From Opitutaceae bacterium (GTDB taxonomy: Bacteria > Verrucomicrobiota > Verrucomicrobiia > Opitutales > Opitutaceae): a stretch of DNA of 42,061 nucleotides. The translations under genes and the position numbers were made by a program. Within the stretch, counting starts at the first letter, position 1. Every line of letters starts with the position of its first letter. The stretch is taken from assembly GCA_027488595.1 (NCBI GenBank), contig JAIYBI010000305.1, positions 1 through 42,061 of the forward strand, given 5' to 3'. Below are positions 1-42,061 of the stretch, piece by piece. Under the pieces are notes generated by a model. It was given only the letters and a program-made list of their open reading frames with translations. It did no database searches and was not told the origin of the DNA.

Positions 1-1190
1 ACCACGCCCCAGTCCGACGTGAAGGGCAAATGGGAACTCTCCACCCCCGTCACCGCCAAAAACTTCTCCGCCGTCGCCTACTTTTTCGCCAAGGAAATCC
101 GCCGCACCCAAAACGTCCCCGTCGCCGTCTTCAACGACGCCTGGGGCGGCACGCCGGTCAAGACTTGGATGAACGTCGAAAGCCTCCGCTCCAGCTCCAG
201 CCCAGTCCTCGCCAAGACGCTCGCCGAGTGGGAAAAGGCCCTCGCCCAGCACCTCTCCGTCAAGGACAAGCCCGAGCTCATGACGGCCTACTACGCCGAC
301 ATGAAGGATTGGGAAACCAACGTGCAGCCGCGCATCAAAGCCGCCAAGGCCGCCGGCAAACCCGCCCCCGCTGACGCCCGCCCTGAGCCCGTTCAGCCCG
401 ATCCCATCGCCATGCCGTCCGCCTCGAAGCGCCCGTCCACCCCCACCATTTCCTACAACGCCATGATCGCCCCGCTCGCACCCTACGGCCTGCGCGGCTT
501 CCTCTGGTATCAGGGCGAGGCCGACGCCTCCCGTGGTCTCGAATACCGCGAACTCTTCCCCGCCCTCATCCAGGGCTGGCGCACCGTCTGGGGCCAGGGC
601 GACCTGCCTTTCCTCTTCGTGCAACTTCCCTCCAACGGCAAAGACACCGTGCCCGTCGCCGCCCAGTCCAACACCATCCCCTGGCTGCGCGAGGCCCAGG
701 CCCGCACCCTCGCCCTTCCCGCCACCGGCATGGCCGTCACCCTCGACATCGGCAATCCAGCCGATGTCCACCCTGACAACAAAATCCACACCGGCCAACG
801 CCTAGCCCTCGTCGCCCGCGAGACAGTTTACGGCGAAAAGATCACCGGCACCAGCCCGCTCTACCGCGACCACACCGTATCCGGCTCTTCAATACGCATC
901 CGCTTCACCAACACCGGCGGCGGTCTCGTGATCGGCGAGGCGCCCTGGCGACCGCCGGCGCCGAAGCCTGGCCGAAAGACAAACTCGTCGGTTTCTACAT
1001 CGCCGGCGAAGACAAGAAATGGGTCGAAGCCTCCGCCCGCATCGAGGGCGATGCCGTCATTGTCTCCGCCCCGTCCGTCGCCGCCCCAGTCGCCGTCCGC
1101 TACGGTTGGGCCAGCTCGCCGCCCGTAAATCTCTCCAACAAGGAGGGCCTCCCCGCCGCGCCTTTCCGCACCGACGACTGGCCCCGCTAA
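1..1190 (+). CDS. Sialate O-acetylesterase (SASA family), 5' cut by window edge and frameshifted
   Basis: This is a SASA/SGNH-type carbohydrate O-acetylesterase that would remove acetyl groups from sugars. The frame is open from base 1, so the real start and the N-terminal nucleophile Ser block lie outside the window. Family marks that remain are [22 protein letters not shown], the [10 protein letters not shown] block (about 502-531) and the catalytic D-V-H-P motif (Asp at 763, His at 769). After VIGEAP the first frame becomes Pro/Ser-rich junk. A frame offset by one carries the expected C-terminus ([19 protein letters not shown] and on) to a TAA at 1188-1190. The GH43 gene starts 8 nt later, so the two form an operon. 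It is either a recent pseudogene or an assembly error. In xylan-type clusters such enzymes deacetylate the polymer; the actual substrate is not known here. Confidence 0.85.
940..948 (+). other. Probable 1-base deletion (frameshift) in the esterase gene
   Basis: The upstream reading frame ends in ...GEAP at the CCC run at 943-945. Adding one C there gives [17 protein letters not shown] and joins the two halves of the esterase without a gap. The site is a short C homopolymer, which fits either a sequencing or assembly error or a genuine inactivating deletion. Confidence 0.75.
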
Positions 1191-1198
1191 AATCCGCC

Positions 1199-2821
1199 AT
1201 GCCCGCCACCCTCCGCAATCCCGTCCTCACCGGCTTCCACCCCGACCCGTCCATCTGCCGCGTCGGCGACGATTTCTACATCGCCACCTCCACGTTCGAG
1301 TGGTTCCCCGGCGTGCGCATCTACCACTCGCGCGACCTCGCGAACTGGCGGCTCGCCGGCTCCGCCCTCGATCGCGTTTCCCAGCTCGACATGCGCGGCT
1401 GCCAGAACTCCGCCGGCATCTGGGCCCCGTGCCTCACCCACGCCGACGGCAAGTTCTGGCTCATCTACACCAACGTCCGCCACCACGGCCACCCCATCGT
1501 CCACGACACCCCCAACTACCTCGTCACCGCCGACCGCATCGAGGGCCCCTGGAGCGAGCCCGTCTATCTCAACTCCAGCGGCTTCGATCCCAGCCTCTTC
1601 CACGACGACGACGGCCGCAAATACATCGTCCAGATGCAGACCGGCGAGGCCGCCACTCCGCGCCGCTTCGACGGCATCCTCCTCCAGGAATACGACCCCG
1701 TCACCGCCCGTCTCCTCGGCGATCCCGTCAACATCTGGGCCGGCTCTCCCATCGGCATCACCGAGGGCCCGCACCTCCTCAAAAAAGACGGCTGGTATTA
1801 CCTCATTACCGCCGAGGGCGGCACCTCCGTGCGCCACGCCGTGAGCGTCTGCCGCAGCCGCGATCTCCTCGGCCCTTACGAGATCCATCCGCAAAACCCC
1901 ATCCTCACCGCCTACCAAAAGGAACACCTCGCGATGTGGTCCACCGGCCACGGTTGCTTCGTGGACACGCCGCGCGGCGAGTGGTTCACCGTCCACCTCT
2001 GCCACCGCCCGCTCCAGCGCCCCGGACGCCTCGTGCTCGACCGCGAGGAGAATAAATCCGTCCCGCTCGGCCGCGAGACCGGCATCCAAAAACTCCGCTG
2101 GGACGCCGACGGCTGGCCCCGCCTCGCCAACGGCGACAACTCCCCGCGCGACACCGTCGAGGTTGATCTCCCCGCCCACCCCTGGCCCGCCGAGCCCGGC
2201 CGCGTTTCCTTCACCGGCCCCTCGCTCCCTCCCGTCTTCCAAACCCTGCGCGAACCGCCCGACGAATCGTGGCTAAGTTTCTCCCGCCGCCCCGGCGCAC
2301 TCAGCCTGCGCGGACGCGATTCGCTCGCCTCCACTTTCGACCAGAGCGTCGTCGCCCGCCGCCTCCAGCACCACCACGCCGCCGCCGAAACCGTTCTGCA
2401 CTTTTCCCCGCGCAACTTCAAACAAGCCGCCGGACTCATCACCTACTACGACCGTTTTCACTACCACTATTTCCGCGTCACCGCCGCCGGTCCCGGCCGC
2501 GCCAAGCTCGGCGTTTACACCTCGGCCTTCGACAAACTTTCCCGCCACGAGGTCGCCGAGTTCCCCGTCGAGATCGCCGCCGCCGGCCTCCGCCTCCGCA
2601 TGGAAATGCGCGGCGTCGAGCTGCGCTTCTCCTACGCACTCGGCACCTCTGCCGACGCCGCATGGCAAACGGTCGAACGCGTCTTCGAAGCCACGCTCTG
2701 CGGCGACTGGGCCTCTCCCCAAGGCGGCTTCACCGGCACCTTCTGGGGCGTGTGCTGCCAGGATCTCGCCACCCGTGACGCCTGGGCCGATTTCTCCGGC
2801 TTCGACTACCAACCACTCTGA
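1199..2821 (+). CDS. Glycoside hydrolase family 43 (beta-xylosidase / alpha-L-arabinofuranosidase type)
   Basis: This 540-residue inverting glycosidase has a five-bladed beta-propeller at about residues 5-310 and a C-terminal beta-sandwich at about 340-540, the layout of XynB-type GH43 enzymes. The three acidic residues are visible: base Asp16 in GFHPDPS, pKa-modulating Asp130 in SGFDPSLF, and acid Glu189 in ITEGPHLL. There is no signal peptide, so it probably acts inside the cell on imported oligosaccharides. The start at 1199 is chosen because NPVLTGFHPDPS must lie near the N-terminus in this family; the longer open frame upstream overlaps the esterase. No clear ribosome-binding site is visible. 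It follows the esterase by 8 nt and is probably co-transcribed. Xylosidase versus arabinofuranosidase activity cannot be decided from sequence. Confidence 0.93.
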   Translation: MPATLRNPVLTGFHPDPSICRVGDDFYIATSTFEWFPGVRIYHSRDLANWRLAGSALDRVSQLDMRGCQNSAGIWAPCLTHADGKFWLIYTNVRHHGHPIVHDTPNYLVTADRIEGPWSEPVYLNSSGFDPSLFHDDDGRKYIVQMQTGEAATPRRFDGILLQEYDPVTARLLGDPVNIWAGSPIGITEGPHLLKKDGWYYLITAEGGTSVRHAVSVCRSRDLLGPYEIHPQNPILTAYQKEHLAMWSTGHGCFVDTPRGEWFTVHLCHRPLQRPGRLVLDREENKSVPLGRETGIQKLRWDADGWPRLANGDNSPRDTVEVDLPAHPWPAEPGRVSFTGPSLPPVFQTLREPPDESWLSFSRRPGALSLRGRDSLASTFDQSVVARRLQHHHAAAETVLHFSPRNFKQAAGLITYYDRFHYHYFRVTAAGPGRAKLGVYTSAFDKLSRHEVAEFPVEIAAAGLRLRMEMRGVELRFSYALGTSADAAWQTVERVFEATLCGDWASPQGGFTGTFWGVCCQDLATRDAWADFSGFDYQPL

Positions 2822-2890
2822 CGCGCAGCCTTTCTGGATGCCCGGACGCGCCTGCAGACTCCCAACGCGCCCTTCTCACCAAGCTTGCCA

Positions 2891-2913
2891 AAAGGAAGCA
2901 AAATGCTTCCTTT
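2891..2913 (+). promoter_or_regulatory. Perfect 10-bp inverted repeat before the toxin-antitoxin operon
   Basis: AAAGGAAGCA (2891-2900) and TGCTTCCTTT (2904-2913) are perfect reverse complements separated by AAA. The repeat ends 8 nt before the antitoxin ATG, where antitoxins of this type usually bind to repress their own operon. The right arm also carries pyrimidines that could mimic a weak terminator for the GH43 transcript, so both readings are possible. Confidence 0.55.
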
Positions 2914-2921
2914 CTCTCACC

Positions 2922-3203
2922 ATGCCGACGCTCGTCATCAAATCAGTCCCCGCCAAGCTCCACGCCCGGCTCAAACGCACCGCCGCGTCCCATCGCCGCT
3001 CGCTCACGCAGGAGACCATGCACCTCCTCGAAAAAGCCCTCGCCGCCGAGGACGCCGCCCCGCCGCCCGCTCCGCGCATCGGTCCGTCCTACTGGGCCAC
3101 CCGTCCGCTCCAGCCGGCCTATGCGTCCGCCCTCGCCGCCGGGGCGTTTTCCGATGGTGAGGATTCCACCGCCGCCGTGTCCGCCGGGCGCGACGAACGA
3201 TGA
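2922..3203 (+). CDS. Ribbon-helix-helix antitoxin (FitA/VapB-like)
   Basis: This 93-residue protein would neutralise the PIN-domain toxin encoded immediately downstream and repress the operon. Residues 1-43 look like an Arc/FitA-type ribbon-helix-helix domain: a beta strand (TLVIKSVP), a helix (LHARLKRTAASH), an RSLTQE turn, and a second helix ending in LLEKAL. The rest is Pro/Ala-rich and probably wraps the toxin, as is usual in these pairs. The ATG at 2922 is chosen because the domain begins there; the longer open frame would add unrelated residues. Its last four bases overlap the toxin start (ATGA at 3200-3203), so translation is probably coupled. The family is assigned by motif, and I cannot separate VapB from FitA or Phd types with full certainty. 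Confidence 0.8.
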   Translation: MPTLVIKSVPAKLHARLKRTAASHRRSLTQETMHLLEKALAAEDAAPPPAPRIGPSYWATRPLQPAYASALAAGAFSDGEDSTAAVSAGRDER

Positions 3204-3643
3204 TCGCCGCTTACTTCGACACCGCTTACCTGCTTAAGCTCTACCGCCCCGAGCCGGGCTCCGAAGCCGTGCGCACCCTCGCCGCCAAAGCAGACGTGCT
3301 TGTCTGCTCCCTTCACGGTAGGGCCGAACTCATCGCCGCCGCCCACCGCAAAGTCCGCGAAGGCACCGCCACCCGAGCCCATGTGGACGCGCTCCTCGCC
3401 CAGGTCGCCGCCGACCGCGCGGCGGGTGCCCTCGACTGGCTGCCCATCACCGAGGCCCACCTTGACCGGGTGACAGCCGCCTTTCGCCGCGCCCCCTCCA
3501 CCGTCTATCTCCGCGCCGCCGACGCCCTCCACCTCGCCAGCGCCGCCGAGGCGGGCTTCGTCGAGATCTACTCCAACGACCGCCACCTCCTTGCCGCCGC
3601 CCCGCTCTTCGGCCTGCGCGGCCTCGACGTGATCGGACCTTAA
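3200..3643 (+). CDS. vapC: PIN-domain toxin ribonuclease (VapC family)
   Basis: This 147-residue PIN domain would be a Mg-dependent endoribonuclease that stops growth when its antitoxin is lost. The acidic metal-binding residues of the family are in place: Asp7 (AAYFDTAYL), Glu43 (GRAELIAAA), Asp108 (AADALHLASA) and Asp127 (SNDRHLLAA). The length is normal for VapC and the active site looks intact, so the gene appears functional. It overlaps the antitoxin by 4 bases. The pair sits between two polysaccharide-degrading enzymes on the same strand and probably inserted into the cluster. The RNA target cannot be told from sequence. Confidence 0.9.
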   Translation: MIAAYFDTAYLLKLYRPEPGSEAVRTLAAKADVLVCSLHGRAELIAAAHRKVREGTATRAHVDALLAQVAADRAAGALDWLPITEAHLDRVTAAFRRAPSTVYLRAADALHLASAAEAGFVEIYSNDRHLLAAAPLFGLRGLDVIGP

Positions 3644-3677
3644 TCACCCCTCCCACCGCGCAGCCCGGTTGATTTGC

Positions 3678-3732
3678 CATAGTTTGCGCAGGTTTAACTC
3701 GTTTAGCCGCTCGGTCTGTGGGCATAGTTTGC
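3678..3732 (+). promoter_or_regulatory. Candidate operator region before the lyase: direct repeat plus imperfect palindrome
   Basis: CATAGTTTGC occurs twice, at 3678-3687 and 3723-3732, 45 nt apart. Between the copies is an imperfect palindrome at 3691-3708 (GGTTTAACTCGTTTAGCC, six of nine base pairs match). This 190-base gap is the only room for a promoter of the lyase gene. The downstream LacI-family regulator is a natural candidate to bind here, but LacI sites usually centre on CG and this one does not clearly do so. No confident -35/-10 pair was found. Confidence 0.3.
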
Positions 3733-3833
3733 CGTCAAATTGTCGCGTGCCTTCCACCCTGCGGACGGCCTGACCTTGCCCTCAATCGCACGATTCCAGT
3801 GCCGCTTTCCCGGCAGCGTTTACCCTCCGATTT

Positions 3834-6800
3834 ATGCTCCCCATGAAACCCCTTCTCTTCGCCCTCGCCTGTCTTGGTTTTGTATCCATAATCCAAGCAC
3901 AGACGCCGCAGCCACCCGTCTCTCCGCCCCCGCCGCCAGACCAGGGCCTGCCCTACACGCGTTCCGCCCGCACCGCCGCGCTCGCCAAACTCGGCGACCG
4001 TATCGCCGTCTTCGCCGGCAGCCGCTACGGCTACGTGCAGGGCCTCAAAACCCGTCTCGATCCCGCGCAGCTCCGCTCCGGCGAGGCCGTCCTTTCGCCC
4101 GAAGGCGCCGTTCTCGTGCCCGCCGCCTTCGCTGCCGCGCTCGACCTCGGCCCGCTCTCGCCGCCGCCCGCGCCCGACGGCCTCGGCGACCGCTGGGTTT
4201 ACGACCTCGGCCTCAAGCCCGCCCCCGCCTCCGCTCCGGCCGTCGTCAATCTCGCCGGCCTCGCACGCGCGAAGGGCCTCGTCGTCTCGCAACACCCGCG
4301 CGGCCTGCTCGTCGTCGGCCGCACCGCCCTGACGTTTTCCGAAAACGAATCCGCCCTGCTCGACAGCGTCATCACCCTCTTCGATACGCCGGAGAAATTC
4401 GCCGACCCCGACATCGCCACCCGCCACCTCCCCGCCCTCGCCGCCCAAGGCAAGTGGACCGACCACGTCAAGGTCAGCCCCGAACAGCTCGCCCTCCTCA
4501 ACGGCCCGGCCACCGACTGGCCCGGCGTGCCGCGCTCCGCCTACGACGAATCCGGCATCGCCCGTTCCGTCTTCGGCTCGCCCGTCCCCCCTCCCGGCGT
4601 TTACCCGCGCGTCCTCCTCAGCCCCGAGGACATCCCCGCCTTCGCCGCCCGCGTCAAAAACTCCACCGTCGGCCGGATGTCGCTCATCGAGATGGAAAAC
4701 CTTTTCGCCCGCTCGTGGTGGGACCCCAAGACCAGCGACGGCCGCGTTTTCGAAAAACTCTCCACTGGCGATCTCGCCGGCCTCGAATGGGACGTCCCCG
4801 CCGGCCGCCCCGCCTTCACCGCACCCCACACTTTCAAGGGCCAGAAACCCGGCATCACCAACTCCCACATTCCCTACGTGCCCGACTGCCTCGTCGCCAT
4901 GGCGCTCTACGCCCTCGTGCAGGACGACGACGTCCTCGGCCGCCGCGTCGCCACCGCCTTCGCCAACTACCAGCTCCTGCGCGAGCCCCTGCTCGACGCC
5001 TTCCTCGCCGTCAGTGACTCCGAGTTCGCCTCCTCGATCATCCTGCCCGACGGCTCCGTCGTCCCTTCCAACGGCGCCGGCGCCGCCACCCACTGGCGCA
5101 ACATCCACGGCATCGTGGGCAACACCACCCTCGGCCCGGGCCTCGATCTCGCCGGCCGCTGGATGACTCCCGCACAAAAAGAAATCCTCCGCCGCGTCAT
5201 CGCCAAGGCCACCTACGGCCGCCGCTCCTACGGCCAGGACGGCCCCGTGCGTTTCCGCGATGTCAACTGGATGACTTGGGACACTCCTCACTTCCTTGCC
5301 CTCACCGCCATCGAGGGCCTGCCCGGCTTCGACGCCGAGGGCTGGGCCGCCGGTGCCGAGAGCCTCCGGACCGTCTGCGACTGGGGCATTGATCCCGCCG
5401 GCGTCGTCTTCGAGTCCAACGGCAAAAGCCCCGGCTCCTTCGGCGCCTACTTCATGTCGCTCGTCGCCCTCGCCCGCCGCGGCGACAACCTCTTCGCCCA
5501 TCCCCACCTCCGCCGCCTGCCCGAGGGCCAGGTCCAGATGACGTCCCCCAACGGCCGCACCATCGTCAACAGCGGCACCCAATACGTCCCCTACAGCCGA
5601 CAGCACCTCTCCCCCGGCTTCCTCCTCCAGCTCAAATCCGTCTATCCGCAAAACCGCGCCATTGACTATCTGCTCACCCAGGCCGCCGCCCAGCGCGCCA
5701 CCGGCCCCGGCTCCCCGCCCGCCCCCGACGCCGCCCCCATCGTGCCCGTCGCCGGCCCCTTCAACGCCGACGCCTACCGCGCCTCCCTGGCCAAAATGAG
5801 CCGCGTGCGCCTGCCCAGCCTCACTTACCCGGGCTTCGTCCGAAACGTCCTCTTCGACTCCGACCACACGCCCGCCACCCGAGCCGACACCGGCCTCCCG
5901 CTCGATTTCTCCACGCCCGTCCACGGCGTGTTCTCCGCCTACTCCGACACCTCGCCCGACGCCGCCTGGATCAACCTCCTCGTCCGCCCCAACCACTACC
6001 TCGGCGCCGGCCACCACCACGCCGACGCCGGCATGTTCCACTTCTCCGCCCTCGGCATAGATTGGATCACCGAGTCCGCCTTCCCCGAAAACTACTCGGG
6101 CAACTACCACAACCTCGTCCAGGTGGACGGCCTCTCCCAGGCCCAGCCCATCCCCGGCGTCATCAACGGCTACAACGCCGCCGCCACCTGGCTCGGCTCC
6201 ACCTCCACCCCCACCCTTTCCACCGCCGCCGCCGATCTCACCTACGCCTATTCCTGGCGCTGGAATACCCAGCCTCCCGCCGTTTGGTCCGCCGAGACCC
6301 GCGCCCTCGGCTGGGAGATGGATCCCTCGCCCGGGATCGCCCGCATCTTCGCCGGCACCGCCCGCTACAAACTCCGCCCGTGGTGGGGCAACTACGCCCA
6401 GTCCAATTTCATCGCCACCAGCCGCGCTCCTTTCAACCCCATGGAGCGCGTCCTCCGCCGCGTCGCTCTCGCCCGCGGCCCGCGCCCCGTCGCCTTCGTC
6501 ATGGACGACGTCAAAAAAGACGACACCGTGCGCCATTACCAGTGGACCGCCATGCTCGGCGGCGGCGTGGTCCGCGCCGAGCTTCCCGGCCTGCCCGCCC
6601 GCGCCATCGCCCTTGCCCATGCCGGCCCCGACCACGACTTCACCAAGTCCGACATCGCCCCCGCCCGAGTCCCCTCCGCCGGCGAGCCGCTGCTTCTCGT
6701 GTATTCGCTCGAAGACTACAATCCCGCTCCGGCCGCCGCCGCGTCCGCGCCCGGCTTCGCCATCCAGCGCGTCTCGGCCGTGCGCAACCGCGCCGGAAAC

Positions 6801-6953
6801 CTGGGCTACAGCGACCAGCTTTCCCTCTCCCGCCACGCCGCCGGCACCGTTTTCCGAATCGCCCTTGTGCCTCACCGCGCCGGCGACCCGCTCCCTTCGG
6901 AAAAGGAGCTCGCCGCACTCTTCGCCACGCTACCCGACCTTGCGTCCAGATAA
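3834..6953 (+). CDS. Exported heparinase II/III-like polysaccharide lyase
   Basis: This 1039-residue protein has a signal peptide (basic KPLLF, a hydrophobic stretch, cleavage near IIQAQ at about residue 23). A second in-frame ATG at 3843 is an equally good start. Residues about 65-185 have two VP- and Gly-rich segments weakly like a copper-amine-oxidase N-terminal domain. A PRVLLSPEDIPAF segment then opens an alpha/alpha toroid at about 255-620. The C-terminal beta-sandwich carries the heparinase II/III signature GHHHADAGMFHFSALGIDW (His727-729, Asp731) followed by NYHNLVQVDG. Such lyases cut uronic-acid polymers by beta-elimination in the periplasm or outside the cell. The catalytic Tyr/His of the toroid could not be assigned. 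Alginate, heparinoid or another uronate polymer are all possible. A LacI-type regulator lies 91 nt downstream on the same strand. Confidence 0.8.
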   Translation: MLPMKPLLFALACLGFVSIIQAQTPQPPVSPPPPPDQGLPYTRSARTAALAKLGDRIAVFAGSRYGYVQGLKTRLDPAQLRSGEAVLSPEGAVLVPAAFAAALDLGPLSPPPAPDGLGDRWVYDLGLKPAPASAPAVVNLAGLARAKGLVVSQHPRGLLVVGRTALTFSENESALLDSVITLFDTPEKFADPDIATRHLPALAAQGKWTDHVKVSPEQLALLNGPATDWPGVPRSAYDESGIARSVFGSPVPPPGVYPRVLLSPEDIPAFAARVKNSTVGRMSLIEMENLFARSWWDPKTSDGRVFEKLSTGDLAGLEWDVPAGRPAFTAPHTFKGQKPGITNSHIPYVPDCLVAMALYALVQDDDVLGRRVATAFANYQLLREPLLDAFLAVSDSEFASSIILPDGSVVPSNGAGAATHWRNIHGIVGNTTLGPGLDLAGRWMTPAQKEILRRVIAKATYGRRSYGQDGPVRFRDVNWMTWDTPHFLALTAIEGLPGFDAEGWAAGAESLRTVCDWGIDPAGVVFESNGKSPGSFGAYFMSLVALARRGDNLFAHPHLRRLPEGQVQMTSPNGRTIVNSGTQYVPYSRQHLSPGFLLQLKSVYPQNRAIDYLLTQAAAQRATGPGSPPAPDAAPIVPVAGPFNADAYRASLAKMSRVRLPSLTYPGFVRNVLFDSDHTPATRADTGLPLDFSTPVHGVFSAYSDTSPDAAWINLLVRPNHYLGAGHHHADAGMFHFSALGIDWITESAFPENYSGNYHNLVQVDGLSQAQPIPGVINGYNAAATWLGSTSTPTLSTAAADLTYAYSWRWNTQPPAVWSAETRALGWEMDPSPGIARIFAGTARYKLRPWWGNYAQSNFIATSRAPFNPMERVLRRVALARGPRPVAFVMDDVKKDDTVRHYQWTAMLGGGVVRAELPGLPARAIALAHAGPDHDFTKSDIAPARVPSAGEPLLLVYSLEDYNPAPAAAASAPGFAIQRVSAVRNRAGNLGYSDQLSLSRHAAGTVFRIALVPHRAGDPLPSEKELAALFATLPDLASR

Positions 6954-7030
6954 ATCCCGCCCGCCCGCTTCCGCCGCGACCCTCGCCCTCACGCGGCTCG
7001 ACAGCGGCGTTGCGATCCCCACACTTTTGC

Positions 7031-7040
7031 GAAAATTTTC
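7031..7040 (+). promoter_or_regulatory. Short palindrome just upstream of the LacI-family gene
   Basis: GAAAATTTTC is a perfect 10-bp palindrome ending 4 nt before the regulator's ATG. It overlaps the place where a ribosome-binding site would be and could be an autoregulatory site. Its short AT-rich form could also be chance. Confidence 0.25.
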
Positions 7041-7044
7041 CATC

Positions 7045-8133
7045 ATGCCGCGCCGCCCAAAATCCGAATCGCAAACCGCCACTTCGAATATCAACCTCGA
7101 AACCATTGCGAGCGCTCTGGGCGTCGCCGTATCAACGGTTTCCCGCGCGCTCAACAACCACCCCGGCATCCACCCGACCACCCGCCTGCGCATCCAGACC
7201 GAGGCCGCGCGTCTGGGCTACGCGGTCAAACGGCGCGGCGAGGAAAACGCCGCGGCCAACCCCTCGCGCAAGATCCGCCACCTTCTCACGCTCGCCCAGA
7301 CCATCAACCACGCCAGCCAGCAGGGCTACCTCACCGGCATCAGCCGGGCAGCCCAGGCCAACGATGTCGGCGTGTTCTCCCACCACTGCACCGCCGAGAA
7401 CGCCGCCTTGATTCTCGAACCCGCCCGCCAGCCCGCCGCACTGAAAATCCCGGACCTTACCGGCGTGATTTTTATCCATCGCTGGCCGGAGGCGGTCGTC
7501 GCCCGCATCGCGGAAACCCGCCCCTGCGTCTCCCTGATCCATCGCTACCCGGGCCTGCCGGTGGATATGGTCGGCATAGACGACGAGAGTAACATCGCCA
7601 TGCTGGTGGCCCACCTGCGCGCCCGCGGGCACAAACGCATCGGTTTTTTCGGCTACGAAAAATCCTACAGTTGGGCCTGCTCCCGCTTCGCCGCCTACGT
7701 GGGTGCACTCGCCGCCGCCGGACTCGACTACAATCCCGCCGATGTCCTGCCCGTTTCGATCGAGGAGGCCAGCGCTCACCAGCCGCCGGACCTGCGCGGT
7801 TCCCTGCCTGCCATTCGGGCGCGGCTCAAGGCCGGCGTGAGCGCCTGGATAAGCTCCAGCTTCGTGCTCGCACAAGGTCTCTGCCTCACCCTGCGCGCCG
7901 CCGGGCTCGCTGTGCCGGGCGACGTTTCCGTCACTGGTTGCCATGGAGCCGCGCGCACCATGCAGCCGGGCGTGCCTCATCCGACCTCGGTCGAAACCAA
8001 CGATGAGGAGATCGGCGCCGCCTCAGTCTATTTGCTCACGCAACGGGCCCTCCGCGCGGTGCCCGCACCCACGGTTCTTTTGCTGCCGGGCTATATCGTT
8101 CAGGGCGATTCCACGAGCGCGCTCCCGACGTAA
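7045..8133 (+). CDS. LacI-family transcriptional regulator
   Basis: This 362-residue repressor or activator has an N-terminal LacI helix-turn-helix (about residues 16-65: INLETIASALGVAVSTVSRA, then a hinge helix ending in AARLGYAVKRR). A periplasmic-binding-protein-like sensor domain follows at about 75-362 (VDMVGIDDESN, RGHKRIGFFGYE, VPGDVSVTGC). LacI members linked to glycan clusters usually sense a sugar released by the enzymes they control. Here the likely targets are the upstream lyase and the GH43/esterase genes. The start at 7045 is set by the helix-turn-helix; the open frame upstream overlaps the lyase in another frame. A short palindrome directly precedes it. The ligand cannot be inferred. 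Confidence 0.93.
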   Translation: MPRRPKSESQTATSNINLETIASALGVAVSTVSRALNNHPGIHPTTRLRIQTEAARLGYAVKRRGEENAAANPSRKIRHLLTLAQTINHASQQGYLTGISRAAQANDVGVFSHHCTAENAALILEPARQPAALKIPDLTGVIFIHRWPEAVVARIAETRPCVSLIHRYPGLPVDMVGIDDESNIAMLVAHLRARGHKRIGFFGYEKSYSWACSRFAAYVGALAAAGLDYNPADVLPVSIEEASAHQPPDLRGSLPAIRARLKAGVSAWISSSFVLAQGLCLTLRAAGLAVPGDVSVTGCHGAARTMQPGVPHPTSVETNDEEIGAASVYLLTQRALRAVPAPTVLLLPGYIVQGDSTSALPT

Positions 8134-8217
8134 ATCTCGGGCTTGGAAAGCCTGTCCCGCAAACAGAGGTGTAATCGTCTTCGCACCTCAAAACCGGTCC
8201 GCTCGTTCGGTCCGTGA

Positions 8218-8240
8218 ACCGCACGCATCTCGCGTGCGGT
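8218..8240. terminator. Hairpin between convergent LacI-family and DAHP synthase genes
   Basis: ACCGCACGC (8218-8226) and GCGTGCGGT (8232-8240) form a perfect 9-bp stem with loop ATCTC. It lies 85 nt past the LacI-family stop and 48 nt past the DAHP synthase stop on the other strand. No T-run follows on either side, so it may be a factor-dependent terminator or a REP-like hairpin. Confidence 0.5.
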
Positions 8241-8287
8241 CTTGGGCCTCTCACCCGGCACGGTTCGCCCCCGGAGTGCCGCTCCGC

Positions 8288-9337
8288 TTACGCGAAGCGG
8301 ATGGCGAGGGCGGCGTGGAGGTCGCGGACGAGTTTTTCGGTAGTGGGCCAGTCAATACAACCGTCGGTGATGCTGACGCCGTATTTAAGCTGCTCCTTCG
8401 GCACGGGGAAGGACTGGTTGCCGGCGTGAAGGTTGCTCTCGACCATAGCGCCCATGATGGAGGTGTTGCCGGCCGCGATCTGCGCGGTGAGGGCGCGCAA
8501 TACCTCGGGCTGATTCTCCGGCTTCTTGGAGGAGTTGTCGTGCGAAGCATCCACCAGGATGGACGCGGGCAGACCGGATTTCACCAGGAGCGTCTCCGTC
8601 TCGGCGATGTGGGCGGCGGAGAAATTCGGTCCCTTGGAACCGCCACGCAGCACGATGTGGCAATCGCGGTTGCCACGGGTGCGCACGGCGGCGGCGTCGA
8701 GGCCGATACCGAGAAACGTCTGGGGCTGGCCCGCCGCCTTGATGGCGTTGATCGCAACGGTCAGGCCGCCGTCGGTGCCGTTTTTGAAGCCGATGGGCAT
8801 CGAGAGGCCGGAGGCGAGCTGGCGGTGGGTCTGCGACTCCGTGGTGCGGGCACCGATGGCACCCCAACAAACGAGGTCGGCGATGTATTGCGGGGTGATG
8901 GGGTCGAGGAACTCGGTGGCGGTGGGCAGGCCGAGGTCGAGCACTTCGCGCAGAAAGGCTCGGCCGGCGCGCAGGCCGGCGGGGATGTCGTGCGAGCCGT
9001 CGAGGTGGGGGTCCATGACCAGACCCTTCCAGCCCACGGTGGTGCGGGGTTTCTCAAAATAAACCCGCATCACAACCATGACGCGGTCGGAAACCTCGGC
9101 CGCAAGCGCGGCGAGGCGGCGGGCGTAGTCGCGGCCGCCCTCGACGTCGTGGATGGAGCACGGCCCGATCACGAGGAGGAAGCGGCGCTCGTCGGTGAAG
9201 ATGATCTTTTGGATCTCGCGACGGGAGGCGGTGATGAAGTCGGCCTGGGCCTCCGTCTTGGGCAGCTCGGCGAGGAGCTGGGCAGGCGTCGGCAGGGGTC
9301 GTGTCTCGACGACATTCAGGTCGGAGGTCTTTTGCAT
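8288..9337 (-). CDS. aroF: 3-deoxy-7-phosphoheptulonate (DAHP) synthase, class I
   Basis: This cytoplasmic enzyme joins phosphoenolpyruvate and erythrose 4-phosphate, the first step of the shikimate pathway to aromatic amino acids. At 349 residues it matches the metal-dependent AroF/G/H type. Visible motifs are IGPCSIHD (PEP/metal region), EKPRTTVGWKGL, GARTTESQTHRQ, FKNGTDG, LRGGSKGPN, DASHDNSSK and GAMVESNLHAGNQ. The start ATG at 9337 gives MQKTSDLN, typical of the family; extending further upstream would add unrelated residues. It lies downstream of metX on the same strand across a 255-base gap that contains a repeat element, so it probably has its own promoter. Whether Phe, Tyr or Trp inhibits it cannot be told. 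Confidence 0.96.
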   Translation of the reverse strand: MQKTSDLNVVETRPLPTPAQLLAELPKTEAQADFITASRREIQKIIFTDERRFLLVIGPCSIHDVEGGRDYARRLAALAAEVSDRVMVVMRVYFEKPRTTVGWKGLVMDPHLDGSHDIPAGLRAGRAFLREVLDLGLPTATEFLDPITPQYIADLVCWGAIGARTTESQTHRQLASGLSMPIGFKNGTDGGLTVAINAIKAAGQPQTFLGIGLDAAAVRTRGNRDCHIVLRGGSKGPNFSAAHIAETETLLVKSGLPASILVDASHDNSSKKPENQPEVLRALTAQIAAGNTSIMGAMVESNLHAGNQSFPVPKEQLKYGVSITDGCIDWPTTEKLVRDLHAALAIRFA

Positions 9338-9481
9338 GGCGTAAACGGTCAGGTTGAAACAACGCGGTGGCGGAGGGCAAGCCCGCGCCGCGCGGACTGA
9401 ATGATGCCCGATGCCGGATGACCGAGACGTGAACCGGCGGACGAGACGATTTACATCAAAGAGCGGTCTAAACAGGACTTC

Positions 9482-9567
9482 TTTAACGCAAAGACGCAAA
9501 GGGCGCAAAGGTCTGGAAACGAATTGAACCTTCGCGTGTCTCCGCGCCTCTCCGTCTTTGCGTTGAA
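9482..9567. repeat. Imperfect inverted-repeat element with CGCAAAG units
   Basis: The left arm TTTAACGCAAAGACG (9482-9496) pairs with CGTCTTTGCGTTGAA (9553-9567) at 14 of 15 positions. The left half also contains tandem CGCAAAG units (9487-9493, 9495-9501 and 9504-9510), and the interior carries related CGCGTGTCTCCGCG-type segments. Elements with this AACGCAAAGACGCAAAG core are familiar to me as dispersed intergenic repeats in several bacterial genomes. It occupies the gap between metX and the DAHP synthase gene and could act as a transcript-end hairpin for metX. Confidence 0.65.
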
Positions 9568-9592
9568 GTCGGAAAGATACAGGCGATTGGTA

Positions 9593-10927
9593 TTACGACG
9601 GGCGGGCTAGGAAGCTGCGGACCAGCGCGTAGAGCTGGGGTGACTCAAGCAGGAACGAGTCGTGGCCGAGATCGGTGGCGAGCTCGGCGTAGCTGCCGCG
9701 TTTTCCAGCGCGTTGGAGCGCGAGGGAAATGGCGCGGTTTTGCTCGGGCGGGAAGAGCCAGTCGCTGGTGAAACCGACCACCAGCACATCGGCCGTCAGC
9801 TCGCGGAAGGCGTTTTCGAGCGAGCCGTAGGTGCCGTCGAGGTCGAAGCGATCAATGGCGCGGGTGATGTAGAGGTAGGAGTTGGCGTCGAAGCGGTTGA
9901 TGAAGCTCTGGCCCTGGTAACGCAGATAGCTCTCCACCTCGAATTGCACATCGAAAGCGGTGCGCGAACCGGCGGCGGCCGAGCCTGCGGCGGCAACGGC
10001 GCCGGCGGTGCCAGCGATGGCGGCGGACGACGCTGGCGCGGCGGAGCTTGCCGCAGAAGCGCCCCCGAAAACTGCTGCCGGGGCGCCGGACTCCTTGTCA
10101 ATCATTGATTGACTAGTAGCTTGGGGGGCGGATGCGGTGGCGCGGGGGGCGACCACGCGGCGGCCGAATTTGCGGTCCATCGAGGCGTCGCTGAGGTAGG
10201 TAATGTGGGCCATCATGCGTGCGATGGCGAGGCCGACGCGGGGGCCGCCGTTTTTTGGATAATCGCCGCCATGCCACTCGGGGTCCTGGAGAATGGCCTG
10301 GCGGCCGACCTCGTTGAAGGCGATGGCCTGCGCGCTTTCGCGGGCTGTCGTGGCCATGGCGAGCACGCGGCGGGTGTAGCCGGGATACTCGATGCCCCAC
10401 TGGAGCGCTTGCATGCCGCCCATGGAGCCGCCGAGCGCGGCGTAAAGCGAGGTGAGGCCTAGGGAATCGAGCAGGCGGCGCTGGCTGCGAACCATGTCAC
10501 GAATGGTGATGGCGGGAAAGCTGATGCCGTAGGCGCGACCGGTGGCGGGGTTGATCGAGGCGGGGCCGGAGGAGCCCTGGCAGCCGCCAAGGACGTTGGC
10601 GCAGAGAACGAAAAATTTATTGGTGTCGAGGGCCTTGCCTGGGCCGATCAGGTTGTTCCACCAGCCGGTCTTTTTGTCGGTGAGGGCGTGGATGCCGGCG
10701 CAGTGGTGATCGCCGCTGAGGGCGTGGCAGACGAGGATGGCGTTGTCGCGGGCGGGGTTAAGGCGTCCGTAGGTTTCGTAGCGCAGGGTGAAGCCGGGGA
10801 GAATCTGCCCGTCGTCGCAGCTGAAGGGCTCGGTGGAAACGTAGTCGCGGGGCTCGACAAGGCCGACCTCGCCGGGTTCGGCGGGGGTGGCGTTGGGAAG
10901 GTCGTCGTCGAGCGAGGCGTCGTTCAT
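9593..10927 (-). CDS. metX: Homoserine O-acetyltransferase (MetX) with an Ala/Ser-rich internal insert
   Basis: MetX transfers an acetyl group from acetyl-CoA to homoserine at the entry to methionine synthesis. The 444-residue protein has the alpha/beta-hydrolase triad: Ser168 (LGGSMGG), Asp389 (TSDWLFPPEQ) and His422 (LGHDSFLLES). Other marks are HALSGDHH and LGGCQGSSGP. The family is usually about 370-380 residues long. The surplus is a low-complexity Ala/Ser/Gly segment at about residues 259-324, placed between DRKFGRR and FDVQFEVESYLRYQGQ, which are normally close together. The insert stays in frame and both flanks are intact, so the enzyme is probably active. No MetW neighbour is seen. 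A homoserine O-succinyltransferase role is possible because specificity varies in this family. Confidence 0.94.
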   Translation of the reverse strand: MNDASLDDDLPNATPAEPGEVGLVEPRDYVSTEPFSCDDGQILPGFTLRYETYGRLNPARDNAILVCHALSGDHHCAGIHALTDKKTGWWNNLIGPGKALDTNKFFVLCANVLGGCQGSSGPASINPATGRAYGISFPAITIRDMVRSQRRLLDSLGLTSLYAALGGSMGGMQALQWGIEYPGYTRRVLAMATTARESAQAIAFNEVGRQAILQDPEWHGGDYPKNGGPRVGLAIARMMAHITYLSDASMDRKFGRRVVAPRATASAPQATSQSMIDKESGAPAAVFGGASAASSAAPASSAAIAGTAGAVAAAGSAAAGSRTAFDVQFEVESYLRYQGQSFINRFDANSYLYITRAIDRFDLDGTYGSLENAFRELTADVLVVGFTSDWLFPPEQNRAISLALQRAGKRGSYAELATDLGHDSFLLESPQLYALVRSFLARPS

Positions 10928-10942
10928 GCGGCTGAAGCGGGT

Positions 10943-10960
10943 AACACGAACAACACGAAA
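10943..10960. repeat. Tandem 9-bp repeat upstream of metX
   Basis: AACACGAAC (10943-10951) is followed directly by AACACGAAA (10952-10960), starting 16 nt upstream of the metX ATG. It lies in the 150-base divergent region between metX and a lipoprotein gene. It may be a regulator site or another dispersed repeat. I see no SAM riboswitch or obvious Met-box here. Confidence 0.35.
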
Positions 10961-11077
10961 CGAGGGAAAAGGGGAAACGGAAACTGAGGGGAAGAAAACT
11001 GGCGGCGCGAGCAGGGTCGGATTGCCGGGTGGATTGTCGCGTTGCCTAGCGACCGGAAGTGGAGTGGGGTGGACGTC

Positions 11078-11803
11078 ATGAAACTTTTCAAAACGTCAGG
11101 ATTGATCACAGGCGTAATCGTGGCGGCTGGTTTGACCGCCTGCAGCAAGCCGGAGCAAGCCCCCGCAGCGCCAGCTGCACCGGTAGTCGCGGCCCCCGCA
11201 GCGGCGGCGAAAGCCGAGCCGGTGCCCGCTGTCGCAGCGGCTCCGGTCGAGGTGCAGAAAGCGGCGGCAGAAGTGGCGAAGCCCGTGGCCGAAGCGACGG
11301 CGAGCGCGTTTAACTTCGCGAACTTCAAGCTACCGGATCTCCAGTCGGCGTCGGTCGGGCAGCTCGCCTCGACGGCGTCGCAATTATTGACCGGTCTAGG
11401 CGATTTAACCGGCAAGTCCTCGCCCTCGTCGCTGACGCAAGTGGAGGCGGTGAAGTCTGCCCTCTCGGCCGGCAAGGCGCTGGAGGCGCTCGCGAAGTTG
11501 CAGCAGCTCGGCGAGACGGTGAAGGCGATCCCGGGCGCGGAAGGTCTGTTAATGGCCGGCAAGCAAGTTGTGAGCGCGTGGGCACTGAAGCAGGGCTTTG
11601 ATCCGGCAAAAATCTCCGGCGTGCTCGGGTCCCTGCAGAAAGGTGACTGGGTGGGGCTGGCCTCGCAGGCGGCGACTCTGCTGGGCAAGGGCGGCGTGAG
11701 CGGCGAGCAAAAGAGCCTGCTCGATGGCGTGCTGGGCAACTTCGGGGTGGGCGGCGGCGCGGCCTCGGCGGCGGGCGCACTCAAAGGGCTGCTCGGCAAG
11801 TAA
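11078..11803 (+). CDS. Small Ala-rich lipoprotein of unknown function
   Basis: The 241-residue protein has a lipoprotein signal: MKLFKTSG, a hydrophobic core and lipobox LTAC with Cys22 as the lipidated residue. Residues 23-90 are an Ala/Pro/Val-rich linker of the kind that crosses the periplasm. Residues 95-241 are predicted mostly helical (LTQVEAVKSALSAGKALEAL, LLMAGKQVVSAW, GDWVGLASQAATLLGK), ending in a Gly/Ala-rich tail. I do not recognise the domain. The ATG at 11078 is preferred over the upstream one at 11042 because the signal peptide starts there and a purine-rich GGAGTGGGGTGG precedes it. A strong terminator follows 16 nt after the stop. Confidence 0.75.
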   Translation: MKLFKTSGLITGVIVAAGLTACSKPEQAPAAPAAPVVAAPAAAAKAEPVPAVAAAPVEVQKAAAEVAKPVAEATASAFNFANFKLPDLQSASVGQLASTASQLLTGLGDLTGKSSPSSLTQVEAVKSALSAGKALEALAKLQQLGETVKAIPGAEGLLMAGKQVVSAWALKQGFDPAKISGVLGSLQKGDWVGLASQAATLLGKGGVSGEQKSLLDGVLGNFGVGGGAASAAGALKGLLGK

Positions 11804-11819
11804 GGGCTTCAGTCGCTGA

Positions 11820-11858
11820 AACAAAAAGAGCCGGGCTTTTGGCCCGGCTCTTTTTGTT
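11820..11858. terminator. Strong bidirectional Rho-independent terminator
   Basis: AACAAAAAGAGCCGGGC (11820-11836) and its perfect complement (11842-11858) form a 17-bp stem with loop TTTTG. The GC-rich top and A/T-run flanks give a U-tract on both strands. It lies between the convergent lipoprotein gene and the minus-strand membrane protein gene and should stop both transcripts. Confidence 0.95.
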
Positions 11859-11894
11859 GGGGGTGAGACAAGCCGACCGACGGACGGATCTACA

Positions 11895-13112
11895 TCACGT
11901 CACTTGCGTGCGAGCCGAGCTGCCACCGAAGAGCTCCTTCAGCGAGCTCCAAGCCTTGAGCAGGCCGGCGTCCTGCACGCCGCCTTCGATGGCGTAGGCG
12001 CGGACGACGGCGTCCTCGTGGTCGCGATAGCGGGGAGGCAATACGAAGGCGGTTTTCTCGCCGCAACGGATGGACGAAATGAAGAGGCCTTTGCCGACCG
12101 AGACCTGGGCATCGAGTTTCACGTCGAGGGTTTTTTCGGGCAGCACCAGCCAGGGGCGGTAGCGGAAAACGAGTTTGCCATTGGCAGGCTCGAGACGGAG
12201 ACGGCCGTAAGTGCGCATCGGCACGCCTTGTTCGCTGAGGGTGTTGCTGGAGAAGAGCAGGTTTTCACCCTTCTCGACGACCTGGAAGCGGTGTTTACGG
12301 AAAGTGAAAAAGTCCCAGGAGAAAATCGTGCCGAAGATCGTCAGGCGGAAGGCCCAGCCGGCGATGAGGTAGGCGATCAAAACAACGACGAGCGAGAGGA
12401 TCGCGCTGATCCACGGGCTGAGGGTGGCGGTGAGGGCGATGAGGCCGAGCAAGGCGGTTCGGGCGCCCTTGAGGGCGGCATCAATCGCGCCCCAGGGGCT
12501 GAGGAGGATGAGGGCGTTGATGGCGTGCGAGGCCATCCAGACGACGAGAAAAACCGCCACGCCGATGGGGACGGTGAGGATGCTCAGCGCCCACGACCAA
12601 TCAATCGCGCCGACCTGCACGGCGGCCATGCCGTTGGCGGTGAGCACATCGCCGGCGGGCGCGGACTGGGCGATGATCATCTTGGAAAGTGCGCTCATCG
12701 TAAAAGGCACCACCGCGCCGGCGGCGACGAGACCCGAGGCCTTGTTCTCGATGGTTTCGAGCACATCGAGGGGCTTTTTCATGCCGGGCGGGAGGACGGC
12801 GCCGATGCTGTCTTTGCAGGCGCAGAGACCGACGAGGGCGAGGGCGGGCACGAAGAAGCTCCACTGCGCATACCACGGCAGCGCAGCTTTCTCCTCGGGC
12901 GTCTTGGCCTTGGTGGCCTGCCAGGCCCCGAGCGCGGCAGTGCCAAGCAGGGGGGAAATGGCGACCCCGGTGACGGTTGAAATCGTCTTCGCGTAGGCGG
13001 ACGAAGGCGACGAGTCCTTCGCGGCCGGCGCGGCGGCGGGAGCCGCTTGACTGGGGCCCGCGAGGACAGCTAATACGGAGAGGAACGCGAATAAGGACTT
13101 GAGACGTTTCAT
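11895..13112 (-). CDS. Multi-pass membrane protein of unknown family
   Basis: The 405-residue protein begins with a signal peptide (MKRLKSLFAFLSVLAVLAG, cleavage near SQAAPA). At least four hydrophobic segments follow, at about residues 85-105, 130-150, 175-215 and 220-265. The C-terminal part, about 270-405, is soluble and beta-rich (FRKHRFQVVEKGENLLF, YGRLRLEPANGKLVF, VLPPRYRDHEDAVV). I do not recognise any domain. The ATG at 13112 is chosen over 13139 because it begins the signal peptide. It lies downstream of the Gfo/Idh/MocA gene on the same strand with a 78-base gap. The proposed topology is from reading hydrophobicity only. Confidence 0.75.
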   Translation of the reverse strand: MKRLKSLFAFLSVLAVLAGPSQAAPAAAPAAKDSSPSSAYAKTISTVTGVAISPLLGTAALGAWQATKAKTPEEKAALPWYAQWSFFVPALALVGLCACKDSIGAVLPPGMKKPLDVLETIENKASGLVAAGAVVPFTMSALSKMIIAQSAPAGDVLTANGMAAVQVGAIDWSWALSILTVPIGVAVFLVVWMASHAINALILLSPWGAIDAALKGARTALLGLIALTATLSPWISAILSLVVVLIAYLIAGWAFRLTIFGTIFSWDFFTFRKHRFQVVEKGENLLFSSNTLSEQGVPMRTYGRLRLEPANGKLVFRYRPWLVLPEKTLDVKLDAQVSVGKGLFISSIRCGEKTAFVLPPRYRDHEDAVVRAYAIEGGVQDAGLLKAWSSLKELFGGSSARTQVT

Positions 13113-13190
13113 GTAGTTAAAAATTCCAGAGAGTTGCATGACGAGTCCCGGTCAAAATGCAGGCACATTTCTAAAAGCGTAAAAAGTGCC

Positions 13191-14273
13191 TTAGGAAACG
13201 TTAGGGGCATTCTTCTCGGATTCGTAGGTAAGGCCGATGGCCGCGCGCCAGCGGTCGAGGGTGGCGAGGTTGCCCAGCGTGTCATCCGTGCTCATCTCCG
13301 GCACGTCGCTCGCACCCGCCCGCACCGCACGGGCAAAGGCGTCCGCCTCCAGTGCGTAGAGAGGACCCGCCTCGATCACGATCTCGTCGGGCACGGCCGC
13401 ACCAGCTCGGTGCAGGATGAGTTTGCACGCGCCGCCCCCGCGGTTGACGACCCACGGCGACGGCACCAGCAGCCAGCCCGCGCTGCCATAAATGCGCACC
13501 ACGTTTTCCTGCGTGAGACCCACACCGGCCGCGACCTGTGCGATCACGCCGTTGTCAAACTTCAAGGTGGCCGCCGCGTAAGCATCCACGCCACTCTCCG
13601 GGTGCAGCACGCCCGCGCCGGAGACATCCACCGGATCGAGAAACGGTCGCCTCGCCGCCGCGCCCGCCACGAGCCGCGACATGGACACCGCGTAACACCC
13701 CACGTCGAGGATGCCGCCGCCGCCCGCCGCGTTGGCCCACAGACGTGACTCCGCCTGATAGTCGGTGCAAAAACTAAAAGTCGCCTGCACCAGCCCCACC
13801 GTTCCCAGCGCGCCTTCACGAATGAGTGAGACGATCTTCGCGGTCTGCGGGTGGCAGCGATACATGAACGCCTCCATCAACACCACCCCTGCGCGCCGCG
13901 CGGCGCCGACCATCGCGACCGCCTCGGAGTAGTTTAACCCCAGCGGTTTCTCGCACAGAATGTGTTTGCCCGCCGCCGCCGCCTTCATGACCCACTCGGC
14001 GTGCTGCGGGTGGGGCGTGGAGATGTAAACCGCGTCCACTTCCGAATCAGCCAGCAGGCCCTCGTAGGAGCCGTGCGTATTCAGTGCGGCGATACCGTGC
14101 TCGGCCGCAAAGCGCCCCGCCGACTCCGCCGAGCGGCTGCCCACCGCGATGAGACGGCCGGAACGCGCCGACTTCAAGCCGGTTGCAAACACGCCCGCGA
14201 TGCGTCCGGTGGCCAGGATTCCCCAGCGCAGGGGCGGCTCGTTAACGGCAGAAGCGGTGGCGGGATTTTCCAT
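13191..14273 (-). CDS. Gfo/Idh/MocA-family NAD(P)-dependent oxidoreductase
   Basis: This 360-residue dehydrogenase has an N-terminal Rossmann fold (LRWGILATGRIAGVF, residues about 15-29), then VDAVYISTPHPQHAEW and the family's Lys in CEKPLGLN, the usual catalytic residue. A C-terminal alpha/beta substrate domain follows (LMEAFMYRCHPQT, GGGILDVGCYAV). Members oxidise or reduce sugars, inositols or dihydrodiols. The MEAFMYRCHPQ block is typical of the xylose/glucose-fructose-type and dihydrodiol dehydrogenase branch. The start at 14273 is chosen because the nucleotide fold begins soon after. It is divergent from the SpoU gene, with 65 bases between starts. The substrate is unknown. Confidence 0.92.
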   Translation of the reverse strand: MENPATASAVNEPPLRWGILATGRIAGVFATGLKSARSGRLIAVGSRSAESAGRFAAEHGIAALNTHGSYEGLLADSEVDAVYISTPHPQHAEWVMKAAAAGKHILCEKPLGLNYSEAVAMVGAARRAGVVLMEAFMYRCHPQTAKIVSLIREGALGTVGLVQATFSFCTDYQAESRLWANAAGGGGILDVGCYAVSMSRLVAGAAARRPFLDPVDVSGAGVLHPESGVDAYAAATLKFDNGVIAQVAAGVGLTQENVVRIYGSAGWLLVPSPWVVNRGGGACKLILHRAGAAVPDEIVIEAGPLYALEADAFARAVRAGASDVPEMSTDDTLGNLATLDRWRAAIGLTYESEKNAPNVS

Positions 14274-14338
14274 AAATGCGAAACTGCACGACGCGGGCGG
14301 ATTGCCAAGCGTGCTCCCCTGCCCCATCAATCGCCGCC

Positions 14339-15064
14339 ATGCCGCTCACCAAGGCCGAGATCACCCGACTACGCTCCCTGCAGGACAAAAAAGCCCGCGA
14401 GGCCGCCGGCCTCTACGTGGTCGAGAATCCCAAGGTCGTGGCCGAGCTGCTCGCAGCCGGGCATGCCTTCGCGGAGTTTTACGCGACCGACGGGGCCGCA
14501 TCGCACGGAAGCGTGACCGTGACACCGGCGGAGCTGGCGCGTATCAGTCATTTCCCTACGCCGTCGGATGTTTTTGCCGTCGGCCGCATCAGCCGCGCCA
14601 CGCTCGCTCCGGGTGAACTCGCGCACGGGCTGACGCTGGCGCTCGACGGCATTCAAGACCCCGGCAACGTCGGCACCTTGTTGCGCATCGCGGACTGGTT
14701 CGGCTTCGCGCGCGTGCTGCTTTCGCCGGACAGCGCGGACCTGTTTTCACAAAAGGTAATCAATGCCAGCATGGGCTCCTTCGCCCGCGTGCGGGTGATC
14801 ACGACGGCGCTGGCAGCCGCGTTGGCGGATGCCGGCGCGGCAGGCGTGCCGGTGCTTGGCTGCGACCTCGCCGGCGAGCCGGTTTACGCTCTGGCGCCGC
14901 TGGCGGACGCAGTGGTGGTGATCGGCAGCGAAGGCCGCGGGCTCTCGGCCGGAGTGACGGCGGCCTTGACGCGACGAGTGACCATCCCGCGCCACGGCGG
15001 CGCGGAGAGCCTGAACGCAGCCGTCGCCGCCGGGATTGTCTGCGCGGCGTTGCGACGCGGGTGA
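14339..15064 (+). CDS. SpoU-family RNA 2'-O-methyltransferase (TrmH/RlmB-like)
   Basis: This 241-residue SAM-dependent enzyme would methylate a ribose 2'-OH in rRNA or tRNA. The three SPOUT motifs are clear: motif 1 DPGNVGTLLRIADWFG (residues about 109-124), motif 2 VVVIGSEGRGLS, and motif 3 IPRHGGAESLNAAVAAGI, which form the trefoil knot. The N-terminal 90 residues resemble the RNA-binding substrate domain (LRSLQDKKAREAAGLYVVEN). The start at 14339 gives MPLTKAEITRLRSLQ, standard for the family; the longer frame overlaps the divergent promoter. It converges with the LysE gene, and only a weak 5-bp stem (CCTCG/CGAGG at 15079-15092) lies between them. The exact RNA position modified cannot be told. 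Confidence 0.93.
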   Translation: MPLTKAEITRLRSLQDKKAREAAGLYVVENPKVVAELLAAGHAFAEFYATDGAASHGSVTVTPAELARISHFPTPSDVFAVGRISRATLAPGELAHGLTLALDGIQDPGNVGTLLRIADWFGFARVLLSPDSADLFSQKVINASMGSFARVRVITTALAAALADAGAAGVPVLGCDLAGEPVYALAPLADAVVVIGSEGRGLSAGVTAALTRRVTIPRHGGAESLNAAVAAGIVCAALRRG

Positions 15065-15107
15065 GGCATTCGCCGCGACCTCGTCTGCGAGGAGCTAAAC
15101 CACCGCC

Positions 15108-15728
15108 CTAGCGCACGGCGATGATGATGCCTGCGACGATCAGCATCGCGCCCGCCAGCCGATTCAAGAGCCGCATCCGAGCCGGGCTTGCCAGAAATCG
15201 CCGGCTTCCCGCTGCGAGCGCCGCATACGCCGTCATGATCGAACCTACCGTCACGAGCACGATTCCACCCATGACGATGGCATCACCCGCCGAGAGCGCG
15301 GGCAGCTCAACAAAGGTTGGGAGCAACCCGGCGTAAAACGCGATCGCCTTGGGGTTGCCAGCCGTCACGAGAAAGCCAGCGATGAAGTTTTGCCCCGCAC
15401 CCGGGCCGGCACGCTCCATCGGGCCAACCGGCGCGGCGGCACTCGGGCGCTCGCGCCAAAGTTTTACGCCCAGCCAGATGAGATATGCCGCCCCGGCGAA
15501 TTTCACTGCAATAAACGCCTCACCCATCGAACGGGCCAGTGTCGCCATCCCGAGCACCGCGAGGCAGAAATAAATCAAGTCCCCCAACGCAATGCCGCCC
15601 ACCATCGCGAGCGCCGCGCGGAAGCCACGCCCGATGGCGCAGGAGACGACGGCAAACACTCCCGGTCCCGGCAGAGCGACGGCAACCGCCAGCGCTACCG
15701 TGAACGCAATGAGGACCGAGAAATGCAT
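15108..15728 (-). CDS. LysE/RhtB-family amino-acid exporter
   Basis: The 206-residue inner-membrane protein has the usual family length and about five to six transmembrane helices. Family signs are ALPGPGVFAVVSCAIGRG near the first helix, GDLIYFCLAVLG, YLIWLGVKLW and FLVTAGNPKAIAFYAGLLP. Such proteins export amino acids such as lysine, homoserine, threonine or leucine using the proton gradient. The ATG at 15728 is chosen because it begins the first helix. It lies downstream of the glutaminase fusion gene on the same strand across a 118-base gap with a small hairpin, so co-transcription is possible but not shown. The transported amino acid is not known. Confidence 0.92.
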   Translation of the reverse strand: MHFSVLIAFTVALAVAVALPGPGVFAVVSCAIGRGFRAALAMVGGIALGDLIYFCLAVLGMATLARSMGEAFIAVKFAGAAYLIWLGVKLWRERPSAAAPVGPMERAGPGAGQNFIAGFLVTAGNPKAIAFYAGLLPTFVELPALSAGDAIVMGGIVLVTVGSIMTAYAALAAGSRRFLASPARMRLLNRLAGAMLIVAGIIIAVR

Positions 15729-15824
15729 GAGCGGGGAGCCTGCGCCCTTCCCCTTCGGCGGCAATCGCGGACGTTGCGCTGGGGCGGGCCGAGATGAGGG
15801 CGCCTGCCCGTTACATAAATATGG

Positions 15825-15842
15825 TCCCGCTTCTTCGCGGGA
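15825..15842 (-). terminator. Weak terminator-like hairpin after the glutaminase fusion gene
   Basis: TCCCGC (15825-15830) pairs with GCGGGA (15837-15842) over a six-base loop. On the minus strand it begins 5 nt after the glutaminase stop and is followed by CCATATTTATGT, which is only moderately T-rich. It may give partial termination before the LysE gene. Confidence 0.35.
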
Positions 15843-15846
15843 GACA

Positions 15847-17700
15847 TCAGGAGGAGTGGGCGGCGGTGATCTCGATGTTGGCTTTGCGCAGGCGGCGGGC
15901 GAGGATCATGGCGAGGTTGCGCAGGATGCCGGCGCCGATCGCGGGGTGCTCTTTTTCCAACGACTCGAAGTCGGCGGCGGAGAGAGCGACGCAGTCCACA
16001 GCGGAGTGAGCGACGACCGAGGCGGAGCGCGGCGAGGCGTCAATCAAGGCGAGCTCGCCGAGGGCCGTGCCGGCGGAGAAAGTGGCGACGCGAAAACGCG
16101 GTTTTCCGGGTGGCTCGATCCAGACGTCGGCCGAGCCGCGCAGGATGAAATACAGGATGCGATCCGTGCTGCCCGCCTCGATGATGCGCTCGTCGGCGGC
16201 GAAGACGTGGTGTTTGAACAGCCCGCGCAAGATGTGTCTGGCCTCGGCGGTGAGGCCGGCGAAAAGTTCGCACTCCTCGGGGTCGAGCAAGCGGGTGTTC
16301 CAGCCGGGGCGGGAGCAATGGGCGACAACACGGTTCTCGATGGTCTCGAGGGCGAGTTCGTAGTCGGGGATAAACTCGACGCGGCTCCAGCTCTGATCGG
16401 AGAGTGCGGCTTTGAAGGCCTGCTCGAGTTTGCCGAGAATCGGGCCGCTGGTGAGCGTCAGCGTCTTGCCGCCGGTAGTGAGGGTGGTGGCGAGGCGGGC
16501 GAGCAGATCGGCAGCCACGTGATCAATGGCGGGAACGTTTTTAAAACTCAGCAGGAGATGATCCGCCTGCTGCGCCTCGCGCAGAGTCTCGCGCACGACA
16601 CGTTCGGCGGTGGTGAATTGCAGCTCGCCTTGGAAGTGGAGGTGGCGGATGCGGGGGCCTTGTTTCTGAAGCATGGCCTGCTCGCCGGCGGAGCGGATGC
16701 GCTTCGAGCCGACCTCGGCGGAGGAGCTGACGCTGCGGATGACGGAGAGCGCCTGGTGGGCGGCGTTGAAGAGGTGGAGGTTGAACTTTTGCGAGAGCTC
16801 GCGGCAGGCGGCGATGCCGCGCACGCTATTGCCCTGAGCGTCGAGGCGCGGGGAGAAAACGCCGATGCCAAGCTGGCCGGGCAGGACGGCGAGGATGCCG
16901 CCCGCGACGCCGCTCTTGGCCGGGATGCCGACTTGGTAGATCCAGGCGCCGGCGGCGTCATACATGCCGCAACTGGCCATGACGCTGAGGATGTTTTCAA
17001 CGTAATCGCCGGTGACGGCACGTTGAAGGGTGAGAGGGTTGACGCCGCCGTTGGCGAGTGTGGCGGCCATGACTGCGAGATCGCGACAGTGAACGAGCAC
17101 CGAACACTGCATGAAATAGGCCTCGAGGGTGGGCGTCGGGTCGGTGGTGAGGATGTCGAAGTTGCGCAGCATGTGCCCGATGGCGCGGTTGCGATGGCCG
17201 GTTTCGCTCTCGGAGCGGTAGACGGTGTCGTCTATCTCCAGCGGGCGGCCGGCGTAGCGGGACAAGACCTCGATGATGCGCTGGATTTTTTCGGCGGTGG
17301 TGTCGCCCTTGACCAGGCCGGTGGTGGCGATGGCGCCGGCGTTGATCATTGGGTTGAGCGGGCGGCCGGTGTCGGGCTGGAGGCTGATGGAGTTGAAGGC
17401 CTCGCCGGAAGGCTCCATCCAAATTTTTTTCAAGACCTCGGGCTGGCCCTTGTCTTCGAGGGCGATGCCGTAGTTGAGCGCCTTGGAAATGGACTGGATG
17501 GTAAAAGTCTGCGTGGTGTCGCCCGCCTCGTAGATCGCACCGTCGGCGGTGACGAGACAAATGCCGAACCAGTCGGGATTGGCCTTGCCCAGCTCGGGAA
17601 TGTAGGTGGCCACCTCGCCCTCGTGGTTGTGGCGAAGACGGCTGTGAAGTTCGTCAATGATGAGTTGAATCGGTGAAAGAGCGGATGCGGCGTCGGGCAT
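15847..17700 (-). CDS. glsA: Glutaminase A fused to STAS and cyclic-nucleotide-binding domains
   Basis: Residues 1-310 are a serine-dependent beta-lactamase-like glutaminase that hydrolyses glutamine to glutamate and ammonia. They carry Ser70 and Lys73 (QSISKAL), Asn120 (PMINAGAI), Tyr196 (AYFMQCS), Tyr247 (CGMYDAAG) and Val265 (KSGVAGGI). Residues about 348-455 look like a STAS domain, but the phosphorylatable Ser of anti-sigma-antagonists is absent ([10 protein letters not shown]). Residues about 475-605 are a cyclic-nucleotide-binding domain that keeps the phosphate-cassette Gly548-Glu549 (ALGELALI) and Arg558 (SPRSASVV). Free-standing glutaminases are about 300-330 residues, so this 617-residue protein has roughly doubled. 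Binding of a cyclic nucleotide could switch activity, but that is inference. It is divergent from the PhnA-like gene and upstream of an amino-acid exporter. Confidence 0.93.
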
Positions 17701-17874
17701 GTTGCGGCGAATTGGATTTGGCGGGGATGGACGGGGCGTGAAAGTTTTTCATGCAGGGCGCGTGCCAGAGGTAAAAAAGACGCGTTTTTCGGTGCTTTCG
17801 GCTGGTGGGGGCGCGAAGCGATCTTGCGTTGGCGCGACGATGCACGATTTCCGAACCTGCACCCGCAAACCCAC

Positions 17875-18222
17875 ATGTCCGATCCCGCTGCTCCCTCCGC
17901 CCCGCCTGCCTGCCCCGCCTGCACGCTCAATGATGTCCTCGCCCACGCCGACCACTGGGAGTGCGCGACCTGCGGGCACGAGTGGCCGCGCGAGGCCGAG
18001 CCCGAGGCGGCGCGCGTGGTCAAGGATGCCCACGGCACCGTGCTCGCCGACGGCGACGACGTGGTGTTGATCAAGGACCTGAAACTGCGCGGCTCGTCGC
18101 AGGTTTTGAAGCAAGGCTCGAAGGGGAAAAATATCCGCCTGGTGGACGGCGACCACGAGATTGATTGCAAAGTGGACGGCACGCCGATGGCGCTAAAGGC
18201 CTGCTTCGTGAAGAAAGCCTGA
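17875..18222 (+). CDS. yjdM: PhnA/YjdM-family zinc-ribbon protein
   Basis: The 115-residue cytoplasmic protein has an N-terminal zinc ribbon (CPAC near residue 14, CATCGHEW near 31) and a C-terminal small beta barrel ([47 protein letters not shown]). This is the standard length and layout of PhnA/YjdM. The family was named after the phosphonate operon, but its actual function is not settled, and no phosphonate genes are nearby. The ATG at 17875 is chosen because the earlier one at 17824 adds residues unlike the family. It is convergent with pyruvate kinase, with 44 bases between stops. Confidence 0.93.
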
Positions 18223-18266
18223 GCCACCCGCGATTTCGAGAGCGGCCCGGAGGTATCAAGGTCTGC

Positions 18267-19700
18267 TTAATGCACCTTGCGGAGCTGGATGCTATCCACC
18301 AAGCGGTCGTGGGAAAGCAGGTCAGTCACGACGATGAGGCGGTCGCCGATTTGGAGACGCCCTTCGCGAACCAAAAAGGTGATGGCGCGCTCGATCGTGT
18401 CATTGGGGTCGGAATCGAAGGTGAGCAAGTAGGGGTCGACTGCCCGTAGGATGCGCATCTCGCGCAGCGTCTCGACCGAGTTGGTCATGGCGTAGATCGG
18501 AGCGAGGCAGGGGCGCATCGCGGCAAGGCCCTGGGCCATGAAACCCTGCCGGGTGAAGGTAAGGATGGTGATGCCCGGCATATCGTTCGCAAGATGGACG
18601 GCCGCGGCGAGGAGCTTGAACTTGTCGCCCTTGAGGAAGGCGGGAGCGAGGTTGACAACCGGCTCCTCGGATTCGACGCGACGGGCGACTTTTTCGAGGA
18701 TACGCACGCAGTCCATCGGGTATTTCCCGACGGTCGTTTCGCCGGAGAGCATGACGCAGTCGGCGCGCTCGTGCACGGCGTTGGCGACGTCGGTGATCTC
18801 GGCGCGGGTGGGCATGGGCTGGGAGATCATGGACTCCAGCATGTGGGTGGCGATGATCACGGCGCGGCCGTGGTCGAAGCAGACCTTGACGGCGCGGCGC
18901 TGGATGGAGGGCAGCTCCTCGAAAGGGCACTCGATGCCGAGGTCGCCGCGGGCGACCATGAGGGCGTCGGTGGCACGCACGATCTCGTCGAGGTTGGAGA
19001 TGGCCTGCTGGTCCTCGATCTTGGCGATGATCTTGGCGCGCGATTTGTTGGCCCGCAAAAACTCGCGCAACTGCTCGATGTCCTTCCCTTCACGCACGAA
19101 GGAAAGTGCCACGAAATCAATGCCCTCCTCGATGCCCATGAGGGTGTCGAGGCGGTCCTTCTCGGTGAAGGAAGGCAGGTTCACCTTAACGCCGGGAAGG
19201 TTGATGTGGCGGCGGGAGGTGAGCTGGCCGGGGATGAGCACTTTGCAACGGATGCGGGCCTGGTCTTTCTCCAGCACCTCGAAGCGCATGAGACCGCTGT
19301 CCACGAGGACGATGTCGCCAACTTTGATGTCGTTAACGAGATCCTGGTAGTTGACGTTCACGGAGCGGATCTCCTCGCCGCCCTCGCGGTCGCCGGGCTT
19401 CACGGTGAAGTCGAAAATCTGGCCGACCTTGAGCTCGATGGGGGAGGCCACGTCGCCGGTGCGGATCTCAGGTCCCTTGATGTCCATCATGATGCCGATT
19501 TCGCGGCCGACCTTGGCGGAGACGGCGCGGATGCGACGGATGACGGCGCGGCACCACTCGTGTTTGCCGTGGGCCATATTGAGGCGGGCGATGTCAGCTC
19601 CTCCGGTGATCAGTTTTTCCAGCATCTCCTCTGACTCGGTGGCGGGGCCAAGCGTGAAGATGACCTTGGTGCGACGGAACTCAGCGTTTGTGATAGCCAT
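18267..19700 (-). CDS. pyk: Pyruvate kinase
   Basis: This 477-residue glycolytic enzyme converts phosphoenolpyruvate and ADP to pyruvate and ATP. Motifs visible in order are RTKVIFTLGPAT, ADIARLNMAHG, MDIKGPEIRTG, the B-domain (residues about 85-180), VALSFVREGKD, IAKIEDQQAISN with the catalytic Lys, MVARGDLGIE with the Mg-binding residues, and ATHMLESMISQPMPTRAEIT. The C-terminal domain (about 350-477) is present, so the usual allosteric region is intact. The start ATG at 19700 yields MAITNAEFRRTK; a longer start would add unlikely residues. It stands apart from the PEP carboxykinase gene 5 kb away, which runs the opposite metabolic direction. Confidence 0.97.
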   Translation of the reverse strand: MAITNAEFRRTKVIFTLGPATESEEMLEKLITGGADIARLNMAHGKHEWCRAVIRRIRAVSAKVGREIGIMMDIKGPEIRTGDVASPIELKVGQIFDFTVKPGDREGGEEIRSVNVNYQDLVNDIKVGDIVLVDSGLMRFEVLEKDQARIRCKVLIPGQLTSRRHINLPGVKVNLPSFTEKDRLDTLMGIEEGIDFVALSFVREGKDIEQLREFLRANKSRAKIIAKIEDQQAISNLDEIVRATDALMVARGDLGIECPFEELPSIQRRAVKVCFDHGRAVIIATHMLESMISQPMPTRAEITDVANAVHERADCVMLSGETTVGKYPMDCVRILEKVARRVESEEPVVNLAPAFLKGDKFKLLAAAVHLANDMPGITILTFTRQGFMAQGLAAMRPCLAPIYAMTNSVETLREMRILRAVDPYLLTFDSDPNDTIERAITFLVREGRLQIGDRLIVVTDLLSHDRLVDSIQLRKVH

Positions 19701-19758
19701 ACAAGCCGATAGCAAATGGCGCACCACCGCGAGTGCCAGTCCCTAATCGGCGCATTGT

Positions 19759-19776
19759 TTGACAATCTCGTGTCAA
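19759..19776. promoter_or_regulatory. Small inverted repeat upstream of pyruvate kinase
   Basis: TTGACA (19759-19764) and TGTCAA (19771-19776) are perfect complements with a six-base spacer, 59 nt upstream of the pyk start. On the minus strand it contains a TTGACA that matches a -35 box, but no convincing -10 was found at the right spacing. It could be an operator for pyk or chance. Confidence 0.3.
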
Positions 19777-19787
19777 TCCGTGTCGGC

Positions 19788-20585
19788 CTACCACTCGCAC
19801 GCCGGGGCACCTTCACCCGGCCCTACGATATGGAAGCCGCAGCCCAAACGCGTCCGCAGGCCGGCGAAGGTCTGCTCCACCGCGGCGAGGCTGTTGCAGT
19901 CACGGCTCAGGTGAGTCAGGAAAACCTGCTGCCAGCGCGGGCTCGCCGTGGCGGCCAGCAGGTCGTGCGCGGCCTCGTTGGAGAGGTGTCCGTGGCGCCC
20001 GCCGATGCGTTGCTTGGTTTTCCACGGCCGGCGGTGATCCGCCTCAAGGAGTTTCGGGCAATGGTTGCTCTCCACCACCACGACTTCGCAAGCGCGCAGG
20101 TGGGCGTAAACATGGGCGGGCACATGCCCGAGATCAGTCAGCCAGACGAGGCTGCGTCGGGGAGAGAACAGATCGCCATCCGTGCCGCTCGCAAAGGTAA
20201 ATCCCACCGGCTCCTGCGCATCGTGCGGCACCGTGAAGCTCTCGACCTCCAGGTCGCGAAAGGCGAAACGCGTGCCGCTCTCGAAAATCCGCCAGCTCAC
20301 CGCACCGCCGAGCTTGGCACGCACCGCCCGGGCAGTGGCTTCGTTGGCGAAAACTGAGACGTGCGGGTGCTTCTTAAACATCTCCACCCCGGCGGCGTGG
20401 TCGCCGTGTTCGTGAGTGAGAAAGACCGCGTCCAACTCGTCCGGCCGCGTGTCGGCCGCGACGAGGAGCTCCGTGAGTTTTCGCGTGGAGAAACCGGCAT
20501 CAATCAACACCCGAGCTCCGTCGGTGCGCAACAGGGCGGCGTTGCCCGAACTGCCACTGCCAAGGATCTGGATGCGCATCGCCAT
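19788..20585 (-). CDS. YycJ/WalJ-like metallo-beta-lactamase-fold hydrolase
   Basis: The 265-residue enzyme has the metal-binding motif THEHGDH (residues about 57-63), LTDLGHVP, VESNHCPKLL and THLSRDCN, with a start (MRIQILGSGSSGNAALL) typical of the YycJ group. Such proteins are double-stranded exonuclease-like or RNase-Z-like hydrolases linked to mismatch repair or cell-wall signalling in other bacteria, but the substrate here is unknown. Two starts are possible, at 20585 and 20579; the second begins MRIQILGS directly. It lies 87 nt upstream of pyruvate kinase on the same strand and is divergent from the PTPS gene. Confidence 0.9.
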   Translation of the reverse strand: MAMRIQILGSGSSGNAALLRTDGARVLIDAGFSTRKLTELLVAADTRPDELDAVFLTHEHGDHAAGVEMFKKHPHVSVFANEATARAVRAKLGGAVSWRIFESGTRFAFRDLEVESFTVPHDAQEPVGFTFASGTDGDLFSPRRSLVWLTDLGHVPAHVYAHLRACEVVVVESNHCPKLLEADHRRPWKTKQRIGGRHGHLSNEAAHDLLAATASPRWQQVFLTHLSRDCNSLAAVEQTFAGLRTRLGCGFHIVGPGEGAPACEW

Positions 20586-20708
20586 GTCTCGCCCGAAGAG
20601 AATCCACCCCCGCCCGCGCGCTCAACCCTTCTCTTGGCCGCGCCCTGGAAAAACCACAGCCTCCCGTTGACCCCGCCGCGCTTCGGGTCCACTCATTTCA
20701 CCCCGTCC

Positions 20709-21206
20709 ATGGCCAAGTCTGCTTCCAAACCTTCCGCCGCGCGCCGCTCGCGCCCCGTCGTCCGCCCCCTGCGCGGCACGGTCTATGTGACGCGCCAAGT
20801 CCACTTCAACTCCGCTCACCGCCTCTACAACCCGACCAAGTCCAAACGCTGGAACGAGGAGCGCTACGGCCTCTGTTCCAATCCCCACTGGCACGGCCAC
20901 AACTACGTTCTGGAGGTCACCGTAGCAGGCGAGCCCGACCCCGAAACCGGTTACCTGATGGACCTCGGCACGCTGAAATCCATTCTCGAGGAGCACATTC
21001 TAAAACCCTGCGACCACCGCAATCTCAACGACGAGGTCGTCTTCCTGCGCGGCATAATTCCGTCCACCGAAAACCTCGTCATCGCCTTCTGGGAACAGAT
21101 CGAACCCCACATCAAAACCGGCCGTCTCCACGCCGTGAAACTCTTCGAAACTCCGCGCAACTTCGCTGAATATCGCGGCCCCTCCGCCTTCGCGTCGGAG
21201 CCCTGA
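20709..21206 (+). CDS. 6-pyruvoyl-tetrahydropterin synthase (PTPS)-like enzyme
   Basis: This 165-residue enzyme has the three Zn-binding histidines (His37 in FNSAH; His62 and His64 in HWHGHNY) and the catalytic residues Cys56 (GLCSNPH), Asp102-His103 (KPCDHRNL) and Glu147 (KLFETPR). The pattern CSNPHWHGHNY, then DPETGYLMDLG, LKPCDHRNLN and PSTENL, resembles eukaryote-type PTPS of tetrahydrobiopterin synthesis more than the QueD branch. It would turn 7,8-dihydroneopterin triphosphate into 6-pyruvoyl-tetrahydropterin. The start at 20709 leaves a basic 20-residue N-terminal tail; no shorter start keeps the first strand. FolE2 and an SDR follow on the same strand. Queuosine or folate duty (QueD, PTPS-III) remains possible. 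Confidence 0.85.
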   Translation: MAKSASKPSAARRSRPVVRPLRGTVYVTRQVHFNSAHRLYNPTKSKRWNEERYGLCSNPHWHGHNYVLEVTVAGEPDPETGYLMDLGTLKSILEEHILKPCDHRNLNDEVVFLRGIIPSTENLVIAFWEQIEPHIKTGRLHAVKLFETPRNFAEYRGPSAFASEP

Positions 21207-21237
21207 TACCCGCTCACCTCCTCTTCCCGCCAGCTAA

Positions 21238-21253
21238 GCCTGCTCCGGCAGGC
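21238..21253 (+). terminator. Small hairpin between the PTPS and folE2 genes
   Basis: GCCTGC (21238-21243) and GCAGGC (21248-21253) form a 6-bp stem with loop TCCG, followed within 5 nt by GGTTTTCT. It may attenuate transcription from PTPS into folE2; the T-run is short, so termination would be partial. Confidence 0.3.
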
Positions 21254-21313
21254 CTCCGGTTTTCTCGTCCCAACCGCCTGGCCCACCGTCCGCTCAGTTA
21301 AACAAAAACGACC

Positions 21314-22345
21314 ATGCCCGCCAAACCCTCCCCCCCAAGCCGCGTCACCGCGAAACCCAAGACCGCCGCCGCAAAGAAGATGTATCTCCATCGCATCGCC
21401 GGCGGCCCCGCCACCCCGCGCATCGCCCGCCGATACGACGCGACCTTTACGCTCTCGCCCGACTACAAGGCCTCGCTGCCCGACATGATGGAGGCCATCG
21501 AAGCCATCCCCGGCGCGCCCGTCGCCATCCAACAGGTCGGCATCTCAGGCTTCAAACTGCCGCTCCGCTACCGCACCAAAAACGGCAAAACCGTCCACAC
21601 CCTTGAGACCACCGTCACCGGCACCGTCTCCCTCGCCGCCGGGCTGAAGGGTATCAACATGAGCCGCATCATGCGCTCGTTTTACGAGCACGCCGACGAC
21701 GTGTTTACGACCGAAATGCTCGCCCGCATTCTGGAAAAATACCGCCGCGACGTCGGCTCGCTCTCCGCCCGCCTGCGTCTGGATTTTTCCTACCCGATGC
21801 CGCAACGCGCCCTGCGCAGCGGCCTCGTCGGCTGGCAGTATTACAACGCCGCCTTCCTCGGCCGCATCGCCGACGACGGCACCGTGCGCCGCTTCATCGA
21901 GCTCGATTTCGTTTACTCCTCCGCCTGCCCTTGCAGCGCCGAGCTGAGCGAACACGCCCGCGACACCCGCGATGTTTACGCGATCCCGCACAACCAGCGT
22001 TCCAAGGCCCGCGTCCTTGTCGAACTCGCCCCCGGTGCGAAGTTTCATCTCGAGGACTTGCAGGCCCACGTGCTGCGCGGCCTCGTTACCGAGACGCAGG
22101 TCATGGTGAAACGCGAGGACGAGCAGGCCTTCGCCGAGCTCAACGGCGCGCACATCAAGTTCGTGGAGGACGCCGCCCGCCTCGTCTATGCCGAGCTCGC
22201 GCCCGACGCCCGCATCGCGGATTTCCAGGTCGCCTGCTCACACCTCGAATCCCTCCACTCCCACGACGCCGTCAGCGTCATCTGCAAGGGCATCCCCGGC
22301 GGCCTCACCGCCGACTTCGACGCCTTCCGCAGTCTGGTTTGCTAA
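21314..22345 (+). CDS. folE2: GTP cyclohydrolase FolE2 (type IB)
   Basis: This 343-residue enzyme converts GTP to 7,8-dihydroneopterin triphosphate, the first step to folate, tetrahydropterin and queuosine. It has the COG1469/FolE2 pattern: [35 protein letters not shown], the conserved active-site/metal Cys cluster [12 protein letters not shown] (Cys205 and Cys207) and the C-terminal [12 protein letters not shown]. FolE2 accepts metals other than zinc and in some bacteria replaces FolE when zinc is scarce. No Zur box was recognised upstream. The start at 21314 adds a 20-residue basic leader that may be partly unneeded. It lies 107 nt after PTPS and 18 nt before the SDR gene. Confidence 0.95.
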
Positions 22346-22363
22346 TCCTTCGCACCAAATCCC

Positions 22364-23104
22364 GTGGCTAAAAAATCCTCCGCTTCCCGCAGCCGTCCGC
22401 CGCTCGTCCTCATCACCGGTGCCAGCCAGGGCCTCGGTGCCGCCCTCGCGCTCGCCTACGCACGTGCCTTCCCCGGCGTGAAGCTCGCGCTCGTCGCCCG
22501 CAACGCCACCAACCTCGAAAAGGTCGCCGCCCGTTGCGAAGTCCTCGGGGCCGACACCCATGGGTTTGTCTGCGACGCTTCCGACGATGCCGCCGTCGCC
22601 CGCCTGCCCGCCGCCGTATCCAAAATCTTCCGACGCACGCCCGACATCGTGGTCAACAACGCCGGCCGCTTCGCCCCCGCGACCTTCGCCGCCACCACTC
22701 CCGCGATTTTTGACGACATGCTCGGCGCCAATCTCCGCTCCGCCTACCTCGTCACCCGCGCCTTCCTGCCTGCCTTTAGCGAACGCAAGGCTGGCGACTT
22801 CGTATTCATCAGCTCCATCTGCGGCAAAATCGTTCTCCCCGCCTGCGCCGCCTACACCGTGGCGAAGCACGGCCTCACCGGCCTCGCCGCCGCTCTCCGC
22901 GCCGAGACGAAAGGCACCGGCTTGCGCGTGCTCTGCATACACCCGGGCGCGACCGACACTCCCGCGTGGGACGGCTCCGGCGTGGACCGCTCGCGCCTCA
23001 TGACGGCCGCGAGCGTTGCCGAAGCCGTCGTCGCCTTGACCTCGCTGGACGCACGCACCGTCGCCGAGGACATCACCCTCCGGCCCGGCGGCGGTGATCT
23101 TTGA
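22364..23104 (+). CDS. Short-chain dehydrogenase/reductase, possibly a pterin (sepiapterin-type) reductase
   Basis: This 246-residue SDR starts with GTG at 22364, only 18 nt after folE2. Motifs are LVLITGASQGLGAAL for the cofactor (residues about 14-28), DIVVNNAGRFAP, FVFISSICGKI, and the catalytic YTVAK at about residues 164-168. RN in VARNATNL after the second strand suggests NADPH use. Its place beside PTPS and FolE2 makes a sepiapterin- or dihydropterin-reductase role attractive, but SDR specificity cannot be read from motifs, and a generic ketoacyl-reductase-like role is just as possible. The close spacing implies co-transcription with folE2. Confidence 0.85.
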   Translation: MAKKSSASRSRPPLVLITGASQGLGAALALAYARAFPGVKLALVARNATNLEKVAARCEVLGADTHGFVCDASDDAAVARLPAAVSKIFRRTPDIVVNNAGRFAPATFAATTPAIFDDMLGANLRSAYLVTRAFLPAFSERKAGDFVFISSICGKIVLPACAAYTVAKHGLTGLAAALRAETKGTGLRVLCIHPGATDTPAWDGSGVDRSRLMTAASVAEAVVALTSLDARTVAEDITLRPGGGDL

Positions 23105-23231
23105 GCGGCGGTCGCGCTTACGACGCCGACTGGGCACGGACCTTCCTTGGATGTATTCCGGCATCCCGGCACCCCAGCGGAGACAGTTTTCCTTGAGGGG
23201 CTCGTAGCTACTGCGAAACAGGGGGGTTAAG

Positions 23232-24713
23232 ATGCGAATTCCCAGCCTGCTCTTTTTCATCGGATCGGTCGCTGCGGTCTCCGCAGCCCCGTCAGCGGAT
23301 GATTTTCAACTGCCCGCCACGCCGGAGGCCTTCGTGCGGCCGGTGCCCTATGTCGCCCTGGAGCGAATTCTCACCGAGGCGGCGCGCGCCCCTCATGTCA
23401 CCGTCACGCGCGAAGGCGACAGTGTTCAAGGTCGGGGTCTTTGGCTCGTGCGTATCCGGACGGGCACTTCACCCGACCCGTGGCGGGTGTTTTTCTACGC
23501 GCAGCAGCACGGCAATGAACCAGCAGGGAAGGACGCCTTGGTCTGGATGATCTCGGACCTCGCCGCTCACCCGGATAAACTCCCCGAGGACATCGAACTC
23601 TACATTCTGCCGATGGTGAACCCGGACGGCGCGGAACTGGCGCAGCGTCGCAACGCCAACCGGCGCGATTTGAATCGTGACCACATCACACTCAGCCAGC
23701 CCGAGACACAGACACTCCACCGCATCGCGCAGCGCATTCTTCCGCATGTCGCCGTGGATTGCCACGAATTCAGTCGCGATGACGGGGATTACGCCGAGCG
23801 TGGCTGGATCAGCTGGCCCTTGATCATGATGGATGCCGCGAACCATCCGCTCTTCGACCCCGCGGTCACGGCGGCGGCCTTGCACCATGTGGAGGCGATG
23901 CGGCCGGCAATGGCGGAGGCGGGTTTCAACTACACGCGCTATTACGTCGGAGGTCCGCCTCCGACTGAGGCCCGGCACAGCCATCCCGAGCTCGACGATG
24001 CTCGCAACGGCGTCGGAGCCTACGGCGGCATGAGCTTTATCATCGAGTCGGGCCAATTCCGACGCAGCGCCACGCCGCATGCCGACCTCGGGCGGCGTGT
24101 CGCGGCCTACCACCGGTTGCTGAGCGGCTTCTTGCAGAATAACGACCCGGCGCGTGCCAACGAGCGACAGGCGATCGAAGCGGCGCGGAGCCGGGCGCTG
24201 CCGGCCTTCCTCCCGACGAACTACTTCTGGGCAAACCGGGGACTGCAAATCCGCACCGTGCCGGTGATTGAGAAGTCGAGTGGCCGCACCCTGGAAATCC
24301 CCAGTGCGAGTGTCTTCGATGATCTGGTGGTGAAAACGGTGGTCGAAGCTCCCGTCGCCTACGCCATCGCGGCCCGGCACGCGGCCTTGTTCGCACCTTG
24401 GCTCGAGCGCCATGGCATCGCCTTCTCCACACTCGATGCCCCGCAGGTCGTGACGGGAGAGGCGGCCAGCCTGGTGCGGCTGGAGAAGCACGAGGACCCC
24501 GTCTACCAGCGCTACGGCGGGCGAACCATCACGCGGGTATCGCCCAAAACCCCGGTCGAATTACCGGCAGGCAGTCTTATCGTGGACCTCAAGCAGGCGG
24601 CGGCGGTGAAAGCCGCGATCCTGCTTGAGCCGGGCATGTTGTATGGGCTTTCCCAATACGAGGAGTTTGAGGCCATCCGCGCGGATGGTCTGCCGCTGCG
24701 AGTGGTGAAGTAG
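23232..24713 (+). CDS. Exported M14-family zinc carboxypeptidase
   Basis: This 493-residue protein has a signal peptide (MRIPSLLFFIGSVAAVSA, cleavage near AAP). The M14 domain shows the Zn ligands His93 and Glu96 (QQHGNEPAGK), the substrate-binding region NANRRDLNRD (about residues 141-150), the third Zn ligand His178 (AVDCHEF), and the catalytic Glu in FIIESGQF at about residue 280. Members remove C-terminal residues from peptides, or act on cell-wall peptides or other amide substrates, here in the periplasm or outside. The C-terminal 190 residues after the catalytic domain are extra and unassigned. A G-rich ribosome-binding site (AGGGGGG) ends 6 nt before ATG. It has no clear operon partner. 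Confidence 0.9.
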   Translation: MRIPSLLFFIGSVAAVSAAPSADDFQLPATPEAFVRPVPYVALERILTEAARAPHVTVTREGDSVQGRGLWLVRIRTGTSPDPWRVFFYAQQHGNEPAGKDALVWMISDLAAHPDKLPEDIELYILPMVNPDGAELAQRRNANRRDLNRDHITLSQPETQTLHRIAQRILPHVAVDCHEFSRDDGDYAERGWISWPLIMMDAANHPLFDPAVTAAALHHVEAMRPAMAEAGFNYTRYYVGGPPPTEARHSHPELDDARNGVGAYGGMSFIIESGQFRRSATPHADLGRRVAAYHRLLSGFLQNNDPARANERQAIEAARSRALPAFLPTNYFWANRGLQIRTVPVIEKSSGRTLEIPSASVFDDLVVKTVVEAPVAYAIAARHAALFAPWLERHGIAFSTLDAPQVVTGEAASLVRLEKHEDPVYQRYGGRTITRVSPKTPVELPAGSLIVDLKQAAAVKAAILLEPGMLYGLSQYEEFEAIRADGLPLRVVK

Positions 24714-24752
24714 AACTGCGGCCGGGGAGGCGGAGCGCGAAGGCGACTGGCC

Positions 24753-26579
24753 TTACAGGCGGCAGATCAGAAGTTCGCGCTCGAAGATCATCTCTTTCGG
24801 CAGGTGGGCGTGGAGGTCGAGGAAGAGTTCCTCATGCTGGATGAGCTCCGCGCGCCAGGCCTGGCGGTCGAGGGTGGAGAGTTGTTCGAACTTCTCGCGC
24901 GGGAAATCGAGGCCGGTCCAGTCAATGTCATCGTAGCGGGGCATCCAGCCGAGCGGGGTCTCGCGGGCGCGGCAGCGGCCCTGGCAACGACCGACGATCC
25001 AGCGAAGGATGCGGAGGTTTTCGCCGAAACCGGGCCAGAGGAATTTGCCGTCGGCGTCTTTGCGAAACCAGTTGACCTGAAAGATGCGGGGAGAGTCGGA
25101 GAGATCGCGCTGCATCTTGATCCAATGGCGGAAGTAGTCGGCCATGTTGTAGCCGCAGAAGGGGAGCATGGCCATGGGGTCGCGGCGGACTTTACCGAGG
25201 GTGCCGGCGGCGGCGGCGGTCATTTCGGAGCCCATGGTGGCGCCGGCATAGACGCCGCCGGACCAGTTGAAGGTCTGGTAAACGAGGGGCGTGGTGGTGG
25301 CGCGGCGGCCGCCGAAAATGATGGCGGTGATCGGCACGCCGGCGGGATTTTCCCACTCGGAGTCAATGGTGGGGCACTGCGAGGCGGGGGCGGTGAAGCG
25401 GGCGTTCGGGTGGGCGGCCTTGGCGCCCGTGACCTTGGCAATCTCGGGGGTCCAGACCTTGCCCTGCCAGTCGGTGCAAACCGGAGGTGGCGTGTCGGTC
25501 ATGCCCTCCCACCAAACGCCGCCCTCAGGAGTGACGCCGCAGTTGGTGAAAATGGAGTTCTTGGCCAGGGCGGCCATGGCGTTGGGATTGGTTTTGAGGG
25601 AAGTGCCGGGGGCGACGCCGAAGAAGCCGGCCTCGGGGTTGATGGCGCGGAGGCGACCGGTGGCGTCGGGTTTGAGCCACGCAATGTCGTCGCCGACGGT
25701 GGTGATTTCCCAGCCCTGCTTGGCAAGGGCCGCCGGGGGCACGAGCATGGCGAAATTGGTCTTGCCGCAGGCGGAGGGGAACGCGGCGGCGACGTAGGCT
25801 TTTTCGCCATCGGGGTTCTTGAGCCCGAGAATGAGCATGTGCTCGGCCATCCAGCCCTCGTCGCGGGCCATCGCTGAGGCGATGCGGAGCGCAAAACACT
25901 TTTTGCCGAGGAGGGCGTTGCCGCCGTAGCCGGAGCCGAAGGACCAGATCTCGCGGCTCTCGGGGAAGTGGACGATGTATTTGTCGGGATTGCAGGGCCA
26001 GGGGACATCTTTCTCGCCGGGCGCGAGGGGGCGGCCGACGGAGTGCATGCACGGGACGACGCGCTTTTCGGCCTTATCAATCTCGGCGAAGACCGGCAGT
26101 CCGATGCGGGCCATGATGCGCATGTTGACGACCACGTAGGGCGAGTCGGTGAGCTGCACGCCGAGCTGCGACATGGGCGAGCCGACCGGGCCCATGGAGA
26201 AGGGTAACACGTAGAGGGTGCGGCCCGCCATGCAGCCGGCGAAGAGGCCCTTGAGTTTGCGGCGCATCTCGAAGGGCTCGACCCAGTTGTTCGTAGGACC
26301 GGCGTTATCCTTGGAGAGAGAGCAGATGAAAGTGCGATCCTCGACCCGCGCGACATCACTGGGGTCGGAGCGGGCGTGGAAGCAGCCCGGCCAGAGTTTC
26401 TCGTTGAGCTTGCTAAACGTGCCGGCCGCAACGAGCTCGGCGCAAAGCGTGTCATATTCCTCCTGCGAGCCGTCCACCCAGTGGATGGAGGCGGGCGTGG
26501 TGAGCGCGACCATCTTCTCGATCCAGCGTAGAAGGTGACGGTTGGTGCTGAGGGGCGTGGCGGGGTTGCGAGTTTTCAT
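24753..26579 (-). CDS. pckG: Phosphoenolpyruvate carboxykinase (GTP)
   Basis: This 608-residue enzyme interconverts oxaloacetate and phosphoenolpyruvate with GTP, the key step of gluconeogenesis. GTP-type signatures are [20 protein letters not shown], the metal site [19 protein letters not shown], the kinase-1a loop [15 protein letters not shown] with its P-loop Lys, and the C-terminal [19 protein letters not shown]. The length is normal. Its ATG overlaps the stop of the upstream CDF transporter gene by the ATGA arrangement at 26579-26576, so the two are translated together. GTP-type PEPCK needs Mn2+, which makes the pairing with a cation transporter of interest. Confidence 0.97.
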
Positions 26580-27517
26580 GGTGTAATGGTGGCAAGAGAC
26601 TGACCGGCGTTACGGGAGGGTTCGACGTGGACGGCCACGTGGGTGATGGCGAGGCCACCGCCGACGAGGGCGTCTTGCACGGCGTGGGCGATGTCGTGGC
26701 CTTCTTTCACGGTAAGAAGAGGATTAACTTCGATGTGGATCTCGACGAGCAAGGCCAGGCCGCTACGTCGTAAGTGGCATTTATCGAGTCCCAGCACCCC
26801 GGGCACGGCGGCGGCGAGACGCCGGACCTCCAAGGTGAGTGACGCGGGCGCGGCGGTATCCATGACCTGGCCGAGGGCGCGATGGAAGACGATGACGCCG
26901 TTGAAAGCGACGACCACGCAGGCGGCGAGCGCGGCCCAGTCGTCGGCGGCAGCGTAGTCGGGGCCGGCGAGCACCGCGATGAGAATGCCGATGAAGGCGG
27001 CGGCGGAAGTCAGCGCATCAGCGGCATGGTGCCAGGCCTCGGCGCCGAGCGCGGTGCTGGCGGAATCCTCGCCGGCCTTGTCCATGCGGCGGGCAAAGCG
27101 CCACTTCACCACCACGATGAAGACTAGCAGCGGCAAGGTGCCCCAGTGCGGGCCCTGATGCGGAGTCATTATCTCGCGCACGGCATGGACGCCGATCCAG
27201 CCGGCGGCGAAGAAGATCACCAGCGCGACACCGAGCGCGGCGAGTGGCTCGGCCTTGCCGTGACCGTAGGGGTGGTCGGCATCGGGCGGCACGGCGGCGA
27301 CCCGGAAGCCGGCCCAGACCAGCAGGGAAGAAAACACATCGATGAGCGACTCCACGCCGTCGGCGATGAGTGCGTAGGTATTACCCAGGATGCCGCCGGC
27401 GAATTTGATGAGCGCGAGGACGAGATTGAGCGCGACCCCGCGAAGCACGAGCGCGGCACCGGCCTCGGCCCGCGAACGGGCCAGGGCGTGCGGATCGAGG
27501 TGGGCGCGGTCTGGCAT
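26576..27517 (-). CDS. Cation diffusion facilitator (CDF) transporter
   Basis: This 313-residue inner-membrane metal/H+ antiporter has about six transmembrane helices (residues about 20-205) and a C-terminal metallochaperone-like domain (about 220-300). The metal sites are visible. In TM2, [11 protein letters not shown] places Glu56 and Asp60 where the E. coli YiiP zinc exporter has Asp45 and Asp49. In TM5, [11 protein letters not shown] gives His163 and Asp167. [12 protein letters not shown] is a CDF signature. The metal could be Zn, Fe, Mn or Co; Glu in place of the first Asp hints that it is not a standard YiiP. Its stop overlaps the pckG start, giving a two-gene operon. It is divergent from the DUF2237 gene. 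Confidence 0.93.
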
Positions 27518-27670
27518 CGGAGTGAGGCGGGAAAGGGTTTAGTTAAACGCGACCGACGCAGGAGAGCCACAAGCAATTCGGAGGGTGGATATACGCCCTT
27601 GTGCTTAACGAGCGGACGGGTTCGCCACAAAGCGGTTGCGGGACGGCGACGACGGCGTGACCTTGCGGTC

Positions 27671-28042
27671 ATGCAAAAAGCACCGGCGGTGAATGTCCTG
27701 GGCGGCCCGCTCAAACCCTGTAGTGTAAAACCCATGACGGGTTTCTTTCGCGACGGCACCTGCCACACCTGCGTCGAGGATGCGGGTTGCCACACGGTGT
27801 GCGTTGAAGTGAGCGCGGAGTTTTTGGCCTGGCAGGCGGCGGCGGGCAACGATCTGAGCACACCGCGGCCGGAGTATGATTTCCCCGGCCTGAAGCCGGG
27901 CGACCGCTGGTGCGTCTGCGCCGGCAGATGGCGCGAGGCGGTGGAGGCGGGAGTGCCGGCGCCGGTGGCGCTGGCGGCGACGCATCGCCGGACCCTGGAA
28001 GTGGTGCCGCTGGCCATGCTGCAGTCTCACGCCGCGGGATGA
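27671..28042 (+). CDS. DUF2237 family protein
   Basis: This 123-residue cytoplasmic protein matches DUF2237 by NVLGGPLKPCSVKPMTGF, the RDGTCHTCVEDAGCHTVC block, GNDLSTPRPEYDFPGLKPGD and RWCVCAGRWREA. The function is unknown to me. Conserved Cys residues suggest metal binding or redox use, but that is inference. The ATG at 27671 is chosen because the family starts just before NVLGG. It shares a 153-base divergent region with the CDF gene, where GTTTA (27537-27541) and TAAAC (27544-27548) form a small inverted repeat. A terminator follows. Confidence 0.9.
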   Translation: MQKAPAVNVLGGPLKPCSVKPMTGFFRDGTCHTCVEDAGCHTVCVEVSAEFLAWQAAAGNDLSTPRPEYDFPGLKPGDRWCVCAGRWREAVEAGVPAPVALAATHRRTLEVVPLAMLQSHAAG

Positions 28043-28123
28043 AAAAAATCGGCCAGGATCGCGGATGTCAGGTGGACAGGGAGAGGATTCTTTCTGGCCT
28101 GTCGCCGAATCCTAAAAATAAGT

Positions 28124-28155
28124 TGCCCGGTCGCCTACCCCTAAGCGACCGGGCA
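28124..28155 (+). terminator. Rho-independent terminator after the DUF2237 gene
   Basis: TGCCCGGTCGC (28124-28134) and its perfect complement (28145-28155) form an 11-bp stem with a 10-base loop, followed by TTTGCTTTCTT. It lies in the 243-base gap between the DUF2237 and ygfZ genes; apart from it the gap holds no gene that I can see. Confidence 0.85.
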
Positions 28156-28285
28156 TTTGCTTTCTTAGTTACCCCAAAACTCCTGTTTGCACAGGAGAAG
28201 TGAAAAGTGATGAGATGAATAAGTAAGCATAGCCGGTCCGGGTCAACCTATTCTCAAAGAAAACGCCTCCTGATTTTATAGTTAC

Positions 28286-29248
28286 ATGGAAAAAGCCAAC
28301 TTAGCGGATGTTTTCAGAACCGTATCGGGCTCGGCGGTAACGCAACCCAAGGCATGGTTGCGGGTGACGGGCGAGGACGCGGCGACGTTCATCCAAGGCC
28401 AATGCACCCAGGATGTGCACAAAATGAAGACGGGGGAGGCGCGCTGGGCCTTGTGGTTGACCACGAAAGGCCGGGTGACGGGCGAAACGCTCGTGCTGCG
28501 CGCGGCAGACGGCGTTTGGTGGTTGTGGAGCGCGCACACCGATGGAGTAGCGTTAAATGCTAGATTAGAGGATTTTATAATCGCAGACGACGTCTTGGTG
28601 GAGAACCTCGGCACGGGGACGGACGGCTGGGAGCAACTGACGCTGGCAGGAGACCGGGCGGAGGCCTGGATGCGCGGGGCGCTCAATGGAGTCGAGCCAC
28701 CGATAGAAGGCGGGTGGGTGGAGCTGCGCGGCGGAGTGTTACTGGCGGGCCGACGCGGCCTGGCGCGGGTTTGGGACTGGCTGCGGCCGAAGGCGGGTGC
28801 GGAGGCGAGCGACTGGGCGGCGGCGGGGCTGGGAGAGCTGAGCGACGACGCTCTGGTGCGGGCGCGCTTGGCGGCGGGGGTGCCGGCGATCCCGGCGGAG
28901 TTCGGGCCGGCGGACCTGCCTCAGGAGGCGGGCTTGGAGACGGTGGCGATCTCGTTTACCAAGGGATGTTACCTCGGGCAGGAAGTGATGGCACGTCTGC
29001 ACGCGATGGGGCAGGTGCGGCGGCGTTTGCTGCGCGCCACGGGCGTGGGCACGGCGCCGGCGGCGGGCGCGGGTTTGCTCGTGGAGGCGGCGGGGAAACG
29101 CGTCGGCGAAATTCGCGCGGCGATAGACGACGGACACGGCGGCTGGCTCGGCCTCGCGATGGTGAACCTGCTCGGCCTCGACGCGACGAAAGGCCCGGTG
29201 CTCGAAGCGGATACCGCGCGCGGCGTGCGACTGGAGGATGTTTCATGA
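28286..29248 (+). CDS. ygfZ: Folate-binding YgfZ-family protein
   Basis: This 320-residue protein has the GcvT-like fold and helps mature or repair iron-sulfur proteins using tetrahydrofolate. Marks are AWLRVTGEDAATFIQGQCTQD near residue 23 and the signature KGCYLGQE (Lys226 to Glu233, with Cys228), which is diagnostic of YgfZ. The length matches the family. There is no strong ribosome-binding site; TATAGT lies too close to the start for a leaderless -10 box. Its stop overlaps the start of the next gene by ATGA, so the two are coupled. A link to the folE2 folate route is not shown. Confidence 0.94.
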   Translation: MEKANLADVFRTVSGSAVTQPKAWLRVTGEDAATFIQGQCTQDVHKMKTGEARWALWLTTKGRVTGETLVLRAADGVWWLWSAHTDGVALNARLEDFIIADDVLVENLGTGTDGWEQLTLAGDRAEAWMRGALNGVEPPIEGGWVELRGGVLLAGRRGLARVWDWLRPKAGAEASDWAAAGLGELSDDALVRARLAAGVPAIPAEFGPADLPQEAGLETVAISFTKGCYLGQEVMARLHAMGQVRRRLLRATGVGTAPAAGAGLLVEAAGKRVGEIRAAIDDGHGGWLGLAMVNLLGLDATKGPVLEADTARGVRLEDVS

Positions 29249-29481
29249 GAACGCCTGAACGCGAACAACTCCTCGCCCTTTGCGAACGTATGGGTGCGAC
29301 GCCAACTCAAGCGGCGGCGATGAGCGACCAGCTCCTCAAGCGCTGCGACCAGCTCGTCACGGAGCGCGGCTGGACGCGCGTGCGGGCGATGGAACACTTG
29401 CTCACCGTGCTGGTGAAGGGCCGCAACGGCGAGACCGTGCCCGGCTTCGAAGGCGGACGCCCGCCGGACCCGAAGCAATAA
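29245..29481 (+). CDS. Small helical protein coupled to ygfZ, function unknown
   Basis: This 78-residue protein begins at the ATGA overlap with the ygfZ stop. It is predicted helical: EREQLLALCERMGA, QAAAMSDQLLKRCDQLV and WTRVRAMEHLLTVLVK, ending in a Gly/Pro-rich tail (GGRPPDPKQ). There are two Cys residues. I recognise no domain. The overlap is strong evidence that it is a real gene and is translated with ygfZ. It could be a partner of the YgfZ iron-sulfur function, but that is only a guess from position. Confidence 0.75.
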   Translation: MRTPEREQLLALCERMGATPTQAAAMSDQLLKRCDQLVTERGWTRVRAMEHLLTVLVKGRNGETVPGFEGGRPPDPKQ

Positions 29482-29545
29482 AACCGGCTCGCCACCGCCT
29501 AGGCGCGCGGCGAGGTTTTGCGGCTTCCCGTTAAATCTTCCCGCC

Positions 29546-30691
29546 ATGAACAAAACCGCCCTTGTCGCCCAGTTTCAAAAAGTCTTCGGCCGCGCCCCCG
29601 AAATCGTCACCCGCGCTCCAGGCCGCATCGAGTTCATCGGCAACCACACCGATTACAACGGCGGCACCGTGCTCGGGGCGTCCATTGATCGCGGCGTCGC
29701 CGTCGCGCTCGCCCGCCGCACGGACGGGAAGCGCAACTTCCACAGCAGCTACACCGGCAAGACCGTTACCCTGCCTGCCGACGGTGCGCCGGTGAAGCAG
29801 GCGGGCGAGGCCTCCTGGACTAACTACCCGCTCGGCGTGCTCGCCGCACTCCCTCATTTCGGGCTCAGCGTGATCGAGGGTTTTGACTACCTCGCCGACA
29901 GCGACCTGCCGGCGGGCGCGGGCCTCTCCTCCAGCGCGGCGATCGAGCTGGCTTCGGCCCTGGCGTTTCTCGGCGCGACCGGCCAGTCGCCGGACCGCGA
30001 GACGGTGGTAAAAGTCGGCAAACACGCGGAGAACCACTTCGTCGGCGTGCCCTGCGGCATCCTCGACCAGGGCGTGTCGGGCTTCGGCAAGGCAGGGCAC
30101 CTCGTTTTCATTGATTGCGCGGGGCCGCGCTTCGCCACCGTGCCGATGCCGGCGGGTGCGAGTTTCTGGATTTTTAACACCCACACCAAACACGCGCTGG
30201 TGGACGGTCTTTATGCCGCCCGTCACCGCGAATGCATGGCGGCGGCGCAGACGCTGGGCGTGAAGCTGCTGGTTGAGGTATCCGTGGAAAAACTACGCGC
30301 GGCGGAGGCGGGCGTGGAGCCGGTGGCCTACAAACGGGCGCGTCACGTTGTCGAGGAAATCGCCCGGGTGGACGCCTGCGTGCACGCGCTCAAAGCGGGC
30401 GACATAGCCAAGGTGGGCTCGCTGCTCACCGCTTCGCATCGCAGCTCGCAGAGCCTGTTTGAGAACAGCACTGCGGAGCTCGACTTCCTGGTGGACACGC
30501 TGGTGGCGTCTCCGGGGGTTTACGGCGCACGACTGACCGGCGGCGGCTTTGGCGGCGCGGTGATGGCGCTGGCCGACGCGGGCTTCGGCACGGAACAAGC
30601 CGAAGCGGTGGCGGCGGCGTATGCGGCGAAGTTCGGCGCGAGGCCCGATATCCTGCCCATGGGCACGGGCGATGGCGCGGCGGTGCTTTAA
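29546..30691 (+). CDS. galK: Galactokinase (GHMP kinase family)
   Basis: This 381-residue enzyme would phosphorylate galactose at C1 in the Leloir pathway. GHMP motifs are RAPGRIEFIGNHTDYNGG (motif 1), LPAGAGLSSSAAIELA (ATP-binding motif 2), VPCGILDQ (catalytic Asp region) and LTGGGFGGAVM (motif 3). In motif 1 the usual Glu of GEHTDYN is Asn33; His34 and Asp36, which also contact the sugar, are kept. The same Asn occurs, as far as I recall, in other bacterial galactokinases, so it may be natural variation. No galT or galE is nearby. Its TAA overlaps the stop codon of the convergent VOC gene by two bases. Confidence 0.92.
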   Translation: MNKTALVAQFQKVFGRAPEIVTRAPGRIEFIGNHTDYNGGTVLGASIDRGVAVALARRTDGKRNFHSSYTGKTVTLPADGAPVKQAGEASWTNYPLGVLAALPHFGLSVIEGFDYLADSDLPAGAGLSSSAAIELASALAFLGATGQSPDRETVVKVGKHAENHFVGVPCGILDQGVSGFGKAGHLVFIDCAGPRFATVPMPAGASFWIFNTHTKHALVDGLYAARHRECMAAAQTLGVKLLVEVSVEKLRAAEAGVEPVAYKRARHVVEEIARVDACVHALKAGDIAKVGSLLTASHRSSQSLFENSTAELDFLVDTLVASPGVYGARLTGGGFGGAVMALADAGFGTEQAEAVAAAYAAKFGARPDILPMGTGDGAAVL

Positions 30692-31098
30692 GCGGAAGGC
30701 GTTCGCTTGAGTTCGATCAGATCCCAGCCGTTGCCGTAGAGGTCCTCGAAGACGGCGACGGAGCCGTAGCTTTCATGGCGGGTGGCTTCGCGAAACTTCA
30801 CCCCGCGCGCCTCGAAGGCGGAGCGGTCGCGGGCGAAGTCGTCGGTGTGGAGAAAAAACGCCACACGCCCGCCTGCGGCGCGGCCGATCTGGGCGCGTTG
30901 TTCGTCAGTAGAGGCTCGTGCGAGAAGCAAGTTCGCCGTCCCTGCGAGCGCGCCGGGCGCGGCAACGAGGACCCAGCGTTTATCGGGCGACAGCGGGGTG
31001 TCCTCGACGAGCGTGAAGCCGAGTTTTTGGGTAAACCAGGCGATCGCTTCGTCGTAATCCCTTACAAGATAACTGACGGCGGCTAGGTGGGCGGGCAT
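30688..31098 (-). CDS. VOC (glyoxalase/dioxygenase fold) protein
   Basis: This 136-residue protein has the paired beta-alpha-beta-beta-beta units of the VOC fold (AAVSYLVRDYDEAIAWFTQK, then GRVAFFLHTDDFARDRSAFE and VAVFEDLYGNGWDLIEL). The final Glu in WDLIEL fits a metal ligand, while the His of the first strand is absent. Functions in this superfamily range from glyoxalase I to antibiotic-resistance and dioxygenase proteins, so no reaction is assigned. Its start lies inside the end of the MFS gene (16-base overlap), so it is translated from the same transcript. It converges with galK. Confidence 0.85.
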   Translation of the reverse strand: MPAHLAAVSYLVRDYDEAIAWFTQKLGFTLVEDTPLSPDKRWVLVAAPGALAGTANLLLARASTDEQRAQIGRAAGGRVAFFLHTDDFARDRSAFEARGVKFREATRHESYGSVAVFEDLYGNGWDLIELKRTPSA

Positions 31099-32378
31099 GA
31101 GGGCGGCGGCGGGGTGAGTTTAAGCGTAAGCAGGATGAGCAGGCCTATCGCGAAGAAGGCCGTGTTTGCGAGAATGGCGCTTCGCTGGCCGAGGTGAGTT
31201 GCAAGCACGCCGAAGATGGGCGTGCCGACGACGCCGGCGAGTTTGCTGAAAAAACCCCAGTAGCCAAAAAACTCCCCGCTTTTCCCCGGCGGTGTAAAGA
31301 GCGACACCACCGCGCGTCCGCCGGATTGAAAGGCACCGAGCGCCACGCCTGCGCCGACTCCGATCACGTAGAACCAGGCTTTGGTCGGGCACCACCACGC
31401 GGCGATGCAGACGACAATCCAAAGCAGCAGCGAAAGACTGAGGGCGAACTTCGGGCTGGTTTTATCCTGAAGAAACCCGAAGCCCGCCGCGCCTGCCACT
31501 CCGGCCAGTTGCAAAACCACAAAGAGCCCGATGGTTTCCTTTTGCGTGAAGCCCAAGGCCTGATCGGCAAACACAGCCGCGAAGGCCACCACGGCGGTAA
31601 GCCCGGCAGTGGCAAAAAAGAGCGCGATGAAGAACCATCCAAGTGTCGGGTGCTCGGGCAGCGCGCGGAGCGAACGCAGGTTCTCCGCCCAGCCCTCCAC
31701 CAGCAGACTGCGACCGGGCGGCAGTGCCCGGGGCACGGCGCGTTCGCGCAGGAGGAGCAGGGTCGGCAGCGCGGCGAGGAAGAAAAACACACCCGTCATC
31801 ACAAAGGTCCACGGCACCCGATCCACCCCGGCGGCCTCCCCGCTTTTGATGATGAACAACGCGAGGACGAGGCTCAGCAATCCGCCGAAGTAACCAAAAC
31901 TCCACCCGTAGCCGGAAATGCGGCCGGCGTTTTCCGGCGTGCTGATCTCCGGCAGGAAACCGGCGCAAATGTTCTCGCTGAGGTAAAAGGCCATCGTCCC
32001 GATAGCGACGAGGCCAAGCGCGAGCCAAACCTCACCCGCGCCGACAAACCACAACGACGCGGTCGCAAGCGAGCACACCGTGGCGGTGACGGCGAGGAAG
32101 GTCTTCTTGTTCGCCCGAATGTCGGCCATCGCGCCGATCAGCGGCGAGACGAGCAGCACCGCGAGTTGCGCACCGGCGAGAGTGAAGCCCCACCAAGTGG
32201 ACGCGATGGGCCGGCCCTCGGCGACGACCTTGGCGAAATACACCGAATAGATCACCGTGATGATCAGCGTGGTGAAGGCCGAGTTCGCGAAGTCGAAGCA
32301 GCACCAGCCAAAGATTTCCTTCCGCTTCACCGGTGGAAAAGTCGGGGCGGGAGGCGCGGCTTCGACGGAGGGACTCAT
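31083..32378 (-). CDS. MFS transporter of the UMF1/Atg22-like family
   Basis: This 431-residue inner-membrane protein has about 12 hydrophobic helices and the signature FGWCCFDFANSAFTT at the N-terminus, typical of UMF1/VPS-type (Atg22-like) MFS carriers. Other marks are LVSPLIGAMADIRANKK, a motif-A-like loop, and PEISTPENAGRISGYGW. The ATG at 32378 is chosen; a further ATG at 32402 would add eight residues. Such carriers may export amino acids or other small solutes, but the substrate is unknown. It overlaps the VOC gene by 16 bases and diverges from the desaturase gene across a 184-base gap with no convincing promoter. Confidence 0.9.
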   Translation of the reverse strand: MSPSVEAAPPAPTFPPVKRKEIFGWCCFDFANSAFTTLIITVIYSVYFAKVVAEGRPIASTWWGFTLAGAQLAVLLVSPLIGAMADIRANKKTFLAVTATVCSLATASLWFVGAGEVWLALGLVAIGTMAFYLSENICAGFLPEISTPENAGRISGYGWSFGYFGGLLSLVLALFIIKSGEAAGVDRVPWTFVMTGVFFFLAALPTLLLLRERAVPRALPPGRSLLVEGWAENLRSLRALPEHPTLGWFFIALFFATAGLTAVVAFAAVFADQALGFTQKETIGLFVVLQLAGVAGAAGFGFLQDKTSPKFALSLSLLLWIVVCIAAWWCPTKAWFYVIGVGAGVALGAFQSGGRAVVSLFTPPGKSGEFFGYWGFFSKLAGVVGTPIFGVLATHLGQRSAILANTAFFAIGLLILLTLKLTPPPPSCPPT

Positions 32379-32562
32379 GGCGCGGGATTGCAGCTTTTGC
32401 ATACGCGACAGGCAAGTCCCGCCGCATCGCCACCGAATCGGGCATTCTTAACAAGCAAGGGGCAAGCAGCTTCCAGACAATCGGGAAACTCGGCTTGATT
32501 CCCGGGGTCGCTGGGTAGTGTAATGCCTCATTTCACCCGCCTCTAAACCGAACCCAACGCCT

Positions 32563-33771
32563 GTGTCTGCACCTTCCCCCGCCTCCGCTCCAGCCTCCAG
32601 CCCAGGGTTCGCCCGCCGCGCCCTCACCGCCGTATCACAGTGGATAGACTCCGACTATTGCCCGGACGGCGCGGAGAAAATGCGCAACGAACCCGACCGA
32701 GTGGACTGGGTGCGCGTCATGCCGTTCGTGGTGCTCCACCTCGGATGTCTCGGTATCATCTGGGTCGGCGTGAGCGCCTTCGCCGCCTGGGCCGCCGTGT
32801 TCCTCTACTTTATCCGCATGTTCGCGGTAACCGGGATCCATCACCGCTACTTCTCGCACAAGACCTACAGCACTTCACGTTTCGGGCAGTTTCTTCTCGC
32901 CCTCTGGGCCGGCACCACCGTGCAACGCGGCTCGCTCTGGTGGGCCTACCATCACCGCCACCATCACCAGCACTCGGACGGCCCCGAGGACGCTCACTCA
33001 CCGCACGTTCACGGCTTCATCTGGTCGCACATCGGCTGGATCACCTCGCGCCGCAACTTCCCCACCGACTACACCAAGATCAAGGATCTCGCCAAGTTTC
33101 CCGAGCTCGTCTGGCTCAACCGCTTCGACCTCGTCGTGCCCATCGCCTTCGCGTTTTCCCTCCTCGGTCTCGGCATGGCGCTTGAACGCTTTGCCCCCGG
33201 TCTCGGCACCAACGGACCGCAGATGCTCATCTGGGGCTTTTTCGTGAGCACCACCGCCCTTTTTCACGGCACCGCTTGCATCAACTCGATGGCCCACCTC
33301 ATGGGCAAACGCCGCTTCAAAACCGACGACGACTCGCGCAACAGTTTTATTCTCGCCATCATTTGTCTAGGCGAGGGCTGGCACAACAACCACCACCGCT
33401 ACCAGAGCTGCACCCGCAATGGCTTCTACTGGTGGGAAATTGATCCCACTTATTACGGTCTGAAACTGATGTCCTGGACCGGTTTCATCTGGGGCCTCAA
33501 ATCCGTTCCCCAGTCCATCCTCGAAGAGGGCATGCACGCCGATCACCACAAGTCCGTCGCCGCCGCCGCACGCTCCGTCGAGGCGGGTCACCAGTCCGCC
33601 TACTCAACACTCCGCCAAGTAGTGCCCGCCGCCGCCGCCATCGCCGTTGCCACCGCCACGGCCGCCCGCGGCGAGTTGCCCAAGAAAGAAGAGCCGCCCG
33701 CGATGCACAAGGACCTCAGCAGCGAGATCGTGAATCCCCCCTCCGGCTCGACCGGAGACCAAGTAATCTGA
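32563..33771 (+). CDS. Membrane acyl-CoA (delta-9 type) fatty-acid desaturase
   Basis: This 402-residue diiron enzyme would introduce a double bond into saturated acyl chains. The three histidine boxes are present: HHRYFSH (residues 93-99), HHRHHHQH (130-137) and GEGWHNNHHRYQ (about 271-282). Hydrophobic segments lie at about 52-90 and 185-255. The start is GTG at 32563, chosen because the first box must sit near residue 90. A C-terminal Ala-rich, charged tail (about 345-402) follows the normal fold and is not typical. It is followed 89 nt later by an FAD oxidoreductase gene on the same strand, possibly a partner in lipid modification. Confidence 0.93.
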   Translation: MSAPSPASAPASSPGFARRALTAVSQWIDSDYCPDGAEKMRNEPDRVDWVRVMPFVVLHLGCLGIIWVGVSAFAAWAAVFLYFIRMFAVTGIHHRYFSHKTYSTSRFGQFLLALWAGTTVQRGSLWWAYHHRHHHQHSDGPEDAHSPHVHGFIWSHIGWITSRRNFPTDYTKIKDLAKFPELVWLNRFDLVVPIAFAFSLLGLGMALERFAPGLGTNGPQMLIWGFFVSTTALFHGTACINSMAHLMGKRRFKTDDDSRNSFILAIICLGEGWHNNHHRYQSCTRNGFYWWEIDPTYYGLKLMSWTGFIWGLKSVPQSILEEGMHADHHKSVAAAARSVEAGHQSAYSTLRQVVPAAAAIAVATATAARGELPKKEEPPAMHKDLSSEIVNPPSGSTGDQVI

Positions 33772-33860
33772 GTCGGCCGGCCCGAGGCGCAGTGTTGCCG
33801 GGCTCTCATGCACTTTCGTTTTCGACATCCGTCGCGCGCCGGATTTGGTAACGGATACTC

Positions 33861-35156
33861 ATGCGCACCGCTATCATCGGCACGGGCATTGCCGGCCTCG
33901 GCACAGCTCACTTTCTGCATCGCGCCGGCGATGATATCACCTGCTTCGAACAGGCCACCCACACCGGCGGCCACAGCAACACCGTCGAGGCCACCGAGCC
34001 CGGGACCGGCAAGGCGCTGCCGATAGACACCGGTTTCATGGTGTTCAACCGGGTGACCTACCCGCTGCTCTGCCGCCTCTTCGACGAGCTGCAGGTGCCG
34101 GTAAAACGCACCGACATGTCCTTCGGCGTGCGCGACGACGCCACCGGGCTCGAATGGTGCGGCTCCTCGCTCAACCATCTTTTCGCCCAACGCAAAAACG
34201 CCTTCAACCCGCGCTTCATCAAAATGCTGATGGCGGTCAACCGCTTCAACAAGGAGGCCGTGCCCGCACTCGACGACCCCGAAACCGCCCGCCTTAGCCT
34301 CGGCGACTACGTGAAGCGCCGCGGCTACGGAAAAGATTTCCTCAACCTCTACCTCGTGCCCATGAGCAGCGCGGTCTGGAGCACCCCGCCCGAGCAAATG
34401 CTGGCCTTCCCCGCCATCTCCCTCCTGCGCTTTTTCCACAACCACGGCTTCCTCGGCCTGCACACCCAGCACCCCTGGTGGACGGTAGACGGCGGCTCCC
34501 GCGAATACGTGAAGCGCCTCGTCGCACCCTTCGCCGACCGCATTCATCAAAACACGCCGGTCGGTCGCGTCGTTCGCCACGGCGCCGGTCGCGGCGTGAC
34601 TGTCCTGACCGCCGATGGCCGCGAGCATCGTTTTGATCGCGTCGTCATCGCCACGCACGCAGACCACGCGCTGCGTCTGCTGCTCAACCCCACCGACGCC
34701 GAGCAACGTCTGCTCGGCGCCTTCCGCTACCAGGCAAACACCGCCACGCTCCACACCGACGCCACCGTGATGCCGCGCACCAAGCTCGCCTGGGCGAGCT
34801 GGGTGTATCAGGTTTCCCGTGACGAGCTTGGCCGCATCAAGCCGGCGACCCACTACTGGATGAACCGACTGCAAGGTGTGAGCGATCGGGAGCAGTATTT
34901 TGTGTCCATCAACGGCGCGGAGCGCATCGCCCCGGCCAAAGTGATCAAAACCATCGCCTACGAGCACCCGCTCTTCGACCTCGACGCGCGCTCAGCCCAA
35001 GCGGAACTACCCTCACTCAACGCGACCGCCAAAGGACGCGCCGAGACGTATTTCGCCGGCAGCTATTTTCGCCACGGTTTTCATGAGGACGCTTTCATGA
35101 GCGCGGTGCAGCTCAGCGAGCAACTCCTCGGACGCGACCCCTGGGCGGCCGCGTAA
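33861..35156 (+). CDS. FAD/NAD(P)-binding amine-oxidase-like oxidoreductase
   Basis: This 431-residue protein starts with a Rossmann dinucleotide fold (AIIGTGIAGLGTAHFLH, residues about 4-20, with Glu33 in FEQATHTGGHSN). An amine-oxidase-type FAD domain follows, with the family pattern DTGFMVFNRVTYPLL and a C-terminal cap ending in YFAGSYFRHGFHEDAF. It resembles the COG2907 group, which often sits near fatty-acid-modifying genes such as DUF1365 and cyclopropane-synthase-like methyltransferases; neither is present here. The neighbouring desaturase supports a lipid link by context only. The start at 33861 places the nucleotide fold at the N-terminus. No reaction is assigned. Confidence 0.88.
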   Translation: MRTAIIGTGIAGLGTAHFLHRAGDDITCFEQATHTGGHSNTVEATEPGTGKALPIDTGFMVFNRVTYPLLCRLFDELQVPVKRTDMSFGVRDDATGLEWCGSSLNHLFAQRKNAFNPRFIKMLMAVNRFNKEAVPALDDPETARLSLGDYVKRRGYGKDFLNLYLVPMSSAVWSTPPEQMLAFPAISLLRFFHNHGFLGLHTQHPWWTVDGGSREYVKRLVAPFADRIHQNTPVGRVVRHGAGRGVTVLTADGREHRFDRVVIATHADHALRLLLNPTDAEQRLLGAFRYQANTATLHTDATVMPRTKLAWASWVYQVSRDELGRIKPATHYWMNRLQGVSDREQYFVSINGAERIAPAKVIKTIAYEHPLFDLDARSAQAELPSLNATAKGRAETYFAGSYFRHGFHEDAFMSAVQLSEQLLGRDPWAAA

Positions 35157-35241
35157 CCGGATTAACCGGGAGGCGGCGTCTCGTGGTTTGCGTTCGCCGG
35201 GCGCTCTGTTTTGCTGGCAATGCTCAGGCCCGTGTCCGCCC

Positions 35242-37986
35242 ATGGCGAAAACCCCTCTTCCTCCGTCGCCGGCCATCCCCGAACAGCTACGGCTGACCGA
35301 GGACGCGGCGCGCGTGAAAAACTGGAAGCGCTGGGGCCCCTACCTCGCGGAACGCCAGTGGGGCACGGTGCGCGAGGACTACTCGCCCGACGGCGAGAGC
35401 TGGGGCTACTTCACCCATGATCAGGCCCGCAGCCGCGCCTACCGCTGGGGCGAGGACGGCCTGCTCGGCATCACCGACCGCGAGTGCCGGCTCTGCTTCG
35501 CGCTCGCGCTCTGGAACGAACGCGACCCCATCCTCAAGGAGCGTTTGTTCGGTCTGGCCAACCACGAGGGCAATCACGGCGAGGACGTGAAGGAGGCCTA
35601 TTTTTACCTCGATGCCACGCCCGCTCATTCCTACCTGAAGGCGCTCTACAAATACCCGCAGGCGGCCTATCCCTACGAAAACATCCTGAGCGCGAATCGC
35701 GCCCGCTCGCGCCTCGAGCCCGAGTTTGAGCTGGCCGACACCGGAGTGTTTGACCAGGGCCGCTACTTCGACGTGCGGGTCGAATACGCCAAGGCCGGAC
35801 CGGATGATCTCCTCATCTGTCTCACTGTCACCAACCGCGGTCCCGAAAACGCCAGTATCCACGTCCTCCCTACCTTGTGGTTTCGCAACACCTGGACCTG
35901 GGGCTGCGCCCGCGAGGAGAGCGACGCTACCAAGCCAGGCCTGCGTGCGATCAACCCGCGCCGCGTGGCGTGCTCGCATGTCACGCTCGGAGACTTCGTT
36001 TTTCAGCAGGAGGACGCGGCGCCGCTGCTCTTCACCGAAAACGAAACCAACACGCGGCGACTCTTCGCCAGCCCAAATACCTCGCCCTACGTGAAGGACG
36101 CCTTCCACGCCTATGTGGTCGGCGGACGCACCGACGCGGTAAACCCGTCCCATACGGGCACGAAGTGCGCGGCGCATCACCGGCTCACCCTTGCGCCGGG
36201 CGAGGAACGCGTCATCCGCCTCCGGCTGCACGCCGCCACCGCAATAGGAACGGAGCCGGCCGATGGAGCCTTCAGAGCGGAATTCGAACGGATTTTCGCC
36301 ACGCGCCGTGCGGAGGCGGACGGATTTTACCACGATCTCCTGCGGCATGTGGCCTCGACCGAGGAGCGCCGCATCGCGCGCCAGGCCTACGCGGGATTGC
36401 TGTGGTCGAAACAGTTTTACCATTACGTGGTTAAAGACTGGCTCGCCGGCGACACGAAGACGCCACCGCCGCCCGGCCAGCGCCTCGAGGGACGCAACAC
36501 GGAGTGGCGCCACCTCTTCAACCGCGACGTGCTCTCGATGCCCGACAAGTGGGAGTATCCGTGGTTCGCGGCCTGGGACATGGCGTTTCACATGATCCCG
36601 TTTGCGCGCGTAGACCCCCACTTCGCCAAGCACCAACTCAATCTGCTGCTGCGCGAATGGTATATGCACCCGAACGGGCAGATCCCAGCCTACGAATACA
36701 ACTTCTCCGATGTGAATCCGCCCGTCCACGCCTGGGCCTGCTGGCGCGTTTACAAAATGACCGGGCTGCGCGGCGCCCGCGACCGGCATTTTCTGGCGCG
36801 GACCTTTCAAAAACTGCTGCTCAACTTTACCTGGTGGGTGAACCGCAAGGACCCGAGCGGCAAAAACCTCTTCGCCGGCGGCTTCCTCGGGCTGGACAAC
36901 GTCGGCGTCTTCGACCGCTCGAAGCCGTTGCCCGGCGGCGGCTCGCTCACCCAGGCCGACGGCACGGCGTGGATGGCGTTCTACTGCTCCACGATGCTGG
37001 CGATGGCGCTGGAACTGGCCGAAGCCGACCCGTCCTACGAGGATATCGCCTCAAAGTTTTTCGAGCACTTCCTCGCGATCGCCGACGCCATGAATTCGCT
37101 CGGCGGCAAAGGGCTCTGGGATGAAACGGACGGGTTCTACTACGACCAGTTCGTTCTGCCCGACGGCCGTTCCGAGCCGGTGCGGCTTCGCTCTATCGTG
37201 GGCATCATCCCGCTCTTTGCGGTGGAGTTCATCAGCCTGGCGCAGTTGGAGGCGCTGCCCGGCTTTGCCCGGCGCACCCGCTGGTTTCAGAAACATCGAC
37301 CCGACCTCGCCCGGCAGATTTCCTGCCTTTCGCGGGACGGCTGCGAAACGGGCCAGTTCAGCCTCGCCATTCCCACCCGCGAACGGCTGGAGCGGGTGCT
37401 CCGGTATGTATTCGACGAAGCGGAGTTCCTCTCACCGCACGGCGTGCGCTCGCTCTCGCGGGTGTATTTGGATAACCCATACGTGCTCCACCTCGCGGGC
37501 GAGGAGCACCGGGTTTCCTATGTGCCGGGCGACGCCGACTCGGGGCTTTTCGGCGGCAACTCCAACTGGCGCGGCCCGGTTTGGTTTCCGGTCAACTACC
37601 TGCTGATCGAGGCGCTGGAGCGGTATCACCATTTCTATGGCGACACCTTCATGATGGAGTTTCCAACCGGGAGCGGCCGTCGCATGACGCTCGCGGCGAT
37701 CGCGGTGGAGTTGTCCCGCCGTCTGGTGGGCTTGTTCATCCCGGATGCCTCGGGACGGCGTCCCTCTCTGGGTGAAGATTCGCGCTTCGCAACCGATCCG
37801 CATTGGCGCGAACACCTGCTTTTCCATGAGTATTTCCACGGCGAGACCGGACGCGGCCTCGGGGCCAGCCACCAGACGGGCTGGACGGCGCTGGTCGCGC
37901 GGCTGATAGACCATTTCCCGGGGGAGCCGCTGGGAGAGACGCTGCCGCCCTTCGCGTTCAAGGCCGCGACTACAACGCGGCCTTGA
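35242..37986 (+). CDS. GH63/MGH1-like alpha-glucosidase-type protein
   Basis: This 914-residue protein looks like the MGH1/GH63-like family: an N-terminal beta-rich domain (about residues 10-350) and an (alpha/alpha)6 toroid (about 380-900). The likely general acid is Asp446 (WFAAWDMAFHMIPFARVD). The base is probably Glu863 (LFHEYFHGETG), by analogy with the Glu of GH63. Other conserved blocks are NGQIPAYEYNFSDVNPP, LFGGNSNWRGPVWFPVNYL and ASHQTGWTALVARLID. There is no signal peptide, so it should act in the cytoplasm, perhaps on a glucosylated compound such as a mannosylglycerate- or glucosylglycerate-type solute. The start at 35242 is chosen because the longer frame adds an unrelated stretch. 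Its 3' end overlaps purK by 17 bases on opposite strands. Confidence 0.88.
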   Translation: MAKTPLPPSPAIPEQLRLTEDAARVKNWKRWGPYLAERQWGTVREDYSPDGESWGYFTHDQARSRAYRWGEDGLLGITDRECRLCFALALWNERDPILKERLFGLANHEGNHGEDVKEAYFYLDATPAHSYLKALYKYPQAAYPYENILSANRARSRLEPEFELADTGVFDQGRYFDVRVEYAKAGPDDLLICLTVTNRGPENASIHVLPTLWFRNTWTWGCAREESDATKPGLRAINPRRVACSHVTLGDFVFQQEDAAPLLFTENETNTRRLFASPNTSPYVKDAFHAYVVGGRTDAVNPSHTGTKCAAHHRLTLAPGEERVIRLRLHAATAIGTEPADGAFRAEFERIFATRRAEADGFYHDLLRHVASTEERRIARQAYAGLLWSKQFYHYVVKDWLAGDTKTPPPPGQRLEGRNTEWRHLFNRDVLSMPDKWEYPWFAAWDMAFHMIPFARVDPHFAKHQLNLLLREWYMHPNGQIPAYEYNFSDVNPPVHAWACWRVYKMTGLRGARDRHFLARTFQKLLLNFTWWVNRKDPSGKNLFAGGFLGLDNVGVFDRSKPLPGGGSLTQADGTAWMAFYCSTMLAMALELAEADPSYEDIASKFFEHFLAIADAMNSLGGKGLWDETDGFYYDQFVLPDGRSEPVRLRSIVGIIPLFAVEFISLAQLEALPGFARRTRWFQKHRPDLARQISCLSRDGCETGQFSLAIPTRERLERVLRYVFDEAEFLSPHGVRSLSRVYLDNPYVLHLAGEEHRVSYVPGDADSGLFGGNSNWRGPVWFPVNYLLIEALERYHHFYGDTFMMEFPTGSGRRMTLAAIAVELSRRLVGLFIPDASGRRPSLGEDSRFATDPHWREHLLFHEYFHGETGRGLGASHQTGWTALVARLIDHFPGEPLGETLPPFAFKAATTTRP

Positions 37987-39112
37987 GTGCGCGGGCGAGT
38001 TCAAGGGCGGCCTCGGTGCTCTCGGCGGTTACGGTAAAGTGCCCCATCTTGCGGCCCGGACGCGGCTCCTTCTTGCCGTAGAGATGGAGATGCGCGCGCG
38101 GCGTGCCGAGGACGGCGGCCCAGTCGGGTTCTCCAACGCATTTGTCGTGCGCCCACTTCCACGCGTCGCCGAGGATGTTTACCATCACGACGGCGGGAGC
38201 GGTGAGGGAAACGTCACCAAGAGGCAGCCCCGTGACGGCGCGGACGTGTTGTTCAAACTGCGAAGTCACGCAGCCATCGAGCGACCAGTGTCCGCTGTTG
38301 TGCGGGCGCGGCGCCATCTCGTTGACGAGCAGCTCGCCGCGGTCGGTGAGGAAGAGCTCAACCGCGAGCAGGCCGGTAAGGCAAAGCCGCTCGGCGATGG
38401 CTTCGGCGATGGCGCAGGCCTTGGCCTGGATACCTGGAGCGATGCGCGCCGGCAGAATCGAGAAATCGAGAATGTGCTTGGTGTGGATGTTCTCCGCGAC
38501 GGGGAAGCACTGCATCTCACCCGCAGTGGAGCGCGCGACGATTACGGAGAGCTCGCACTTAAAATCCACCCACTGCTCGACGACGGCGCGCTGGCCCTTG
38601 AAGGACGCGACGGCGCGGCCGAGCGAGAGGTCGTCGGTGACCTTTTGCTGGCCCTTGCCGTCGTAGCCGAAGTCGGCGGTCTTCACCACGCAAGGCAGCC
38701 CGATGGAGCGGATGGCCTCGGCGAGGTCGCCGCCGGCCTCGCACTCAGCGAAACGCACATGCGGGAAGTTGTTTTTGCGCAGCCAGGTTTTCTCGCGCAG
38801 ACGGTTTTGCGCGACCTCGAGGATCTGCCACTTGGGGTGAAAGACGGCGGCGTTTTCGAGCCGCCAAAGCGGCTCGGTCGGGATGTTCTCGAACTCGTAG
38901 GTGACGACATCGCAGCCGCGCACGAAAGCCTCCAATGACTCGAGATCGGTGTAGGGCGCATGAACGGCGTGGGCACTCACCTCGGCGGCGGGGGAGTCGG
39001 TGGAGGGCTCGTAGATATGCACGCGGTAACCGAGACGCTCCGCCGCGTGGGCAAACATGCGACCAAGCTGGCCGCCGCCGAGGACACCGAGGGTTTTACC
39101 GGGGGGAATCAT
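37970..39112 (-). CDS. purK: 5-(carboxyamino)imidazole ribonucleotide synthase (PurK)
   Basis: This 380-residue ATP-grasp enzyme uses ATP and bicarbonate to make N5-CAIR from AIR in purine synthesis. Motifs are GVLGGGQLGRMFAHAAERLG (nucleotide fold), EFENIPTEPLW, TADFGYDGKGQ, VEQWVDFKCELSVIVAR, NEMAPRPHNSGHWS and GRKMGHFTV. The length is normal. It lies 21 nt downstream of purE on the same strand, the common purEK order, so the two act in sequence and are co-transcribed. The C-terminal bases overlap the GH63-like gene on the other strand. Confidence 0.97.
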   Translation of the reverse strand: MIPPGKTLGVLGGGQLGRMFAHAAERLGYRVHIYEPSTDSPAAEVSAHAVHAPYTDLESLEAFVRGCDVVTYEFENIPTEPLWRLENAAVFHPKWQILEVAQNRLREKTWLRKNNFPHVRFAECEAGGDLAEAIRSIGLPCVVKTADFGYDGKGQQKVTDDLSLGRAVASFKGQRAVVEQWVDFKCELSVIVARSTAGEMQCFPVAENIHTKHILDFSILPARIAPGIQAKACAIAEAIAERLCLTGLLAVELFLTDRGELLVNEMAPRPHNSGHWSLDGCVTSQFEQHVRAVTGLPLGDVSLTAPAVVMVNILGDAWKWAHDKCVGEPDWAAVLGTPRAHLHLYGKKEPRPGRKMGHFTVTAESTEAALELARALKAAL

Positions 39113-39133
39113 GTCGGGGGGATGGGGCGCGGC

Positions 39134-39625
39134 TCAGGAAAGTTTGGCGGCGAGCACGGTAGCGGTCTGGTCTGCGCGGAAGGCATGAAGCGCGGCGCGG
39201 ATCGTGGCGTCGGTGCCGGCCAGGATGGCGGCGGCGAAAAGGGCGGCGTTAATGGCGCCGGGTTTGCCGATGGCAAAGGTCGCGACCGGAATGCCACCCG
39301 GCATCTGCACGATGGAGAGCAGGCTATCCTGGCCCTTCAGACTGTGGCTCTCGACCGGAACGCCCAGCACGGGCAACGCGGTAAACGCGGCCGTCATGCC
39401 AGGCAAGTGGGCGGCACCGCCGGCCCCGGCGATGATGACGCGCAGACCGCGACCCTCGGCGGCCTTGGCGTAGTCGGCCATTTTGTCGGGAGTGCGGTGA
39501 GCACTAACCACGTCCTTCTCGAAGGGAACGCCGAGGCGATCGAGGGTGGCGGCGGCGTGCTGCATCGTTTCCCAATCGGACGTGCTGCCCATGATGATTC
39601 CGACAAGCGGAGCGGTGGTGGCCAT
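39134..39625 (-). CDS. purE: N5-CAIR mutase (PurE)
   Basis: This 163-residue enzyme rearranges N5-CAIR to CAIR, the step after PurK. Class I marks are [25 protein letters not shown] with the catalytic His, [13 protein letters not shown] and [15 protein letters not shown]. The ATG at 39625 is preferred; a GTG two codons earlier (39631) is possible. No PurR-type site is evident in the 103-base divergent region to the lipoprotein gene. It forms an operon with purK. Confidence 0.97.
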
Positions 39626-39728
39626 AAGCACTAACCTGAACCGCCGAACCGCGCGGGGGAAAGCGGAAAGCTACGCGCAGCGATTGACGGCCATCGTCAC
39701 CTGCGGCACTTTTGCCCTCACACGCATC

Positions 39729-40148
39729 ATGAAAACACTTTCCTCACGTAGCTCCATTTCCTTGATTGCGGGCGGGCTCACCGCACTCGCCCTGATGACC
39801 TCCGGCTGCAGCTCCGTCGCCTTGGATAAACAGGGTGACATGGAGGCGACCTACGTGGCGGGCGAATTCCGGATGCTGGTCAACGGCACCGCCCCGGCGA
39901 CGGCTGCGGCCACCAGCGCCGCGTTCAAACAGCTCGGATTGTTTCAAATCAAGAGCACGCAGGAAACCTACTCTGCCACCCTGCGCGCCCGCACCCCGAA
40001 GGACGAAAAAGTCACCGTAGGCATCGCTGAAGTGAACAGCCGCCAAACCATGGTCCGCATCCGTGTGGATATCGTAGGCGACAAGAATTTCTCCCGTAAA
40101 CTCTACGAGCAGATTGACCGCAACCTCTCCAGTCGCGGCGGCTGGTGA
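39729..40148 (+). CDS. DUF3568-like small lipoprotein
   Basis: This 139-residue lipoprotein has a signal (basic start, hydrophobic GGLTALALMT, lipobox TSGC with Cys27). The mature part resembles DUF3568: VALDKQGDMEATYVAGEF, an alternating beta/helix domain and EVNSRQTMVRIRVDIVGDKN. These proteins are common, uncharacterised envelope lipoproteins. The ATG at 39729 is chosen because the signal begins there. It converges with the small heat-shock genes; a terminator for those genes lies just downstream. Confidence 0.85.
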   Translation: MKTLSSRSSISLIAGGLTALALMTSGCSSVALDKQGDMEATYVAGEFRMLVNGTAPATAAATSAAFKQLGLFQIKSTQETYSATLRARTPKDEKVTVGIAEVNSRQTMVRIRVDIVGDKNFSRKLYEQIDRNLSSRGGW

Positions 40149-40164
40149 CATCCGCAACGACCGC

Positions 40165-40199
40165 AAAAAAAACGCGAGGCGCGCATGACGCACCTCGCG
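40165..40199 (-). terminator. Rho-independent terminator for the small heat-shock operon
   Basis: On the minus strand an 11-bp stem (40189-40199 with 40173-40183, one C·A mismatch) and loop of five bases is followed by eight Ts (complement of the A-run 40165-40172). It lies 30 nt after the distal Hsp20 stop. The plus-strand lipoprotein gene could also use the stem, but lacks a T-run on that side. Confidence 0.85.
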
Positions 40200-40229
40200 G
40201 AAATCGAGCGGTAGCTCGACGGACCGGCT

Positions 40230-40637
40230 TCAGCCTACCGTGATTTTACGCGGCTTGAGAGAGGCGGCCTTCGCCAAGGCCACCCGCAGCACGCCGTCGC
40301 GCAGCTCGGCGCTGACCTTCTCAACATCAATCGCGCGGTCATGAGACAGCACGAGTTCGAAGGCAGCGTCGGACGTCTCGCGATGCAGAACGGTTAAGGC
40401 CTCGGGTTTGCGCCAGGCACGCCGACCGACAAGGCGGACCTCCTCGTGATCAACACTGAGTTCGAGCCCGTCCTTGGCCACACCCGGAAGCTGCACCACG
40501 AGCGCGAAAGCCTCGGCGGTCTCGGTGATTTCATAGCGCGGCGCCACCGTGGGGCCGCGTTCCTCGGAGCGAGGTTGAGGCTGTGCTTGAGCCGGTCTTT
40601 CCGCCAACGAGGGAATGAGAGATGTGATGAGTGACAT
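40230..40637 (-). CDS. Small heat-shock protein (Hsp20), distal copy
   Basis: This 135-residue alpha-crystallin-type chaperone holds unfolding proteins. The alpha-crystallin domain spans about residues 32-135 (YEITETAEAFALVVQLPGVA, KDGLELSVDHEEVRLVGRRA, the A-x-L-x-DGVLRV-like AELRDGVLRVAL). The C-terminal end KPRKITVG carries an IxV anchor, the tail used for oligomer assembly. A purine-rich GGAGAAAC precedes the ATG. It lies 46 nt downstream of the proximal Hsp20 gene on the same strand and is clearly related to it. Confidence 0.93.
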   Translation of the reverse strand: MSLITSLIPSLAERPAQAQPQPRSEERGPTVAPRYEITETAEAFALVVQLPGVAKDGLELSVDHEEVRLVGRRAWRKPEALTVLHRETSDAAFELVLSHDRAIDVEKVSAELRDGVLRVALAKAASLKPRKITVG

Positions 40638-40683
40638 GATAAGTTTCTCCGTAGTTATAGTTTTTGGTTTTAGGGTTTTCCGT

Positions 40684-41130
40684 TTACGCGATTGCGACCG
40701 TGACCTTGCGGGGCTTGGCCTCCTCGCGTTTCGGCAGCGTCACGGTAAGCACGCCGTTGTCGTAAGTGGCGCTGATCTTGTCAGTCTGCACCACGTGTTC
40801 TTGGACGTTAATCGAACGCTTCAGCTCGACGGTTTCCTCGCGTTCACCGATTTTCTGCACGCGGCGGGCGCCGATTTGCAGGGTTCCTTCGACGAGCTCC
40901 ACGCTGATGGCAGAACGGTCCACCCCGGGAAGTTCTGCGCGCACCGTGGTGGTGTGAGCGTCCTCGTAGAGATCGATCGGGAAGCGAACTTCGGCGGCGC
41001 TCGACGCCGTCTCGCTCAGAGCCGCTTCGAACAAGCGTCCGACCTCAGCTTCGAGTCCTGCCCACGGACTGCGGGCGAGCGGAGCGTAGAAGGTGCGGCC
41101 ATAGGGTTGGGTATATCGTATGAGTCTCAT
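40684..41130 (-). CDS. Small heat-shock protein (Hsp20), proximal copy
   Basis: This 148-residue small heat-shock protein has an alpha-crystallin domain at about residues 48-148 (FPIDLYEDAHTTTVRAELPG, ISVELVEGTLQIGARR, ISATYDNGVLTVTLPKRE) and an ending KPRKVTVAIA that contains an IxV-like VTV motif. The N-terminal 45 residues are typical of the variable substrate-binding arm. A good ribosome-binding site AGGAGA (41139-41144 on the complement) lies 8 nt before the ATG. No CIRCE or clear sigma-32 box was found in the 247-base divergent region to the aminotransferase gene. Confidence 0.94.
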   Translation of the reverse strand: MRLIRYTQPYGRTFYAPLARSPWAGLEAEVGRLFEAALSETASSAAEVRFPIDLYEDAHTTTVRAELPGVDRSAISVELVEGTLQIGARRVQKIGEREETVELKRSINVQEHVVQTDKISATYDNGVLTVTLPKREEAKPRKVTVAIA

Positions 41131-41303
41131 GATGTGTGTCTCCTGAATGATGTTGGTTTGTGTGGTTGATGTTTCGCTTTACGCGTCGTCCATAACCGTT
41201 GCATACGCGGTGCCCGCCGACCCCGGAATGCCCGTTCGCTGAGAATCAGGGCCTTGCAAAAACCACCCGCTCCGACGCTGCGCAAAGTTGTCCACCCGCC
41301 TGT

Positions 41304-41315
41304 CCCACCGGTGGG
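41304..41315. promoter_or_regulatory. Perfect 12-bp palindrome in the divergent Hsp20/aminotransferase region
   Basis: CCCACCGGTGGG is a perfect palindrome 62 nt upstream of the aminotransferase ATG and about 170 nt upstream of the Hsp20 start. It could be an operator for either gene. GC-rich palindromes of this size are also expected by chance in such DNA, so confidence is low. Confidence 0.3.
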
Positions 41316-41377
41316 CAAGCTCGTCTCAAAATGCGCGTGCAGCCCGCCGCCGACTCGCCCAACCTCGCCGACCGTCC

Positions 41378-42061
41378 ATGCAATTCGACTTCGACACCGT
41401 TCCCGCCCGCCTCGGCACCGACTCCCAAAAGTGGCAGAAATACGCCGGCCGCGACATCCTACCGCTCTGGGTGGCCGACATGGATTTCCGTTCCCCGCCC
41501 GCGATCCTTGACGCCCTTCAGCGCCGCGTCGCCGACGGCATTTTTGGCTACGCCCGTCCGGTGAAATCCACCGTGGATGCCGTGGTCAACGCCCTCGCCT
41601 CCCGCTACGGCTGGACTATAGACCCCGCCTGGATCGTATGGCTCCCAGGCCTTGTCTGCGGCCTAAACGTCACCTCCCAGGCCTTCGCCGCTCCGGGCGA
41701 GGAGGTGCTCTGCCTCACGCCCGTGTATCCGCCGTTCATGACGGCGCCGAAAAACTCCGGTCGCGTCTCCGTCACGGTTCCCTTTGTGCTGAACTCCGCC
41801 GCAGCCCGCTGGGAAATTGATTGGGATGCCCTCGAGCGCGCCGTCACCCCGCGCACAAAACTCTTTTTCCTCTGCAATCCGCACAACCCGATCGCCCGCG
41901 TCTTCCGCCGCGACGAGCTCGTGCGAATCGCCGATTTCTGCGCACGCCACGATTTGATCCTTTGCTCCGACGAGATCCACTGCGACCTCATCCTCGATCC
42001 CGCCCTGCCCCACCTGCCGACCGCACTGGTCGCGCCGGAACACGCCGCGCGCACCCTCACC
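41378..42061 (+). CDS. MalY/PatB-type PLP aminotransferase (C-S lyase), 3' cut by window end
   Basis: The first 228 codons are open to the window edge. The protein matches MalY/PatB (cystathionine beta-lyase-like, fold-type I PLP): LPLWVADMDFRSPPAI, the IFGYARPVKS block, WLPGLVCGLN, CLTPVYPPFMTAP, the FFLCNPHNPIAR motif and the CSDEIHCDL motif that holds the PLP-contacting Asp. The catalytic Lys would lie beyond the edge. The start at 41378 gives MQFDFDTVPARL, typical of the family. Members cleave C-S bonds of cystathionine or cysteine conjugates; an aminotransferase role is also possible. It is divergent from the Hsp20 genes. Confidence 0.92.
   Translation, partial: MQFDFDTVPARLGTDSQKWQKYAGRDILPLWVADMDFRSPPAILDALQRRVADGIFGYARPVKSTVDAVVNALASRYGWTIDPAWIVWLPGLVCGLNVTSQAFAAPGEEVLCLTPVYPPFMTAPKNSGRVSVTVPFVLNSAAARWEIDWDALERAVTPRTKLFFLCNPHNPIARVFRRDELVRIADFCARHDLILCSDEIHCDLILDPALPHLPTALVAPEHAARTLT

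Follow-up and report, generated by a model that had tools for sequence, protein, structure and literature searches.

The gene analysed here raises the question of whether a bacterial glutaminase may be controlled directly by a cyclic nucleotide. Its product joins a glutaminase, a STAS domain and a C-terminal cyclic-nucleotide-binding (CNB) domain in one chain (Table 1), and it lies on a 42,061-nucleotide contig of an Opitutaceae bacterium (the window, meaning the whole stretch of DNA analysed), part of a draft genome of 4.13 Mb in 578 contigs that is 85.9% complete. From the sequence, the reading that we favour, and that we hold to be rather probable, is that the protein is a serine-type glutaminase whose activity or assembly would be set by the C-terminal STAS-CNB part binding a cyclic nucleotide, most likely cAMP.

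Table 1 Features of the glutaminase-STAS-CNB gene and of its product (positions in the window; domain limits in residues of the protein).
Feature	Coordinates	Strand	Evidence
glutaminase-STAS-CNB gene, 617 aa	15847..17700	minus	ORF, Pfam, full-length alignment from residue 1 with three genus mates
glutaminase domain, residues 28-311	16768..17619	minus	PF04960, E 6.6e-120
STAS domain, residues 348-417	16450..16659	minus	PF01740, E 6.6e-7
post-STAS helix, residues 447-462, ALExxE motif	16315..16362	minus	helix in model
CNB domain (cNMP_binding), residues 499-583	15952..16206	minus	PF00027, E 5.5e-13
phosphate-binding cassette, residues 548-560, within CNB domain		minus	residue conservation, alignment
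whole STAS-CNB module, about residues 332-617	15850..16707	minus	profile-profile match to SulP modules
weak terminator-like hairpin just 3' of the stop codon	15825..15842	minus	hairpin search of the region

The three domains scored above the curated Pfam cut-offs (PF04960, 400 against 27 bits; PF01740, 29.5 against 22.6; PF00027, 49.1 against 27.5), confirming the fusion that the initial annotation had read from the letters. The match to STAS_2 was below its cut-off; TIGR03814 matched at 358.3 bits (cut-off 255.4), and the NCBIfam model NF002134, a glutaminase model of STAS length, at 456.1 bits, below its equivalog cut-off of 557. The start codon of this minus-strand gene ends at 17700 and the stop codon occupies 15847-15849. 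An AlphaFold2 model of the full-length protein (78 aligned sequences), a check that the initial annotation had proposed, was a confident three-domain model (pLDDT 91.1, pTM 0.87), with good definition of the domains and of the linker helices. A plus-strand ORF over the same span (694 aa) has the look of the antisense of a high-GC gene, and an antisense-artefact reading of the gene was rejected because the minus-strand protein has strong family matches. The hairpin that follows the stop codon perhaps ends a single-gene transcript, the evidence being weak (the region has three terminator-like hairpins, and shuffled sequences have 2.4 on average).

The residues expected of the enzyme were counted in 87 distinct full-length proteins, that of the window included. 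Ser70, Lys73, Tyr195, Tyr247 and Val265 were invariant (87/87); the roles of the Ser-x-x-Lys pair and of the two Tyr and the Val positions we take to be those in solved glutaminases. Four of the five catalytic residues named beforehand (Ser70, Lys73, Tyr247, Val265) thus stood, and the fifth, Tyr196, was displaced by one position: residue 196 is Phe in the window protein (and in 86 of the 87), the invariant catalytic-type Tyr being 195. By its residues, the N-terminal part is a complete serine-type glutaminase with its predicted active site intact. The STAS domain was said to lack the usual phosphorylatable Ser, and it does: the phosphorylation column, located with the SpoIIAA Asp-Ser motif and presumably correct, is occupied in the window protein by His394 (within Asp393-His394-Val395), with no Ser/Thr of the SpoIIAA type, and it holds Ser in just five of the 87 proteins. 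SpoIIE-type phosphatases act on phosphorylated STAS proteins; the His394 of the window protein, together with the scarcity of Ser in its relatives, makes classical STAS partner switching unlikely for this glutaminase.

The first two domains have a solved counterpart. Mglu, the salt-tolerant glutaminase of Micrococcus luteus K-3 (3ih8, 3if5, 3agd), has a glutaminase followed by a STAS-aligning domain, as in the window protein, and it provided the best structural match of the model (3ih8_A; model residues 6-420, Z 46.9, 389 aligned residues, 41% identity), that of 3if5 reaching model residue 425. The rmsd of about 11 Å between Mglu and the model indicates that the two domains are placed differently. 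Mglu has 456 aa and ends after the STAS-like part, without a CNB domain, whereas the window protein has one. Its crystal structures were reportedly described by Yoshimune in 2010, and the glutaminase-STAS architecture is already known. Kidney-type glutaminase (KGA, GLS) has the same catalytic domain, at 42-43% identity, and the features described for KGA are phosphate, filament formation and ankyrin repeats, not a STAS-CNB part (PMC13142944, in the portion available). The same portion of this 2026 review of glutamine enzymes states that the allosteric site of bacterial glutaminases is pre-stabilised and that they lack a conserved filament interface; neither of the terms STAS and cyclic nucleotide appears there (PMC13142944). 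A fusion of a CNB domain to a metabolic control enzyme, as here, is also found in the mycobacterial protein Pat, the enzyme being a different one; with the Pat model NF058543 the CNB domain alone aligned (E 3.7e-4, profile positions 2-104 of 317, far below the cut-off). Pat is regulated by cAMP and carries its CNB domain at the N-terminus.

No description of the glutaminase-STAS-CNB order was found in the open literature, the search lying outside most subscription journals. A study of glutaminase evolution by Pasquali et al. (2017) may have catalogued bacterial glutaminase architectures, and domain databases probably already contain this order; the architecture itself is therefore not claimed as a discovery, and the additions made here are the module shared with other proteins, the conservation of the pocket and the neighbouring cyclases.

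The fusion proved to be widespread. A scan of GTDB species genomes gave 393 stretches encoding a relative, of which the best 80 were kept; 77 of these 80 have a single ORF whose alignment starts ahead of residue 40 and continues past residue 570 (a few of the 77 loci touch a contig end). The other three were a locus running off its contig (L072), one split into two ORFs (L061) and one whose ORF covers residues 92-611 (L088). The survey of architectures suggested by the initial annotation thus found glutaminase-STAS-CNB to be a common order, and the idea that the combination might be unusual has to be given up, given this count and the solved structure of Mglu. Repetition of the three-domain order in dozens of genomes takes the fusion far beyond chance, and accidental read-through from one gene into the next was ruled out by the fused order in single ORFs and by the conserved linker seen in the profile comparison described below. 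The record labels of the carriers name six phyla (Verrucomicrobiota, Planctomycetota, Pseudomonadota, Myxococcota, Chloroflexota, Actinomycetota), these labels being record titles, many of metagenome bins and some doubtful. Within groups the gene is patchy: a match reaching the end of the CNB domain was found in 11 of 387 genomes spread over the window's phylum (the window's own included), a match at 1e-110 in 26 of 384 genomes from the class of G390 (one of them, in G603, covering the glutaminase part only), and a match in 12 of 398 genomes from the phylum of G483, G483 itself included. Three genus mates carry the protein at 86, 75 and 73% identity (G010, G005 and G006, respectively), the first being a complete genome labelled Verrucomicrobia bacterium IMCC26134 (L021). 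In a tree of the STAS-CNB modules the proteobacterial, chloroflexal and myxococcal copies sit among verrucomicrobial ones; together with the patchy spread, this suggests horizontal transfer of the fusion gene. In a tree of the glutaminase domain, whose bootstrap had not settled, the fused proteins need five changes and form no single clean clade, and two apparently tail-less glutaminases (L110, L276) lie near fused ones, reflecting either loss or a contig end; a single origin of the fusion is not claimed on the basis of this tree.

The C-terminal half of the protein is not confined to glutaminases. The window's own genome encodes a SulP-type transporter with STAS and CNB domains (contig C126), and seven relatives have proteins (L014-L020) that resemble the glutaminase tail in their last 300 residues (28-32% identity); Pfam places a sulfate-transporter part N-terminal to STAS-CNB in three of these proteins (L014-L016), and the remaining four are matched by a SulP profile derived from this same set. 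These transporters share with the window protein the pre-STAS segment, the STAS domain, the ALExxE helix and the CNB domain, but have a membrane transporter at the N-terminus instead of a glutaminase, and their modules form a separate group: in an unrooted tree of 111 modules, one branch (99/90, 98% of bootstraps) lies between 89 glutaminase and 22 SulP modules. A profile-profile comparison of 13 glutaminase tails with 11 SulP tails aligned 298 columns (E 2.7e-68), including the pre-STAS segment and the linker, and for this reason STAS, linker and CNB domain were most likely inherited as one unit, not put together twice from loose domains. Glu455, in the post-STAS helix (window 16336-16338), is present in all 112 distinct glutaminase modules and in all 23 SulP modules. 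Among the matches listed in a module search of 40 carrier genomes, the full-length copies that were read have either a glutaminase or a SulP transporter in front; one STAS-CNB ORF of 261 aa near a contig end (L188) has no glutaminase or SulP partner visible.

The sharing of the module bears on what we regard as the main rival reading, itself unlikely: that STAS-CNB docks the glutaminase, in a nucleotide-dependent way, to a membrane partner such as a SulP transporter with the same module. The module would then serve as a targeting or scaffold device, not as a control of catalysis, and the release of ammonia and glutamate would be placed beside transport. STAS domains are protein-interaction domains, the same genome holds a transporter with the same module, and in G988 (L306, 6154-14356) the fusion gene and a SulP-STAS-CNB gene lie about 4 kb apart, with a gene for a CNB-patatin of the NTE type between them and all three within about 8 kb. 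That is, however, the only one of 112 distinct loci, with flanks of varying length, in which a SulP gene lies near the fusion gene. The shared module would also make it possible to study the tail of these transporters away from the membrane.

Control by a nucleotide requires a pocket, and the residues on which the initial annotation had based the possibility of cAMP or cGMP binding held up in the alignment of the 87 proteins: Gly548 in 87, Glu549 as 83 Glu and 4 Asp, and Arg558 in 86. Counts in the 112 distinct glutaminase modules were similar (Gly548, 112; Glu549, 107 Glu and 5 Asp; Arg558, 111; Ser559, 102; Ala560, 106), and the Gly, Glu and Arg positions were kept in 23, 22 and 23 of the 23 SulP modules. 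The phosphate-binding cassette of CNB domains has the pattern Gly-Glu ... Arg-(Ser/Thr/Ala)-Ala, which the window protein shows with Gly548, Glu549, Arg558, Ser559 and Ala560, and its cassette aligns gap-free, residue by residue, to that of a PKA-type CNB domain (5j3u). A module that is mainly structural, giving stability or oligomerisation as the STAS tail of Mglu might do, with a CNB domain that does not respond to a ligand, appears very improbable. It would agree with the existence of glutaminase-STAS proteins without a CNB domain (Mglu, and the proteins of Embleya, L170, and Acinetobacter, L171; in these last two the STAS part is recognised by the module profile but gives no Pfam STAS match above the cut-off), but the cassette Gly, Glu/Asp and Arg rank among the most conserved CNB positions, which is unexpected for a purely structural domain.

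A model of the CNB domain alone (pLDDT 94.1) had cAMP-bound GlxR as its best structural match (Z 19.8, rmsd 1.9, 144 aligned residues), and other CRP-type matches include Mycobacterium CRP; the Z values are far above 7-8, which the tool gives as typical where a model has no clear match. FNR and ligand-free proteins of the CRP type are also in the list, so the fold alone is no proof of binding. CNB folds with intact cassettes can also bind other nucleotides, as PycTIR does with cUMP, which counts against the cAMP reading. Another cyclic nucleotide (cGMP, cUMP or cCMP) might be the ligand, with the same logic and a signal other than cAMP, and this we find decidedly unlikely. The cUMP-bound CNB domain of PycTIR (8jsk) is among the structural matches (Z 17.5), the best PADLOC hit of the window protein is PycTIR, over the CNB domain (E 1.4e-17), and in the cyclase next to the fusion gene at L097 Arg stands in place of both residues of the Lys/Thr pair, the pair being kept in the neighbouring cyclases of L030 and L035. 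The PADLOC hits, however, reflect general CNB and cyclase homology, and the three cyclases of the window's own genome that are readable in the catalytic region have Lys together with Thr or Ser at the selectivity positions, a pair that we take to select ATP and to be typical of adenylate cyclases. In Pycsar effectors a CNB domain is joined to an effector domain, either membrane or NADase, and the second gene of the two-gene locus encodes a pyrimidine cyclase; an anti-phage effector of this kind was rejected for the window protein, whose catalytic part is a complete metabolic glutaminase and whose window contains no cyclase.

Binding of cAMP would need a source of it. The window's own genome has four matches to class III cyclases, one of them cut by a contig end. 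Such cyclases were present in 37 of 39 carrier genomes, but they are frequent in any case, 38 of 52 non-carrier relatives having one (Fisher p 0.011), and the difference is treated as weak because the two sets differ in taxonomy; the carriers were four genomes from the search for relatives and those of 35 of the best 80 loci, chosen for spread. Clustering of neighbouring ORFs first pointed to a recurrent CHASE2-type protein beside the fusion gene. In a profile search of the scan loci, a class III cyclase was found within 5 kb at L028, L030, L035, L079, L080, L094 and L097, all of them direct neighbours (the stop-to-stop ORFs overlap or are 4-136 nt apart) except that of L094; G390 provided one more direct neighbour, and G341 a cyclase at 3.8 kb. 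Pfam recognised CHASE2 and a cyclase domain at L028, L030, L035, L080, L097, G390, G341 and L243, and a receiver and a cyclase domain in the protein near L094 (L247); the cyclase at L079 is in two ORF pieces by the profile search. Four arrangements were distinguished: cyclase downstream on the same strand (L028, G390); upstream on the same strand in Akkermansiaceae-labelled genomes (L030, L035); upstream on the same strand in a betaproteobacterium-labelled genome (L097); and convergent (L079, L080).

In total, a cyclase was the direct neighbour at 7 of 112 distinct loci, against 0.25 expected from 197 cyclase matches in 174 Mb, and lay within 5 kb at 9 of 112, the flanks being uneven (at least 4.8 kb on both sides in 66 loci, at least 300 nt in 107). 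The 112 loci comprise 78 from the GTDB scan, 10 from the window and other searches and 24 drawn later, with copies of the same locus removed; cyclases at 6.6 kb in two Maritimibacter loci were left out of the count. Taken as four independent events, the adjacency would have a Poisson probability of 1.4e-4, for a pattern that was noticed after the fact. There was no cyclase at the 24 distinct loci drawn later (15 + 13 regions with 4 repeats removed, flanks mostly about 6 kb), nor anywhere in the 42 kb of the window, nor near the fusion genes of the three genus mates. Among control loci a cyclase was near 0 of 20 standalone glutaminases and 1 of 20 SulP genes, sets (14 of 20 in each with at least 4.8 kb on both sides) too small to decide against 9 of 112. 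It is possible, and we put it forward tentatively, that STAS-CNB is a portable control cassette with a SulP anion transporter and a glutaminase as its outputs, and that some lineages encode a dedicated CHASE2 cyclase next to the glutaminase; one second messenger would then act on the proteins themselves to set both the transport of anions and the breakdown of glutamine.

The proposed control of the glutaminase itself would run as follows. The CNB domain would bind a 3',5'-cyclic nucleotide, the likeliest being cAMP from the class III cyclases of the cell; binding would move the C-terminal helix of the CNB domain; the movement would be relayed to the glutaminase core by the conserved linker helix, with Glu455, and by the STAS domain, along a path that we infer; and the release of glutamate and ammonia would thereby be raised or lowered. 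The original proposal that one polypeptide unites glutamine hydrolysis with a nucleotide sensor is favoured, as a prediction, by the conservation of both sites, by the CNB model and, in some lineages, by the neighbouring cyclases. The best-known controls of nitrogen metabolism in bacteria are PII proteins, adenylylation and transcription, and bacterial cyclic-nucleotide signalling acts mostly through transcription factors. If the proposal is correct, glutamine breakdown would be linked directly and fast to nucleotide sensing within one chain, and a small signal molecule may tune a glutaminase directly in the cell; with enzyme and sensor in one polypeptide, this is cheap to test.

The surroundings of the gene in the window consist of a gene for a LysE-type exporter downstream, a divergent YjdM/PhnA gene and a pyruvate kinase gene upstream. 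Six of the seven neighbours tested recur close to the fusion gene of the genus mate IMCC26134 (L021, L248): YjdM, the pyruvate kinase, a SpoU methylase, an oxidoreductase and the proteins of 19788-20585 and 20361-21206. The LysE protein was not found at any other locus compared, and a glutaminase-exporter operon is therefore not supported. No Rfam family at gathering score and no tRNA were found in the window, and no sigma-70-like promoter in 15000-18300. A 414-aa ORF at 11895-13139 (minus strand) has no Pfam match at 0.001 and apparently contains hydrophobic segments.

Other CNB proteins were observed in the course of the searches. On contig C245 of the window's own genome (L003, 142-1905, minus strand), a CNB domain stands in front of an aldehyde dehydrogenase (Pfam Aldedh, cNMP_binding); by its predicted domains, this is a second metabolic enzyme with a nucleotide-sensor domain in the same genome. 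A gene of the CNB-SpoIIE type directly adjoins the SulP-STAS-CNB gene in G006 (L174) and G005 (L175; Pfam on L175), and at L097 the fusion gene has a gene for a CNB-SpoIIE phosphatase at a distance of about 1.8 kb (L246). A C-terminal CNB domain was also found in ABC transporter ATPases (L191 in G010, by Pfam, and L192 in G005) and in a Ser/Thr protein kinase (L190 in G475, 690-2027, plus strand). Finally, in four genomes of one genus group (G325, G378, G663, G648), short CNB proteins are encoded close to the fusion gene (L237, L238, L287, L291; Pfam on L237, L238 and L291).
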